A DNA stretch of 64,000 bases from Blattabacterium cuenoti. GTDB taxonomy: Bacteria > Bacteroidota > Bacteroidia > Flavobacteriales > Blattabacteriaceae. The stretch lies in contig NZ_CP059221.1 in assembly GCF_014252375.1 (NCBI RefSeq), positions 62,001-126,000 of the forward strand, read 5' to 3'. Made by a program: the position numbers and the translations under genes. Positions 1 through 64,000 of the stretch are shown here, one piece after another (within the stretch, counting starts at the first letter, position 1; every line of letters begins with the position of its first letter). The notes below the pieces were generated by a model. The model saw only the letters and a list, made by a program, of their open reading frames with translations. It had not been told where the DNA came from and did no database searches.

Positions 1-945
1 TGGGTATTACCAATTCCTAATCAATTTGGATCCATTTGGCCTAATTTTAATTCACCTTTATTATGGGATGTTTTTGCTATTAGTACTTATTTTTCTGTAT
101 CTACTGTATTTTGGTTTATTGGGTTAATACCTGATTTTGCAATGATAAGAGATAAAGTCTCTGATCCATTTCAAAAAAAAATATATTCTATTCTTAGTTT
201 TGGATGGAATGGAAGTGCTAAAGAATGGCAAAGATTTGAAGAAATTTCTTTAATATTAGCTGGTTTATGTACACCATTAGTTTTTTCTGTACATACAATA
301 GTATCTTTTGATTTTTCTACTTCAGTTATTAAAGGTTGGCATAGCACTATTTTTCCACCATATTTTGTAGCAGGGGCTATATTTTCTGGATTTGCTATGG
401 TTCAAACATTATTAGGTGTAGCTAGAAAAGTTCTTTCTCTAGAAAATTATATTACTAGAGATCATATTGAATATATGAATATGATAATACTATTTACAGG
501 AGGTATTGTGTTATTAGCATATATAACGGAATATATTATGGCATGGTATTCAACTAGTCCTTTTGAAGAGTTTATATATTTTTCAAAAAAAGCATCAGAA
601 GGACCTTTTTGGTGGGCATTTTGGTCATTAATATTTTGTAATATTATTATTCCTCAATTTTTATGGATTAAATCAATAAGAAGAAGCTTTTTTTGGTCTT
701 ATGTAATAGCAATAATTATAAATATTGGTATGTGGTTTGAAAGATTTGACATTATTGTTCTTAATTTAAGCCATGATTATCTTCCATCTTCTTGGACTGG
801 ATTTATTCCATCTTTTGTAGATGTAGGAATATTTATAGGAACAATTGGATTATTTTTTACTCTTTATCTAATATATATACGTGTTTTTCCTGTAATATCA
901 CAATCAGAATTAAAAACAATTTTGAAAAAAACTGATGAACAATAA
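1..945 (+). CDS. actC: Alternative complex III subunit ActC (NrfD-like membrane protein), 5' truncated
   Basis: The open frame runs from base 1 to the stop at 943-945 and gives 314 residues; the real start lies left of the window. An ATG at 142 is internal, because the preceding in-frame residues (NSPLLWDVFAIS) are typical of this family. ActC is the large polytopic quinol-binding subunit of alternative complex III, the Bacteroidetes replacement for cytochrome bc1, and belongs to the NrfD/PsrC family. At least six hydrophobic segments are visible. It is followed by actD with an 11-nt overlap, then actE and actF, which is the usual order of this operon. The family call rests on sequence character and neighbours. 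Confidence 0.9.
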   Translation, partial: WVLPIPNQFGSIWPNFNSPLLWDVFAISTYFSVSTVFWFIGLIPDFAMIRDKVSDPFQKKIYSILSFGWNGSAKEWQRFEEISLILAGLCTPLVFSVHTIVSFDFSTSVIKGWHSTIFPPYFVAGAIFSGFAMVQTLLGVARKVLSLENYITRDHIEYMNMIILFTGGIVLLAYITEYIMAWYSTSPFEEFIYFSKKASEGPFWWAFWSLIFCNIIIPQFLWIKSIRRSFFWSYVIAIIINIGMWFERFDIIVLNLSHDYLPSSWTGFIPSFVDVGIFIGTIGLFFTLYLIYIRVFPVISQSELKTILKKTDEQ

Positions 946-1456
946 TTATTGTAATTTATTGGCATTATATGATAACGAAACTATTCTTATAAAGAATATT
1001 AAAATTTTAATTAAAAAAAATAATTGTTATATAAATGATATATACTCTCCATATCCAATTCACGGATTAAATAAATTAATAAATTTAAAAAATACTAATC
1101 TATCTTTTTTATCTTTTATATATGGACTATTAGGATTTTTATTTTCTATGATTTTAATATGGTATATCATGATTTTTGATTGGCCACAAAATATTGGAGG
1201 AAAGCCTTATTATTCATTTATAAAAAATTTACCATCTTTTATTCCAGTTATATTTGAGTTAATAATATTTTTTTCTGCACATTTAATGTGTATAACTTAT
1301 TTATTTAAATGTAAATTGTATCCTGGATGTAAGGCAAAAAATCCAGATCCAAGAACAACAGATTATATTTTTTTAATAAAAATAAAAATATATAAAAAAA
1401 ATAAAAATAATATGGAAAAATTTTTATTAAAAAATGGAGCAATAAAAGTTAATTAA
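935..1456 (+). CDS. actD: Alternative complex III subunit ActD (DUF3341)
   Basis: This 173-residue protein has a soluble N-terminal part and two transmembrane segments (about residues 57-80 and 103-125) separated by a short loop containing DWPQNIGGKP, followed by a basic tail. That layout matches the DUF3341 family, the ActD subunit of alternative complex III, which anchors the peripheral ActA/ActB subunits to the membrane. The ATG at 935 lies inside the last codons of actC, which suggests translational coupling. Length is normal for the family. The next gene, actE, begins 15 nt downstream. Confidence 0.88.
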   Translation: MNNNYCNLLALYDNETILIKNIKILIKKNNCYINDIYSPYPIHGLNKLINLKNTNLSFLSFIYGLLGFLFSMILIWYIMIFDWPQNIGGKPYYSFIKNLPSFIPVIFELIIFFSAHLMCITYLFKCKLYPGCKAKNPDPRTTDYIFLIKIKIYKKNKNNMEKFLLKNGAIKVN

Positions 1457-1471
1457 GTTAATTAAACAATA

Positions 1472-2071
1472 ATGATAAAATATATTTATTATTTTCTTTT
1501 TTCTATACTATCAATAATAATTATTTTAAATTTTTTTATTTTCAATAAAGAAAATCCAAGAGTAGTATATATGCCTGATATGTATTATTCTAATGCATAT
1601 GAGCCATATTCTGATCCAGATTTTATAAAAAAAAATAGTAAAAATGTTGACACTACAATTTTTAATAATAGTACTTCATCACTTTATCCTGTAAAAGGAA
1701 CAGTGTCAAGAAAAAAAAATTATGATCCAACATCATATCTAATATCAATTAAAGGTAAAGATTTTTCAAAAAAAATAAAAACGTCTCCATTATTAAAAAT
1801 AAATAATATAAATAATATTTTAAAAGAAGGTAAAAAATTATATTATATAAATTGTTCTATTTGTCATGGAGAAAAAGGTGACGGTCAAGGATTTTTAGTA
1901 AAAAATGAAAAAATTTTAGGAGTACCTGATTATAAAGATAGAGAATTAACTGTTGGAAGTGTATACTATGTTGTTACATATGGAAAAAATAATATGTCTT
2001 CTTATTCCTCACAACTAAATGAAGTAGATAGATGGAAAGTATCTGAATATGTTATGTATTTAAAAAGATAA
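1472..2071 (+). CDS. actE: Alternative complex III mono-haem cytochrome c subunit ActE
   Basis: This 199-residue protein has an N-terminal hydrophobic segment (about residues 4-24) and one c-type haem motif, CSICH, at residues 128-132, followed by a GDGQG stretch. Met175 in GKNNM is the likely distal ligand. The conserved YMPDMYYSNAYE segment precedes the cytochrome domain, as in other ActE proteins. In the complex it passes electrons toward a terminal oxidase or soluble cytochrome. ActE homologues are usually lipoproteins; here no cysteine follows the hydrophobic segment, so it is probably held by an uncleaved anchor. It sits between actD and actF. Confidence 0.9.
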   Translation: MIKYIYYFLFSILSIIIILNFFIFNKENPRVVYMPDMYYSNAYEPYSDPDFIKKNSKNVDTTIFNNSTSSLYPVKGTVSRKKNYDPTSYLISIKGKDFSKKIKTSPLLKINNINNILKEGKKLYYINCSICHGEKGDGQGFLVKNEKILGVPDYKDRELTVGSVYYVVTYGKNNMSSYSSQLNEVDRWKVSEYVMYLKR

Positions 2072-2088
2072 AAATAATTTTATCAATT

Positions 2089-3276
2089 ATGTATAAATTT
2101 TCTAAAAATTATAAAAAGTTTATTATATCAATTATAACATTTGGAATTATTTTAATGTTATATAAATGTACTGAATTTAATGAAAAAAAATTATATACTA
2201 GTTTATACATATCTTCTATATATTTTTTTTCAATATCTATAGGATCATTATTATTTTTATCTATACAAAATATTTCAAAATCAGGATGGTCAATAATATT
2301 TCATATAATTATGGAAAAAATATCATCTTTTATTCCCTATGGATTAATTATTATATTTATCATTATACTAATTAATATATTTTATTCAAATAAACCAATA
2401 TTTAATTGGATGAATAATTATTTATATAATGAAAAATCTATTTATTATGATGAAGTTTTATCTAAAAAAAAGCTGTACTTAAATATCCCATTTTTTTTAT
2501 TAAGAAATATTATTTATATGTTAGGATGTACATTTTTTTATTTGAAAATAAAAAAAATATCTAATACTTTAAATATTTGTTATTCATTAAATTTTTATAA
2601 AAAATTATATTATAATTCTCTTTATTTTATAATATTTTTTTTTATTATTTCTACTTTTATATCTTGGGATTGGATAATGTGTATTAATCCATATTGGTTT
2701 AGTACTATATTTGGATGGTACTTTCTAAGTGGTATATTAATTAATGGAATCTCTTTTATTACTATTGTTTCTATTTTTTTAAAAAAAACTGGAAATTTTA
2801 ATTTTTTTAAAAAAAGTCATATGAATGATTTAGGAACATATATTTTTTCTGGTAGCCTATTATGGAGTTATTTTTGGTTTTCTCAATTTCTTCTTTATTG
2901 GTACGGTAACATTCCAGAAGAAATATCTTATTTTTTTAAAAGGGAAACATTATATTATAATATTCATTTTTGGATGTTAATTCCAAATTTTTTAATTCCA
3001 TTATTTCTTATAAGTAGAAAAAATAAATGTAATTCAAATATATTATTATTAATATCAATAATAATATTAATAGGACATTATATAGATTTATATAATTTAA
3101 TATATCCATTATTATATAATATAATGTCATTTGGTATATATGAATTAAGTTCTTTTTTTATAATAGGAGGGGTATTTCTATATATATTATTATTAAATTT
3201 AGATAATAAAAAATTATATTTTATTGAACATCCTTACTTTAAAGAAAGTAAGGAACACAATAATCATAATTTATAA
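2089..3276 (+). CDS. actF: Alternative complex III subunit ActF
   Basis: This 395-residue polytopic membrane protein has roughly ten hydrophobic segments. The conserved region around residues 185-205 (SWDWIMCINPYWFSTIFGWY) and the WSYFWFSQFLLYWYGNIPEE segment near residues 258-280 are characteristic of the ActF subunit, a distant NrfD relative. It completes the actCDEF run 17 nt after actE. Its last 6 nt overlap the 3' end of the convergent trkA gene, leaving no room for an intrinsic terminator. Cytochrome oxidase genes, which often follow this operon in free-living relatives, are not seen here. Confidence 0.88.
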   Translation: MYKFSKNYKKFIISIITFGIILMLYKCTEFNEKKLYTSLYISSIYFFSISIGSLLFLSIQNISKSGWSIIFHIIMEKISSFIPYGLIIIFIIILINIFYSNKPIFNWMNNYLYNEKSIYYDEVLSKKKLYLNIPFFLLRNIIYMLGCTFFYLKIKKISNTLNICYSLNFYKKLYYNSLYFIIFFFIISTFISWDWIMCINPYWFSTIFGWYFLSGILINGISFITIVSIFLKKTGNFNFFKKSHMNDLGTYIFSGSLLWSYFWFSQFLLYWYGNIPEEISYFFKRETLYYNIHFWMLIPNFLIPLFLISRKNKCNSNILLLISIIILIGHYIDLYNLIYPLLYNIMSFGIYELSSFFIIGGVFLYILLLNLDNKKLYFIEHPYFKESKEHNNHNL

Positions 3277-3963
3277 TTTATTACTTTTTATAAAATTAAT
3301 TATTGATTTATTTGATCCAAATATAGTTAATATATCTCCTTCTTGTAAAATAGTTTTACCAGTTATTAATCCTATAACATTTTTAGTTGAACGTTTTTTG
3401 TTATGTGAAACATTTATTTTATCTCTAATTATAGTAATTATTAAAATAGAATATTTTTGTATTAATTTTATATTTTTAACTGTTTTACCACTAAAAGAAA
3501 AAGGAGAAAATATTTCAGCAATAGAATGTTTATTGTCTACTTGAAAATAATCCAAGGCATAATCAAAAGATAATTGTTTTGTTAATCTAAAAGCTGCATC
3601 TTGTTCTGGATGAACAACATTTTTAATCCCCATCGCATCTAATATAGTATCATGTATCTTTGATAAAGATCTACTTATTATTTTAAGATGTTTGTAATTT
3701 TTTTTTAATATCGCAGTTGTAACTATTGATGATCCTTCATTTTCTCCTATTGCAACAATACCTAAATTAGCTTGGTTAATAGGTAACATTTTGTATGATT
3801 CTTCATTATTAGCATCCATACATATAACATTAGCAATATGATTTTTTAATGAATCAACTTTTTCTATTTTATTATCTATTCCAAAAACCTCATGTCCATT
3901 ATCAGTTAAACTAAGTGCTAAAGCTCTTCCAAAATTTCCTAATCCAATAATTATAATTTTCAT
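3271..3963 (-). CDS. trkA: Trk/Ktr potassium uptake regulatory subunit TrkA
   Basis: This 230-residue cytosolic protein starts with a Rossmann nucleotide-binding motif, GLGNFG at residues 7-12, and has one TrkA_N domain (about 1-120) followed by one TrkA_C/RCK_C domain (about 140-228). A single RCK unit of this length is KtrA-like rather than the doubled E. coli TrkA. It gates the membrane subunit encoded by trkH, which lies 9 nt upstream on the same strand. Together they form a two-gene potassium uptake unit. Symbol ktrA would be equally justified. Confidence 0.9.
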   Translation of the reverse strand: MKIIIIGLGNFGRALALSLTDNGHEVFGIDNKIEKVDSLKNHIANVICMDANNEESYKMLPINQANLGIVAIGENEGSSIVTTAILKKNYKHLKIISRSLSKIHDTILDAMGIKNVVHPEQDAAFRLTKQLSFDYALDYFQVDNKHSIAEIFSPFSFSGKTVKNIKLIQKYSILIITIIRDKINVSHNKKRSTKNVIGLITGKTILQEGDILTIFGSNKSIINFIKSNKL

Positions 3964-3972
3964 ATTTACTTT

Positions 3973-5727
3973 TTAATTAATTATAACATTTTCTTTAGGA
4001 AATTTATAATAATTGATATTAATAATATTTCTTTTTAATAAAAAAATCATTATATTTATAGTTCCTATTCTTCCTAATAACATTAATAAAATTAATACCA
4101 ATTTACTTCCAATAGATAAACTATATGTTATTCCTAAAGATAAACCAGTTGTGGAAAAAGCAGAAATAACTTCAAAAAAAATAGATAAAACATTTTTGTA
4201 TGGATCAAAAAAAACTATTAACAATACACCCATATAAATAATTATTATAGAAAGCATTATAATAGCAAAAGATAAACGAATAGATTTAGAAGAAATTTCT
4301 CTTTTCTGTATTTCTAACCTATTTTTATTTTTAGATAAAGAAATAATGTTAAGTAATGCTATTGCAAAAGTAACAGTTTTAATTCCACCTCCAGTAGAAG
4401 AAGGAGAAGCACCTATCCACATTAAAAACATAGTAAATAAAATGGTGAAAGAATTAAAATTTTTTAAATTTAAAATATTAAAACCTGCTGTTCTAGCATA
4501 TGTGGAAGAAAAAAATGATACAATCCATTTTCCAAAAAATGATGAATGTTCTGATAATGAATTACTATATTCACTAATATAATAAAAAATAGTTCCAAAA
4601 AATAAAAGGTAAAAAGTAGTTAATAAAACTATTTTTGTATTCAATGTAACTATATGTACTGGATTTCTTATATTTTTATTAAAAAATATTTTATAAATAT
4701 ATTTTTTAAATGTTAACCAAATAAATGTAAAAAAATTAAATACTATATTAAAACCTATTCCTCCTAAAATTATCAAAAATGATATTACTAATTGAAATAA
4801 ATAATTAAATCGAATAGTTTCTGAATTTAATCCATTGTCAAGTGTAGAAAATCCACTATTACAAAATGCAGATATAGAATGAAAAATAGAGAAAAAAAAT
4901 ATATCTACATTAGGTTTTAACATTTTATTAAAATATGAATTTCTGTCAATAGTAAAATAAATTAATAACGATCCTACTAATTCTATTATTATAGTAAATA
5001 ATACTACTTTTACAGCAAAAAAAAGAACATTATTAGTTGTTTTAGTATTTAGAAAATTACTAGCAAAAATTGCTTCTTTAAATGAAAAATTTTTTTGGAA
5101 AAAGAAATTAAAAAAAGAAGTTATAGTTAATATACCAAGACCTCCTATTTCTATTAGTGTTAATATTATTAATTTTCCAATAAAAGTAAAATCTTTTGAT
5201 GTATCTAAAACAACAAGTCCAGTAACACAAACAGCGCTTGTAGAAGTGAACAATGCATCTATGAATGATATATTATATACTGTTGCTCCTGGTAACATTA
5301 ATAATATAGATCCTAAAATGGATAAAAAAATAAAACTAATAATAAATATAAAAATTGGATTATGTATTTTTACATATATTCTTTTCATTATATATGCAGT
5401 TCTAATTACGATATAAATTATTATACTAATAATAGAAAATATTTTAACGTATGAATATATATTATTATTAAATAAATTTTTTATAAATAAAATAATTGGT
5501 ATAGTTAATACAAATATTGATAAAAAGATCATTGATTTATAATCATTTTCTATTCTTCTATCAAAAAAAATAAGTAGATGTAATATATTTATTATAGATA
5601 TTGTTATTATAATATTTTTTACGTTAAAAAAATTAAAAAAGTAAGATTCTCCCCAACCTAAATAAAAAATTATATAAAAAAATATAATTGGATACAATAT
5701 TTCTATAATATTCCTAAATATTCTCAA
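3973..5727 (-). CDS. trkH: Trk/Ktr potassium channel-transporter membrane subunit TrkH
   Basis: This 584-residue membrane protein has an extra hydrophobic N-terminal part (about 130 residues) followed by the TrkH/KtrB fold of repeated membrane-pore-membrane units. Pore-loop signatures are visible: TSAVCVTGL for the first, HSISAFCNSGF for the second, STYARTAGFN for the third and SAFSTTGLSLG for the fourth, each with the conserved selectivity-filter glycine. The SPSSTGGGIKT segment is a family hallmark. Its partner trkA lies directly downstream. The pair mediates potassium uptake and turgor or pH homeostasis. Confidence 0.92.
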   Translation of the reverse strand: MRIFRNIIEILYPIIFFYIIFYLGWGESYFFNFFNVKNIIITISIINILHLLIFFDRRIENDYKSMIFLSIFVLTIPIILFIKNLFNNNIYSYVKIFSIISIIIYIVIRTAYIMKRIYVKIHNPIFIFIISFIFLSILGSILLMLPGATVYNISFIDALFTSTSAVCVTGLVVLDTSKDFTFIGKLIILTLIEIGGLGILTITSFFNFFFQKNFSFKEAIFASNFLNTKTTNNVLFFAVKVVLFTIIIELVGSLLIYFTIDRNSYFNKMLKPNVDIFFFSIFHSISAFCNSGFSTLDNGLNSETIRFNYLFQLVISFLIILGGIGFNIVFNFFTFIWLTFKKYIYKIFFNKNIRNPVHIVTLNTKIVLLTTFYLLFFGTIFYYISEYSNSLSEHSSFFGKWIVSFFSSTYARTAGFNILNLKNFNSFTILFTMFLMWIGASPSSTGGGIKTVTFAIALLNIISLSKNKNRLEIQKREISSKSIRLSFAIIMLSIIIIYMGVLLIVFFDPYKNVLSIFFEVISAFSTTGLSLGITYSLSIGSKLVLILLMLLGRIGTINIMIFLLKRNIININYYKFPKENVIIN

Positions 5728-5745
5728 AATTGTAAAGAATTTAAA

Positions 5746-6378
5746 TTATAAATATATAGGGAAAAAATTATTTATATTATTAAATTTATTTTTGCAAAAT
5801 TTATTATATGATATGCTTGACATATGATAAGCAGATAAATTTACTTTTAAAAAAGTATACTTATTTAGTTCTTTTAAATTAAAATTACTTACTATATATA
5901 TTTTATGATTTGTAATTTTAAGAAAATTAATTTTTTTTCTAATAGAAATAGGATAAATCATATTTTTATATGAATCGAACAATGTAGTATAAAAAAAATT
6001 TTTTTTTGCATATATCATTGGAATTATTAATGTATTTTTTTTATCTTTTATTTTATTAATATTTATACTTTGAACTAATATAGATAAACTATCTATTGAT
6101 AATAAAGGAATTTTTAATGACATACATAAGCCTTTTGCAGCTGATATTCCAACTCTTAAAGAAGAATAAGATCCTGGACCTATATCTACACAAATAGATT
6201 TAATTTCTTTTAATTCTATCATTGATAATTTTAAAGCATATTGTATAAATTTGTGTAATTTTTCTGAATGTAAATAATATTTTGAATTTTCTTCTACAAC
6301 TGTTATAACTTTTCCTTTTTTCGATATTGAAATCGAACAATTTTGTGTAGAAGTTTCTAAATTTAGAATTAAAGACAT
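5746..6378 (-). CDS. tsaB: tRNA threonylcarbamoyladenosine biosynthesis protein TsaB
   Basis: This 210-residue protein opens with LILNLETST and has the DIGPGSYSSLRVGISAAKG block near residues 65-83, the signature of TsaB/YeaZ in the ASKHA fold. TsaB partners TsaD in making the t6A37 modification of ANN-decoding tRNAs. Length is slightly below the usual 220-235 residues. It lies 18 nt upstream of trkH on the same strand and is divergent from nadE with a 29-nt gap, so their promoters must be very compact or overlapping. Confidence 0.88.
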   Translation of the reverse strand: MSLILNLETSTQNCSISISKKGKVITVVEENSKYYLHSEKLHKFIQYALKLSMIELKEIKSICVDIGPGSYSSLRVGISAAKGLCMSLKIPLLSIDSLSILVQSININKIKDKKNTLIIPMIYAKKNFFYTTLFDSYKNMIYPISIRKKINFLKITNHKIYIVSNFNLKELNKYTFLKVNLSAYHMSSISYNKFCKNKFNNINNFFPIYL

Positions 6379-6407
6379 ATAAATATTTTTTAAAAAATTT
6401 TTTTATT

Positions 6408-7178
6408 ATGCAAGTAGATAATATAATTAATTATATAATTTTTTGGTTAAAAAAATATATAAAAAACTCAAAATCAAATGGATTTATCATTGGAATATCT
6501 GGAGGAATTGATTCATCTGTAACATCTTTATTAACTGCTAAAACAAACTATCCTACATTATTATTAGAAATTCCTTTACTTAAAAAAGAAAATAATCTTT
6601 CTGATAAACATGCTAAATATATGTTATCAAAATTTTCAAATGTTAATTATATAAAAAAAAATTTGTGTGATTTTTTTAATTTTTTTTGTAAAATTTTTAA
6701 TATTAATAGTGTTAAAAGTAATTTAGCGTTAGCAAATGTACAATCTAGGATTCGTATGTTAACATTATATTATTATGCTAACTTAAAAAATTATTTAGTT
6801 GTTGGTACAGGGAACAAAATTGAAGATTTTGGAATTGGATTTTTTACAAAATATGGAGATGGGGCTGTTGATTTACAACCTATAGCAGATTTAAATAAAA
6901 GTGAAATACAAATTATCGCTAAAAAATTAAAAATTTTAGATGAAATTCAAGAATCTATCCCAATGGATGGTTTATGGAAAGATGAACGTACTGATGAAGA
7001 ACAAATAGGAGTTTCTTATAAAGATTTAGAATGGGCAATGAAGGTAGAAAGTAAGAATTTAAAATATTTTTCAAAAAAAAAATATAATATTATAAAAAAA
7101 TATAAATATTTACATAATAAAAACAAACATAAAATTATTCCAATTCCTGTTTGCAATATTCCTAATTACATGAAATAA
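6408..7178 (+). CDS. nadE: Ammonia-dependent NAD+ synthetase
   Basis: This 256-residue enzyme carries the PP-loop motif SGGIDSS at residues 31-37 and the VVGTGNKIEDFGIGFFTKYGDG substrate-binding region in its middle. It converts deamido-NAD, ATP and ammonia to NAD+. It has no N-terminal glutaminase domain, so it relies on free ammonia, which urease in this symbiont would supply. The Flavobacteriales form with the PMDGLWKDERTDEEQIG segment is recognisable. Confidence 0.92.
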   Translation: MQVDNIINYIIFWLKKYIKNSKSNGFIIGISGGIDSSVTSLLTAKTNYPTLLLEIPLLKKENNLSDKHAKYMLSKFSNVNYIKKNLCDFFNFFCKIFNINSVKSNLALANVQSRIRMLTLYYYANLKNYLVVGTGNKIEDFGIGFFTKYGDGAVDLQPIADLNKSEIQIIAKKLKILDEIQESIPMDGLWKDERTDEEQIGVSYKDLEWAMKVESKNLKYFSKKKYNIIKKYKYLHNKNKHKIIPIPVCNIPNYMK

Positions 7179-7220
7179 TTATATTAAATTTTTTAAAATA
7201 TTATGCTTAAGTAATAATAT

Positions 7221-7868
7221 ATGTCAGAAAAAATAAAAAAAAATAAACTATCAAATAATGATACTGAAAGAAACAATAATACAAAAAATTTAAAAAAAAT
7301 AATAAAAATAGAAAAACATTTTTTTCAAATAATGAAAATCCTTGGTTTAGATATGAATAATGATAACTTAAAAAAAACACCTAAACGTGTTGCTAAAATG
7401 TTTGTAGAAGAAATATTTAGTGGTATTATTCCTGAGAATATGCCTAAAACTTCTGTATTTGAAAATAAATACAAGTATAGACAAATGATTATTGAAAAAA
7501 ATATCACAGTATATTCTACTTGTGAACATCATTTTCTTCCTATAATTGGTAAAGCTCATGTTGGATATATATCTAGTGGAAAAATAATAGGATTATCTAA
7601 AATAAATAGAATAGTAAATTTTTATTCTAAAAGACCTCAGGTTCAAGAAAGATTGACTGTCCAAATTGTTGATATATTAAAAAATATATTATCCACTAAG
7701 GATGTAGCTTGTATTATAGAAGCAAAACATTTATGTGTTAATTCACGTGGAATAAGAGATATAGATAGTAGTACTATTACTACTGAATTAACAGGTTTAT
7801 TTAGAAAAAATTCTAAAACTAGAAATGAATTTTTTAATCATATTGGATTTTTTTCTTTAAAAACATGA
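7221..7868 (+). CDS. folE: GTP cyclohydrolase I
   Basis: This 215-residue enzyme has the zinc ligands in CEHHF (Cys101, with a histidine at 103/104) and HLCVNSRG (Cys172), plus the KTPKRVAKM and RPQVQERLT blocks. It converts GTP to 7,8-dihydroneopterin triphosphate, the first step of folate (or queuosine) synthesis. The first 30 residues are low-complexity Asn/Lys. Its stop overlaps the cysS start by 4 nt (ATGA), suggesting coupled translation. Confidence 0.93.
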   Translation: MSEKIKKNKLSNNDTERNNNTKNLKKIIKIEKHFFQIMKILGLDMNNDNLKKTPKRVAKMFVEEIFSGIIPENMPKTSVFENKYKYRQMIIEKNITVYSTCEHHFLPIIGKAHVGYISSGKIIGLSKINRIVNFYSKRPQVQERLTVQIVDILKNILSTKDVACIIEAKHLCVNSRGIRDIDSSTITTELTGLFRKNSKTRNEFFNHIGFFSLKT

Positions 7869-9304
7869 TAAAAAAAGGAACTATATATATATACAATTCT
7901 TTAACAAAAAAAAAAGAATTATTTAATCCTATTATAAATAATTATATTGGAATGTATGTTTGTGGGCCTACAGTATATAATCATTTACATTTAGGTAACT
8001 ATAGAACATTTATAATATTTGATATTGTTTTTAGATATTTTAAGCATTTAGGATATAAGATTCGTTATGTAAGAAACATTACAGATGTTGGTCATTTAGA
8101 AAATGAAATTGATTATGAAGATAAAATAATAAAAAAATCTCGTAAAGAAGGAATAGATCCTATGGAAATAGTTAATAAATATACAATATCATTTCATAAA
8201 TTTTTAAATATTTTAAACATATTATCACCAAATATAGAACCAACAGCTACAGGTCATATTATTGAACAAATAGAATTCATTAAAAAATTAATTACTAATA
8301 ATTACGCTTATGAAATAAATGGATCTGTTTATTTTGATTTAAAAAAATATATAAAAAAATATTCTTATGGAATATTAAGTAATAATAAAATAAACAAATT
8401 ATTATATGAAAAAGAAAATATTTTAAATAAAGAAAAACGTTATCCTTATGATTTTTGTCTTTGGAAAAAAGCAAGTAATAAACATATTATGAAATGGAAA
8501 TCCCCATGGAATTATGGATTTCCTGGTTGGCATACAGAATGTGTAACAATGAGTACAAAATATTTGGGGGGTGTTTTTGATATTCATGGTGGAGGAATGG
8601 ATTTAAAATTTCCACATCATGAATGTGAATTAGCGCAATCTAATGCTTTTTATGAAAAAATTAGTAATGCTAGATATTGGATGCATACAAATATGTTAAC
8701 TATTAATGGGAAAAAAATGAGTAAATCCTTAGGAAATAATTTATCTATAATAGATATATATAATGATTATTCTCCAAATATTTTTAAATTATTTATTTTA
8801 CAACATCATTACAGAAGTGTTATTGATTTTTCATTAGAAAAATTAAAAGAAACAAAAAAAGGATATATAAAAATAAAAAATACAATTGAATTAATAAATA
8901 ATTTTATTCCAACAAATAATAAATATTTTGAATTAAATTTTAATGTATATAATTGGATTAATAAATGTTATAAATCAATTAACGATGATTTTAATACACC
9001 AATGTTAATTTCTAATATATTTTATGCTTCTAATTTTATTAAATTAGAACTTTATAATATAAATAAAGTTAATTTTTTTTTATTAAAAAAGTATATTAAT
9101 TATTTTATATTTGATATACTTGGATTATCTAAATCAGAATTAACAAAAAATAATTTAGAGTATAAAAAATTTAATATTTTAGTAAAAAAATTAATTCTTT
9201 TTAGAAAAGAAATGAGAAATAAAAAGAACTGGATTATATCAGATAGATTACGAAAAGAATTATGTAATATTGGTGTAATAATAAATGACGAAAAATTTTC
9301 ATAG
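7865..9304 (+). CDS. cysS: Cysteinyl-tRNA synthetase
   Basis: This 479-residue class I synthetase has the HIGH-type motif HLGN at residues 42-45, the KMSKS motif near residues 284-288, and zinc ligands in CGPTVYN (Cys33), WHTECVTMS and HHECELAQS. It charges tRNA-Cys. The start overlaps folE by 4 nt. Its final 6 nt overlap the convergent metB-type gene. The C-terminal region is somewhat eroded and lysine rich, as in other proteins here, but all catalytic signatures are present. Confidence 0.95.
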   Translation: MIKKGTIYIYNSLTKKKELFNPIINNYIGMYVCGPTVYNHLHLGNYRTFIIFDIVFRYFKHLGYKIRYVRNITDVGHLENEIDYEDKIIKKSRKEGIDPMEIVNKYTISFHKFLNILNILSPNIEPTATGHIIEQIEFIKKLITNNYAYEINGSVYFDLKKYIKKYSYGILSNNKINKLLYEKENILNKEKRYPYDFCLWKKASNKHIMKWKSPWNYGFPGWHTECVTMSTKYLGGVFDIHGGGMDLKFPHHECELAQSNAFYEKISNARYWMHTNMLTINGKKMSKSLGNNLSIIDIYNDYSPNIFKLFILQHHYRSVIDFSLEKLKETKKGYIKIKNTIELINNFIPTNNKYFELNFNVYNWINKCYKSINDDFNTPMLISNIFYASNFIKLELYNINKVNFFLLKKYINYFIFDILGLSKSELTKNNLEYKKFNILVKKLILFRKEMRNKKNWIISDRLRKELCNIGVIINDEKFS

Positions 9305-10463
9305 AGAAAAATTTGATAAAGAATCATTTAAATCATTTATTAAATCTTCTACATTTTCTATTCCTATTGACAAACGAATAAGAGAATCTTCTATTCCTAC
9401 CTTTTTTCTTATATTTGGTGGTGTAGATTTATGCGTCATAGTTGCAGGATGACAAATTAAACTTTTTGTACCTCCTAAGCTTTCAGCTAATTTAAATATT
9501 CTTGTTGATGAAACAAATTTTTTAGCATTATATATAGTATTTTTATATAAACTAAAAGAAATAATACCTCCAAAATATTTTTGTTGTTTTAATGCAATTA
9601 AATAGTTTTTATTACTAGACAATCCGGGATAATAAACTGTTTTTATAACAGTATCTTTTTTTTTCTCTAAAAAACGTGCAATTTTATAAGCATTATAAGA
9701 TTGTTTTTTCATTCTTAAAAATAAAGTTTGACATCCTCGTATAGTTAACCAACAATCCATTGGAGATAATATACCTCCTGTTGAATTTTGTATATATTTT
9801 AACTTTTCATATAAATTTATATTTTTTACAGTAACTAATCCAGCCAATACATCAGAATGTCCTGATAAATATTTAGTTGCACTATGTATAACAATATCTG
9901 CTCCTAATTTAATTGGATTTTGTATAACAGGAGATGAAAAAGTATTATCTACTACAATTAGTATATTATTATTAATTTTTTTTGAAATTTCACATATTTT
10001 TTTTATATCTGAAACTTTTAAAGTTGGATTGGTAGGAGATTCTATCCATATTAATTTTGGATTTTTCAATTTTGAAATTAATGAAATTAATTTATCCAAA
10101 ATAGTCATATCTACATAATGAGTTCTAATTCCAAATTTTTCATATAAATTTAGTAATCTAAAAGTTCCTCCATATATATCATCTACTGCTATTATTTCAT
10201 CATTATATTTTAATAATTTTATTGTTGCTTCAATAGATGCTAATCCAGAAGAAAATGCTAAACTGCCAAAACCATATTCTAATTTTGTAATTAATTTCTC
10301 TAAAATTTTTCTTGTAGGATTATTAGTTCTTGTATAATCAAATCCTTTATGAACTCCTGGAGAATTTTGCACATTAAGTAGATGTCTGATATATTGGAGT
10401 AGAAATTGCACCAGTAAGAGGATCTGATTGTACTCTTTGAATAAGTCTTGTTTCTTCCTTCAT
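9299..10463 (-). pseudogene. metB: Cystathionine gamma-synthase/lyase family gene with an N-terminal frameshift
   Basis: The natural start appears to be the ATG at 10461-10463, encoding MKEETRLIQRVQSDPL and then PIYQTST. The frame then meets a stop (TAA at 10375-10377). Removing one A at about 10374-10375 rejoins it to VQNSPGVHKGFDYTR and an otherwise intact frame to 9299, giving 387 residues, the normal family length. The PLP lysine motif SATKYLSGHSD is intact. These enzymes act in methionine synthesis or transsulfuration; which reaction cannot be told by eye. A GTG at 10409-10411 in the shifted frame could start a 370-residue protein lacking the native N terminus. The lesion is not in a homopolymer, so it is either true inactivation or a sequence error. 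Symbol is tentative. Confidence 0.75.
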
Positions 10464-10579
10464 AAATTAATTTTTTAAATTATACAAATTTACTATTTCA
10501 ATTTTGTAAAAAATAAAAATAATTAATATTAAAAAAAATATTTTAATATTAGTTAAATCATCTATTAAAAAACATAAAT

Positions 10580-11617
10580 TTGTTTATATATATAATAATA
10601 ATGATTATAAGATCAATTAAATTAATTTTTATTTATTTTATTATATTATTTAATAATAATAATTATGAAAAAAATAGCGATATAAATATATCTGATATTA
10701 TTTTTCATCATATTAGTGATTCACATAATTTAAATTTTTCTAAAAAAAAAAATATTTATATTCCATTACCTATTATATTATGGAATAATGGATTAGAATT
10801 ATTTTTATCATCTAATAAAAAAATATTTAAAGGTACTAATGGATATTATCGATTATTTAAAGAAAATATTTATATAACTAATAAATATGGGACATTAAAT
10901 TTTATTAATGGAAGTCCATCTAATAAAAAACCATTAGATTTATCTATAACTAAAAATGTATTATATACTTTTTATTCATCTATTTTATTAATACTTATTT
11001 TTATTTATATGAAAAATAAATATAATAACAAATTAAAATTAAATTGGAAATTTGGATCTTTATTAGAATATATTATAATATTTATTAGAGATAAAATAGC
11101 AATTCCTTATATAGGAAAAAATATGTATAAAAAATATTTAAAATTTTTATTATCTTTATTTTTCTTTATACTAATAAATAATTTATTAGGTATAATCCCA
11201 GGATTTCCAAATATTACTGGTAATATTAATACTACATTTTCTTTATCTTTAATTACATTTTTTATAACAATTTTAAATAGTAAAAAATATTATTGGAAAC
11301 ATATACTTTGGATGCCAAAAGCTCCTATTTTAGTAAAACTAATGTTAGCCCCTATAGAATTAATATCATTATTTATACGTCCATTAACATTATGTATTAG
11401 ATTATTTTCTAATATAATGGCTGGTCATATTTTAATTTTAAGTTTTATTTGTCTTATTTTTATATTTAAAAATATTTTTGTTATTGGATTTTCTATATTT
11501 TTTGGTTCTTTTATCTCTCTATTGGAAATTATGGTATCATTTTTACAATCTTTTATATTTACAAATTTGTCTGCATTAATGATAGGTATGTCTATTAAAA
11601 AAGATTATAACAATTAA
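10580..11617 (+). CDS. atpB: ATP synthase F0 subunit a
   Basis: This is the proton-channel subunit. The conserved stretch LCIRLFSNIMAGH contains the essential arginine that faces the ring, and the C terminus has the expected hydrophobic helices. The frame opens at a TTG at 10580, but the ATG at 10601 is the better start because it begins a hydrophobic leader (residues 1-17). The long N-terminal extension of over 100 residues before the first core helix is common in Bacteroidetes. It heads the run atpB-E-F-H-A-G. Confidence 0.92.
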   Translation: MFIYIIIMIIRSIKLIFIYFIILFNNNNYEKNSDINISDIIFHHISDSHNLNFSKKKNIYIPLPIILWNNGLELFLSSNKKIFKGTNGYYRLFKENIYITNKYGTLNFINGSPSNKKPLDLSITKNVLYTFYSSILLILIFIYMKNKYNNKLKLNWKFGSLLEYIIIFIRDKIAIPYIGKNMYKKYLKFLLSLFFFILINNLLGIIPGFPNITGNINTTFSLSLITFFITILNSKKYYWKHILWMPKAPILVKLMLAPIELISLFIRPLTLCIRLFSNIMAGHILILSFICLIFIFKNIFVIGFSIFFGSFISLLEIMVSFLQSFIFTNLSALMIGMSIKKDYNN

Positions 11618-11863
<246 letters not shown>

Positions 11864-11873
11864 TAATTTAACA

Positions 11874-12362
11874 ATGGATATAACTACTCCTTCTTTTGGA
11901 TTAATATTTTGGAATATTATAATATTTTTAATATTAGTATTCATTCTTTCCAAATTTGCTTGGAGTCCAATTATTGATTTTATTGATAAAAGAGAAAAAA
12001 AAATAATTGATTCTATTGAAAAAGCAAATTTATTAGAACACAAATTAAATGAAATAGAAAAAGAAAAAAATATTATTTTAAAAAATGCTTATGAAGAAAA
12101 AGATAGAATTATAAAAGAAACAATTAAAATAAAAAAAAATATAAAATTAAAGGCAATAAAAGATGGAATAGTAGAAAAAAGAAATATAATAAAAAATTCT
12201 AAAAAAATTATTGATGAAGAAAGGGAAAAATCTTTCAATTTATTAAAAAATGAAATAAAATCTATATCAATTATAATAGCAGAAAAAATATTAAAAAAAG
12301 AATTAGAAAAAGATATTAAACAAGAAAGTTTTATTAAATTTTTAACTGAAAAATACAAATAA
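11874..12362 (+). CDS. atpF: ATP synthase F0 subunit b
   Basis: The start chosen is the ATG at 11874 (MDITTPSFGLIFWNII), 10 nt after the atpE stop; the frame extends up to 11847 but that would overlap atpE. The protein of 162 residues has one N-terminal membrane helix and then a long charged Lys/Glu-rich coiled coil forming the peripheral stalk. It joins the F0 sector to the F1 head through the delta subunit encoded next. Confidence 0.93.
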   Translation: MDITTPSFGLIFWNIIIFLILVFILSKFAWSPIIDFIDKREKKIIDSIEKANLLEHKLNEIEKEKNIILKNAYEEKDRIIKETIKIKKNIKLKAIKDGIVEKRNIIKNSKKIIDEEREKSFNLLKNEIKSISIIIAEKILKKELEKDIKQESFIKFLTEKYK

Positions 12363-12375
12363 ATAACTTTTTTTA

Positions 12376-12894
12376 ATGGAAAAAGTAGTTAAACATTATG
12401 CTATTACTCTTTTTGATATAATTGATAGTGATAGCTCAAAAAGTAAATATCATATTAATATAATAAATTTATATTTTTTTTTACAAAAAAATTATTTTTT
12501 TGAAAAAATAATTTCTTCTAATTTTATAAAAAAAAATAAAAAAATAATAATTATAAAAAATATATTTAATAATATTTTTATATATAATTTTTTAAAAATT
12601 TTAATAATTAATGATAGAATTTTTTTATTAAAAAAAATTCTATCAGAATATAAAAAAATATATAATATAAAGAAAAAAAATATTATCAAATGCATATTAA
12701 TTACTGCAGTTCCAATAAATAAAAAAATACAAAAAATGATAGCAAGAAAAATAATAAATGATAAAAAAAAAGAATTTATTATAGTTAATAATATAAATAA
12801 AGATATTATTGGAGGATTTTTATTTATTAATAAATATAGAGAATGGGATTTCAGTATAAAAAGATGTCTTAATGAAATTAATAAAAAAATATAA
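12376..12894 (+). CDS. atpH: ATP synthase F1 subunit delta
   Basis: This 172-residue protein is very rich in Lys, Ile and Asn and is poorly conserved. The N-terminal KVVKHYAITLFDI and C-terminal DIIGGFLFINKYREWDFSIKR segments match the two ends of the delta/OSCP family. It connects the peripheral stalk to F1. Position between atpF and atpA is decisive; the stop is immediately followed by the atpA ATG. Confidence 0.9.
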   Translation: MEKVVKHYAITLFDIIDSDSSKSKYHINIINLYFFLQKNYFFEKIISSNFIKKNKKIIIIKNIFNNIFIYNFLKILIINDRIFLLKKILSEYKKIYNIKKKNIIKCILITAVPINKKIQKMIARKIINDKKKEFIIVNNINKDIIGGFLFINKYREWDFSIKRCLNEINKKI

Positions 12895-14514
12895 ATGTCA
12901 GACATAAAATATTCTGAAATATCTTCAATTTTAAAAAAACATTTATCTGATTTCGAAATAGAATCAAAAATATCTGAATATGGAATAGTGGTTCAAATTG
13001 GAGATGGAATAGTTAGATCTTTTGGTTTAGATAATTCATTTTATGGAGAAATAGTAGAATTTGATAAAAATAAAATAAAAGGAATAATTTTAAATCTGGA
13101 AGAAGATCATGTTGGTATTGTATTACTTAATTCTTCACGATGTACAATAAAAGAAGGAGATATTGTAAGAAGAACAAAAAAACCTTTTTTTATTAAAGTA
13201 GGAGAAGGATTATTAGGACGTGTTATTAATACATTAGGAGATCCTATTGATGAAAGAGGACCCATAAGTGGAAATTTATTTGAAGTTCCAATTGAAAGAA
13301 AAGCCCCCGGTGTAATTTATAGAGAACCAGTAAAAGAACCGTTACAAACTGGTATAAAATTCATAGATTCTATGATACCTATAGGAAAAGGGCAAAGAGA
13401 GTTAATTATTGGAGATAGACAAACTGGTAAAACATCTATAGCTATAGATACTATTATTAATCAAAAAAAATTTTTTAAAAAAAATCCTGTTTATTGTATT
13501 TATGTAGCAATAGGACAAAAAGGTTCAACTATAGCTAGAATAAAAAAAATATTAGAAGAAAATGATGCAATGGATTATACTGTTATAGTTTCTTCTAATG
13601 CAAATGATCCTGCATCAATGCAGGTTTATGCCCCTTTTTCTGGTACTGCTATAGGAGAATATTTTAGAGATATAGGTAAATCTGCCTTAGTTATATACGA
13701 TGATTTATCTAAACAAGCTATCTCTTATAGAGAAATATCCTTATTGTTAAGAAGACCACCTGGAAGAGAAGCATATCCTGGAGATGTGTTTTATTTACAT
13801 TCACGTTTATTAGAGAGATCATCTAAAATTATAAAAGATAAATCTATAGCTGAAAAAATGAATGATATACCAAAATCTACAAAAATGTTTGTAAAAGGAG
13901 GTGGATCATTAACAGCTATTCCAATTATAGAAACACAATCAGGAGATATTTCAGCTTATATACCAACTAATATAATTTCCATAACTGATGGACAAATTTT
14001 TTTAGAAAAAGAATTATTTAATTCAGGAATACGTCCAGCAATAAATGAAAGTATTTCTGTATCTAGAGTAGGAGGTAATGCACAAATTAATTCTATGAGA
14101 AAAATATCTTCAACTTTAAAATTAAATCAAGCTCAATTTAAAGAATTAGAATCATTTTCAAAATTTGGGTCAGAATTAGATTCATCTACTATGAAAATTT
14201 TGAAAAAGGGAAGAATAAATGTAGAGATATTAAAACAAGAAGAATTAAATCCATATGAAATTTCTGATCAAATTGCAATAATTTATATTGGAACTAAAAA
14301 TATACTAGAAAATATTTCAATAAATAAAATAAATATTTTTGAAAAAAAATATTTATTTATTTTAAATAAGAAATATAAAAAATTATTAGAATCATTAAAA
14401 AACGGTATCATTAATAATGATATATCTAAAAAATTAGAAAATATAGCTTTAAATATAGTAAAAGATATAAAAGAAAACGATAATTATTCTAATGTCAAAT
14501 TTAAAAGAGATTAA
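12895..14514 (+). CDS. atpA: ATP synthase F1 subunit alpha
   Basis: This 539-residue protein carries the P-loop GDRQTGKTS near residue 173, the DDLSKQA segment and the alpha-subunit [14 protein letters not shown] block. It forms the non-catalytic nucleotide-binding sites of F1. The C-terminal 40 residues are a lysine-rich extension that overlaps the atpG start by 23 nt. The gene starts directly after atpH with no gap. Confidence 0.97.
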
Positions 14515-15328
14515 AAAAAAAATATATTCAATTGATTCAGTTATCAAAACAACCGAAGCAATGAAAATGATTTCTATATCAGAACTTAAAAAATATAAAA
14601 AATTTTTAAATCATATTATTATATATATGGATTATATGAAATCATTATTTATAGATTTGATAAAACTAGAGAAAAGAAGTTTTTTACTAAAAAAAAAAAA
14701 AATTGGAAAAAAATTATTTATATTATTTACCTCAGACAAAGGACTATGTGGCTCTTTTAATAATTTAATTTTTGAAAAATTAGGAAAAATATGTAGAGTT
14801 ATTAAAGAAAAAAATTTTTTATTTTTTTCTATAGGGAAAAAAGGAATTGATTTTATATATGAAAAAAAATTAAATAATTATTGGGATTATACTTTTTCAA
14901 TAAAAAAAATTAAAATTTTTGTAAAAAAGATAATAAATGATTTTTATACTAATAAAGTATCATCTATATACTTAATTTATCACAAAAATATAGAAAAAAA
15001 TATTTTTATAGAAAAACTATTACCAATAGTTTTTAATGAAAAAAAATATTTAAAATTTAGTATAAATCCAATTTTAGAATCATCATCAAAAGAAATATTT
15101 AGATATTTTATTAATAATTTTATTGAAATAAAATTAAAAAAAGTTTTTTTGGAATCTATATTATGTGAACATACATTTCGTATGATTTCTATGAATAAAG
15201 CAACAGAAAATTCTTATGATATTAAAAGAAATTTGATATTGAATTATAATAAAGAAAGACAAAATACTATAACAAAAGAAATATTAGAAATTATAAGTGG
15301 ATTAGAATCAGTTAAAACAAATAATTAA
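14492..15328 (+). CDS. atpG: ATP synthase F1 subunit gamma
   Basis: This 278-residue central-stalk subunit has the N-terminal [23 protein letters not shown] helix region (positions 14495-14563), the [12 protein letters not shown] motif near residues 84-95 and the C-terminal [11 protein letters not shown] and [12 protein letters not shown] helix. It overlaps atpA by 23 nt. A run of 14 adenines at 14689-14702 lies in the coding frame and encodes lysines. The beta and epsilon subunit genes do not follow, since trpS is next. Confidence 0.94.
14689..14702 (+). repeat. A14 homopolymer inside atpG
   Basis: Fourteen consecutive adenines lie in frame in atpG, between a leucine and an isoleucine codon. 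The reading frame is intact at the length shown here. Tracts of this length are prone to polymerase slippage, and comparable shorter tracts break the frames of rnpA and the deaminase gene elsewhere in the window. Confidence 0.9.
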
Positions 15329-15337
15329 TAATATTTT

Positions 15338-16333
15338 ATGAAAAGAAATATTATGTTAACAGGAATAAGAAGTACTGGAATCCCACATTTAGGTAATATC
15401 TTAAGTGTTATTATTCCATCTATTAACATGTCTAATAATAAAAAAGTTAATTCATCATTTATATTTATAGCAGATCTACACTCTTTAATAGATGAAAATA
15501 ACACTAAAAATAGTGTTTATCAAATTATATCTACATGGTTATCATTTGGATTAAATATAAATTATTGTTTATTTTATAGACAATCTGATATAGCATCAGA
15601 AGTAACAGAACTTGCATGGTACTTTAGTTGTTTTTTTTCTTATAGACGATTAAAATTATCTCATTCTTTCAAAGAAAGAATTTACAATAAAAAAAATGAA
15701 AAAATAAATGTTGGTTTATTTATTTATCCAATATTGATGGCAGCAGATATTTTATTATTTGATGGATCAATTATTCCTATAGGTAAAGATCAAATACAAC
15801 ATATAGAAATTGCTAGACGTATAGCTAAAATTTTTAATAAAAAAATAAATAATAAAATATTTACAATACCAAATGCATTTTTAAAAGAAAAATATTCATA
15901 TATTATTGGAATAGATGGAAATAAAATGAGTAAATCAAAACGTAATTATATTAATATTTTTTCTTCAAAAGAAGAGTTAAAAAAACAAATACTTAAAATA
16001 CGTACAGATAGTAAATCCTTGAATGATAAAAAAAATCCAAATAATAATTCTATTATATCCATATATAGATTAATTGCTCCTTATAATAAAGTAAAAGAAA
16101 TGGAAAAAAAATATAAACTTGGAGGATATGGATATTTGGAATCTAAAATGGAATTATATAATTATATTATGAAAAAATTTTCAGAAGAAAGAAATAAATT
16201 TATTTATTATATGAATAATAAAAAATTATTAGATGATATTCTATTTTTTGGAGCAAAAAAAGCGAAAATTATAGCTAAAAAAAAATTAAATTTCATTAGA
16301 AAAAATTTAAATTTTAATTCATTAATTTTGTAA
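15338..16333 (+). CDS. trpS: Tryptophanyl-tRNA synthetase
   Basis: This 331-residue class I synthetase has the HIGH-type motif HLGN at residues 17-20, the GKDQIQHIEIARRIA block and the KMSKS motif near residues 196-200. It charges tRNA-Trp. It begins 9 nt after atpG, so it may ride on the ATP synthase transcript. Length is normal for the family. The C-terminal third is lysine rich. Confidence 0.94.
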   Translation: MKRNIMLTGIRSTGIPHLGNILSVIIPSINMSNNKKVNSSFIFIADLHSLIDENNTKNSVYQIISTWLSFGLNINYCLFYRQSDIASEVTELAWYFSCFFSYRRLKLSHSFKERIYNKKNEKINVGLFIYPILMAADILLFDGSIIPIGKDQIQHIEIARRIAKIFNKKINNKIFTIPNAFLKEKYSYIIGIDGNKMSKSKRNYINIFSSKEELKKQILKIRTDSKSLNDKKNPNNNSIISIYRLIAPYNKVKEMEKKYKLGGYGYLESKMELYNYIMKKFSEERNKFIYYMNNKKLLDDILFFGAKKAKIIAKKKLNFIRKNLNFNSLIL

Positions 16334-16377
16334 TATAATATAATATAAAATAATAAATAAAGTAAAAATACTTTATT

Positions 16378-16977
16378 ATGTATACAATTAATAAAAAAAA
16401 TACTGAAAATACTATTAATAATTTTTCTAATTCTGATAATAAAAATAAAGAAAAAGAAAGTATTAGTTCAACTAAAAAAAATACTAATAATGAAAAAAAT
16501 AAAATAAAAGAAATAAAATTATTGGAAGAAAAATTAGAAAAATTAGAAGAAAAATTAGAAAAAGAAAAAGATAAATTTTTACGTTTATTTGCAGAATTTG
16601 AAAATTATAAAAAACGTATAAAAAAAGAGAAACTTGATATATTTAGTATTATTAATGAACAAATAATAATTGACTTGATACCTATTTTAGATGATTTTGA
16701 AAGAGGAATAAAAGAACTAAAAAAAGAACAAGAGAAATCAATTGTAAAAGGAATATCATTAATACAAAATAAACTTATTAAAATATTAAAAGAAAAAGGA
16801 CTTGATAAAATAAAAATAAAAAAAGGTGACGAATTTAATACAGACATTCATGAAGCAATCACGCAAATTCCTACTATTAAAGAAAATTTAAAAGGTAAAA
16901 TTATTGATATTATAGAAGATGGATATGTCTTAAAAGAAAAAGTAATAAGACATGCCAAAGTTATTACTGGAAAATAA
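16378..16977 (+). CDS. grpE: GrpE nucleotide exchange factor
   Basis: This 199-residue protein has a disordered Asn/Lys N terminus, a long coiled coil (about residues 40-90) and a C-terminal beta domain with FNTDIHEAITQIP and a final VIRHAKVITGK, the GrpE signature. It releases ADP from DnaK. It precedes dnaJ by 34 nt, a typical Bacteroidetes grpE-dnaJ pair; dnaK is not in the window. Confidence 0.95.
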   Translation: MYTINKKNTENTINNFSNSDNKNKEKESISSTKKNTNNEKNKIKEIKLLEEKLEKLEEKLEKEKDKFLRLFAEFENYKKRIKKEKLDIFSIINEQIIIDLIPILDDFERGIKELKKEQEKSIVKGISLIQNKLIKILKEKGLDKIKIKKGDEFNTDIHEAITQIPTIKENLKGKIIDIIEDGYVLKEKVIRHAKVITGK

Positions 16978-17011
16978 TTATTAAACAAATTAAAAATAAT
17001 TTTTTTTACTC

Positions 17012-18136
17012 ATGATGAAAAAAGATTATTACAAAGTATTAGGAGTGTCTAGAAATGCTTCCTCTGAAGAAATAAAAAAAGCTTATAGAAAATTAGCAAT
17101 AAAATATCATCCAGATAAAAATTTAGATAATAAAAAAGTAGCAGAAGAGAAGTTTAAGGAAGCAGCAGAAGCATATGAAATATTGGGAAATGAAGAAAAA
17201 AGAAATAGATATGATAAATTTGGACATTCTGGAATAAAAGGTAGTTATGGTGCATCAAGTGGTGGAATGAATATGGAAGATATTTTTACTAATTTTGGTG
17301 ATATTTTTGCTGACGCTTTTGGAGATGGATTTTCAAATTTTGGATTTGGAAAATCTTCTAAAAGAAAAACTATAAAAGGTAGTGATTTAAGAATAAGAGT
17401 AAAATTAACTTTGGAAGAAATAGCAAATGGTACAGAAAAAAAAGTTAAAGTAAAAAGGTTAAAAGCAGCAAAAGGAGTAAAAATAAGAAATTGTACGTCT
17501 TGCAATGGAAATGGTCAAAAAATTAGAGTAACTAATACTATATTAGGTAGAATGCAAACTACTACACAATGCAGTTCATGTTATGGTACAGGTAAAAGAG
17601 CAGAAAATATACCATATGGAGCAAATAAATATGGATTAATAAAAGAAGAAGAATTAGTAGAAATAAAAATACCTGCAGGTATTACAGAAAGTATTCAATT
17701 AAAAGTTACAGAAAAAGGAAACGAAGCTCCATTTAACGGAATATCGGGGGATTTAATTGTTTTAATAGAAGAAATTCCTCACAATAATTTGAAAAGAGAA
17801 GGATCTAATTTACATTATGATCTATATATTTCTTTTTCAGATGCTATACTAGGAGCAACTAAAGAAATACCAACTATTAATGGAAGAGCAAGAATAAAAA
17901 TAGATCCTGGAACACAATCTGGAAAAACATTAAGACTAAAAAATAAGGGAATACCTAATATTGAAGGATATGGAAATGGAAGTATGTTTATTCATGTTAA
18001 TGTATGGACTCCAAAAAAAATTAATGATGAACAAAGGAAATTTTTTGAAAAAATGAAAAAAAACGAAAACTTTCTACCACATCCTGGAAATACAGAAAAA
18101 TCTTTTTTTGATAAAGTAAGAGAAATGTTTTCTTAA
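17012..18136 (+). CDS. dnaJ: DnaJ co-chaperone with reduced zinc finger
   Basis: This 374-residue type I Hsp40 has a J domain with the HPD motif at residues 33-35, a Gly/Phe-rich linker (about 73-115), a zinc region, and the two C-terminal substrate-binding domains. Only two CxxCxGxG motifs are present (CTSCNGNG near residue 161, CSSCYGTG near residue 187) rather than four, so one zinc site is expected. I recall this reduced form as common in Flavobacteriia, so it is probably lineage-typical rather than decay. ATG-ATG at 17012 gives a choice of two adjacent starts. It stimulates DnaK ATPase. Confidence 0.95.
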
Positions 18137-18140
18137 AAAA

Positions 18141-19316
18141 ATGAAAAAAACAGTTGTTGTGGCTTTATCAGGGGGTGTAGATTCTAGTGTATCAGCATTA
18201 ATTCTTAAAAATAATGGATATAATGTTATTGGATTGTTTATGAATAATTGGGAAGATATTAACTATGATTGTTCATTAAAAAACGATAGTATATATGCAA
18301 TGATTGTAGCTAATAAATTAAATATTCCCTTTCAGATAGTAGAAATGAAAAAAGAATATAATAAGTATATAGTAAATTATATGTTTAATGAATACAAAAT
18401 AGGTAATACACCAAATCCTGATATTTTATGCAATGAAAAAATTAAATTTGATTTATTTTTAAAAATAGCAATTAAAAATTTTAATGCAGATTTTATTGCC
18501 ACTGGACATTATGTTAATAAAATAATAACAATAGATAATAAAAAAAAAACTTATAGAATAAAAATAGGAAAAGACTTAAATAAAGATCAATCTTATTTTT
18601 TATGTAGACTTAATCAAATGCAATTAAAAAAATCATTATTCCCATTAGGGATGTTAACAAAAAAATATGTTAGAAAAATAGCTAAAAATAATGGATTATG
18701 TAATGCATATAAAAAAGATTCTCAAGGTTTGTGTTTTATTGGAAAAATAACTTTATCTAAATTTCTTCATACTAGAATTAATCCAAAAAAAGGAAAAATT
18801 ATTTATATAGAATCTAATTATAAAAAATTTAATAATGAAAAAAATAAAAATTATTCTTTTGAAAAATTAATTTTATTATCTAAAAAAAATAAATATAAAG
18901 AATCAGATGGAAAAATAATAGGATATCATAAAGGAGCATATTTATTTACCATAGGACAAAGAAAGGGAATATCAATAGGAGGATTTAAGTATCCTCTTTT
19001 CGTAATTGATACTGATATTAAAAATAATATAGTATATACAGGCATGGGGAAAAATCACCCTGGATTATATAGAAAATGTCTTTTTATAAAAAAAAGAGAT
19101 ATTCATTGGATTCATAAAGATTTATTAGAAAAAAAAAAAATAAATGTTTTATCTAGAATTAGATATAGGCAACCATTACAAAAATCAATTTTATATAAAA
19201 TAAAAATAGGAATTATATTATTATTTGAAGAAATGCAATATGCAATTTCTGGAGGACAATTTGCAGTATGGTATATTAATAATGAATTAATAGGTTCTGG
19301 AATTATTTCTGAGTAA
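18141..19316 (+). CDS. mnmA: tRNA-specific 2-thiouridylase MnmA
   Basis: This 391-residue enzyme has the PP-loop SGGVDSS at residues 10-16 and the two catalytic cysteines in DILCNEK (about Cys97) and SQGLCFIG (about Cys199). It thiolates U34 of Lys, Glu and Gln tRNAs, working with MnmG (also in this window at 39494-41389) on the same wobble position. It begins 4 nt after dnaJ. An in-frame A12 run near 19129-19140 encodes part of a lysine tract. Confidence 0.95.
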   Translation: MKKTVVVALSGGVDSSVSALILKNNGYNVIGLFMNNWEDINYDCSLKNDSIYAMIVANKLNIPFQIVEMKKEYNKYIVNYMFNEYKIGNTPNPDILCNEKIKFDLFLKIAIKNFNADFIATGHYVNKIITIDNKKKTYRIKIGKDLNKDQSYFLCRLNQMQLKKSLFPLGMLTKKYVRKIAKNNGLCNAYKKDSQGLCFIGKITLSKFLHTRINPKKGKIIYIESNYKKFNNEKNKNYSFEKLILLSKKNKYKESDGKIIGYHKGAYLFTIGQRKGISIGGFKYPLFVIDTDIKNNIVYTGMGKNHPGLYRKCLFIKKRDIHWIHKDLLEKKKINVLSRIRYRQPLQKSILYKIKIGIILLFEEMQYAISGGQFAVWYINNELIGSGIISE

Positions 19317-19433
19317 TAAAATTTTTTATACTTTTGTACTAAATATTTTAAAATTTATTAAAACTAAATATAATCGAATATTACTATACTAATATTTAAT
19401 CAAATAAAATATTTATTTTCATTTTAATGATCG

Positions 19434-21114
19434 ATGGATAAAATTAACGATTTCAGTAAAAAAATAACAGAAAATAATGAGTTACCTGCTGCACATGCTA
19501 TGTTGTATGCAATAGGAATGAATAAATCAGATTTTAGTAAGGCTCAAATAGGAATAGTAAGTAATTGGTATGAAGGTAACCCATGCAATATTCATCTTAA
19601 TAAATTATCTAAAGAAGTCAAAAAATCAATAATAAATAATAATTTAATAGGATTCCAAATTAATACTATTGGTATAAGCGATGGAATAACTATGGGAACA
19701 TTAGGAATGAGATATTCTCTTCCTTACTAGAGAAATTATTGCAGACAGCATAGAATCTGTTATTTCTGCTCATTGTTATGACGGAATAATAGCAATTCCA
19801 GGTTGTGATAAAAATTTACCTGGGGTAATAATGTCTATAATTAGACTGAATAGACCATCCATTATTATTTATGGTGGTAGTATTTCTTCTGGAAATTATA
19901 AAAATAAAAAAATAGATATTGTTTCTTCTTTTGAAGCTTTAGGAAAAAAAAATACAAACAAAATATCTAAAAACGAATATGATAATATAATAAAAAGATC
20001 TTGTCCAGGACCTGGAGCATGTGGTGGCATGTATACAGCAAATACAATGGCTTCTATTCTTGAGGTTATGGGAATGACCTTACCTTTTTCTTCTTCTTAT
20101 CCTTCAAAAAGTAAGGAGAAAATATTAGAATGTAAAAAAACACCTTTATATATAAAAAAACTATTAAATAATAAAATTTTTCCAAAAGATATAATTACTA
20201 AAAAATCTATAAAAAATGGTATAAAATTAGGGATATGCTTAGGTGGATCAACAAATCTAGTATTACATATATTAGCCATTGCTAAAACTGCAAATATAAA
20301 AATGTCTTTAAATGAAATACAAAAATTAAGCGATAAAGTTCCATTAATAGCTAATTTAAAACCTATAGGTCCATATCTTATGGAAGATATACATTCAAAT
20401 ATTGGAGGTATACCTGTAATTATTAAATATTTAATAAATAATGGTATAATTTCAGGAGACTGCTTAACAGTAACTGGTAAAACATTATATGAAAATGTAA
20501 AAAATGTTCAAAATATTAATTTTAAAAAACAAAATATTATTTTTTCTTTAAATAATCCTATAAAAAAAAATGGACACATAAGGATATTATACGGAAATAT
20601 TGCTCCAGAAGGTTCTGTTGCTAAAATAACTGGTATAGAAGGAAAAATATTTATAGGAAAAGCTATAGTATTTAATTCAGAAGAAGATGCAAATAAATAT
20701 TTTTTAAATAAAAAAATTAAAAAAGGAACAGTAATTGTTATAAGATATGTAGGACCAAAAGGTGCCCCAGGTATGCCTGAAATGTTAAAACCAACGTCAT
20801 ACATTATGGGTAGTGGATTGAGTAAAAATGTAGCTTTAATTACAGATGGTCGATTTTCAGGTGGATCACATGGATTTGTAGTTGGACATATATCACCAGA
20901 AGCCCAATCTGGAGGACTTATTGCATTAATAAAAAATGAAGATATTATAAAAATAGATGCTGAAAATAATAAATTAGTATTAAAAATAGAAAATAAAGAA
21001 ATAAAAAGAAGAAAAAAATTATGGGTTCCTCCGCCCCTAAAAGTAAAAAATGGTTACTTATACAAATATTCAAAATTAGTATCATCTGCATCAAATGGTT
21101 GTGTAACAGACTAA
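19434..21114 (+). pseudogene. ilvD: Dihydroxy-acid dehydratase gene with a single-base frameshift
   Basis: The first part (19434-19730) encodes the N terminus (ELPAAHAMLYAIGM, SNWYEGNPCNIH, GISDGITMGTLGMRYSLP) and ends at a TAG. An extra T at 19724-19725 causes the shift; without it the frame reads LPTREIIADSIES and runs to 21114, giving 559 residues, the family's usual length. All three iron-sulfur cysteines (NPCN, PGCDKN, PGACGG) are present. IlvD makes the keto-acid precursors of valine and isoleucine. Conservation around the lesion is high, which points to very recent inactivation or a sequence error. The downstream fragment has no strong independent start. ilvB follows. Confidence 0.88.
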
Positions 21115-21128
21115 TATATAAATATATT

Positions 21129-22819
21129 ATGATAAAAAATATATTTTTAGGATCTGAAATAGTTATAAAAACATTATTAAATGAAAATGTAAAATATATA
21201 TTTGGATATCCAGGAGGTGCTATTATGCCTATATATGATTCCTTATATTATTATAAAGATCATATAAAACATATATTAATGCGTCATGAACAAGGAGCAA
21301 TTCATGCAGCACAAGGTTATGCTAGAGCAACAGGATGTGTAGGTGTTTGTTTTACTACTTCTGGTCCTGGAGCAACTAATCTAATAACAGGATTAGCAGA
21401 TGCCTTAATAGATAGTACTCCTATTGTATGTATAACTGGACAAGTATCATCACATCTTTTAGGAACCGATGCTTTTCAAGAAACAAATATTATAGATATA
21501 TCTATTCCAGTAACTAAATGGAATATTCAAATATTAAAATCTATTAATATATGTAAATATATTCAAAAAGGTTTTTTTATAGCAAAAAATGGTAGACTAG
21601 GACCTGTATTAATTGATATAACTAAAGATGCACAATTGAATATGTCAAGGTTTAATTTTTCAAAATTAAAAAAAATTAATAATTTTAACCCATATCCAAT
21701 TATAAAAAAAAAAGAAATAATAAAAGCAGCAAAAATTATAAATAGATCAATAAAACCAATAGTATTTGCAGGACAAGGTGTTATAATTGCTAATGCAGAA
21801 AAAGAATTAGAAAAATTTATAGATAAAACTGGAATTCCAATAGCTTGTACTTTATTAGGTTTAGGTTCAATATCTACTAAACATACTTTATATGTAGGCA
21901 TGTTAGGTATGCATGGTAATTATTCTCCAAATGTATTAACAAATAAATCAGATGTAATTATTGCAATAGGTATGCGTTTTGACGATAGGGTTACGGGAAA
22001 TATAAATAAATATGCAAAACAAGCTAAAATTATTCATCTTGATATAGATAGTAATGAAATAAATAAAAATATATCATGTTATATTTCTATTATAGGAAAT
22101 TGTAAAACATCTTTAAAAAGATTAACAAAATTGGTTTATAAAAATAATCATATAAGTTGGAAAAAAAGATTTTTTCTTTTAAATAAAAAAGAAAAAATAG
22201 TAATTAAAAAAGATTTATTTCCAATAAAAAAAACTATTACAATGGGAGAAGTAATAAAATATATTAATTTATATAAAAAAAAAAATTCAATACTTATAAC
22301 TGATGTAGAACAACATCAGATGATAGCTGCAAGATATTTTAATTTTAGTTGTAAAAGAAGTCAAATAACTTCTGGAGGATTAGGTACTATGGGATTCGCC
22401 TTGCCTCTATAGGTGCAAAATTAGGATCAAAAAATAAACAGGTTATATGTGTAGTAGGTGATGGAGGGATTCAAATGACAATTCAGGAACTTGGTACTAT
22501 ATTAGAAAATCATATCTCTATAAAAATTATATTATTAAATAATAATTTTTTAGGTATGGTACGACAGTGGCAACAACTTTTTTTTAAAAAACGTTATTCT
22601 TTTACAAAACTAAAAAATCCAAATTTTTTAAAATTAGCTGAAGCTTATAATATAAAATATAAAAAAGTATATAAAAGAAATGAATTACAACACTCTATAA
22701 AAAATATTTTTTATAAAAATAATGAACCTTTTTTTTTGGAAATTTTGGTTTCAAAAGAAGATAACGTTTTTCCTATGATTCCATCTGGATCATCTGTCGA
22801 TGATATTAGATTAACATAA
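21129..22819 (+). pseudogene. ilvB: Acetolactate synthase large subunit gene, frameshifted before the ThDP motif
   Basis: The best start is the ATG at 21129 (MIKNIFLGSEIVIKTLL), 14 nt after ilvD. The frame carries FGYPGGAIMPIYD, the catalytic glutamate region RHEQGAIHAAQGYARATG and FDDRVTG, then stops at 22410-22412 just after GTMGFALPL. From about 22406 the other frame resumes with SIGAKLGSKNKQ, the ThDP motif VVGDGGIQMT and a full C terminus to 22819. Compared with the family's LPAAIGA, four bases seem missing near 22403-22407 (or one base, if a residue was also lost). The upstream product would lack the cofactor-binding domain, so it should be inactive unless the frame is restored. Confidence 0.86.
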
Positions 22820-22845
22820 AATATGTAATTTTTATTGAGTTAAAT

Positions 22846-23088
22846 ATGGATTTTATAATAATAATATTATTAGAAGATAATATTGGATTATTAATTAGAA
22901 TTATTATTATATTGAATAGAAAAAATTTAAAAATAAATTATATGAACATATCAAAAAAAAAATACAAGAAATTTTATATAAATCAATATATTTTAAATTT
23001 GGAATGTAAAATAGAAGATTTGATAAAATTAAAAAAAACTATTAGTAATTTAATCGGAGTACACAATATATTTTATAAAAAAATATAA
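22846..23088 (+). CDS. ilvN: Acetolactate synthase regulatory subunit, ACT domain only
   Basis: This 80-residue protein begins MDFIIIILLEDNIGLLIRI and has the beta-alpha-beta pattern of one ACT domain. It is much shorter than the roughly 160-180 residues usual for IlvN/IlvH and resembles the IlvM size class. It lies 26 nt after ilvB and 6 nt before ilvC, the normal operon position, which supports the call more than sequence does. Erosion of the valine-binding motif cannot be judged by eye. Confidence 0.7.
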   Translation: MDFIIIILLEDNIGLLIRIIIILNRKNLKINYMNISKKKYKKFYINQYILNLECKIEDLIKLKKTISNLIGVHNIFYKKI

Positions 23089-23094
23089 AAATTC

Positions 23095-24144
23095 ATGAAA
23101 AAGAGATTTGGAGATATAGAAGAAAATATTATAACAAGAAAAGAATTTTCTATAGATAAGGCTAAAAAAATATTAAAAAAAGAAATTTTATCAGTTCTTG
23201 GATATGGGGTACAAGGACCTGGTCAATCCTTAAATTTAAAAGATAATGGATTTAATGTAATTGTAGGACAAAGAAAAAATACTCAATCTTGGAATAAAGC
23301 ATTAAAAGATGGATGGATAGAAGGAGTGAATTTGTTTTCTTTAGAAGAAGCATCTGAAAGAGGGACAATATTATTGTATCTTCTTTCAGATGCAGGACAA
23401 ATATCGTTTTGGCCAAAAATTAAGAGATATTTAATAAAAAATAAATCTTTATATTTTTCACATGGATTTGCTCTATCTTTTAAAGATAAAACTAAAATAT
23501 ATCCACCAAATGATATAGACATATTTTTAGTAGCCCCAAAAGGGTCAGGAACCAGTCTTAGAAGACATTTTAAAGAAGGAAAAGGAATTAATTCTAGCTA
23601 TGCTATTTATCATGATTATAGTGGAAAAAGTATAAACAAAGTTTTATCTATTGGAATAGGTATAGGTTCTGGATATTTATTTGAAACAAGTTTTAAAAAT
23701 GAAGTTTATTCTGATTTAGTTGGAGAAAGAGGAACTTTAATGGGAGCTATACAAGGAATATTTTATGCACAATATCAAGTATTAAGAAAAAACGGGCATT
23801 CTCCATCAGAATCTTTTAATGAAACTGTAGAAGAATTAACTCAAAGTTTAATGCCATTAGTTTCAGAAAATGGTATGGACTGGATGTATTCTAATTGTTC
23901 AACAACTGCACAAAGAGGAGCCTTAGATTGGTGGAAAAAGTTTAGAGATGTAACATTACCTTTATTTGAAAATTTATATGGAGAAGTCTCTTCTGGAAAT
24001 GAAGCAGAAAGAATTATTTCGTATAATAGTGATAAGGAATATAGAAATAAATTAAAAAAAGAATTAGATAATATAAAAAACAGTGAGATATGGAAAGTTG
24101 GAAGCGTTATACGTAATTTACGACCAGAAAAAAAAAATGATTAA
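23095..24144 (+). CDS. ilvC: Ketol-acid reductoisomerase
   Basis: This 349-residue enzyme has the NAD(P)-binding motif GYGVQGPG at residues 36-43, the SHGFALSF and APKGSGTSLRR blocks, and the acidic metal-binding segment SDLVGERGTLMGAIQGIF followed by NETVEELTQSLMPL. It is intact and well conserved, with length like Bacteroides-type enzymes. It catalyses the second step of valine and isoleucine synthesis, between the steps encoded by the frame-broken ilvB and ilvD. An intact ilvC beside two broken neighbours is notable. Confidence 0.95.
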   Translation: MKKRFGDIEENIITRKEFSIDKAKKILKKEILSVLGYGVQGPGQSLNLKDNGFNVIVGQRKNTQSWNKALKDGWIEGVNLFSLEEASERGTILLYLLSDAGQISFWPKIKRYLIKNKSLYFSHGFALSFKDKTKIYPPNDIDIFLVAPKGSGTSLRRHFKEGKGINSSYAIYHDYSGKSINKVLSIGIGIGSGYLFETSFKNEVYSDLVGERGTLMGAIQGIFYAQYQVLRKNGHSPSESFNETVEELTQSLMPLVSENGMDWMYSNCSTTAQRGALDWWKKFRDVTLPLFENLYGEVSSGNEAERIISYNSDKEYRNKLKKELDNIKNSEIWKVGSVIRNLRPEKKND

Positions 24145-24172
24145 TAATGTTTTTTTTATTTACTTTAATATA

Positions 24173-24261
24173 TACCCACGACTGGATTTGAACCAGCACA
24201 TCCCTTTTTTTAGGATACCACCACCTCAAGGTGGCGTGTCTACCAATTTCACCACGTGGGT
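24173..24261 (-). tRNA. tRNA-Leu (GAG)
   Basis: The reverse strand folds as a class II tRNA: acceptor arms ACCCACG/CGTGGGT with discriminator A, a D arm with TTGGTAGACACG, an anticodon stem CCACC/GGTGG with loop TTGAGGT (anticodon GAG, from 24225-24227), a long variable arm, and a T arm GCTGGTTCAAATCCAGT. No CCA is encoded. It lies 28 nt downstream of ilvC on the opposite strand. Confidence 0.95.
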
Positions 24262-24358
24262 AAAAAAAACTAAAAATATAGTAAATAAATTAAAAAGAAA
24301 CATTAAATTTATACTTTTTTATTATTAATAATTGATTTTATTATATATATTTTTTTTT

Positions 24359-25090
24359 ATGAATATAGCAATTATAGGATATGGAAAAATGGGAAAAACT
24401 ATTAAAAAAATAGCAATAAGTAGAAATCATAAAATAAAATTATGTTGCGATAGTACTCCACAAAAATCAAATTTATTAGATAATTCTATTGATGTAGCAA
24501 TAGAATTTAGTCAACCTAATTCTGCATTTGAAAATATAAAAATATGTATAGATAATAACGTTCCTGTAGTATCTGGAACAACTGGATGGTTAGATAAACT
24601 AAATGAAATAAAAAAAATTTGTATAAAAAAAAACGGATCTTTTTTATATTCATCTAATTTCAGTATTGGAATGAATATATTTTACGAAATTAATAAGAAA
24701 CTATCTAAATTATTATTTCCTTATTCAAAAGAATATAGTATTCTTATAGAAGAAATTCATCATAAAGATAAAAAAGATAAACCTAGTGGAACATCAATAC
24801 ATATAGCAAAAGATATAATAGATAGTGGAATAAAAAATAATTGGAATTTAGATGATAAAAAATTTATTAAAAATGATAAAAAATCTATACTGATTAAATC
24901 AAAAAGATTTAAAAATATAATAGGAGAACATATTGTAAATTATAAATCTTATATAGAAAAAATATCTATAAGACATAAAGCATATAATAGAAATATTTTT
25001 GCTATTGGAGCGATAATTTCTGCAGAATGGTTATTTAATAATAAAAATAAAAAAGGAATTTTCTCAATGAAAAATGTGTTAGATTTATAA
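24359..25090 (+). CDS. dapB: 4-hydroxy-tetrahydrodipicolinate reductase
   Basis: The start chosen is the ATG at 24359 ([15 protein letters not shown]); the frame opens 27 nt earlier but that part is not conserved. The 243-residue enzyme has the nucleotide motif GYGKMG, the VVSGTTGW block and the catalytic/substrate motif [14 protein letters not shown]. It reduces dihydrodipicolinate in lysine and diaminopimelate synthesis. Sequence is shorter than E. coli DapB (273) but similar to Bacteroidetes forms. lepB follows by 10 nt. Confidence 0.94.
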
Positions 25091-25100
25091 AAATATATTT

Positions 25101-26546
25101 ATGTTTCAATATATTTTATTTCATATTCTTTTTTTACTAATTATAAATATTTTTCACACACTTATTACTTTTAATATATATAAAAAATATAATATTAATA
25201 ATATTAAATATTATATACCATTATATAATATATTTTTATTTTTACGTGTACATAAAAAAGAAAATTGGTTATTATTATTTTTAGTTAATCCATTAACTAG
25301 TATAGTTTTATACTATATTTTATGGATCGATTTAATTTATTCTTTTAAAAAAAAGAAAAATAATATACTTTTTATAATAGTATTTGGAGTATTTTATATC
25401 ATTTATTTAAATTTTTTTAAGAAAAAATTAAAACTTATAAATAAACATTATAGTAATAAAAATATTATTTTATTATCTATAATTTTTTCTTTTATTATAC
25501 ATACTTATTTTATACAACCATTTGTAATTCCTACATCATCTATGGAAAAAAGTTTATTAGTAGGAGATTTTATATTGGTTAGTAAACTTAATTATGGATT
25601 AAGATTACCAATCTCCCCTATTTTTATCCCATTTTTTCATAATAGTTTATTTGATTATATAAATAATTATACATCTTTTATTAAATGGCCTTATTGTCGT
25701 CTTAATTCATTTGAAAAGATACATAGAAATGATATTATAGTTTTTAATTATCCTTTAGACAAAAAACATATATCAATAGATAGAAAAGACAATTATGTTA
25801 AACGATGTATTGGAATTTCTGGTGATATAATTACCATTAATAATGGAGAATTATTTGTTAACAATGTTAAAGAAAAATTTTTAAAAGGAAAACAACAATC
25901 TTTTTTTATTAAGACAAAAAATATTCCATTAAATATTGAATATTTAATAAATAAAATGGACATTGAAGATGTTGAATTTATTGGAAAAATAAATAATGAA
26001 TATTATTACCAAATAATGTTAAATGAAGAAAATAAAAAAAAAATATTTAAATTATTTAATAATATAATTTTTTTAAAAAAAAATATTACTCCTTTTTATA
26101 TATCAGATAACGTAATACAACCTAAAAAAAATAAACATATATGGAATAGAGATTTTTTTGGACCATTTTATATTCCAAAGAAGGGTGATTGTATTGAAAT
26201 AGATAATAATTTTTTATATAAAAATATACTTTTATACGATAAGGGAAAGATTTTTTTAAAAAAAAATAAAAAGTTTATAATATTAAATAATAATTATTAT
26301 TTTATGATGGGAGATAATAGACATAATTCTTATGATTCTCGTTATTGGGGTTTAGTTCCAGAAAATTGTATAGTAGGAAAACCAATATTTATATGGATGA
26401 GTATTGATTGGAATAGAAATAATCCTATGAATTTTTTAAATTGGAAAATTAGATGGAATAGGCTTATGACAACAATAAATGGTAATAATTTTTTTTTGTA
26501 TTTATTTTATTTATTATTAATATATTTATTTATATATTTCATATAA
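25101..26546 (+). CDS. lepB: Signal peptidase I
   Basis: This 481-residue membrane protease has an N-terminal multi-helix region of about 140 residues, the catalytic serine in [14 protein letters not shown] (about Ser147), the catalytic lysine in NYVKRCIG (about Lys234), and the C-terminal box [15 protein letters not shown]. It removes signal peptides from secreted proteins. The large insertion between the lysine box and the last box is usual in Bacteroidetes. A C-terminal hydrophobic segment is present. The convergent rhomboid gene ends 19 nt away. Confidence 0.94.
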
Positions 26547-26565
26547 ATTAAAAATAATAAAAAAT

Positions 26566-27267
26566 TTAAGATAAAATTTTTTTTAAAAAAAATGATCCTA
26601 TTATATAACCAGATAATATTCCTCCTATATGCGCAAAATGTGCAACTTCTGGTGAGATATTTAAAATAGTAGAAATAAAACTTCCAAAAACAAAAATTAA
26701 TAATGCTTTCCTAATTCTTATAGGAAAAGGAAATGGTAATATAAAAATTTTATGTTCAGGATAAATTTTTGCAAAAGCACCAACTATACCACTAATTGCA
26801 CCAGAAGCCCCCATCATAGGAGAATATAATGAATTATAAATGATTATTTTTTCTTTTTCACTTAAAGAATTAAATATTTTACTTATTGTAGAAATATTTA
26901 AAGTTTCTATAAAATACAAAATTAAACTAGTATTAAATAAAATTTGTATAAATGCAGCTAAAATACCTGATAAAAAGTATAGTATAATAAATTTTTTAAA
27001 TCCTAAAAAAGATTCTACTTGTATTCCAAACATAAATAATGCTAACATATTAAATATTATATGTAAAAAAAGATGTTTAGAATGTATAAACATATGTGTA
27101 AATATTTGATAAATTCGGAATTTATCATATAATGGATTATATAGAGAAAATATATTTTCTATTTTATATTGTGGAAAAAGATATATTGCTGTATATATTA
27201 ATATATTTATACTAATTAAATGCTTTATAGCATTAGAATTTAAATTAAAATTTTTATAAAAATTCAC
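26566..27267 (-). CDS. Rhomboid family intramembrane serine protease
   Basis: This 233-residue six-helix membrane protein has the rhomboid catalytic serine in GASGAISG, the catalytic histidine in VAHFAHIGGILSGY, and the HxxxxN-type motif LHIIFNMLALFMFG. Substrates are unknown. It overlaps the start of the ATG region of mutL by 4 nt at its 5' end and appears co-transcribed with mutL. The catalytic residues are all visible, so it is likely active. Confidence 0.93.
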   Translation of the reverse strand: MNFYKNFNLNSNAIKHLISINILIYTAIYLFPQYKIENIFSLYNPLYDKFRIYQIFTHMFIHSKHLFLHIIFNMLALFMFGIQVESFLGFKKFIILYFLSGILAAFIQILFNTSLILYFIETLNISTISKIFNSLSEKEKIIIYNSLYSPMMGASGAISGIVGAFAKIYPEHKIFILPFPFPIRIRKALLIFVFGSFISTILNISPEVAHFAHIGGILSGYIIGSFFLKKILS

Positions 27268-28976
27268 TGTTTAAAAATTTTTTTAAAAAAACTTTTGTTT
27301 AAAATAATAACAATAGATTTATTATTATAATAAGTATAATAAATTTTTTCACATGAAAAAAGGTCTTCAATAATATTTATCATTTGATATTCATGTAATT
27401 TCATTCCATATTTTATATATGAAAATTTAAATATAGATTTAATAATAATTTTTTTAATATTATTATATTTAATAAAATTATTTTTTAATGTATTTAATAT
27501 ATTTTTTATAATTTTAATTGAATTACTTTTTTTTAATTTTTTTGGAATTGAATATATATATAAATTTTTATTAAAAAAATGTAATATAAATCCCATTTCT
27601 TTAAAATCATTTTTAAAATTATTAATCAATAATAATTCATTTATTGACAATTCTATTTTTAGAGGTGGATTTAGTTTTTTATAAACTACTTTTTTTTTTA
27701 AAAAAAATTCAAACAAAATATTTTGATATGCTCGATATTGATCTACTATAATTACATAATTATTATAAATTACTATTATGTAATTCTTATTAAATTGAAA
27801 AATTTTTTTACATATATTTTTATCTGAAATTTTATTATAATTAAAATCTAATTTATTATCTGTATTTTTTATTAATAATTCTAATTGATTTACTATTTTA
27901 TTTTTATAATTTTTGTTAAAAATTTTATTATTAAATAATTCATTATTGAATGTAATTATATTTGAATCATTAATATGATTTTTTTTTATTTTATTTTTGT
28001 CAAGTAAAATATTTTTAATTTTATTATAAATCATTAATCCTACAAATTCCTCATTTTCTATTTGTACTTCTTCTTTTGTAGGATGAATATTCAAATTTAA
28101 TAAATCTGGATTAACTTCTATGAAAATAAAATATGAAATGGTTTTCATATCTTTTATAAAACCTGTATAAGATCTAATTATTTGCTTATGTAAAAATATA
28201 TTTTTTATACTTCTTTTATTTATTAATAATAATTTATATCCTTTTTTATATGAGTAATTATCAGGTTTACTAATATATCCCTTAATAATAATATTACTTT
28301 TTTTTATATAAAATGATTTGAATTTTTGATAATTTATTTTAAGTGTATCAATGATTCTTGTTTTTAATGAACAATTATTTTTAAGATAAAAAATAATCTT
28401 ATTATTATTATAAAAACGATATGTAATGTTTCTATGTACTAGAATTATCTTGTAAAATTCATTAATAATATGATTAAACTCTATATTAGAAGATTTTAAA
28501 AACATCTTTCTGGCAGGAAATTGATAAAAAATATTTTTTACGGAAATTCTAGTTCCTTTTTTCATATCTAATAACGTTTCTTTTTTTATTTTTCCATTTT
28601 CTATAAGTAAATGTATACCTAGCAAATCATCACTTTTAGTTTGGATTTCTAATTGGGAAATCATAGATATTGATGATAATGCTTCACCTCTAAACCCCTT
28701 AGTATTAATTTTATATAAATCTTCAATGTATTTTATTTTAGAAGTAGCATGTCTTTTAATGCTCATTTTCGCATCAATATGATTCATACCATCACCATTA
28801 TCTATCAATTGAATTAATGTTTTTCCTGCATCTTTTATAAAGATATCTATTATTTTTGCATTAGCATCTATTGAATTTTCCAATAATTCTTTTAATACAG
28901 AGGAAGGTCTAATTATAGTTTCTCCAGCAGCTATTTGATTAATTACTTCTTTTGGTAATATTCGTATAGTATTCAT
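27264..28976 (-). CDS. mutL: DNA mismatch repair protein MutL with eroded endonuclease motifs
   Basis: The N-terminal GHKL ATPase is intact: AAGETIIRPSSVLKELLENS, DNGDGM and TKGFRGEALSSIS are conserved. The linker is Asn/Lys rich. In the C-terminal domain the expected metal-binding motif DQHAxxExxxxE reads DQYRAYQNILFE (about residue 410), with the histidine and first glutamate lost, and the later FGRP-type motif reads YYNNKS (about residue 548). The protein is 570 residues, shorter than free-living relatives. It therefore looks like an ATPase-competent but endonuclease-deficient MutL. It overlaps ribH by 38 nt. Confidence 0.92.
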   Translation of the reverse strand: MNTIRILPKEVINQIAAGETIIRPSSVLKELLENSIDANAKIIDIFIKDAGKTLIQLIDNGDGMNHIDAKMSIKRHATSKIKYIEDLYKINTKGFRGEALSSISMISQLEIQTKSDDLLGIHLLIENGKIKKETLLDMKKGTRISVKNIFYQFPARKMFLKSSNIEFNHIINEFYKIILVHRNITYRFYNNNKIIFYLKNNCSLKTRIIDTLKINYQKFKSFYIKKSNIIIKGYISKPDNYSYKKGYKLLLINKRSIKNIFLHKQIIRSYTGFIKDMKTISYFIFIEVNPDLLNLNIHPTKEEVQIENEEFVGLMIYNKIKNILLDKNKIKKNHINDSNIITFNNELFNNKIFNKNYKNKIVNQLELLIKNTDNKLDFNYNKISDKNICKKIFQFNKNYIIVIYNNYVIIVDQYRAYQNILFEFFLKKKVVYKKLNPPLKIELSINELLLINNFKNDFKEMGFILHFFNKNLYIYSIPKKLKKSNSIKIIKNILNTLKNNFIKYNNIKKIIIKSIFKFSYIKYGMKLHEYQMINIIEDLFSCEKIYYTYYNNKSIVIILNKSFFKKIFKQ

Positions 28977-29454
28977 TTATAGATTTTTTAAATAGAGACA
29001 TATATATTGCAGTTTTTGCACATTCTACACCTTTATTACCATTTTTTCCGCCAGAACGATCAATAGATTGTTGTTTATTTTTATCTGTTAAAATACATGA
29101 AATAACTGGAACATTATGTATTAAATTAATATCTTTTATTCCTTGTAATACAGTTTTGCATAGATATTCAAAATGATAGGTCTCTCCTTTTATTATAGAT
29201 CCTATTGCAATAATAGAATCAAAATTATAACGACAGGCTATTTCTTTTGATGAAAAAATTAATTCTAAACTTCCTGGTACTTCCCATGTATTTATTTTAT
29301 TTTTTTTAATACCAAATTGAATTAAAGTTTTGTATACACTTTTATACAATCTATTTGTTATTAATTTATTCCATAATGATACTATAATTGCTATTCTTAG
29401 ATAAGAATTTTTTATTTTTTCTTTATTAAATGAATAAATAGGAGATTTTTTCAT
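28939..29454 (-). CDS. ribH: 6,7-dimethyl-8-ribityllumazine synthase
   Basis: This 171-residue enzyme shows the family pattern: an N-terminal substrate pocket (IAIIVSLWN), WEVPGSLEL, AIGSIIKGETYHFEY with the active-site histidine, and PVISCILTDKNKQQSIDRSGG. It makes the immediate precursor of riboflavin. The 3' end overlaps mutL by 38 nt, and the TPR gene lies 2 nt upstream on the same strand. Confidence 0.94.
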   Translation of the reverse strand: MKKSPIYSFNKEKIKNSYLRIAIIVSLWNKLITNRLYKSVYKTLIQFGIKKNKINTWEVPGSLELIFSSKEIACRYNFDSIIAIGSIIKGETYHFEYLCKTVLQGIKDINLIHNVPVISCILTDKNKQQSIDRSGGKNGNKGVECAKTAIYMSLFKKSINEYYTNITKRSN

Positions 29455-29456
29455 AA

Positions 29457-30080
29457 TTATTGCAATTTATTTTCAATAAATGCAATATATTTTTCTACAT
29501 TTTCTATGTATAAAAAAATAGGATATTTGCATTCTATTTTTTTAAAATAGTATTTAGATTTTTTATATTTTTTTTGATAAAAATATAATAAACCTATTTT
29601 ATAATAATATAAAGGAGTAGTTATTTCATTTTTTTTTACATTAGATGCTTTAATATAACTATATAAAGCATTATTAAAATCATTTTTTTGAAAAAATGAG
29701 TCTCCTATTATTCCATATTTTAAAGAAGATATAATTTCGTCATTTACATTAAATTTTTTCATTATTTTTATACATTCATTATAATTTCCCAATTTATAAT
29801 AACAAATTCCAGCATAAAATTTTGCTAAGTTTCCTGATTTGGTAAACGGATATTTAGACGAGATTTCTAAAAGTCCTAAATAATTATTTTTTTTATTTTT
29901 ATTTAAAGCCTTATAAAACATTCCATTGTATAAATATTGTTGTGCATAATTAAGTTCATCTGTTGATTTTATTGATAAATCTATAAAAATACTTCTTAAA
30001 ATAAATAATATTATAACTATAATTGTTATTATTATTGTTGTATAAATATATATTCTTTTATTTCTAAATATTATATTCAA
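29457..30080 (-). CDS. Membrane-anchored tetratricopeptide-repeat protein
   Basis: This 207-residue protein has one N-terminal membrane helix (about residues 10-30) followed by TPR-like helices: repeats with the AKFYAGICYYKLGNYNECI and YKIGLLYFYQKKYKKSKYYF patterns are evident. Such proteins are found next to ribH in many Flavobacteriales and resemble the YfgM class. It probably displays a periplasmic TPR surface for protein interactions; the partner is unknown. Its start overlaps gldE by 4 nt. Confidence 0.82.
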   Translation of the reverse strand: MNIIFRNKRIYIYTTIIITIIVIILFILRSIFIDLSIKSTDELNYAQQYLYNGMFYKALNKNKKNNYLGLLEISSKYPFTKSGNLAKFYAGICYYKLGNYNECIKIMKKFNVNDEIISSLKYGIIGDSFFQKNDFNNALYSYIKASNVKKNEITTPLYYYKIGLLYFYQKKYKKSKYYFKKIECKYPIFLYIENVEKYIAFIENKLQ

Positions 30081-31411
30081 TTTTTTTTACTTTTTATTTT
30101 AGTTAAATTTTTTATTTTATTGAAAAATTTATTTCTTATAACTTCTATTGTCTTAATTCTTTTATTATTGATACTTTTTATAATAAAAGAATAATTTAAA
30201 AAATTTATTTTTTGTTTTTTTTTTGGAAAATCTTTATTTATTTCCATAATAAATCCTCCCAAAGTATCAGCGTCTCCCTTTTCTTTTTCAAAAAAAATTT
30301 CTTCTTTTATATTCATAATACGATAAAAATTAATTAAAGATGTTTTACCATCAAATAAATAATTATTTGTACTTATTTTTGAATACGATATATCTTCTTC
30401 ATCAAACTCATCTACTATATCTCCAATTATTTCTTCAATTACGTCTTCAAGTGTTACTAATCCACAAGTTCCCCCATATTCATCTACTACAATAGCTAAA
30501 TGTATTTTTCTTTTTTTAAAATCACTTAAAAGTTCATCTATTTTTTTTGTTTCTGGAACAAAAAAAGGAGGATGTATAAGTTTATTCCAATTAAAATTAT
30601 TTTCATATATAAATGGTAAAAGATCTTTAACAAATAAAATTCCATCTATATCGTCTATACTATTTTTATAAATAGGTACTCTAGAATAACCTTGATAACG
30701 AATTAATTCTAAAATATTAGAAAATTTTTTATTTTTATTTAATGCAAACATATCTATTCTTGGAGTCATAATTTGATGTATTTCTGTACCACCAAAATCT
30801 ACTATTCTTTGCAAGAATTGACTTTCTCTAAAATTTTTTTTGTTTAAAGTTATTTTTAATGCTTTTGATAAATAATTAATTGATAAAAAATTTTTTTTTT
30901 TTATTATTATATTTTCTATAGATTTAGATATAAAAATCATAATTTTACTTATTGGATCTAATAACTTTTCAAGAAAAATTAATGGTTTAGACATAAATAT
31001 AGAAAAACGAAAACTATTTTTACTTGCATATATCTTTGGAATTATTTCTCCGAATAAAACTAAAATAAATGTCATAAATATTATTTCTATAATAAAATTT
31101 ATAGATATACTAATTTTTGAATAAATAAAATATTTATTTTGTATAAATTTTTTTATTAAATAGTTTATTGTAATTATAATTCCAATATTTGAAAAATTAT
31201 TTGTAATTAATATTGTAGCTAATAATTTTTTTTTATTTTTAAGAATTCTTAATAAAATATTATTTTCATTATTTTTTTTATTAATATTTTTTTTATCAAG
31301 ACAAAAAAAAGAAGTTTCAGATCCAGAAATTAAAGATGAAAACAATAATAGTATTATTGCTAATATAATATTAAACGTTAAATAAAAAATATTAAAATAG
31401 TCTTTTTCCAA
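30077..31411 (-). CDS. gldE: GldE-type CBS-domain membrane protein (CorC/TlyC family)
   Basis: This 444-residue protein has a DUF21 (CNNM) membrane part with about four hydrophobic segments (residues 1-160), a CBS pair containing HQIMTPRIDMFAL and AIVVDEYGGTCGLVTLEDVIEEIIGD, and a CorC_HlyC C-terminal domain. In gliding Bacteroidetes this protein is called GldE; no other gliding genes are seen here, so an ion-transport or envelope role is more likely in a symbiont. It is divergent from the HU gene across 270 nt. Confidence 0.88.
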   Translation of the reverse strand: MEKDYFNIFYLTFNIILAIILLLFSSLISGSETSFFCLDKKNINKKNNENNILLRILKNKKKLLATILITNNFSNIGIIITINYLIKKFIQNKYFIYSKISISINFIIEIIFMTFILVLFGEIIPKIYASKNSFRFSIFMSKPLIFLEKLLDPISKIMIFISKSIENIIIKKKNFLSINYLSKALKITLNKKNFRESQFLQRIVDFGGTEIHQIMTPRIDMFALNKNKKFSNILELIRYQGYSRVPIYKNSIDDIDGILFVKDLLPFIYENNFNWNKLIHPPFFVPETKKIDELLSDFKKRKIHLAIVVDEYGGTCGLVTLEDVIEEIIGDIVDEFDEEDISYSKISTNNYLFDGKTSLINFYRIMNIKEEIFFEKEKGDADTLGGFIMEINKDFPKKKQKINFLNYSFIIKSINNKRIKTIEVIRNKFFNKIKNLTKIKSKKN

Positions 31412-31681
31412 ATGTTATATATTTTTCAATTAGTAAATTAAAATTTAAATTATTTTTTAAAATACTTATATATAGTTAATCTATATAGCACTAATAAATT
31501 TAGTTTATATCTTTTACAAAGATCATATTTTTGTAAGTTTTTTTTATAAATTTTATTTATTAATACTATACATAATATGTTATAATTTTATAACAATTTT
31601 TATGAAAAATTTATTATATTTAGAATATTAAATATTTTTTGTTGATCAAAAAATTTTGTTATTTGATATTAATGATTTAAC
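31412..31681. other. Divergent intergenic region between gldE and HU
   Basis: This is the largest non-coding gap I see, 270 nt of nearly pure A/T. It must hold the promoters of gldE (leftward) and of the HU gene (rightward). A perfect inverted repeat with 7-nt arms (GTTATAA and TTATAAC, 2-nt spacer) lies at 31579-31594. I see no tRNA or recognised structured RNA, and I cannot assign promoter elements with confidence. Confidence 0.5.
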
Positions 31682-31972
31682 ATGACAAAAGCAGACATAA
31701 TAACAGAAATTATATCAGAAACTGATTATGAAAAAATACATATACAGAAAATTTTAGAAACTTTTATGAAAAAAATAAAAAAAAGTTTATCATCAGGTGA
31801 AAATGTATATTTGAGAGGATTTGGATCTTTTATTGTTAAATATAGAGCAGAAAAACTTGGACGTAATATATCTAAAAATAGATCAATTGTTATACCTGAA
31901 CATAATATTCCATCATTTAAACCATCAAAATCTTTTATTGAATTAGTAAAAGAAAATGTACCAGTTGATTAA
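31682..31972 (+). CDS. HU/IHF family DNA-binding protein
   Basis: This 96-residue protein begins MTKADIITEIISET and contains the HU signature in its arm region, VYLRGFGSFIVKYRAEKLGRN, followed by PEHNIPSFKPSK. It is a nucleoid-associated dimer that bends DNA. In Flavobacteriales this gene commonly precedes the rng gene, as here, with the COX24-like micro-gene between. Whether it acts as HU or IHF cannot be told from sequence. Confidence 0.93.
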   Translation: MTKADIITEIISETDYEKIHIQKILETFMKKIKKSLSSGENVYLRGFGSFIVKYRAEKLGRNISKNRSIVIPEHNIPSFKPSKSFIELVKENVPVD

Positions 31973-31995
31973 ATAAATTTTTATAAACATAAAAT

Positions 31996-32088
31996 ATGCC
32001 AAACGGAAAAAAAAGAAAAAGGAAAAAAATAGCAACTCATAAAAGAAAAAAAAGAAATAGGAAAAATAGACATAAAAAGAAAAAATAA
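31996..32088 (+). CDS. Tiny basic AURKAIP1/COX24-domain protein
   Basis: This 30-residue protein, MPNGKKRKRKKIATHKRKKR followed by NRKNRHKKKK, is almost entirely basic. It closely resembles the small protein found between HU and rng in Bacteroidetes that is annotated with an AURKAIP1/COX24 domain, related to mitochondrial small-subunit ribosomal protein bS/mS38-type tails. A ribosome-associated role is likely by inference. The gap to HU is 23 nt and to rng 33 nt, consistent with one operon. Confidence 0.88.
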   Translation: MPNGKKRKRKKIATHKRKKRNRKNRHKKKK

Positions 32089-32121
32089 TTATTTTTTTTT
32101 AATACTTGTTTTTTATGTATT

Positions 32122-33633
32122 ATGAATAAAGATTTAATTATAAATACAGATACAGAAAAACAAGCTATAAAAATAGCTCTATTAGAAAAAGGAAAATTAT
32201 TAGAACTTCATAAAGAAGTTTTTGACAAAGATTTTTATGTAGGAGATATTTATTTAGGTATCGTAAAAAAAATTTTACATGGATTAAATGCTGTAATTGT
32301 TGATATTGGATATTATAAAGGTGGATTTTTACATTACAGCGATTTAGGAGAACATATAAAAAAAATATTAAATTTTACAAAAAAAGACAATGATAATAAT
32401 TTTTTTTCAATAGAAAATGTACTTAATATAGGACAAAAAATATTAGTACAAATATCTAAAGAACCTATTTTAAATAAAGGACCTAAGTTAACTACAAAAA
32501 TTAGTCTTACAGGAAGAAATATAATTTTTATTCCATTTTCAAATAAAACCTATGCATCTAAAAAAATAAAAAATATAAATGAAAAAAATAAACTTATTTA
32601 TTATATAGATAAAATAAAACCTAGTAATATTGGTATAATTATTAGAACAGAATCATCTAAAAAACTAAAAATATTAAATAAGGAATTAATCCATTTAATG
32701 AATAAATGGAAAAATATATTGAAAAATATAACTTTAATAAAACCTCCTACAAAGATTTTTAGTGAAATTAATAAGATTTCTTGTTTTTTAAGAGATATAT
32801 TTAATAATGATTTTAAATCAATTTATTGTGATAATATTTTTTTATGCAAAGAAATATATACCTATTTATCTATAATTTTTCCAGAAAAAACAAATATTAT
32901 AAAATATCATAAAGAAAGTATTCCAATTTTAAAAAAATATGGTGTAGAAAAACAAATACAAATTTTTTTAGGTAAAAATGTTCCACTTAAAAATGGATCA
33001 TATTTAGTTATAGAACATACTGAAGCCTTACATGTTATTGATGTAAATAGTGGAATGAATAATTATATAAAAAAAAATAGTACTGAATTAGAAAGAGTAG
33101 ATAATATATTTAAAATAAATTTATTGGCAGCAACTGAAATAGTAAGACAACTTATATTAAGAGATATGGGAGGAATAATAGTCGTTGATTTTATTGATAT
33201 GCCGGATCTAATACAAAAACAACAATTATATGAACATTTAAAAAATAAAATGAAAGATGATAGAGCAAAACATTATATACTTCCTATGAATGAATTTGGT
33301 CTTATTCAATTTACTAGACATAGAGTAAGACCAGAATTAAAAATTAGAAAATATGTAAAATTTAAAAAAACTTCTACTATAAGCTATATTTATCATTTGG
33401 AATGTGTAATAGATAATGTTTTAAAAAATAAAAATTACAAAAAAATACAATTACATATAAATACTTTCGTATCATTTTATTTAAAGATGGGATTTCCATC
33501 TATACAACAAAAATGGTTTTTTAAATATAAAAAATGGATAAAAATAATTCCTAAAAATTCATTTCAATATAATGAATATAAAATTTTTGAAAAAAATAAT
33601 AAACATGAAATTACATCATGTTTTTTTAATTAA
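32122..33633 (+). CDS. rng: Ribonuclease E/G family protein
   Basis: This 503-residue protein has an S1-type domain near the N terminus (LGIVKKILHGLNAVIVDIGYYKGGFLH), and the catalytic DNase I-like region with VIDVNSGMN and DMGGIIVVDFIDM carrying the metal-binding aspartates. It processes rRNA and turns over mRNA. After FTRHRVRPE no CPxC zinc-link motif is visible, although family members usually carry one there. tRNA-Leu(UAG) begins 1 nt after its stop codon. Confidence 0.92.
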   Translation: MNKDLIINTDTEKQAIKIALLEKGKLLELHKEVFDKDFYVGDIYLGIVKKILHGLNAVIVDIGYYKGGFLHYSDLGEHIKKILNFTKKDNDNNFFSIENVLNIGQKILVQISKEPILNKGPKLTTKISLTGRNIIFIPFSNKTYASKKIKNINEKNKLIYYIDKIKPSNIGIIIRTESSKKLKILNKELIHLMNKWKNILKNITLIKPPTKIFSEINKISCFLRDIFNNDFKSIYCDNIFLCKEIYTYLSIIFPEKTNIIKYHKESIPILKKYGVEKQIQIFLGKNVPLKNGSYLVIEHTEALHVIDVNSGMNNYIKKNSTELERVDNIFKINLLAATEIVRQLILRDMGGIIVVDFIDMPDLIQKQQLYEHLKNKMKDDRAKHYILPMNEFGLIQFTRHRVRPELKIRKYVKFKKTSTISYIYHLECVIDNVLKNKNYKKIQLHINTFVSFYLKMGFPSIQQKWFFKYKKWIKIIPKNSFQYNEYKIFEKNNKHEITSCFFN

Positions 33634-33634
33634 A

Positions 33635-33717
33635 GTGGATGTGGTGGAATTAGGTATACACGTCAGAATTAGAATCTGATGCTTAAAAGCTTGAGGGTTC
33701 GAATCCCTTCATCCACA
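33635..33717 (+). tRNA. tRNA-Leu (UAG)
   Basis: A class II tRNA with acceptor arms GTGGATG/CATCCAC, discriminator A, anticodon stem TCAGA/TCTGA with loop ATTAGAA (anticodon TAG at 33670-33672), a variable arm GCTTAAAAGC and T arm GAGGGTTCGAATCCCTT. No CCA is encoded. It starts 1 nt after the rng stop, so it is probably cut from the rng transcript. Confidence 0.96.
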
Positions 33718-33724
33718 CAACAAT

Positions 33725-34969
33725 TTAAATATTTCTTTTTTTATTTCCTATATAAATTTGTCTAGGTCTTCCTATTGGTTCTAGATTATTTTTTATTTCT
33801 ATCCAATGAGCAATCCATCCTGGAAGTCTACCCAAAGCAAACATAACAGTAAACATGTCTTTTGGAATCCCTATTGCTTGATAAATAATTCCAGAATAGA
33901 AATCTATATTTGGATATAACTTTTTTTCTGAAAAATATGAATCTTTAAGTGTATTTATTTCCAAATTTTTAGCTATATCTAAAATTGGATCATAAATATT
34001 TAATTTTTTAATAAGATTTTCAGCTACATATTTTGCTATTTTTGCTCTAGGATCAAAATTTTTATAAATCCTATGACCAAATCCCATTAATCTAAAAGAA
34101 TTTTTTTTATCTTTTGCTTTTTCTATCCATTTATTTATATTACCTCCATCTTTTAAAATAGTTTCTAACATTTCAATAACTGCCTGATTAGCACCACCAT
34201 GTAGTCTTCCCCATAAAGCATTAATCCCAGCTGATATAGATGAAAATATATTTGAACGAGCTGAACTTAACAAACGTACAGTAGTAGTAGAACAATTTTG
34301 TTCATGATCTATATGCAAAATTAACAATTTTTCTAATGCATCAATTATATGATTATTTTTTTCATAAGATTTATTAGGAATAGAAAAAAACATTTTTAAT
34401 ATATTATATATATAACATATACTTTTTTTATTTTTAATAAAAATATTAGGCAATCCATATTTTTTTCTATAAATCATAGCAGATAATGTAGGTAACTTAG
34501 ATAATAAATAAAAATGTGAATCTTCATTTTTTATAGAATTATCAAATGATGATAATATATTTGTAATAGAAGATAAAATTGCCATTGGATGACAAGAATT
34601 AGGTATTTTATCCAAAAAATTATAAATTTTGTTTTGGATTGAATCAAAACTATTAATTTTTTCTTTAAAAAATTTTAATTGTTTATAATCAGGAAAACTA
34701 CCGTTTAAAATTAGATAACAAGTTTCTACAAATGAACATTTATCAATTATTTGTTCAATAGGATATCCTCTATATAATAGTTTTCCATTTTCTCCATTTA
34801 TAAAACTTATTGAACTTTTTGTAATAGCTGTATTTTTTAATCCTGGATCAAAAGTTATAAGTTTAGTATACTCTCTTAATTTAGAGATATCAATAGCTTT
34901 ATCAAAAGTTCCATTAATTAAAGGTAATCGGTGATAACGTCCATTAATATATAAATTAATAATACACAT
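33725..34969 (-). CDS. gltA: Citrate synthase
   Basis: This 414-residue type II citrate synthase has the catalytic histidine regions HIDHEQNCSTTTVRL and WGRLHGGANQAVIEML, and the GFGHRIYKNFDPRA block with the active-site histidine and arginine. It feeds the citric acid cycle, in line with fumC and the respiratory genes in the window. The N-terminal domain of gltA (GKLLYRGYPIEQII) is complete. It ends 7 nt from the tRNA-Leu on the other strand. Confidence 0.95.
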   Translation of the reverse strand: MCIINLYINGRYHRLPLINGTFDKAIDISKLREYTKLITFDPGLKNTAITKSSISFINGENGKLLYRGYPIEQIIDKCSFVETCYLILNGSFPDYKQLKFFKEKINSFDSIQNKIYNFLDKIPNSCHPMAILSSITNILSSFDNSIKNEDSHFYLLSKLPTLSAMIYRKKYGLPNIFIKNKKSICYIYNILKMFFSIPNKSYEKNNHIIDALEKLLILHIDHEQNCSTTTVRLLSSARSNIFSSISAGINALWGRLHGGANQAVIEMLETILKDGGNINKWIEKAKDKKNSFRLMGFGHRIYKNFDPRAKIAKYVAENLIKKLNIYDPILDIAKNLEINTLKDSYFSEKKLYPNIDFYSGIIYQAIGIPKDMFTVMFALGRLPGWIAHWIEIKNNLEPIGRPRQIYIGNKKRNI

Positions 34970-35009
34970 AAGTTTAAGTTAAAATAATTTAAATTAAAAT
35001 ATACAATAT

Positions 35010-35951
35010 CTAAAAATTTTTTAATATCATTTTTTCAAATGAAATAATAGTATGAAATCCTTTTTTTAAAAAATAATTTTTCATTCCTTTTCTAAAGCTA
35101 ATTAATGCAAAATCACCTCCCCATGTACCTAGGCTTTTTACCAAACCTAAATAATCTGGAAAATATAATTCTTTTACAGTAGGTAAATTAAGTATTTTTG
35201 ATATTATCATTTCATGTTTTAATAATAATTCTTCAAACTCTTTTAATTTGTTACATGATAAAATTTTTAATGTAATATAAGATATAGTATTTATAATATT
35301 TTTACTTATATATTTTTTTTTAGAAAAAAACCAATTTATTCCATCAGTAGTATTTTGTTTTTTATTTAGATATAAAAAATATAATTTATTTTTAAATGGT
35401 GGATTAAATTCTACAGATAAAAAATATGGAATATTTTTTTTAAGTTTAAAAATTATTGATTTAGCATTTGAAACACATGCTAAATCATATCCACTTCCTG
35501 GAAAATCTTTTCCTAATAATTTATAAGGATTAATACCTGCCCATTGTGCAATATTATTTATTAGAGTGGAACTACTACCTAACCCCCATTTTCTAGAAAA
35601 CTGTAAAAAAGTATTAACATATATATTAATTTTTTTTTCTAAAAATCTTTTTTCTATTTTTTTAGATTTCAATAATAAATTTTTAAGACGATAAGATATA
35701 TTTTTTTCTGTTTCATAAACAATTTTTAAATATGGTAATTCAAATATAACTTCAAACCATGCTTTTTTTAAATTTATATCATAACTTTTCCAATATAAAA
35801 TAGAAGATTTATTTTTTGTTTCAAAAACAGACAATGATTGTCCTTTTATTGTTGGTAGAGCTAGACCTATTGATCCCAATAGTATTAAATATTCTCCTGT
35901 TAACAATAATTTTCCATGACTATAAAAAAAATTTTTTTTATAAAAAAACAT
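35010..35951 (-). CDS. GYDIA-type GHMP kinase family protein
   Basis: This 313-residue protein opens with FYSHGKLLLTGEYLILLGSIGLALP and has the ATP-binding motif KWGLGSSSTLIN and the GSGYDLACVSNAK motif. It resembles the Bacteroidetes GHMP kinase group named for its GYDIA signature (here GYDLA), related to mevalonate and phosphomevalonate kinases. Role in isoprenoid precursor synthesis is an inference from family, not demonstrated here. fabD lies 19 nt upstream on the same strand. Confidence 0.82.
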   Translation of the reverse strand: MFFYKKNFFYSHGKLLLTGEYLILLGSIGLALPTIKGQSLSVFETKNKSSILYWKSYDINLKKAWFEVIFELPYLKIVYETEKNISYRLKNLLLKSKKIEKRFLEKKINIYVNTFLQFSRKWGLGSSSTLINNIAQWAGINPYKLLGKDFPGSGYDLACVSNAKSIIFKLKKNIPYFLSVEFNPPFKNKLYFLYLNKKQNTTDGINWFFSKKKYISKNIINTISYITLKILSCNKLKEFEELLLKHEMIISKILNLPTVKELYFPDYLGLVKSLGTWGGDFALISFRKGMKNYFLKKGFHTIISFEKMILKNF

Positions 35952-35970
35952 TATTATACATATTTTATAC

Positions 35971-36834
35971 TTATTTACTAAATGTTTTTAACATTTTTAT
36001 TGCCATATTTTCCAAAGTTCTTCCAGGACCAATTTCTGTAAAAAATTTAGCTCCATTTATAATCATATTTTTTATAGAATGTTTCCATTTTACTGGAGAA
36101 ACTAATTGTTTTATTAAATTTTTTTTTATATCATTAGGATTAATAATAGGAATACCTAAATAATTTTGATATATAGGACATATAGGATTATTAAACGATA
36201 TTTTATTTATTATATTTACAAATTTTTCTTCTATTAATTCCATAATTGGGGAATGAAATGCTCCATATACAGGTATTCTTAATATTCTATTAGCTCCTAA
36301 TTTTTTTAAAATTAAACATACTCTATTAACAGAATTATATTCTCCAGATATTACTAATTGATTACAAGAATTATAATTTGATGGTACTACAATACCTTTA
36401 TCTTCTTTACAAACACGTTCTATTATCTTATCTTTAAGACCAAATATTGCTACCATTTTTCCAGGAATAGTATCACATGCTTGTTGCATAAGTAATCCTC
36501 TTTCTTTTACTAATTTTAATCCGTCTTCAAAAGAAATAACATTAACTGCAGTCAAAGCTGAAAATTCTCCAAGAGATAAACCAGCAACCATGTCTGGAAA
36601 AAAATTTTTACACAATTGTGTTTCTACAAATGAATAAATATATATTGCCAATTGTGAATTTATTGTTTTTTTTAGAATATCTTTAGATCCATTGAACATT
36701 ATTTTTGTAAAATCAATATTTAAAATTTTATTAGCAATATTAAATATTTTTCTAGCTAAAAAATATTTTTCATAAAATATTTTTCCCATTCCTACAAATT
36801 GACTTCCTTGTCCAGAAAATAAGTAAGCTTTCAT
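35971..36834 (-). CDS. fabD: Malonyl-CoA:ACP acyltransferase
   Basis: This 287-residue enzyme has GQGSQ at residues 8-12, the nucleophile motif GLSLGE (Ser87), and the YGAFHSPIM histidine motif near residue 197. It loads malonyl groups on acyl carrier protein for fatty acid synthesis, linking with accB and accC in this window. Length and motifs are normal. It is divergent from tatD across 59 nt. Confidence 0.95.
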   Translation of the reverse strand: MKAYLFSGQGSQFVGMGKIFYEKYFLARKIFNIANKILNIDFTKIMFNGSKDILKKTINSQLAIYIYSFVETQLCKNFFPDMVAGLSLGEFSALTAVNVISFEDGLKLVKERGLLMQQACDTIPGKMVAIFGLKDKIIERVCKEDKGIVVPSNYNSCNQLVISGEYNSVNRVCLILKKLGANRILRIPVYGAFHSPIMELIEEKFVNIINKISFNNPICPIYQNYLGIPIINPNDIKKNLIKQLVSPVKWKHSIKNMIINGAKFFTEIGPGRTLENMAIKMLKTFSK

Positions 36835-36893
36835 AAAATAATAAAATATTTATTTTTTAAATTAATTATAAATATAAAAAATATAAAATATAG

Positions 36894-37664
36894 ATGAATA
36901 TAATTGACACACATACCCATTTATACATGAAAGAATTTAAAAAAGATGTAGATTACGTAATTAATAATTCAATTAATAAAGGAGTTTGCAAATTTTTTTT
37001 ACCATCTGTAAACATTTCAAGTATTAATAAGATTATTAATCTAGAGAAAAAATATCCTAATATATGTTTTTCAATGATTGGACTACATCCAAATTATATT
37101 TATTCAACTTATAATTTTAATAAAGAATTAAAACAAATAAAAAAAATTTTGTACAATCATTCTTTTATATCTATAGGAGAAATTGGAATTGATTTACATT
37201 CTAATAAAAATTTTTTTTCAGAACAAAAATATGCATTTAAAATTCAATTAGAATGGGCTAAAGAAAAAAAACTACCTATAGTTATTCACTGTAGAAATGC
37301 ATTTGATTATGTATTTAATATTTTATCAAAAAAAGAATATTCTTCTATTAAAGGTATATTTCATTGTTTTTCAGGGACTTTAAATCAAGCAAATAAAATA
37401 ATTAATATAGGTATGAAACTAGGTATAGGAGGAATAATTACTTTTAAAAAAAATAATATTGAACAATATTTAAATCAGATTAATATAAAAAATATAGTAT
37501 TAGAAACTGATTCACCATATCTTTCTCCACATCCTTTTAGAGGAAAAAGAAATGATCCATCAAACTTAAAAATAATATTAAAAAAAATATCTGAAATTTA
37601 TTCAATTTCAGAAAATATTATTGCTAATATTACAAATAATAATGTTAATGAAATATTTTTTTAA
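36894..37664 (+). CDS. tatD: TatD family metal-dependent hydrolase/DNase
   Basis: This 256-residue TIM-barrel protein has the metal-binding motifs DTHTHLY at the N terminus, SIGEIGID, PIVIHCRNA, GIFHCFSG and LETDSPYLSP, the last being the TatD signature. Members act as 3'-5' exonucleases or in quality control of damaged nucleic acids. All metal ligands are visible. The stop lies 1 nt from the end of convergent fumC. Confidence 0.92.
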   Translation: MNIIDTHTHLYMKEFKKDVDYVINNSINKGVCKFFLPSVNISSINKIINLEKKYPNICFSMIGLHPNYIYSTYNFNKELKQIKKILYNHSFISIGEIGIDLHSNKNFFSEQKYAFKIQLEWAKEKKLPIVIHCRNAFDYVFNILSKKEYSSIKGIFHCFSGTLNQANKIINIGMKLGIGGIITFKKNNIEQYLNQINIKNIVLETDSPYLSPHPFRGKRNDPSNLKIILKKISEIYSISENIIANITNNNVNEIFF

Positions 37665-37665
37665 A

Positions 37666-39063
37666 TTATACCATTTTATATGGATCTACATATTTTTCAT
37701 ATTCTTCATTATTTAAATAACCTAAATTTATTGATGCTTCTTTTAAAGTTATATTATTAATATATGCATAGTTTGCTATTTTTGCGGATTTTTCATATCC
37801 AATTTTTGGATTTAAAGCAGTAACCAACATTAAAGAATTATTCAATAATTCTTTAATTCTATTGTGATTAGGTTTAATTCCTTTTACACAAAAAGAAGAA
37901 AATGAATTAACGGCATCTGAAAGTAATTTAGATGATTCTAAAAATTTATGTATCATTAATGGTTTACAAACATTTAATTCATAATTACCTGATGATCCAG
38001 ATAATGAAATAATTACATCATTTCCTATAATTTGCATACATACCATAATTAGAGCTTCACACTGAGTAGGATTAATTTTTCCTGGCATAATAGAAGATCC
38101 GGGTTCATTTTTTGGTATGTATATTTCTCCAATTCCAGAACGAGGTCCAGATGATAAAAAACGAATGTCATTTGATATTTTTATTAAAGAAACTGCTACT
38201 TGTTTAATAGAAGCATGGGCTTCTACTATTGCATCATGATTAGCTATAGATTCAAATTTATTTTTTGATATTTTAAATGGAATTTTGGTGTATTTAATAA
38301 TATATTTAATTACTTCTTTATCAAATCCTTTAGGAGCATTTAAACCAGTTCCAACAGCAGTCCCACCTATAGGCAATTCTGATAAATAGTTTAATGTATT
38401 TTTAATTGAATTTATTCCATGTTCTATCTGTGATGTATATCCAGAAAATTCTTGTCCTAATGTTATAGGAGTTGCGTCCATAAGATGAGTTCTTCCTATT
38501 TTTACAATATTTTTAAATAATTCAGATTTATATTTTAATTCATCTTTTAATTTTTTTATTGATGGAATAGTTTTTTCCTTAAGTATTTTATAAGCACATA
38601 TATTCATAACAGTAGAAAAAGTATCATTTGACGATTGAGACATATTAACATCATCATTAGGATGAATAAATTTTTTCCCTATTCCTAATTTATTTCCTAT
38701 AATTACGTGAGATCTATTTGATATAACCTCGTTTACATTCATATTAGTATGAGTACCAGATCCAGTTTGCCAAACTACTAAAGGAAATTGATTGTCTAAT
38801 TTCCCATGTATTATCTCATCACATACTTTACATATAATATTTTTTTTTTCTAAAGGTAATTTTCCAAATTTATAATTGGCTATAGCAGAAGATTTTTTTA
38901 AAGTAGCAAATGCATGAATAACTTCTATTGGAATAGATCCTTCTTTTCCAATTTTAAAATTTTTTCTTGATCGTTCTGTTTGTGCCCCCCAATATTTTTT
39001 TATAGGAACTTTAACTGTTCCTAGTATATCTTTTTCATTTCTATATATATTTTTTTTATTCAT
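37666..39063 (-). CDS. fumC: Fumarate hydratase class II
   Basis: This 465-residue enzyme has the superfamily signature [15 protein letters not shown], plus [20 protein letters not shown] and [14 protein letters not shown]. It interconverts fumarate and malate in the citric acid cycle. It is a class II, iron-independent form and looks intact. It is divergent from the small membrane gene at 39088 by 24 nt. Confidence 0.96.
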
Positions 39064-39087
39064 AATTTTAAATAAAATTTATTATTT

Positions 39088-39267
39088 ATGATTATTAAAT
39101 TTATTGGATTTTTAATATTTTTGCTAATAACAATATCTGGATTTTGGTGTATAATTTTTTTATCTATATTTAGTGGTTATTGGATGATAATTTTTTTAAA
39201 AAAAATTTTGTATGATTTTATAAAAAAAATAAAAATTAAATATTTTGATAAAAAAAATAAAAATTAA
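39088..39267 (+). CDS. Small membrane protein, unknown (possibly DUF4834-like)
   Basis: This 59-residue frame has one long or two short hydrophobic segments (residues 4-37) and a Lys/Ile/Asn-rich tail. The tail is encoded by the first one and a half units of a 28-bp tandem repeat, so the C terminus has probably been rewritten by repeat expansion. Bacteroidetes often carry a small DUF4834 membrane protein upstream of the divIC-like gene, which is the only basis for that suggestion. It may be real or a decaying remnant. Confidence 0.5.
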   Translation: MIIKFIGFLIFLLITISGFWCIIFLSIFSGYWMIIFLKKILYDFIKKIKIKYFDKKNKN

Positions 39268-39305
39268 ATATTTTGATAAAAAAAATAAAAATTAAATATT
39301 TTGAT
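39222..39305 (+). repeat. Three perfect 28-bp tandem repeat units
   Basis: The unit is eight A, T, five A, TTAAAT, ATTTTGAT (28 bp). Full copies lie at 39222-39249, 39250-39277 and 39278-39305, and the first nine bases of a fourth copy lead into the ATG at 39313. The copies are identical. Since 28 is not a multiple of three, each copy is read in a different frame by anything translated across it. The array spans the end of one small membrane gene and reaches the start of the next. Confidence 0.95.
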
Positions 39306-39312
39306 AAAAAAA

Positions 39313-39489
39313 ATGTTTAAAAATAAATATTTTTTGATGAGTATTCTTTTTTTTATATGGATTTCATTTTTTGATAGAAATTCGTTATTAATGCATTATA
39401 AATTAATAAGAAATATAGAAAAAATTAATAGAGATATAAAAGTTGTAAAAGAAAGAATTTTTTATAAAAAATTAAAAAAAAATAAATAA
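39313..39489 (+). CDS. Short FtsB/DivIC-like septum formation protein
   Basis: The likely start is the ATG at 39313, giving 58 residues: MFKNKYFLMSILFFIWISFF, then DRNSLLMHYKLIRNIEKINRDI and a short basic tail. A single membrane helix followed by DRNSL and a short coiled coil matches the start of Bacteroidetes FtsB/DivIC proteins. Those are usually around 100 residues, so the C-terminal half is missing. It sits directly after the tandem repeat and 4 nt from the end of mnmG. Function as a division-complex linker is inferred. Confidence 0.65.
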   Translation: MFKNKYFLMSILFFIWISFFDRNSLLMHYKLIRNIEKINRDIKVVKERIFYKKLKKNK

Positions 39490-39493
39490 AATA

Positions 39494-41389
39494 TTATTTT
39501 ATTTTATTTAATTTTTTTAAATATATTAATATTATACTTAAATCAGATTGAGATATCCCACTAATTTTAGATGCATGAGCTAATGATTTTGGTTTATTAT
39601 GTTCTAATTTTTCTTTCCCTTCTAAAGAAATAGAATTTATTTTTTTATAATTTAAATTATGTGGTATTCGTATATTTTCTAATTTTAATAATCTATTTGC
39701 ATTTTCTATTTCTTTATCCAAATATCCTTTATATTTAATTCTTATGGAAACTTGATCTAAAATCTCTTTATTAAATTTATTTTTTTTTATTTCAATCATT
39801 ATAAATGGAATATTTTTAATATCTTCTATACTAATTTCAGATCTTAATAAGATTTCACTAATTTTTTTATTAAAACATATTTTAGGTGATTTCTTAACAT
39901 ATAAAATATTATTTATATCTATAGGTTTAACGTAATTTTTTATAAAAAAATTTATACATTTTTTTATTTTATTCTTTTTATTTTCTACTATTTTTATATT
40001 TTGTTTTGAAATTAATCCAATACGATATCCAATGTGAGATAATCTTTCATCTGCATTATCTTGTCTTAATGACATTCTATATTCAGATCTAGAAGTAAAC
40101 ATTCTATATGGTTCTCTAATTCCTTTTGTTACTAAATCATCTATTAAAACTCCAATATATCCTTCGTTTCTTTTAATAATAACCGGATTTTTATCATAAA
40201 TTTTTGAATAAGCATTTATTCCAGCAATTAATCCTTGTGAAGCTGCTTCTTCATATCCAGTAGTCCCGTTTATTTGTCCAGCAAAAAAAAGATTTTTTAT
40301 TTTTTTACTTTCTAAAGTATTCGTTAATTGTTCTGGATAAAAATAATCATATTCTACAGCGTATCCTGGTTGTGTAATTTTTACCTTATTAAATCCTGGT
40401 ATTTTTTTTAATATTTTATATTGTATTTCTTCTGAAAAAGAAGTAGAAAATCCATTAATATACATTTCTTTGGTATTTAATCCCTCAGGTTCAATGAAAA
40501 TAGGATGATCTACTTTTTTAGGAAAACGAATAACTTTATCTTCAATAGATGGACAATATCTTGGACCTTTTCCTTTTATAGAATTATTTAAAATTGGAGA
40601 ATGAATTCTATTATCATAAATAGCGTCCAAAACTTCTTTATTAGTATATGTTATATAACATTTACATTGCTTATTAGTTTTTTTAAAACTATGAAAAAAA
40701 GAAAATTTTCCAATATTTTTATCTCCATATTGAAATTCCATTTTATTTATTTCTAATGAATTTTTATCAACTCTTGGAGATGTTCCAGTTTTCATTCTTC
40801 CATATTTCAATCCAAAACATTTATTTAATTGCTCTGTAATACCTATTACTTTTTCTTCATTTATTCTTCCTCCACTAATTTTTTTAGTTCCTATATGTAT
40901 AACTCCATTTAAAAATGTACCATTTGTCAAAATTACTGCATGTGCATTAATTTTTATTTTCATTTTAGTTTCCACTCCTATTACTTTGTAATTTTTTATG
41001 ATTAGAGATTTAACTGTATCTTGATATATAGATAAATTTTTATTTTTTTTTAAAATATATTTCCAATAATAAGAAAATAACATTCTATCACATTGAGATC
41101 TAGGGCTCCAAACAGCAGGACCTTTTGATTTATTTAACATTCTGAATTGAATACTACTATAATCAGTAACTATACCAGAATATCCACCAAGTGCATCTAT
41201 TTCTCTTATTATTTGACCTTTTGCAATTCCTCCCATAGAAGGATTACAAGATAATTTTGCAATTGTATTTATATCACTGGTAATTAATAAAGTCTTTGCT
41301 CCCATTTTAGAAGAAGAAAATGCTGCTTCTGATCCAGAATGTCCTCCACCAATAACAATAATGTCATAGTAATAATTATTAAAAATCAT
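39494..41389 (-). CDS. mnmG: tRNA uridine-5-carboxymethylaminomethyl synthesis enzyme MnmG
   Basis: This 631-residue FAD protein has the dinucleotide motif GGGHSGSEAA at residues 14-23, CNPSMGGIAKGQ, the GTFLNGVIHIG block and the GRMKTGTSPRVD segment. With MnmE it modifies U34 of tRNAs, the same base thiolated by MnmA encoded at 18141. It is full length. ybeY lies 2 nt upstream on the same strand. Confidence 0.96.
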   Translation of the reverse strand: MIFNNYYYDIIVIGGGHSGSEAAFSSSKMGAKTLLITSDINTIAKLSCNPSMGGIAKGQIIREIDALGGYSGIVTDYSSIQFRMLNKSKGPAVWSPRSQCDRMLFSYYWKYILKKNKNLSIYQDTVKSLIIKNYKVIGVETKMKIKINAHAVILTNGTFLNGVIHIGTKKISGGRINEEKVIGITEQLNKCFGLKYGRMKTGTSPRVDKNSLEINKMEFQYGDKNIGKFSFFHSFKKTNKQCKCYITYTNKEVLDAIYDNRIHSPILNNSIKGKGPRYCPSIEDKVIRFPKKVDHPIFIEPEGLNTKEMYINGFSTSFSEEIQYKILKKIPGFNKVKITQPGYAVEYDYFYPEQLTNTLESKKIKNLFFAGQINGTTGYEEAASQGLIAGINAYSKIYDKNPVIIKRNEGYIGVLIDDLVTKGIREPYRMFTSRSEYRMSLRQDNADERLSHIGYRIGLISKQNIKIVENKKNKIKKCINFFIKNYVKPIDINNILYVKKSPKICFNKKISEILLRSEISIEDIKNIPFIMIEIKKNKFNKEILDQVSIRIKYKGYLDKEIENANRLLKLENIRIPHNLNYKKINSISLEGKEKLEHNKPKSLAHASKISGISQSDLSIILIYLKKLNKIK

Positions 41390-41391
41390 AA

Positions 41392-41808
41392 TTAATATTG
41401 AAATAAATTTAAATAAAAATTTTCTTTTTTTATCATTATTATTTTATCATTAGTTTTTTTATCTTTATATCCTAAAATATGTAATATAGAATGAATCATA
41501 ACACGTAATAATTCAAAATCAAAAATTTGATTCCATTCTTTAGAATTTATAGTTACTTGATCAATACTTATATAAATATCACCGGATATATGTTTATTAA
41601 AAGAATAATCAAACGCAATAACATCTGTATAATTGTTATTATTTAAATATTTTTTATTTAAAAATAAAATATAATTATTTTTACAAAAAATATAGTTAAT
41701 ATTTCCCATATATTTTTTTTCATTTTCTAATAACAAATAAATTTTTTTTATAATTGAATATTCATCTTTAATTTTAAAATTAATTTTTTCGTAGAAAAAT
41801 TTAATCAT
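41392..41808 (-). CDS. ybeY: Endoribonuclease YbeY
   Basis: This 138-residue protein has the YbeY core TDVIAFDYSF, ISGDIYISIDQV and the metal-binding motif MIHSILHILGYKDK. His106 and His110 are present, but the third ligand position (His in E. coli HGxLHLxGYDH) is Asp116. I recall a GYKDK form in Flavobacteriia, so this is likely lineage-specific, not decay. YbeY matures rRNA 3' ends. It is short for the family (about 150). Confidence 0.88.
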   Translation of the reverse strand: MIKFFYEKINFKIKDEYSIIKKIYLLLENEKKYMGNINYIFCKNNYILFLNKKYLNNNNYTDVIAFDYSFNKHISGDIYISIDQVTINSKEWNQIFDFELLRVMIHSILHILGYKDKKTNDKIIMIKKENFYLNLFQY

Positions 41809-41857
41809 AATATATACGTATTTTTTTACTAATTTTTACTATTAAAATTTAAAAATA

Positions 41858-42562
41858 GTGATAAGAATAATTCCTAATTTTTTTACATTAATTAATTTAT
41901 TTTTTGGATGTATATCTATAATTTTATTACAACAAGAAAATTTTTCTACTTCTTTTATTTTTACAATGATTTCAATCATATTTGACTTTTTAGATGGATT
42001 TTTGTCAAGAATAATGAAAATTAATAGTAAATTTGGTAAAGAATTAGATTCTTTATCAGATATAGTTTCATTTGGAATAGTTCCATCTATTATAGCTTTT
42101 ATTTTATTAAAAAAGGTTTTTTTAACAAATCCCAATATAAAATGGGTAGCCTTTTTTATTTGTATGTCATCTGCATATCGTCTAGCTAAATTCAATATTA
42201 ATAAATCAATTAATGGATTAACTACTCCAGTAAATACATTATTTTTTTACTCTTTATTGTATATAATTGAAAAAAATAATAAAATTAAAAATTTTCAATT
42301 ACTAAAAAATATTATATATAATCCTATTATTATTATTTGTATAATATTTCTTTCTTGTTATCTTTTAAATTCTAAAATTTTGATGATTTCCTTTAATTTT
42401 AAAGGAATATCTTGGAATAAAAATAAGGAACGATATATTTTTTTATTTATTGGTTTATTCCTTTTATTAATTTTAAATTTTATGATATTTTTGTTTTATA
42501 TAATAATTATTTATATAATAACTTCAATTTTTTTTAAAAAAAATAAAAAATTATTTAAATGA
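41858..42562 (+). CDS. pssA: CDP-diacylglycerol-serine O-phosphatidyltransferase
   Basis: The start is a GTG at 41858; no in-frame ATG precedes the conserved N terminus IPNFFTLINLFFGC. The 234-residue membrane enzyme has the CDP-alcohol phosphotransferase motif with Asp46, Gly47, Arg51, Gly60, Asp64 and Asp68; the usual Ala in DGxxAR is Ser50. Several transmembrane helices follow. It makes phosphatidylserine for membrane phospholipids. It overlaps the next gene by 4 nt. Confidence 0.9.
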   Translation: MIRIIPNFFTLINLFFGCISIILLQQENFSTSFIFTMISIIFDFLDGFLSRIMKINSKFGKELDSLSDIVSFGIVPSIIAFILLKKVFLTNPNIKWVAFFICMSSAYRLAKFNINKSINGLTTPVNTLFFYSLLYIIEKNNKIKNFQLLKNIIYNPIIIICIIFLSCYLLNSKILMISFNFKGISWNKNKERYIFLFIGLFLLLILNFMIFLFYIIIIYIITSIFFKKNKKLFK

Positions 42563-43329
42563 AATTAAAACTTTATCGTCCAATATGTTTCTTTGATATA
42601 GAATCAACAGGTATAAATATAGGAAAAGATCGAATAATAGAAATATCTATATTAAAAATATATCCTAATAATAATAAAGAAAGTAATACATGGTTGGTAT
42701 ATCCAGAAATACCTATACCACCACAATCAACTGCTATACATGGAATAAAAAATGAAGATGTAATAGGAAAAAAAACGTTTAAAGACATATCTTCTTATAT
42801 TTTTAAAATGATAGAAAATACAGATTTAGCAGGATATAATTCAAATAGATTTGATATACCAATTTTAGCAGAGGAAATGTTACGCGCAGGAATTCCATTT
42901 AATATTAAAAAATATAAAACTATAGATGTACAAGTAATTTTTCATAAAATGGAACCTAGAACCCTTTCTGCTGCATATAAATATTATTGTAAAAAAAATC
43001 TTACAAAAGCTCATACTTCAAAAGCAGATGTTTTTGCTACTTATGAAATTTTATTGTCACAATTGGATAAATATAAAAATTTAAAAAAAGATGTAAAGAA
43101 TTTAGATCAATTTTCTCATCAAAAAAATATAGCAGATTTAGCTGGATTTATTAAAATAAATGAAAATAGAGATGAAATATTTAATTTCGGTAAATACAAA
43201 GGTAAAAAAGTATTTGAAGTCTTAAAAAAAGATCCTAATTATTATATATGGATACAAAATTCAGATTTTCCTTTATATACAAAAAAGATATTAACAGAAA
43301 TAAAATTAAGAAATTTTAATAAAAAATAA
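42559..43329 (+). CDS. DnaQ-type 3'-5' exonuclease (DNA polymerase III epsilon family)
   Basis: This 256-residue protein has an N-terminal DEDDh exonuclease domain: Exo I is FDIESTGINIGKDRIIEISI, Exo II is AGYNSNRFDIPILAEE, and Exo III is AHTSKADVFATYEI with the catalytic histidine and aspartate. A C-terminal region (FNFGKYKGKKVFEVLKKDPNYYIW) matches a domain often fused to DnaQ-like nucleases in Bacteroidetes. It may proofread DNA replication, or be a separate nuclease. Confidence 0.87.
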   Translation: MKLKLYRPICFFDIESTGINIGKDRIIEISILKIYPNNNKESNTWLVYPEIPIPPQSTAIHGIKNEDVIGKKTFKDISSYIFKMIENTDLAGYNSNRFDIPILAEEMLRAGIPFNIKKYKTIDVQVIFHKMEPRTLSAAYKYYCKKNLTKAHTSKADVFATYEILLSQLDKYKNLKKDVKNLDQFSHQKNIADLAGFIKINENRDEIFNFGKYKGKKVFEVLKKDPNYYIWIQNSDFPLYTKKILTEIKLRNFNKK

Positions 43330-43331
43330 AA

Positions 43332-45146
43332 TCAGCTATAAGTTAATTTTCTTAATTTATCTGATATAAAATCGTCTAAATTTTTTCCTTTTAATAAATT
43401 ATTAGAAATAAGAGTTAAATTTAATGTTTCTTTTATTATTTCATTTCTTTCTTTTTCAGATTTAATTTGTAAGATTTTTTTTATCAAATGATGATTTATA
43501 TTAATAATTAATTGATATTTATCAAAATTATTTTTATTCATATTTCTAAATGCATTCATTTCTTTCATTCTTCTAAAATATTCAGGAATTATAATTAAAA
43601 ATGGACGATCTTTTTCAGATAGTTCTTCCAATTTAATAATAAATTCATAGTTTTTTAATTGATTATTGACATAATTTTTTATTAAATTTTTTTCCTCTTC
43701 GTTAATATTAGAAAATTTAACTTTATCTCCTTTAAATATTATTTTATCAATATGATCAGAATCAACCCTAACAAAGGAAATATCATTATAAGATAATTCT
43801 AATTTTTGTATTAAATGTACTGATAATGGACTATCTAATAATACTACTTCGTATCCTCTATCTTTAGAATCTTTAATTGATCTAAATTGAAGTTCTTTAT
43901 TTGATGAATATAAAAATATAATTTTCCCCTCTTTATTTTTTTGTTTTTTTTCTATAATTTCTTTTAATTCATTTAAAGTAAAAAAATTATTATCTACATT
44001 AGTAAAAAGAAAGAAATTAATTGATTTATCAAAAAATTTATCATCACTAATAATTCCATATTCTATTATAATTTTTATATCTTCCCATTTTTTTTGAAAA
44101 TCTTTTCTATCGTTTTTAAATAAAAAAGTTAATTTATCAGAAACTTTTCTTGTTATATATTTTGATATACTTTTAACTGAATTATCAGATTGTAAATGAG
44201 ATCTTGATACATTTAAAGGTATATCTGGAGAGTCTATAACTCCTCTTAATAAACTAAGGAAATCAGGAACTATTCCTTCTAAATTATCTGTAACATAAAC
44301 TTGATTTTGATATAAAAATATTTTTTCTCTCTGTAAATCTACTTTTTTTTCTATTTTTGGAAAAAACAAAATTCCATTTAAATGAAATGGATGATCTATA
44401 TTTAGATGTACCCAAAATAATGGATCATCTAATTGATTAGGATATAATTCACGATGAAAATCTAAATAATCTTTATCTTTTAATTCATTAGCATTTTTTT
44501 TCCATGCAGGAAAAACATTATTTATTTTTATATTTTTTTCATTTTCATTAATATAAATAGGAATAGGCATAAACCTACAATATTTTTTTAATAATTTAAA
44601 AATATGATCATAATTTAAAAATTCTTTATGTTCATCATCTATATATAAAATAATTTCTGTTCCTCTACTTTTTTTTTCAATTTCTTTCATAAAGAAATTT
44701 GTAGAACCATCACAAGACCATAACATAGAAGGATATTTTTTATTATATGATTGGGTCAAAATCATAACTTTATATGAAACCATAAAAGAAGAATAAAATC
44801 CTAAACCAAAATGACCAATGATAGAAGAATCTTTATGTTTTTTTATAAATTCTTCTGCTCCAGAAAAGGCTATTTGATTAATATATTTTTCTATTTCTTC
44901 ATTATTCATTCCAATACCATTATCTATAATATGTAATGATTTGTTTTTAATAATAACTTTTATTTTAAAATCATTATTAATATTTATGTTATTATCATTA
45001 TTTAATATAGATACTGTTTTTAATTTAATGATTGCATCTGTAGCATTAGAAATTAATTCTCGTAAAAAAATTTCTTGATCTGAATAAAGAAATTTTTTTA
45101 TAATAGGGAAAATATTTTCAGAATTTACACTAATTTTATTTTTCAT
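43332..45146 (-). CDS. htpG: Chaperone HtpG (Hsp90)
   Basis: This 604-residue chaperone has the GHKL ATP-binding motifs FLRELISNATDA, DNGIGM and IGHFGLGFYSSFMV, plus the middle-domain signature SLLRGVIDSPDIPLNVSR. Bacteroidetes HtpG with similar length is common. It assists folding of client proteins. It ends 2 nt from the convergent dnaQ-type gene and starts 17 nt before the ftsY end. Confidence 0.95.
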   Translation of the reverse strand: MKNKISVNSENIFPIIKKFLYSDQEIFLRELISNATDAIIKLKTVSILNNDNNININNDFKIKVIIKNKSLHIIDNGIGMNNEEIEKYINQIAFSGAEEFIKKHKDSSIIGHFGLGFYSSFMVSYKVMILTQSYNKKYPSMLWSCDGSTNFFMKEIEKKSRGTEIILYIDDEHKEFLNYDHIFKLLKKYCRFMPIPIYINENEKNIKINNVFPAWKKNANELKDKDYLDFHRELYPNQLDDPLFWVHLNIDHPFHLNGILFFPKIEKKVDLQREKIFLYQNQVYVTDNLEGIVPDFLSLLRGVIDSPDIPLNVSRSHLQSDNSVKSISKYITRKVSDKLTFLFKNDRKDFQKKWEDIKIIIEYGIISDDKFFDKSINFFLFTNVDNNFFTLNELKEIIEKKQKNKEGKIIFLYSSNKELQFRSIKDSKDRGYEVVLLDSPLSVHLIQKLELSYNDISFVRVDSDHIDKIIFKGDKVKFSNINEEEKNLIKNYVNNQLKNYEFIIKLEELSEKDRPFLIIIPEYFRRMKEMNAFRNMNKNNFDKYQLIININHHLIKKILQIKSEKERNEIIKETLNLTLISNNLLKGKNLDDFISDKLRKLTYS

Positions 45147-45163
45147 TTATAAAAAGTTTTATG

Positions 45164-46060
45164 CTAATTTTTTAAAATTTTATCAATAAATATTTCTTCA
45201 TTAAATTCTTTTAAATCATTTAAATTTTCTCCTATACCTATATATTGAATAGGAATATTATATTCATTTAATATTTTTAATATAAAACCTGCTTTTGCTG
45301 TACCATCCATTTTTGTTATAATTATAGAAGATATTTTAGTAAAATAAGAAAAATTTTTTGTTTGTTCAAAAGCATTTTGTCCAGTATTAGCATCTATAAC
45401 AAGAATAATTTCATGAGGTGCTTTTGGAATTAATTTTTTAATTACTTTATCAATTTTTGATAATTCTTTCATTAAATTAATACGATTATGTAATCTACCT
45501 GCAGTATCAATTAATACAATATCTTTTTTTCTTGATATTGCTGATTGTACGGTATCATAAGCAACAGAAGCAGGGTCTGAATTTATTTTTTGTTTTATTA
45601 TTGATACTTGAGATTTTTTTGATAGTATTTCAAGTTGTTCTATAGCTGATTCACGAAATGTATCTGATGCTCCTATAATTGGATTATATCCTTTTTTTTT
45701 AAAAAAAAAGGATAACTTTCCAATAGTTGTTGTTTTTCCTACACCATTTACTCCAACTATCATTATAACATATGGTTTTTTGGATACTTCTATTTTTTTT
45801 ATTATAGATTCTTTTTCTTTTTTTTTTACTTTAACAATATTCAATATATCATTTTTTAATATTTTTTTTAAATCATCTATTTTAATATTATTGTTTTTAA
45901 TTTTTTTTTCTAAATTAGAAACTATTTTTATAGTAATTTTAGTTCCTATATCTGCAGATAAAAGAATTTTTTCTATATTATCAATATCTTCTTTCTTTAC
46001 TATATCTTGTTTTTTATCAAAGAAAAATTTTTTTATTTTATAAAAAAAGGAGTTATTCAT
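45164..46060 (-). CDS. ftsY: Signal recognition particle receptor FtsY
   Basis: This 298-residue SRP GTPase has a short N-terminal helical domain and the G domain with the P-loop GVNGVGKTTT at residues 103-112, DTAGRLHNR and TKMDGTAKAG. It brings ribosome-nascent chains to the translocon. The acidic A domain found in enterics is absent, as in most Bacteroidetes. It follows the L28-L33-DUF4295 block, a conserved Bacteroidetes order. Confidence 0.95.
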   Translation of the reverse strand: MNNSFFYKIKKFFFDKKQDIVKKEDIDNIEKILLSADIGTKITIKIVSNLEKKIKNNNIKIDDLKKILKNDILNIVKVKKKEKESIIKKIEVSKKPYVIMIVGVNGVGKTTTIGKLSFFFKKKGYNPIIGASDTFRESAIEQLEILSKKSQVSIIKQKINSDPASVAYDTVQSAISRKKDIVLIDTAGRLHNRINLMKELSKIDKVIKKLIPKAPHEIILVIDANTGQNAFEQTKNFSYFTKISSIIITKMDGTAKAGFILKILNEYNIPIQYIGIGENLNDLKEFNEEIFIDKILKN

Positions 46061-46066
46061 AAATGT

Positions 46067-46210
46067 TTACTTTTTTGATAAAAAATCAATTGCTTCTTTT
46101 TCTATTAAAATTTTACTTATGAATTTATATTTATTTTCTAATTTTACCATTTTTATAGCTAGTACCATTTTTAGTTTATTATTTTTATCGTTTTTTGATT
46201 TTTTATACAT
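46067..46210 (-). CDS. DUF4295 small protein (ribosomal-protein neighbour)
   Basis: This 47-residue protein starts MYKKSKNDKNNKLKMVLAI and ends with FISKILIEKEAIDFLSKK. The KMVxxIKMVK middle and the C-terminal DFLSKK match the DUF4295 family (usual length about 50), which lies next to rpmG in Bacteroidetes. Its function is unknown; location suggests an association with the ribosome. It is 6 nt from ftsY and 29 nt from rpmG. Confidence 0.85.
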   Translation of the reverse strand: MYKKSKNDKNNKLKMVLAIKMVKLENKYKFISKILIEKEAIDFLSKK

Positions 46211-46239
46211 ACTTTATACATACTTAGTAAGTAATTTTA

Positions 46240-46422
46240 TTACTTAATTTCTTTATGAATTGTGTATTTTTTTAATATTGGATTAAACTTTTTTAGTTTA
46301 ATTCTATTAGGAGTATTTTTTTTATTTTTAGTTGTAACATATCTAGAAATTCCAGAAATTCCTGTTTCTTTTTGTTCAGAACATTCTAAAATAATTTGTA
46401 TTCTATTTCCTTTTTTTCCCAT
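46240..46422 (-). CDS. rpmG: Ribosomal protein bL33
   Basis: This 60-residue protein reads [20 protein letters not shown] and then [22 protein letters not shown], the bL33 signature. It is a large-subunit protein. Only one cysteine is present, so it is the zinc-free form. The start codon lies within rpmB: the two overlap by 20 nt, so the end of rpmB doubles as the start of rpmG in another frame. Confidence 0.93.
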
Positions 46423-46639
46423 AATTGAAACGTTTCATTACATTTTCTATTCCTATTTTATCTATTATTCTTATAGTAGATACACATATTTTAATAGTTA
46501 CCCACTTTTTTTTTTTTAATAAAAAAAAACGTTTTTTACATAAATTTATGTTAAATCTACGTTTGTTTTTATTATTTGCATGAGATACTTTATTTCCAAC
46601 TAATGATTTTTTTCCAGTTAATTGACAAATTCTTGACAT
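46403..46639 (-). CDS. rpmB: Ribosomal protein bL28
   Basis: This 78-residue protein opens with [20 protein letters not shown] and contains the [16 protein letters not shown] block of bL28. It is the first gene of a leftward block rpmB-rpmG-DUF4295-ftsY. Its final 20 nt overlap rpmG. It is divergent from the yebC-type gene across 119 nt. Confidence 0.95.
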
Positions 46640-46758
46640 ATTTTTTTAGTGTAATAGAAATTTATTATTTTTAATTATTATTTAATATATTTTTAATCTT
46701 ATAATTATACATAATAATTATTAAATATTAAAAAATTCTTTAAGAAAAATTAAGTCAT

Positions 46759-47457
46759 ATGTCAGGACATAATAAATGGGCTAATATACAACATAGGAAA
46801 CAAAATCAAGATATAAAAAAATCAAAAAAATTTTCTAAAATTCTTAGAGAAATTAATTCAATAGTAAAAAAATTTGGTACTAATAGTTCTTATTTTAAAA
46901 AAATTATTTGTAATGCAAAATTATTAAATATACCTAAAAATACTATAGAAAGAATAATTAAAAAATCATTAAGTAAAAAAAACTGTAAACATCTATATTT
47001 AGAAGGTAAAATATATGAAATTTACATATACATGGAATGTATGACAAATAATAACAGTAGAACTATTTCTAGTATAAGGATCTTTTTTAATAAAAATGGT
47101 GGAAAATTATGTAATAATGGTAGTATATCTCATTTTTTTAAAAAAAAAATTATTTTTTCTATAAAAAAAGAATTTTTTTCTTCAATAAAAGATTTTGAAT
47201 TAATGTTGATAGACTTTGGAGCTAAAGATATTTTTAATAAAAAAGAAAGAATTGATTTTATTACAAATTTTGAACATTTTGGAAAAATGAAAGATAGTCT
47301 TGAAAAATTCAAGTTAAAATATGATTTTAAATCAGTAAGAATACCTAAACATCTAATAGATATTAAAAAAGAAAAAAAGAAAAAAGTTATGGATTTAATT
47401 GAAATACTTAAAAATTATGATGATATAGAAAATGTTTATTCTAACTTAATGATATAA
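46759..47457 (+). CDS. YebC/PmpR family protein (DUF28)
   Basis: This 232-residue protein starts MSGHNKWANIQHRKQNQDIKK, the family hallmark, and has the PKNTIERIIKKSL and YEIYIYMECMTNNNSRT segments. The domain order of three alpha/beta parts is kept, but the sequence is strongly lysine/isoleucine shifted. Members act as transcription regulators or in relief of ribosome stalling. The rnpB RNA begins within about 10 nt of its stop, so both may share a transcript. Confidence 0.88.
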   Translation: MSGHNKWANIQHRKQNQDIKKSKKFSKILREINSIVKKFGTNSSYFKKIICNAKLLNIPKNTIERIIKKSLSKKNCKHLYLEGKIYEIYIYMECMTNNNSRTISSIRIFFNKNGGKLCNNGSISHFFKKKIIFSIKKEFFSSIKDFELMLIDFGAKDIFNKKERIDFITNFEHFGKMKDSLEKFKLKYDFKSVRIPKHLIDIKKEKKKKVMDLIEILKNYDDIENVYSNLMI

Positions 47458-47465
47458 TATTTAGT

Positions 47466-47771
47466 ATAAAACAAGGCGTCCTATCGCATTTTTAATGAGG
47501 AAAGTCCGGACACTATAGAGCAACACAATGGGGTAATTCCCATCCATTTAAAAAAAATGAGGAACAGTGCAACAGAAAGAAAATACAGGTAAAGCTGTAG
47601 TGAAATCATGTAAACTCTGTGTAGTGAAATGTCATGTAAACCAGAAACTTGCTCGGTTAATTCTGGAGGGTAGACAGATAGAAATTATAGGGTAACCTAA
47701 ATTCAAGATAAATGATAGGAAAATCAAACTATAATTGATTTACAGAATCCGGCTTATAGCTTTTGTTTTAT
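47466..47771 (+). ncRNA. rnpB: RNase P RNA
   Basis: The universally conserved core GAGGAAAGTCCGGAC is at 47497-47511, ACAGTGCAACAGAAAG near 47564-47579, and the closing AGAATCCGGCTTA near 47744-47757. The ends pair as helix P1: ATAAAACAAG at 47466 with its complement ending CTTTTGTTTTAT at 47771. At about 306 nt it is short, with AT-rich variable helices. The P1 3' end at 47771 directly abuts the first base of tRNA-Ser at 47772. The ends are set by pairing, not by experiment. Confidence 0.93.
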
Positions 47772-47856
47772 GGAGAGATGGCCGAGAGGCTTAAGGCGCA
47801 CGTCTGGAAAGCGTGTATACAATAAAGTATCAAGGGTTCGAATCCCTTTCTCTCCG
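47772..47856 (+). tRNA. tRNA-Ser (GGA)
   Basis: A class II tRNA with acceptor arms GGAGAGA/TCTCTCC and discriminator G, a D arm GCCGAGAGGCTTAAGGC, anticodon stem CACGT/GCGTG around loop CTGGAAA (anticodon GGA at 47806-47808), a variable arm, and T arm AAGGGTTCGAATCCCTT. No CCA is encoded. It follows rnpB with no spacer and ends 8 nt from the convergent rmuC stop. Confidence 0.96.
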
Positions 47857-47864
47857 CTAAATTT

Positions 47865-49019
47865 TTAATTATCTAATTTTTTTAGTTTTTTTTCAATTGA
47901 GTTAGATCTAACTCCTAATAATTTATCAATATCTTGTGAAGCTCCTTGTAATTTATCTTTTGCTTGATTAAGTAAGTACCCAAACTTAGAAAATTCTTGT
48001 TTTATAGATTCTAATACATTCCAAACTTCAGAAGTACGTTTTTGTATGGCTAATGTTCTAAATCCTATTTGAAAACTATTTAAAATTACAGCTAAAGTAG
48101 ATGGACCAGCAATTACTGTTTTATATTTTCTTAATAATTCTTCTAATAATTTAGAGTTTTTTACAACCTCTATATATATTCCTTCAAAAGGTAAAAATAG
48201 TATTGCAAAATCAGTAGTATTTGGAGGTTCTATATATTTATTTTTAATATCTTTAGACATTTTTTTTATAACTAATTCCATGTTTTTCTTAGCTATATCA
48301 ATATTTTTTTTTAATCCATAATGATAGGCTTTCTGAAGTTTTTCATAACTTTCTTTTGGAAATTTAACATCAATTGGTAACCATACAGTATTATTTTCAC
48401 TACCAGGAAATTTTACCGCAAATTCAACAACATAATTTGTTCTTGGTTTAGTAATTACATTAGATGCATATTGTTCTGGAGATAATATTTGTTCAAGTAA
48501 CATTGATAATTGCATTTCACTAAAACTTCCAGATATTTTTACATTATTTAATGTATTTTTTAATGAACTTATGTCACTTGCTAAAACTTTCATTTCTCCC
48601 AAACCATTTTGTAAAAAAGTAAGTTGATTACCAATTAATTTAAACGATCTTTCTAAATGAATATCAATGGAATCTTTAAGTTTATTAGTAATAATATCTT
48701 TTATGAATTCCATATTTTTATTCATAATATTAATAAACTTATTTTGTTCAGAACAAATAAAATCTATTTTTGTGGATTGAAACTTAATATATGATTGTAT
48801 ATCTTTGTTTATAATATTTTGGTAATCTTTTGATGTACTAATCCATTCATTTTTTAATGAAATTAAAAAATCTAATTTTTTTTCTTTATCATAAGAATAA
48901 ATATTATTGATTTCATTTTTTTGATTTAAAAATTCATTTTTCAATAAAAATTCTAATTTTATGAAAAAAAAAACTAGAAAAAATATAAAAACAAAAAATG
49001 ATAAAACTAAATATAACAT
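47865..49019 (-). CDS. rmuC: RmuC family protein (DNA recombination-associated)
   Basis: This 384-residue protein has an N-terminal membrane helix (residues 3-23), a long coiled coil (about 40-170), and the RmuC nuclease-like domain with LEQILSPEQYASN, VEFAVKFPG, WLPIDVKFPKESYEKL and FLPFEGIYIEV. E. coli RmuC limits inversions at short inverted repeats; its biochemical activity is unclear. The domain motifs look intact. Confidence 0.9.
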   Translation of the reverse strand: MLYLVLSFFVFIFFLVFFFIKLEFLLKNEFLNQKNEINNIYSYDKEKKLDFLISLKNEWISTSKDYQNIINKDIQSYIKFQSTKIDFICSEQNKFINIMNKNMEFIKDIITNKLKDSIDIHLERSFKLIGNQLTFLQNGLGEMKVLASDISSLKNTLNNVKISGSFSEMQLSMLLEQILSPEQYASNVITKPRTNYVVEFAVKFPGSENNTVWLPIDVKFPKESYEKLQKAYHYGLKKNIDIAKKNMELVIKKMSKDIKNKYIEPPNTTDFAILFLPFEGIYIEVVKNSKLLEELLRKYKTVIAGPSTLAVILNSFQIGFRTLAIQKRTSEVWNVLESIKQEFSKFGYLLNQAKDKLQGASQDIDKLLGVRSNSIEKKLKKLDN

Positions 49020-49031
49020 AAAACGGAATAA

Positions 49032-49104
49032 TAGCGGGAATAGGACTCGAACCTATGGCCTTCGGGTTATGAGCCCGACGAGCTACCAACTGCTCCATCC
49101 CGCG
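49032..49104 (-). tRNA. Initiator tRNA-fMet (CAU)
   Basis: The reverse strand reads CGCGGGATGGAGCAGTTGGT and on, with anticodon CAT (49069-49071), three consecutive G:C pairs in the anticodon stem (GGGCTCATAACCC) and a mismatched first acceptor pair (C1 against T72), both hallmarks of an initiator. The T arm is ATAGGTTCGAGTCCTAT. No CCA is encoded. It lies 12 nt upstream of rmuC on the same strand. Confidence 0.95.
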
Positions 49105-49146
49105 ATCAATTTTACCAATATAATATTTTCCATTAAAAAAAACAAA

Positions 49147-50748
49147 TTATCCATTCATAGAAATTAAAAATTCTTCGTTATTTTGTGTTCTAATAATTCT
49201 TGATCTTAAAAACTCCATAGCTTCTACTGGATTCATGTCAGAAAGATATTTTCTTAAAATCCACATTCTTTGTAACGTATTTGAATCTAATAACAGATTA
49301 TCCTTTCTTGTACTTGACGAAACCAAATCAATAGCAGGATATATTCTTCTATTAGCTATTTTTCTATCTAATTGAAGCTCTTTATTCCCTGTTCCTTTAA
49401 ATTCTTCAAAAATTACTTCATCCATTTTAGATCCTGTATCAATCATTGCAGTAGCAATTATTGATAACGATCCTCCATTTTCTATATTTCTAGCCGCTCC
49501 AAAAAATCTTTTTGGTCTATGTAATGCATTAGCGTCAACTCCACCTGATAAAACTTTACCGGATGCAGGAGATACAGTATTATATGCACGAGCTAATCTT
49601 GTAATAGAATCTAATAAAATAACTACATCATGAGAGCATTCAACCATTCTTTTTGCTTTTTTTAAAACAATGTTTGCTACTTTAACGTGACGATCTGCTG
49701 GTTCATCAAATGTAGATGCAATAACTTCTCCTCTTACACATCTTTGCATGTCTGTAACCTCTTCAGGTCTTTCATCAATTAATAAAATTATTAAATATAC
49801 TTCAGGATGATTTGCTGCAATAGCATTAGCTATTTCTTTTAATAAAGTAGTTTTACCAGTTTTTGGAGGAGCTACAATCATACCTCTTTGACCTTTACCT
49901 ATAGGTGTAAATAAATCTACTATCCTAGTAGAAAGAGTTGAATTATTTTCAGCAAGTTTAAATTTTTCGTTAGGAAATAATGGAGTTAAATGTTCAAAAG
50001 AATTTCTCTCTCTTATAAATGATGGATTTTTACCATTTATTTCAATAATTTTTATTAATGGAAAATATTTTTCTCCATTTTTAGGTGGACGGACTTCACC
50101 TCTTATTGTATCTCCAGTTTTCATTCCAAATAATCTAATTTGAGATTGAGAAACATATATATCATCAGGTGATGATAAATAATTGAAATCAGAAGATCTT
50201 AAAAAACCATAATTTTCAGGCATAATTTCTAATACTCCTTCACTAATAATTATTCCTTCAAACTGATATTCATTAGTTCTATATTTATTAGAAATATTAT
50301 TTCTTTGCAAATTATTTTTTCCACTAAAAAAATTAGGATGATGTGTATTACTATCATACCTTTCTTGTTTTTTCCAGTTAGAAAAATTTTTATATTTTTT
50401 TTGGAATTTTATATGATCTTCTTTGTTATAATATTTTCTTTTTGAAAATTCTTTAGAATATTTATTTTTATTTTTTTCAATAAAAAATTTTTTTGATCCT
50501 ACATTCTTCCTAATAAATTCTTTCGAATTATTTCTATCTTTTGATCCATAAAAATTATTTCTATCTTTTGATCCATAAGAATTATTTTTATCTTTTAATT
50601 CATAAGAATTATTTTTATTTAATACTGAAATTATTTTTTTTAATAATTCATTTTTACGTAATTGAGTACATTTTTTTAAACCAGAAGATTTTGCAATCTC
50701 CTGTAATTCAAAAAGTTTTTTACTTTTTAATTCAGTGATATCAAACAT
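49147..50748 (-). CDS. rho: Transcription termination factor Rho
   Basis: This 533-residue protein has the N-terminal helical domain ([20 protein letters not shown]), a low-complexity Asn/Lys/Ser/Arg insertion (about residues 45-150) partly made of 9-residue repeats, the RNA-binding cold-shock-like domain ([16 protein letters not shown]), and the hexameric ATPase with [20 protein letters not shown] and [15 protein letters not shown]. It terminates transcription. Bacteroidetes Rho usually has such an insertion. It is divergent from the DUF4293 gene across 131 nt. Confidence 0.95.
50526..50606 (-). repeat. 27-bp in-frame tandem repeat in rho
   Basis: Three units of 27 bp lie at 50526-50552, 50553-50579 and 50580-50606, with a partial fourth. 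The first two differ at their final base and the third at several positions. They encode copies of a 9-residue unit of form NNSYGSKDR. Being a multiple of three, changes in copy number keep the frame. Confidence 0.9.
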
Positions 50749-50879
50749 AAAATAATTGGATTATATTTATAATAACTACTTAGACGAGAAATACAATTTA
50801 TATAAAAAAATTATATCGAACTTTAATAAAAAATTAAATAAATCACTTAAATTATCAATTTATTAAATTTTTTAATATT

Positions 50880-51284
50880 ATGTTAAGAATACAATCATTA
50901 TACTTATCAATATCAATTTTATTTTATTCTTTATCTGTATCTTTTTTATTTAATGATAGAGTAATAAGATATAATAGATTACAAAATCTATCAATGTTAT
51001 TGACAATATTATGTATAATACTATCTTTATCTAGTATTTTTTTATTTAAAAAAAAAAAAATTCAGTTAATATTAAATAACTTAAATATTATTTTAAATAC
51101 AATTAGTTTTTTAATTATTTTATTTTTTTTGGATAGTGAATATTATAGTAGTTTTTTTTATGCAAAAAAAATAAATTTTTCTTTAATTATATTCTTATTT
51201 TCATGTAATATACTTCTTTATATAACTAATCGTGCTATTATAAAAGATATAAAAATAATTGATTCTATTAATAGAATACGATAA
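50880..51284 (+). CDS. DUF4293 membrane protein
   Basis: This 134-residue protein begins MLRIQSLYLSISILFYSLS, has four hydrophobic segments and a charged C-terminal RAIIKDIKIIDSINRIR. That pattern matches DUF4293, a Bacteroidetes family regularly encoded beside rho. Function is unknown. An in-frame run of 13 A at 51048-51060 encodes lysines between two membrane helices. prfA begins 2 nt after its stop. Confidence 0.85.
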   Translation: MLRIQSLYLSISILFYSLSVSFLFNDRVIRYNRLQNLSMLLTILCIILSLSSIFLFKKKKIQLILNNLNIILNTISFLIILFFLDSEYYSSFFYAKKINFSLIIFLFSCNILLYITNRAIIKDIKIIDSINRIR

Positions 51285-51286
51285 TA

Positions 51287-52366
51287 ATGGTAAAAAATGA
51301 TATTTCTATAAAACAATTAGAAATTTATAAAAAAGAATTTTTAAAAATTTCTAAACTTATTATACAACCTGATTTTTTATCTAAAAATAAATATAAAATA
51401 TTAATAAAAAAATATAATGAATTAGAAAAAATATTTCTTCTTTATAAAGAATATAATAAAGAAATTAATCTTATAAAAGAAGCTAATTATATTATAGAAA
51501 ATGATACAGATGATAAAGAAATGAAAAATTTAGCAATAAATGAAAAAATAAATTCAATTAAAAAATTAGATGATATTAAAAATAAATTATGTAAAATAGT
51601 AAAATATAAAAAAACTAAAAAAGACAATTATAGAAACGTTATATTGGAAATAAGATCTGGAACAGGTGGAGATGAAGCATGTCTGTTTGTAGAAGACATA
51701 TTAAGAATGTATATAATGTATTTTAAAAAAGTAAATTGGAAACATAAAATACTTAATTTTCAAAAAGGAACAAAAGGTTATAAAGAAATAATAATAGATG
51801 TATATAGCAATGATAACAAAAATGAAATTTACGGACATTTAAAATATGAATCTGGGGTACATAGAGTACAAAGAATTCCTAAAACAGAATCTCAAGGAAG
51901 ATTGCATACTTCTGCCATAACAGTTGCTATATTACCAAAAGTAGAAGATGTAGAAGTATCAATTAATCCATTGGATATAAAAAAATATACTTTTAGATCT
52001 AGCGGTGCTGGAGGACAACATGTAAATAAAACGGAATCTGCAGTTAGATTAGTTCATTTACCAAGTAATATTAAAGTAGAGTGTCAAGAAGAACGTTCTC
52101 AACATAAGAATTTTGAAAAAGCAATGATAGTTTTAAGATCAAAAATATATACTAATGAAGTAGAAAAAAAATTAAAAGAAAGATCAATAAAAAGAAAATC
52201 TTTAATCTCAACAGGAGATAGATCAGTAAAAATACGAACTTATAATTATCCTAATAATAGAGTAACTGATCATAGAATACATAAATCTATTCATAATCTT
52301 AATGAATTTATGAACGGTAATATTCAAGAAATGATAGATGCATTAAAAATAAAAGAAAACGAATAG
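51287..52366 (+). CDS. prfA: Peptide chain release factor 1
   Basis: This 359-residue factor has the GGQ motif in SSGAGGQHVNKTESAVRLVH (near residue 243), which drives peptidyl-tRNA hydrolysis, and the domain order of RF1. It recognises UAA and UAG. It sits 8 nt from the convergent accC end. The GGQ region is fully conserved. Confidence 0.94.
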   Translation: MVKNDISIKQLEIYKKEFLKISKLIIQPDFLSKNKYKILIKKYNELEKIFLLYKEYNKEINLIKEANYIIENDTDDKEMKNLAINEKINSIKKLDDIKNKLCKIVKYKKTKKDNYRNVILEIRSGTGGDEACLFVEDILRMYIMYFKKVNWKHKILNFQKGTKGYKEIIIDVYSNDNKNEIYGHLKYESGVHRVQRIPKTESQGRLHTSAITVAILPKVEDVEVSINPLDIKKYTFRSSGAGGQHVNKTESAVRLVHLPSNIKVECQEERSQHKNFEKAMIVLRSKIYTNEVEKKLKERSIKRKSLISTGDRSVKIRTYNYPNNRVTDHRIHKSIHNLNEFMNGNIQEMIDALKIKENE

Positions 52367-52374
52367 TTAATATT

Positions 52375-53718
52375 TTAAAAAAAATTAAAATTTTTTTTTA
52401 TAAAATTTGTATTATAATTACCTTTTATAAAATCATCATTTTTTATTAATTTTTTTTGAAATGATATACTTGTATGTATACCTTCAATTACAAATTCTTC
52501 CAAAGATCTATACATTTTTTTTATTGCTTTTTCTCTACTTTTTTCTGTTACTATTAATTTAGCTATCATAGAGTCATAATAATGAGATATATAATACCCA
52601 GAATATATATGAGTATCTACTCTTACACCTTTTCCTCCTGGAAAATGAAGTTGTGTTATTTTTCCAGGAGATGGACGAAAATTTTTATTAGTTTCTTCAG
52701 CATTTATTCTGCATTCTATTGAATACATTTTAGGATATAAATTTCGTTTATATAATTTTTTACCATATGCTATTGATATCTGTTCTTGTACTAAGTCAAT
52801 TCCTATAGTTTCTTCTGTTATAGGATGTTCTACTTGAATTCTTGGATTCATTTCCATAAAATAAAAATTCTTATTTTTATCAACTAGAAATTCTATTGTT
52901 CCTATTCCTTCATAATTTATAAATTCAGCAGCTTTTTTTGCTTTTTCACCCATTTTTTTTCTTAAATAAGAAGTGATAAATGGTGATGGAGTTTCTTCTA
53001 ACAATTTTTGATTTCTTCTTTGAATAGAACAATCTCTTTCAGATAAATGACAAATATTCCCATAACAATCTCCCATTATTTGAATCTCAATATGTCTAGC
53101 ATCTATTACTAGTTTTTCTATATAAACATTTTTTTTACCAAAAAAAGATAAAGATTCTTTTTTTGCTTCATCCCAAGATATTTTTAATTTTGTTTTTTCA
53201 AAAACAGGTCTTATTCCTTTTCCTCCTCCTCCATATACAGATTTTATAATAATAGGATATCCTATTTTATCAGCTATTTTTTCTACTTCTTTATAAGAAG
53301 AATCAATAAAACAATTAACCCCAGGAATACAATGTATTCCTGCTTTAAGCATTATCTTTTTTGCAGAAATTTTATTGGCCATTTTTATCATATGATTTGG
53401 ATTGGCACCAATAAATTTAATTCCATGTTTATTGCACATAGACGAAAAATATGCATTCTCAGAAAGGAATCCATATCCAGGATGAATAGCATCAGCATTT
53501 GTAATTTCTGCAGCTGAAATTAAATTAGGAATGTTTAAATAAGATTTTTTTGGATCTGGGGGGCCTATACAAACAGCTTCATCAGCAAAATAAACATGTA
53601 AACTGTATTTATCTGCAGTAGAATAAACCGCAACTGTTTTTAACCCCATTTCTTTAACCGTTCGTATTATACGTAAAGCTATTTCACCTCTATTAGCTAT
53701 TAATATTTTTATTGACAT
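52375..53718 (-). CDS. accC: Biotin carboxylase subunit of acetyl-CoA carboxylase
   Basis: This 447-residue ATP-grasp enzyme has the N-terminal ILIANRGEIALRIIRT, the IIKSVYGGGGKGIRP ATP-binding loop, the catalytic EMNPRIQVEHPITEE block and a normal C-terminal domain. It carboxylates biotin on AccB, encoded 6 nt upstream, supplying malonyl-CoA for the FabD step. The accC-accB-rpmF order is usual in Flavobacteriales. Confidence 0.96.
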   Translation of the reverse strand: MSIKILIANRGEIALRIIRTVKEMGLKTVAVYSTADKYSLHVYFADEAVCIGPPDPKKSYLNIPNLISAAEITNADAIHPGYGFLSENAYFSSMCNKHGIKFIGANPNHMIKMANKISAKKIMLKAGIHCIPGVNCFIDSSYKEVEKIADKIGYPIIIKSVYGGGGKGIRPVFEKTKLKISWDEAKKESLSFFGKKNVYIEKLVIDARHIEIQIMGDCYGNICHLSERDCSIQRRNQKLLEETPSPFITSYLRKKMGEKAKKAAEFINYEGIGTIEFLVDKNKNFYFMEMNPRIQVEHPITEETIGIDLVQEQISIAYGKKLYKRNLYPKMYSIECRINAEETNKNFRPSPGKITQLHFPGGKGVRVDTHIYSGYYISHYYDSMIAKLIVTEKSREKAIKKMYRSLEEFVIEGIHTSISFQKKLIKNDDFIKGNYNTNFIKKNFNFF

Positions 53719-53724
53719 TTTAAT

Positions 53725-54159
53725 TTAAGGGTCAGTTTCTAAAAGAAATAAAGGTTGATCATAATCAACAGGCGTAGCATTTTCTACAAAAATTTTTAAT
53801 AGTTTTCCATTTACTTCAGATTCTACGTTATTAAATAATTTCATAGCTTCTATAATACATATTATCATTCCTACCTTAATAGTATCACCAATTTTAACAA
53901 AAGGATCTTTATTAGGATTAGGTTTTCTATAAAATGTTCCTATCATAGGAGATTTTATTGTAATTAAATTCTTATGTTTTAATTTTTTATCTTTATAATT
54001 TTTTTCATTATTTATTGAAAAAGATTTATTATTTTTTTTTATATTGTTTTTATCTTCATTTTTTATATAAATTTTTGTTTCTCCTATTTGAATTTTTATT
54101 TCATTAATATTTGATTTAGAAACTATTTGAATAAGGGATTTAATAACATTAATATCCAT
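53725..54159 (-). CDS. accB: Biotin carboxyl carrier protein
   Basis: This 144-residue protein has a low-complexity Asn/Lys linker (about residues 36-65) and a C-terminal biotinyl domain with PMIGTFYRKPNPN and EAMKL, where Lys107 is the biotinylated residue. It carries CO2 between AccC and the carboxyltransferase. Length is near the usual 155. It is followed by accC and preceded by rpmF. Confidence 0.95.
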   Translation of the reverse strand: MDINVIKSLIQIVSKSNINEIKIQIGETKIYIKNEDKNNIKKNNKSFSINNEKNYKDKKLKHKNLITIKSPMIGTFYRKPNPNKDPFVKIGDTIKVGMIICIIEAMKLFNNVESEVNGKLLKIFVENATPVDYDQPLFLLETDP

Positions 54160-54163
54160 AATA

Positions 54164-54358
54164 TCATTTTTTATTTACTTCTTTTACATATACTACTCTT
54201 CCTTTATGATATAATTTTCCATTAAACCAATAAGCATGATGATATAAATGCATTTGATTAGTTGAAATACATTTTTTTAATAATGGTAATTTCAATTTTA
54301 TATGCATTCTTCTATTGTTCCTTCTAGATTTAGATTGTTTTCTTTTGGGATGAGCCAT
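54164..54358 (-). CDS. rpmF: Ribosomal protein bL32
   Basis: This 64-residue protein begins MAHPKRKQSKSRRNNRRMH, the bL32 hallmark, and ends with GKLYHKGRVVY. The zinc-binding cysteines of some bL32 forms are not apparent. It is the first gene of the leftward rpmF-accB-accC unit and is divergent from proS across 107 nt. Confidence 0.95.
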   Translation of the reverse strand: MAHPKRKQSKSRRNNRRMHIKLKLPLLKKCISTNQMHLYHHAYWFNGKLYHKGRVVYVKEVNKK

Positions 54359-54465
54359 AATTATAATTAATTTTAATACTAATTTATGTAATATTTTTTC
54401 ATATATTTCTTAACATAAAAAAACTTTATTAAAAGTTTTTAAAAAATTTTAATATTTTTTTTTTA

Positions 54466-55935
54466 ATGATAAATAATAATAGGGATAAAAATTATTCTGA
54501 ATGGTATAATGAAATAATCAATAAATCTGGCTTAGCTGAATTTTCAGGTATACGTGGATTCATGGTTATAAAACCATATGGATATTCATTGTGGGAAATT
54601 ATAAAATATGAATTAGATAAGATATTAAAAAATTCAGGACATAAAAATATTTATTTTCCTATTTTAATATCTAAATCTGTTTTTTCTAAAGAAAAAGAAC
54701 ATAATAAATTTTTTTCTGAAGGATGTGCAATTGTTACACATTCTAAAATAAAGAAATATAATAATAAATCAATTATTGATTCAGAATCAAAATTAAAAGA
54801 AGAATTAATAGTTAGACCTACTTCAGAAAGTATTATATGGAATACATATAAAAAATGGATACAATCTTATAAAGATTTACCTGTTTTATTAAATCAATGG
54901 GGAAATGCTGTAAGATGGGAAATGCGTACAAAATTATTTATTAGAACATCTGAGTTTCTATGGCAAGAAGGACATACCGCTCATTCTTCTAAAAACGAAG
55001 CTATGATAGAAGTAAAAAAAATATTAAACATTTATACTGATTTCTTAAAAGATTTCATGGCAATACCAGTAATAAGAGGAATAAAACCACATATAGATAA
55101 ATTTCATGGATCAGAAAATACATATTGTATAGAAGCATTAATGCAAGATGGGAAGTCATTACAAATTGGAACTACTCATTTTTTAGGACAAAATTTTTCT
55201 AAGGCCTTTAATGTAAAATTCACAAATTTTAATGGTAAAAAAGAATATATATGGTCTACATCTTGGGGAATGTCTACTAGATTAATAGGAGGATTAATAA
55301 TGTCACATTCAGATGATAAGGGCTTAATAATACCACCAAAAATTGCTCCTATACATATTGTAATTATACCAATTTATGATAATGAAGAAAAAAAAAATTT
55401 TTTAATAGAAAAAATATCTAAAAAATTAATATCTATATTAAGTATTAATAAATTAAGGGTTAAATATGATGATAGAAAAATGTTTACTCCTGGATGGAAA
55501 TTTAATGAATATGAAATAAAAGGTATTCCAATAAGAATTAGTATTGGAAAAAATGAAATAAAAGAAAAAAAAGTAGAAATATTCAGAAGAGATACTTGTA
55601 ATAAAATATATCATTTATTAGACAGTAGATTACCAAAATTTATTATTGAATTATTAAATGATATACAAAAAAATATTTATAAAAAAGCTTTAAATAGAAC
55701 AATGAAATCAATTATTAAAATTGATTGTTTTAATGAATTTAAAAATCATATAAATAATTTTGGAGGATTTATTTTATCTCATTGGGATGGAACATATGAA
55801 ACAGGAAAAATAATACAAAAAAAAACAGAAGCTACTATACGTTGCATTCCTTTTGATTATGGAAAAGAAGAGGGAAAGTGTATTTATTCTGGAAAATATT
55901 CACCTCAAAGAGTTATTTTTTCAAAATCTTATTAG
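54466..55935 (+). CDS. proS: Prolyl-tRNA synthetase (type without editing insertion)
   Basis: This 489-residue class II synthetase has the segments VIKPYGYSLWEIIK, LIVRPTSESIIWNTYKKWI, and RTSEFLWQEGHTAHSS (motif 2 region), plus EYIWSTSWGMSTRLIGG. The length and absence of the bacterial INS editing domain identify the eukaryote/archaea-like form used by Bacteroidetes. It charges tRNA-Pro. It ends 6 nt from the convergent pyrD. Confidence 0.94.
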   Translation: MINNNRDKNYSEWYNEIINKSGLAEFSGIRGFMVIKPYGYSLWEIIKYELDKILKNSGHKNIYFPILISKSVFSKEKEHNKFFSEGCAIVTHSKIKKYNNKSIIDSESKLKEELIVRPTSESIIWNTYKKWIQSYKDLPVLLNQWGNAVRWEMRTKLFIRTSEFLWQEGHTAHSSKNEAMIEVKKILNIYTDFLKDFMAIPVIRGIKPHIDKFHGSENTYCIEALMQDGKSLQIGTTHFLGQNFSKAFNVKFTNFNGKKEYIWSTSWGMSTRLIGGLIMSHSDDKGLIIPPKIAPIHIVIIPIYDNEEKKNFLIEKISKKLISILSINKLRVKYDDRKMFTPGWKFNEYEIKGIPIRISIGKNEIKEKKVEIFRRDTCNKIYHLLDSRLPKFIIELLNDIQKNIYKKALNRTMKSIIKIDCFNEFKNHINNFGGFILSHWDGTYETGKIIQKKTEATIRCIPFDYGKEEGKCIYSGKYSPQRVIFSKSY

Positions 55936-55941
55936 AATTAT

Positions 55942-56892
55942 TTAAAACTTTTTTAAATTTCCAAAAAAATTTTTTATGGAAAAATAATTTTTTTTTTTTA
56001 AGAAATTTTTTAACTCTTTTTTCAATCTATCAAAAACTGATATTCCTTCTTTTATAAATTGTGTTCCAATTTGAACCGCAGAGGCACCACATAATATATA
56101 ATCAAAAATATCTTTTCCAGACGAAATTCCACCACATCCAATAATATAAATATCTTTTCTTAAAAAAGAAAAAAATTTAGAAACATTAGCTAATCCAAAT
56201 GGTTTAATTATTTCTCCTCCTATACCTCCAAATCCATTATTAGGACGAATTACTACAGATTCTGTATCTGAATTTATATATAATCCATTTGGAATACTGT
56301 TAACACATGTTACAAACATAACAGGATATCTATTTATAATAGATGATATATTTTTTATATGTATTTCATTAAAATAAGGAGGTAATTTTATTCCTAAAGG
56401 TTTTTTATTAAATTTGAATACATTTTTTAAAAACTTATATACATATAAAGAATCGTATCCAAATATTTTTTTTCTATTAAGTATATTTGGACAAGAAAAA
56501 TTTATTTCTAAAGCACTAATATTCTCTATTAAATTAGCTTTTTTTATTAAATAAAGATTTTCTTTTAAAGAAAATCCAGATATAGATAGAAAAACAGGTT
56601 TATTGGTTTTCTTTCTTTTTAAAAAATTTATATAAAAATCAATTCCAAGATTTGGAAGTCCCATAGAGTTAATACTTCCTACATTCCATTCAAAATATCT
56701 TGGTTTAGGATTTCCATTTCTTAAATCACTAGTACAACTTTTTGTTACTAATGCTCCAGAAGAACTATCTAATAAATCAGATAATTCTTTTTCTGTACTA
56801 CAAAGTGCTCCGGAAGCATTCATAATACAAGATGATAATTTTATATTTTTTATTTTAGTAGAAATATCTATTTTATTTATTATTTCTTTCAC
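55942..56892 (-). CDS. pyrD: Dihydroorotate dehydrogenase, class 1A-like
   Basis: This 316-residue FMN enzyme starts with IDISTKIKNIKLSSCIMNASG, contains NSMGLPNLGID and the active-site segment EINFSCPNI with a catalytic cysteine. Class 2 (membrane, quinone-using) enzymes have serine there and an N-terminal helix, neither of which is present. Class 1A enzymes use fumarate as electron acceptor. The VTCVNSIPNGLYI and GCGGISSGKDIFDYI segments are family typical. It is divergent from the pyrE-pyrF fusion across 54 nt, so two steps of pyrimidine synthesis are adjacent. Confidence 0.9.
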   Translation of the reverse strand: MKEIINKIDISTKIKNIKLSSCIMNASGALCSTEKELSDLLDSSSGALVTKSCTSDLRNGNPKPRYFEWNVGSINSMGLPNLGIDFYINFLKRKKTNKPVFLSISGFSLKENLYLIKKANLIENISALEINFSCPNILNRKKIFGYDSLYVYKFLKNVFKFNKKPLGIKLPPYFNEIHIKNISSIINRYPVMFVTCVNSIPNGLYINSDTESVVIRPNNGFGGIGGEIIKPFGLANVSKFFSFLRKDIYIIGCGGISSGKDIFDYILCGASAVQIGTQFIKEGISVFDRLKKELKNFLKKKNYFSIKNFFGNLKKF

Positions 56893-56946
56893 AATTTTAT
56901 AATTTAAAGTATAAAAATTTTTTAACTTTACTTAAATATATTTTTC

Positions 56947-58293
56947 ATGTATAAAAAAAAAAATTTTTTTTTAAGTATATATAATTTAGGAATTATAAAA
57001 TTTGGTAAATTTACACTGAAAAGCGGAATAAATTCTCCTGTATACATAGATTTTAGACCAATTGCTTCTAAGCCAAAATTATTAATAGAATTATCTCACC
57101 TTCTTTTAGAAATAGTTCCATCTAATAAATTTGAATTAATATGTGGGGTACCTTATGCCGCTTTACCTATAGCAACGGCATTATCTTTAATAACTAATAT
57201 ACCACTTATAATTAAAAGGAAAGAAAATAAAGGATATGGAACAAAAAAAATGATTGAAGGAATTTATAAAAAAGGACAAAATTGTTTATTAATAGAAGAC
57301 GTTATTACAAGTGGAGCTAGTTTATTGAAAACTATAATAGATATAGAAAAAGAAGGATTAATAGTAAAAAATATAATATCAATTTTAGATAGAGAACAAG
57401 GAGGTATAGAAAATATAAAAAATATAGGATATAACATACAATCTTTGTTCAAAATAAAAGAAGTAATAAATATATTAAATAATAAAAATATTTTAGATAA
57501 AAAAAAAATTGATGATTTATACTTTTTTTTAAAAAAAAGAAAAAAAAACTATGAATATAAAAGAATTTCTTATGAAGAAAAAAAAAGAAAAATATCACAT
57601 TTTATAGGAAAAAAATTAATTGATATAACATTAAAAAAAAAAACTAATCTAATTATTTCAGTAGATTTAATTTATTCTGAAAAAATATTAGAATTAGTTC
57701 GTTTAATCGGAGATAAAGTTTGTGGAATAAAATTACATTCAGATATAATTAGTGATTTTTCATTTTCATTTATAAATTATATTAAAGAATTATCTATAAA
57801 AAAAGAATTTCTATTATTAGAGGATAAAAAATTATGTGATATAAATTCTACAAATTATCTTCAACTTCATCATGGAATACATAAAATTTTATCATGGACA
57901 GATATTATTACAGTACATGTAATAGCAGGAGAATATAGTATTAGAAATTTAAATATACCATCTAATATAGGATTAATAACCATATCTGAAATGTCTTCAA
58001 TTGGACAATTAATTGATGATAACTATATAAGAAAAGTACTAAATGTCTCATTAAATAATCCAAAAGTTATAGGCACTGTAGCTCAAAGAAAAGTAGATGA
58101 TAGATTATTATTATTTACACCAGGCATACATTTATCTATAAATAATTATACACATCCTAATACAGCATTTAGAAAAAATTGTAGTGATTTTATTATTATA
58201 GGAAGAGGAATATATAAATCCCTTGATCCTGTTAAAACAATTGAAGAATATAGAAATATAGCATGGAAGGCTTATGAATCTGGATTATTATAA
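56947..58293 (+). CDS. Bifunctional orotate phosphoribosyltransferase / OMP decarboxylase fusion
   Basis: This 448-residue protein has an N-terminal OPRT (residues 1 to about 195: FGKFTLKSGINSPVYIDFR, the PRPP motif LLIEDVITSGAS near residue 115) and a C-terminal OMP decarboxylase (from about residue 215: LIISVDLIYSEK, KVCGIKLHSDII, and LLLEDKKLCDINST near residues 289-303). The decarboxylase motif EDKKLCDI resembles the eukaryotic FEDRKFADI form, and the order OPRT-ODC is that of animal and plant UMP synthase. It completes UMP synthesis. No internal stop or frameshift is seen. Confidence 0.92.
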   Translation: MYKKKNFFLSIYNLGIIKFGKFTLKSGINSPVYIDFRPIASKPKLLIELSHLLLEIVPSNKFELICGVPYAALPIATALSLITNIPLIIKRKENKGYGTKKMIEGIYKKGQNCLLIEDVITSGASLLKTIIDIEKEGLIVKNIISILDREQGGIENIKNIGYNIQSLFKIKEVINILNNKNILDKKKIDDLYFFLKKRKKNYEYKRISYEEKKRKISHFIGKKLIDITLKKKTNLIISVDLIYSEKILELVRLIGDKVCGIKLHSDIISDFSFSFINYIKELSIKKEFLLLEDKKLCDINSTNYLQLHHGIHKILSWTDIITVHVIAGEYSIRNLNIPSNIGLITISEMSSIGQLIDDNYIRKVLNVSLNNPKVIGTVAQRKVDDRLLLFTPGIHLSINNYTHPNTAFRKNCSDFIIIGRGIYKSLDPVKTIEEYRNIAWKAYESGLL

Positions 58294-58371
58294 ATATTTT
58301 ATTTAATATAATAAAACTAATTATAAAAATATTTAATTTGTATAATTAAATTTATTGAATATTTATTTATA

Positions 58372-58944
58372 ATGAAATGGATTAATTCACTAATCAGTTG
58401 TTTTATGATATTATTTAGTATAATAGATATATTAGGAAACGCTCCAATAATTATGGGGTTTAAATCTAAAGGAAATGTTATAGATACTAAAAAAGTTATA
58501 ATTACTTCTTTTATCATTTTCTTATCTTTTTTATTTTTAGGTCAGCCTATATTAAAAGTTATAGGAATAGATATACATTCATTTTCAGTTGCTGGATCTA
58601 TTGTACTATTTTTAATAGGAATAGAAATGATACTAGGTGTAGATTTTCATAAGATTTCAAAAAATACACAAACTTCAATAGTTCCTATAGCGTTTCCATT
58701 GATTGCTGGCCCTGGATCATTAACTACATTAGTATCATTAAGATCTACTTATAATAATACAATTATAATTTTATCTTTATTACTTAATATGATAGTTGTT
58801 TACTTTGTTATTGACAAATGTGATTTTATAGCTAAAAAAATAGGAAATAATGGATTAGATATATTAAAAAAAATATTTGGAATTATTTTATTAGCTTTTT
58901 CTGTAAAAATTTTTGGGGCAAATGCAATAAGATTATTTAAATAA
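58372..58944 (+). CDS. MarC family membrane protein
   Basis: This 190-residue protein has about six membrane helices and the conserved segments IDILGNAPIIMGF and IVPIAFPLIAGPGSLTT, the MarC/UPF0056 signature. Function is uncertain; it is not a proven multidrug exporter. Its last 12 nt overlap the end of the convergent rnpA gene. Confidence 0.88.
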   Translation: MKWINSLISCFMILFSIIDILGNAPIIMGFKSKGNVIDTKKVIITSFIIFLSFLFLGQPILKVIGIDIHSFSVAGSIVLFLIGIEMILGVDFHKISKNTQTSIVPIAFPLIAGPGSLTTLVSLRSTYNNTIIILSLLLNMIVVYFVIDKCDFIAKKIGNNGLDILKKIFGIILLAFSVKIFGANAIRLFK

Positions 58945-59299
58945 TAAATTAATTGAATTAAATATTTTTTTTATAGAACTATTTATACTATAATAATTAT
59001 GGATTACTGATGATTTATATAAAAAAATTATGTAAATTTTTTTATTAAAATATTTTTTTAATATTAGTTTATTTTCAATAAAAGAAGATCTAATTAATCT
59101 TTTTATTCTATTTCTATTAACAGATTTTTTAACTTTTTTTTTTTATTAAAGTTCCTATTAAATTAGGATATTCATTTGTATTAAAATCTTCAATAAGATA
59201 AAATATTGAAAGAATAGGATACTCAAATATACGTTTACCGTTTTTTATAATTAAATTAAAAAATTTTCTTTTTATTTTATTTTTATATATTTTATTCAT
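58933..59299 (-). CDS. rnpA: RNase P protein component, frame broken at an A11 tract
   Basis: The ATG is at 59297-59299 (MNKIYKNKIKRKFFNLIIKN), followed by GKRIFEYPILSIFYL. The frame then runs into an A11 tract (seen as T11 at 59134-59144 on the + strand) and stops. With ten adenines the frame reads IGTLIKKK then VKKSVNRNRIKRLIRSSF, the RnpA RNR signature, and continues to a TAA at 58933. The joined protein would be 121 residues, the family size. RnpA assists rnpB in tRNA 5' maturation and is normally needed, so I treat it as a gene rescued by slippage or a homopolymer miscall. Confidence 0.85.
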
Positions 59300-59303
59300 G
59301 ATT

Positions 59304-60293
59304 TTATATAAATTCTTCTAGTTTAGAAACCATATTTTTTGGACCGCAAATGAACGGAGTTCTTTGATGTAAATCAATTGGTTTAATTTCCAGAATTCTT
59401 TTATGTCCATCAATTGCTTTCCCACCTGCTTGCTCAGTAATAAAAGCTATAGGATTACATTCATACAGCAATCTTAATTTTCCCATTGGATATAAGGATG
59501 TATTTGGATAAATATATATTCCACCTTTTATCATATTTCTATGAAAATCTCCAACTAAAGAACCTATATATCTTGCTGTATACGGCATACCATTTTTTTT
59601 TTCTTTATGACAATATTTTATATATTTTTTTATTCCATTAGAAAATTTAACGTAATTACCGTCATTAATAGAATAAATTTTATTTTCATTTGGAAAAACA
59701 ATATTAGGGTGAGATAAATAGAATGTTCCAATTGATGGGTCTAAAGTAAATCCATGTACACCATTTCCTGTAGTATAAACCAATATAGTTGAAGATCCAT
59801 ATATAATATATCCTGCTAAAATTTGTTTATATCCTTTTTGTAAAAAATCATTTATTGTTAAATGATAATTATTGTATTTTTTTTTATATTTATATACTGA
59901 AAATATAGTACCAATAGGTACATTTACGTCTATATTAGATGATCCATCAAGAGGATCTATTAATACTATATACTTATTATCAGAAGTACATTCTTTTTTG
60001 TTTAATATTATAAAATTTTTACTCTCTTCTGATGCAATTCCACAAACCACATCTCTATTTCTAAAAGAATTAATAAAAATATTATGAGCAAAAAAATCTA
60101 ATTTTTGTTGTTTTTCTCCTTGAATATTTGTTTTACCTGAACTACCAATATTTTTAGTTAATCCAGCTTTATTCACTTCTTTATGAATAGCTTTAGCTGC
60201 CAACTTAATAGCACTAAATAAACGTAACAACGACTCAATAGAATGAGAAAAATATTTTTTATTATCTATAATAAATTCTCCTAATGTATACAT
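59304..60293 (-). CDS. fbp: Fructose-1,6-bisphosphatase class I
   Basis: This 329-residue enzyme has the metal-binding motif DPLDGSSNIDVNVPIG, GIASEESKNF, the ARYIGSLVGDFHRN block and the C-terminal GGKAIDGHKRILEI. It is a gluconeogenic enzyme producing fructose-6-phosphate. All active-site acidic residues are present. It starts 121 nt from divergent plsC and ends 4 nt from the rnpA start. Confidence 0.95.
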   Translation of the reverse strand: MYTLGEFIIDNKKYFSHSIESLLRLFSAIKLAAKAIHKEVNKAGLTKNIGSSGKTNIQGEKQQKLDFFAHNIFINSFRNRDVVCGIASEESKNFIILNKKECTSDNKYIVLIDPLDGSSNIDVNVPIGTIFSVYKYKKKYNNYHLTINDFLQKGYKQILAGYIIYGSSTILVYTTGNGVHGFTLDPSIGTFYLSHPNIVFPNENKIYSINDGNYVKFSNGIKKYIKYCHKEKKNGMPYTARYIGSLVGDFHRNMIKGGIYIYPNTSLYPMGKLRLLYECNPIAFITEQAGGKAIDGHKRILEIKPIDLHQRTPFICGPKNMVSKLEEFI

Positions 60294-60414
60294 CTATTAA
60301 GGATCAAAGAAAAGAATAATATAAATATCAAACTTTTTTTTAAAAAAATAGAATAATAAGTTAACTTTTTATAAAAAAAATTTTATTTTTATTATTAACA
60401 ATAATAAAATAATA

Positions 60415-61176
60415 ATGAAAATTATACAATTATCATTAATATTGTTGTGGAGAATATGGTTTTTTATTATTAACATATTTTTAATTCCATTATTGGCTGG
60501 GGCATCTATTCCTTTTTTATTTAGTGAAAAATATTATCATATTGCATATTGGTTCTATCAAATGTGGGGAAGAAGTAATTTATTTTTAATGGGATTTTGG
60601 TATATTCTATATAAAGAAAAAGAAATATTAGATACTGATAAACAATATATGATAATAAGTAATCATACTTCTATTATAGATATAATGTTAATTTTTTCTA
60701 TAATGAGAAATCATCCGTTAATTTTTGTTGGAAAATCTGGATTATCTAAAATTCCAATTTTTGGATTTGTTTACAAAAGAAGTAATGTTCTTATAGAAAG
60801 AAATAATATATCAAATTGTGTTGGTATATTCAAAAAAATACAAAATAAAATAAATTATGGAAAAAGTATCTGTATCTTTCCAGAAGGTGGAGTATCAAAT
60901 AATAAATATTCAATACATTTAAATCCCTTTAAAAAGGGAGCTTTTTTTTTAGCAATTTTGAATAAAATACCTATAATACCTTTTACTATAGCTGATATAA
61001 AAACAAAATTTCCTAATTTTTTTTCTATAAAAGGATGTCCAGGAAAAATAAGAATAAAACAACATCATTCCATTTCAACAAAAAATTTATCTTTAAAAGA
61101 TAAAGATTTTTTAAAAAAAAAGTGTTTTAATATAATAAATAATCAATTAAAATCATTCTACAAAAAAAATATTTAA
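60415..61176 (+). CDS. plsC: 1-acyl-sn-glycerol-3-phosphate acyltransferase
   Basis: This 253-residue membrane enzyme has an N-terminal hydrophobic region and the acyltransferase motifs NHTSIIDIM (His84 and Asp89, HX4D) and IFPEGGVSNN (EGG motif), plus GAFFLAILNKIPIIPFTI. It makes phosphatidic acid, upstream of pssA in phospholipid synthesis. It is followed by rnhA 11 nt downstream. Confidence 0.93.
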   Translation: MKIIQLSLILLWRIWFFIINIFLIPLLAGASIPFLFSEKYYHIAYWFYQMWGRSNLFLMGFWYILYKEKEILDTDKQYMIISNHTSIIDIMLIFSIMRNHPLIFVGKSGLSKIPIFGFVYKRSNVLIERNNISNCVGIFKKIQNKINYGKSICIFPEGGVSNNKYSIHLNPFKKGAFFLAILNKIPIIPFTIADIKTKFPNFFSIKGCPGKIRIKQHHSISTKNLSLKDKDFLKKKCFNIINNQLKSFYKKNI

Positions 61177-61187
61177 TAAAAAATTTT

Positions 61188-61670
61188 GTGAATAAAATAA
61201 TTAATATTTATACAGATGGATCTTCTAAAGGTAATCCAGGTCCTGGAGGATATGGAGTTTTTATAGAAACATTTTTTAAAAATTTCTATTATAAAAAAGT
61301 TATATCTGAAGGATATCGTTATACTACAAATAATAGAATGGAATTACTTGCTGTAATAGAAGGATTAAAAAGAATAAAAAGAAAAGAAAATATAGTAGTT
61401 TTTACTGATTCTAGATATATTATAGATTCTGTTAAAAAAAAAAGAATATTTGAATGGGAAAAAAATAATTTTTACAAAAAAAAAAATGTAGACTTATGGA
61501 AAATATTTATTAAATTATTTTTAATCAATTCAATATCATTTCAATGGATAAAATCTCACAATAATCATTTTTGCAACGATTATTGTGATAGATTGTCTGA
61601 AAAAGCATCTAAAAAAATCAATTTACAGATTGATTATGTATACGAAAAAATAAATGGACATTTACAATAA
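61188..61670 (+). CDS. rnhA: Ribonuclease HI
   Basis: The start is a GTG at 61188 (reading MNKIINIYTDGSSKGNPGPG). The 160-residue enzyme has the catalytic residues Asp10 in YTDGSSKGNPGPGG, Glu in NNRMELLAVIEGL, Asp in FTDSRYIID and a C-terminal Asp in CDRLSEKAS. It degrades RNA in RNA/DNA hybrids. An in-frame A11 run near 61486-61496 encodes lysines. It ends 1 nt from the convergent methyltransferase gene. Confidence 0.94.
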   Translation: MNKIINIYTDGSSKGNPGPGGYGVFIETFFKNFYYKKVISEGYRYTTNNRMELLAVIEGLKRIKRKENIVVFTDSRYIIDSVKKKRIFEWEKNNFYKKKNVDLWKIFIKLFLINSISFQWIKSHNNHFCNDYCDRLSEKASKKINLQIDYVYEKINGHLQ

Positions 61671-61671
61671 A

Positions 61672-62466
61672 TTAAATTTTTTTATATATTTTTTGTCTAA
61701 TGATTTCATATGAAATTATAGACATAGCATTACTAACATTTAATGAATCTATGTTTCCAAACATAGGAATATTTATAATTTTATTACAGTTATTAATCCA
61801 AATTTTGGATACACCTTTATTTTCAGATCCAATAACTATAGATATTTTTTTATGAAAAGAAAAATCAATATTATATAAGTTTTCTGATTTATTATTAAAT
61901 CCTGATACAAAAATTTGTATTTCATTTTTTTTTATCCAATTAATAATAGAATCTACATTATCTATTACAATATTATTAGTAAAAACGCTACCTAAACTAC
62001 ATCTAATTACGTTAGAATTAAAAATATACGTTTTAATATTACATAATATAACTAAACAAAATTTAATAGATTCTGCTACCCTTAGTATAGCTCCTATATT
62101 ACCAGGTTTTTCTAATCCATCTAATACAAGTATAAAAATATTTTTATTAATTTTATTATAGTTAACGTCTTTTATTTTATTAATTTTTTTTTCTTTAAAT
62201 AAAGTAATTATTCCATCATAATTATCTCTATATGCTAATTTTTTAAATATTTTTTTTTTTATTATATAAATATTATTATATTTTTTAATTATACCAAATT
62301 TTGAAAAAATATTTTTACAAATAAATATTTCTAAAGGACTAAAACCACCTTTAATTGCCATATTAAATTCTCTTAATCCCTCTACAATAAAAAAATTTCT
62401 TTTTATTTTTTTTTTTAAATTCTTTATTTTAGTATTATTAATACTGTATATTTTTTTGTAAATCAT
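61672..62466 (-). CDS. SpoU-type RNA 2'-O-ribose methyltransferase (TrmH/RlmB family)
   Basis: This 264-residue protein has an N-terminal substrate-binding part with FFIVEGLREFNMAIKGG and the SPOUT knot domain with motif 1 KPGNIGAILRVAESI, motif 2 IVIGSENKGVS and motif 3 NIPMFGNIDSLNVSNAMSI. It methylates a ribose in rRNA or tRNA; which site is not decidable by eye. The active-site arginine and asparagine of the motifs are present. The divergent deaminase gene starts 12 nt away. Confidence 0.9.
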   Translation of the reverse strand: MIYKKIYSINNTKIKNLKKKIKRNFFIVEGLREFNMAIKGGFSPLEIFICKNIFSKFGIIKKYNNIYIIKKKIFKKLAYRDNYDGIITLFKEKKINKIKDVNYNKINKNIFILVLDGLEKPGNIGAILRVAESIKFCLVILCNIKTYIFNSNVIRCSLGSVFTNNIVIDNVDSIINWIKKNEIQIFVSGFNNKSENLYNIDFSFHKKISIVIGSENKGVSKIWINNCNKIINIPMFGNIDSLNVSNAMSIISYEIIRQKIYKKI

Positions 62467-62478
62467 GGATCCAAATAT

Positions 62479-62912
62479 ATGAACATAAATAAAAAAAATG
62501 ATATAGTTTATATGAAATTAGCGATTGAACAATCAAAATTTTCTTTTTGTAAAAAAAAAAAGTAGGAGCTATTATAGTTAATAATGGAAAAATAATATCT
62601 AGTGGATACAATAAAAATCCAATTAATAATGAGTATGATTGTGAAGATTTAAATGGAAATACTAAATGGTATATTATACATGCTGAAGCTAATGCAATAT
62701 TAAAATTAACATATTCTTCATCTTTTTTTTCATGTGAAAATTCATCAATTTATATAACACATTCTCCATGTAAAGAATGTAGTAAACTTATTTATTTATC
62801 TAAAATTAAAAAAGTTATATTTATAAATATATCAAATGATAATGATGGTATAAAATTTTTAAAAAAAAAATCATTATATATTAAATGTATATATAAATAC
62901 TTTAATAAATAA
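62479..62912 (+). pseudogene. dCMP/CMP-type deaminase gene, frame broken at an A11 tract
   Basis: The start at 62479 reads MNINKKNDIVYMKLAIEQSK and stops after an A11 tract at 62551-62561. If the tract were nine or twelve long, the frame would read VGAIIVNNGKIISSGYN and run to a TAA at 62910-62912, with the zinc motifs HAEANAILKL and SPCKECSKLIY. That is a ComEB/dCMP deaminase-type protein of about 144 residues, which supplies dUMP for thymidylate synthesis. The intact zinc motifs favour rescue by slippage or a recent loss. tRNA-Leu begins 6 nt after the stop. Confidence 0.8.
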
Positions 62913-62918
62913 AAGTTT

Positions 62919-63005
62919 ACCCAAGTGGCGAAATCATGGTATACGCGTTGGACTCAAAATCCAATGACTTTCTATGTCATGCGGGTTCGAATCCCGCCTT
63001 GGGTA
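62919..63005 (+). tRNA. tRNA-Leu (CAA)
   Basis: A class II tRNA with acceptor arms ACCCAAG/CTTGGGT and discriminator A, anticodon stem TTGGA/TCCAA with loop CTCAAAA (anticodon CAA at 62955-62957), long variable arm TGACTTTCTATGTCA, and T arm GCGGGTTCGAATCCCGC. No CCA is encoded. Its end lies 3 nt from the convergent ureC stop. Confidence 0.96.
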
Positions 63006-63008
63006 TTT

Positions 63009-64000
63009 TTAAAATAAAAAATATTTTTGAGTTAATGGTAAAATTTTAGATGGAAAAGATTCTATTTTATTTCCATCAATATAAACTGAATAATTTTTTG
63101 GATCCACTTCTATATTAGGTGTTTCTCCATTTAAAATCATGTCTTTTTTAGATAAATTTCTACATCCTTTTATTAATTTTATTTTTTTTTTTATATCATT
63201 TTTATAAAAAAAATCATTATTTAAAGAACATGATGGAACAAAAATATTACTCAATTTAGGATTAAAGTAACCAAACATTTTTCTATACATAAATGGTTGT
63301 GGAGTAGGTATAGTAGCATTAGGATCCCCTACACATGCATATACAATCATTCCACCTTTTATTACTAATTCAGGTTTTACCCCAAAAAAAGATGGCTTCC
63401 ATAAAACTAAATCAGCCATTTTTCCTATTTCTATTGAACCTACATATTCAGAAATACCATGAGTTATGGCAGGATTAATTGTGTATTTAGAAATATATCG
63501 TTTTACTTTAAAATTATCATTATTTTTTTCTGAAGAAGTATTTACTAGTCCTTGTTCTTTCATTTTATCTGCAGTTTGCCAAGTTCTTTTTACTATTTCT
63601 CCTATTCTCCCCATTGCTTGGGAATCTGAACTTACCATACTTATAGCCCCCATATCATGTAGAACACCTTCTGCACTAATAGTTTCAGATCTTATTCTAG
63701 ATCTTGCAAAAGATACATCTTCAGGAATATTAGAGTCTAAGTTATGACATATCATTAACATATCTAAATGTTCATCAATTGTATTATAACTATATGGAAT
63801 AGTTGGGCTTGTAGATGATGGTAATACATTTTTATTAGAAATAACTTTTAATAAATCTGGAGCATGTCCACCTCCCGCACCTTCAGTATGATAAGTATGA
63901 ATAACTCTATTATTAAATATTTTTATTGTATCTTCTATATACCCAGATTCATTTAATGAATCTGTATGAATATTTACTTGTATATCTAATTTATCTGATA
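63009..64000 (-). CDS. ureC: Urease alpha subunit UreC, 5' truncated by the window
   Basis: The open frame runs from its stop at 63009 off the right edge, so about 330 C-terminal residues are visible. An ATG at 63759-63761 is internal, as [12 protein letters not shown] and [18 protein letters not shown] precede it. Conserved urease features include [16 protein letters not shown] with the catalytic-loop histidine, the [12 protein letters not shown] segment with the metal-binding aspartate, and [14 protein letters not shown]. Urease hydrolyses urea to ammonia, which Blattabacterium uses to recycle host nitrogen. The remaining ure genes would lie to the right. Confidence 0.96.

Follow-up and report, generated by a model that had tools for sequence, protein, structure and literature searches.

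Organization of the yebC, rnpB and tRNA-Ser genes

RNase P is the enzyme that trims the 5' ends of tRNAs, and rnpB is the gene of its catalytic RNA. In the 64,000-nt stretch of Blattabacterium cuenoti DNA analyzed here (the window), a yebC/TACO1 family gene, rnpB and a gene for tRNA-Ser(GGA) follow one another on the same strand, with a convergent rmuC gene as the right-hand limit of the unit (Table 1). By its sequence the rnpB product is a bacterial class A RNase P RNA (RF00010): the Rfam covariance match runs from 47468 to 47772 on the plus strand, scores 146.6 bits against a cutoff of 100 and spans model positions 1-367, the full length. It is the single RF00010 match found in the genome, and its bit score is the lowest among the 49 genomes of the genus. 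The tRNA gene was called by ARAGORN, with a cloverleaf and a GGA anticodon, and by RF00005 at 56.9 bits. The first-pass annotation had rnpB abutting tRNA-Ser, and Rfam, ARAGORN and the minimum-energy fold together confirm this to the base, with zero spacer at the junction 47771/47772 in the focal genome. The yebC-type gene that it had placed about 8 nt upstream is also there, identified as YebC by Pfam, with its stop codon ending at 47457, 8 nt before helix P1.

Table 1. Features of the rnpB locus and the rnpA gene, in window coordinates.
Feature	Position	Strand	Basis and remarks
yebC/TACO1 family gene	46759..47457	+	232 aa; ORF; Pfam PF01709 E 2.2e-33, PF20772 E 7.7e-15
rnpB, class A RNase P RNA	47466..47771	+	RF00010 146.6 bits; ends placed by P1
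P1 helix, 5' strand	47466..47475	+	partner 47762-47771 in minimum-energy fold
P1 helix, 3' strand (bases directly 5' of tRNA-Ser)	47762..47771	+	N(-2)N(-1) = AU
tRNA-Ser(GGA), long variable arm, CCA not encoded	47772..47856	+	ARAGORN 47772-47857; Rfam 47772-47856
rmuC, convergent, right-hand limit of unit	47865..49019	-	ORF; Pfam PF02646 E 6.3e-57
rnpA, RNase P protein subunit	58933..59299	-	PF00825 match 58957-59142; limits read by hand

Helix P1 borders the tRNA

P1 has nine Watson-Crick pairs between 47466-47474 and 47763-47771, and G-U pairs inside. When 47466-47857 is folded to minimum energy, 47466 is paired to 47771 and 47772 to 47855, so that P1 and the acceptor stem stand end to end, with the cloverleaf beside P1 in the joint RNA. 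This bears out the earlier placement of the closing base of P1 at 47771, immediately before tRNA position +1. The two P1 strands of the focal genome pair with -9.6 kcal/mol, and 4 of 200 shuffled versions of the 3' strand did as well; across the genus, 10 or fewer of 200 shuffles were as low as the native helix in 42 of the 49 genomes. Median pairing energy was about -13.8 to -14.0 for native strands, compared with -8.1 for strands combined across species (300 draws) and -6.7 for shuffled strands. Covariation could be read for 38 of the 49 genomes in one register, where each of the nine P1 pairs forms in 37 or 38 of the 38 and substitutions occur on both strands, counts that are flattered since the register was chosen as the best scoring; the other 11 genomes lie outside it and include the focal one, whose P1 has one C-C mismatch at the inner end. 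The pairing of P1 is more than chance.

Conservation and spacing in the genus

The order yebC, rnpB, tRNA-Ser(GGA) is found in all 49 genus genomes. The upstream frame resembles the YebC of the window at 44.9% identity or more in every one of them (the window's own included), and the same-strand tRNA-Ser(GGA) starts 15-43 nt past the CCGGCT block of rnpB (median 22). Measured from the end of P1, the gap to the tRNA is 0-27 nt with a median of 5 nt, and the yebC stop lies anywhere between 17 nt within P1 and 36 nt upstream of it; P1 lengths came from ungapped extension with one mismatch allowed, where chance A-U pairs are possible, and both distances share this uncertainty. The gap is 0 in 7 genomes and 0 or 1 in 15. 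Comparison of the rnpB-tRNA spacing across Blattabacterium thus upheld the linkage in 49 of 49 genomes, but the exact zero spacer in only 7 of them. The whole yebC-rnpB-tRNA unit is compressed. In 35 of the 49 genomes the yebC stop codon falls inside the extended 5' strand of P1, and one DNA stretch may serve there both as the coding end of yebC and as a ribozyme helix. Since gene order in Blattabacterium is conserved over long stretches, the linkage cannot be taken, even at 49 of 49 genomes, as independent evidence for selection.

Terminators and promoters around the junction

A strong hairpin followed by a T run was found in 0/49 genus genomes within the 330 nt before the tRNA and in 0/49 after it, compared with 8/23 outgroups of the same order after rnpB; strong means a score of at least 20 on our own scale, with the cutoff fixed after the scores were known and the counts given without a null model. 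With a loose criterion, candidates appear within 150 nt of rnpB in 17 of the 23 outgroups; of the 49 genus genomes, 12 have one downstream of the tRNA and 11 have one in the 330 nt upstream of it. The screen is imperfect: a hairpin that is clear by eye in L040 was missed, and outgroup L037 entered the terminator and tRNA counts with just 81 nt of downstream sequence. The absence of a terminator between rnpB and the tRNA, on which the first-pass annotation depended, is supported, as the gap leaves little or no room for one and no strong candidate precedes the tRNA; same strand, short gap and no strong terminator between the two genes go together in 49 of 49 genomes.

The Bacteroidetes-type promoter (-7) box has the form TAnnTTTG. 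It occurs in the 60 nt before the tRNA in 3/49 genomes, the focal genome not among them, against 5.7% expected in shuffles, which is no enrichment, and before rnpB in 0/49 against 2.7% expected. As the comparison relied on a single consensus and on shuffles of single bases, a degenerate internal promoter could escape it. Judged by the gene packing, a promoter shared by yebC, rnpB and tRNA-Ser is plausible.

Relatives, outgroups and recurrence in other bacteria

A same-strand tRNA within 1.3 kb after rnpB was found in 0/23 genomes from other families of the order (one with only the 81 nt noted above). When 246 genomes of the order were scanned with a pattern, 37 matched, all of them among the 39 genus members in that sample, and 0/207 of the others did. 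Of the 49 genus loci the pattern recognizes 46; the three that escape it, L007, L010 and L058, have long gaps. G247, one of the 207 genomes without a match, does have a tRNA at its rnpB end. As true cases escape the pattern, the scans undercount.

Within the family, 67 of 68 genomes gave an rnpB match and the junction was read in 18 genomes outside the genus, 15 of which have neither a downstream nor an upstream tRNA at rnpB. In both genomes of sister genus g21 (L187 and L190, read by hand) a tRNA-Met/Ile(CAT) starts 0 or 1 nt past P1; this is probably a separate origin of the layout, since the tRNA is Met/Ile(CAT) and not Ser(GGA). In genus g86 (L202) a tRNA-Leu(GAG) ends 12 nt upstream of rnpB, and its 3' processing could help to form the rnpB 5' end. 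In genus g20 (L186 and L189) there is little space for a terminator either, with only 12 or 20 nt between the rnpB match and the start of a long reading frame.

Scanning a collection of 84,980 species returned 40 matches: 6 Blattabacterium, 23 others with an ARAGORN tRNA and 11 without one. The rnpB sequence exceeds the Rfam cutoff at 19 of the 23 non-Blattabacterium loci (L087, L088, L096 and L112 fall below it). These 19 comprise eight Cardiobacteriaceae, three WOR-3, two Clostridiales and one locus each from Chloroflexia, Gemmatimonadetes, Gastranaerophilales, Clostridia, Negativicutes and an unplaced member of Bacillota. All eight matched Cardiobacteriaceae loci have tRNA-Arg(CCT) at the rnpB end. 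In 5 of the 19 (L075, L085, L086, L102 and L110) the tRNA directly abuts the end of the model match or overlaps it by one base, although L086 and L110 share an identical junction and may be one lineage. The Gemmatimonadetes locus (L103) has rnpB 23 nt after one tRNA and 8 nt before another, all on the same strand, with both tRNAs at 71.4 bits. A crude, uniform model that assumes 45 tRNAs in each genome, and uses a mean genome size of 3.02 Mb and a 31-nt window for the start of a same-strand tRNA, predicts about 20 genomes by chance; 29 were found, many of them related by shared ancestry. We considered an argument for selection from the spread of the junction across bacteria and rejected it on these numbers. 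With a count this near to chance, the recurrence tells us that bacteria tolerate the layout, but gives no sign that they favour it.

The RNase P protein gene

In the focal genome the rnpA reading frame is split at a run of 11 A (59134-59144), and the 56-aa N-terminal frame taken alone gave no Pfam match. PF00825 is matched in 49 of 49 genus genomes. Both halves of rnpA were found in 46 of them (G002, G010 and G039 unscored): the halves lie in different frames across a run of 9-11 A in 36/46 and in frame in 9/46, and in G042 the frame is common to both but interrupted by a stop codon. The poly(A) run sits just before the RNR motif and has length 10 in 27 of the 37 disrupted genes. Rescue by transcriptional slippage has been proposed for genes of Blochmannia (PMC3017870). 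We regard it as a lead that rnpA is probably rescued in the same way rather than dying, because both shifted phases occur and both motifs persist. Homopolymer assembly error is a possible source of the frameshifts.

A model for rnpB 3' end formation

The abutment, its genus-wide linkage, the scant room for a terminator and the tight packing of yebC against or over P1 all agree with a single transcript, and the tRNAs at the rnpB end in g21 and Cardiobacteriaceae also speak for such a reading. We propose that a single RNA carries rnpB and tRNA-Ser; it probably includes yebC too, or else starts at a promoter within the yebC gene. RNase P would cut this RNA before G1 of tRNA-Ser, a cut that is needed anyway for making that tRNA, and the same cut would free rnpB with its 3' end at P1 or a few nt beyond. 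A read-through RNA must be cut at 47771/47772 to give the tRNA, and we infer that RNase P would therefore make the 3' end of its own RNA. By hand count the predicted cut would leave rnpB ending 17 nt after CCGGCT, compared with 18 nt for the annotated 3' end of Escherichia coli rnpB (NC_000913), although no tRNA is annotated in the 1-kb stretch around the E. coli gene, unlike here. In Sulcia, another Bacteroidetes endosymbiont, tRNA 5' processing is described as consistent with an active RNase P (PMC6581868).

The cutting would be done mainly in trans, by a pre-existing RNase P molecule. An A-U at N(-2)N(-1) of the leader, as found in the focal genome and in only 4 of the 49 genus genomes, is called optimal for RNase P in PMC9433436, which also describes structured leaders as anti-determinants that slow the enzyme. 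A leader buried in P1 should thus slow RNase P, which counts against easy self-cutting; cleavage in trans would be simpler, since here the structured leader coincides with one strand of P1. A flush junction is also not required, as spacers reaching 27 nt in some species show. In species with longer spacers, 3'-5' exonucleases may trim the remaining tail, and frames of two such families are present in the genome: an RNB-family frame of 656 aa and a 717-aa frame with two RNase PH domains, which would be PNPase. The first-pass statement that no 3' trimming is needed is not supported as a rule, given the gap of up to 27 nt and the two 3'-5' exonuclease families kept, and is true at most for the flush species. 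As for its origin, the layout most likely came about through genome compaction and loss of a terminator, and not as a selected device. The whole reading, one RNA on which the RNase P cut at tRNA-Ser makes the rnpB 3' end, mainly in trans and as a by-product of compaction, seems to us the probable one.

Two other readings were weighed against it. The genes might be transcribed separately, with a tRNA promoter inside rnpB, the rnpB 3' end formed by other nucleases or by Rho-dependent termination, and the abutment mere packing. A Rho gene lies close by, genes of the RNB and RNase PH/PNPase families are present, and the lack of a strong terminator after the tRNA as well means that termination here must use other means; hand reading also found, where the focal P1 3' strand begins, a sequence that would match the -7 box but for one extra base. 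The exact box, however, is no more frequent before the tRNA than expected (3/49), and even with an extra tRNA promoter any rnpB read-through would still be cut by RNase P. We consider separate transcription unlikely.

Alternatively, a newly made rnpB might cleave its own attached tRNA as its first turnover, with the layout kept by selection. Artificial self-cleaving conjugates of pre-tRNA and RNase P RNA have been built (Frank, Harris and Pace 1994, as cited in a passage of PMC11143913), and these resemble the present case in that a substrate tRNA is joined to the ribozyme; as far as that passage goes, they are engineered and joined near the substrate-binding region, whereas here the arrangement is natural and the tRNA sits on the native 3' end. 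Flush junctions also recur with different tRNAs in unrelated lineages. Against this, P1 would presumably need to unwind before its 3' strand could enter the ribozyme's own active site, the gap drifts between 0 and 27 nt, and the frequency across bacteria is near the crude chance estimate. A dedicated self-cleavage in cis, maintained by selection, appears improbable. A more elaborate version, in which new rnpB is a natural tethered ribozyme whose active site is blocked by tRNA-Ser until the cis cut, so that every RNase P RNA would need one self-cleavage before acting as a free enzyme and, together with an RnpA perhaps made only by slippage, the junction would act as a check and a feedback on the RNase P level, strikes us as very improbable.

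Known systems and significance

In the polycistronic RNAs of mitochondria and in bacterial tRNA operons, tRNAs serve as punctuation. The proposed maturation is alike in that RNase P excision of a tRNA would set the end of its neighbour. It differs in that the neighbour is RNase P's own RNA, whose P1 strand supplies the bases 5' of the tRNA. That RNase P should handle its own precursor has a precedent in yeast mitochondria, since tRNA-fMet, RPM1 and tRNA-Pro stand under one promoter in a promoter table (PMC3797045): with RNase P RNA and tRNAs sharing a promoter there, RNase P can process the precursor of its own RNA, as is proposed here. That unit differs in being mitochondrial, in having tRNAs on both sides and in an RPM1 that is cut into fragments, and the part of the paper containing the table mentions no zero-gap junction of P1 and tRNA. 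A search of titles and abstract openings, with most subscription journals outside its reach, found no description of the rnpB-tRNA junction layout in bacteria.

The Blattabacterium locus offers a simple natural case in which the substrate of a ribozyme is joined to the ribozyme's own end, a layout that is genus-wide and has arisen independently in other bacteria. Questions that can be tested with it are whether RNase P matures its own RNA, how the enzyme copes with a leader held in a helix, and what takes the place of lost terminators in compact genomes.
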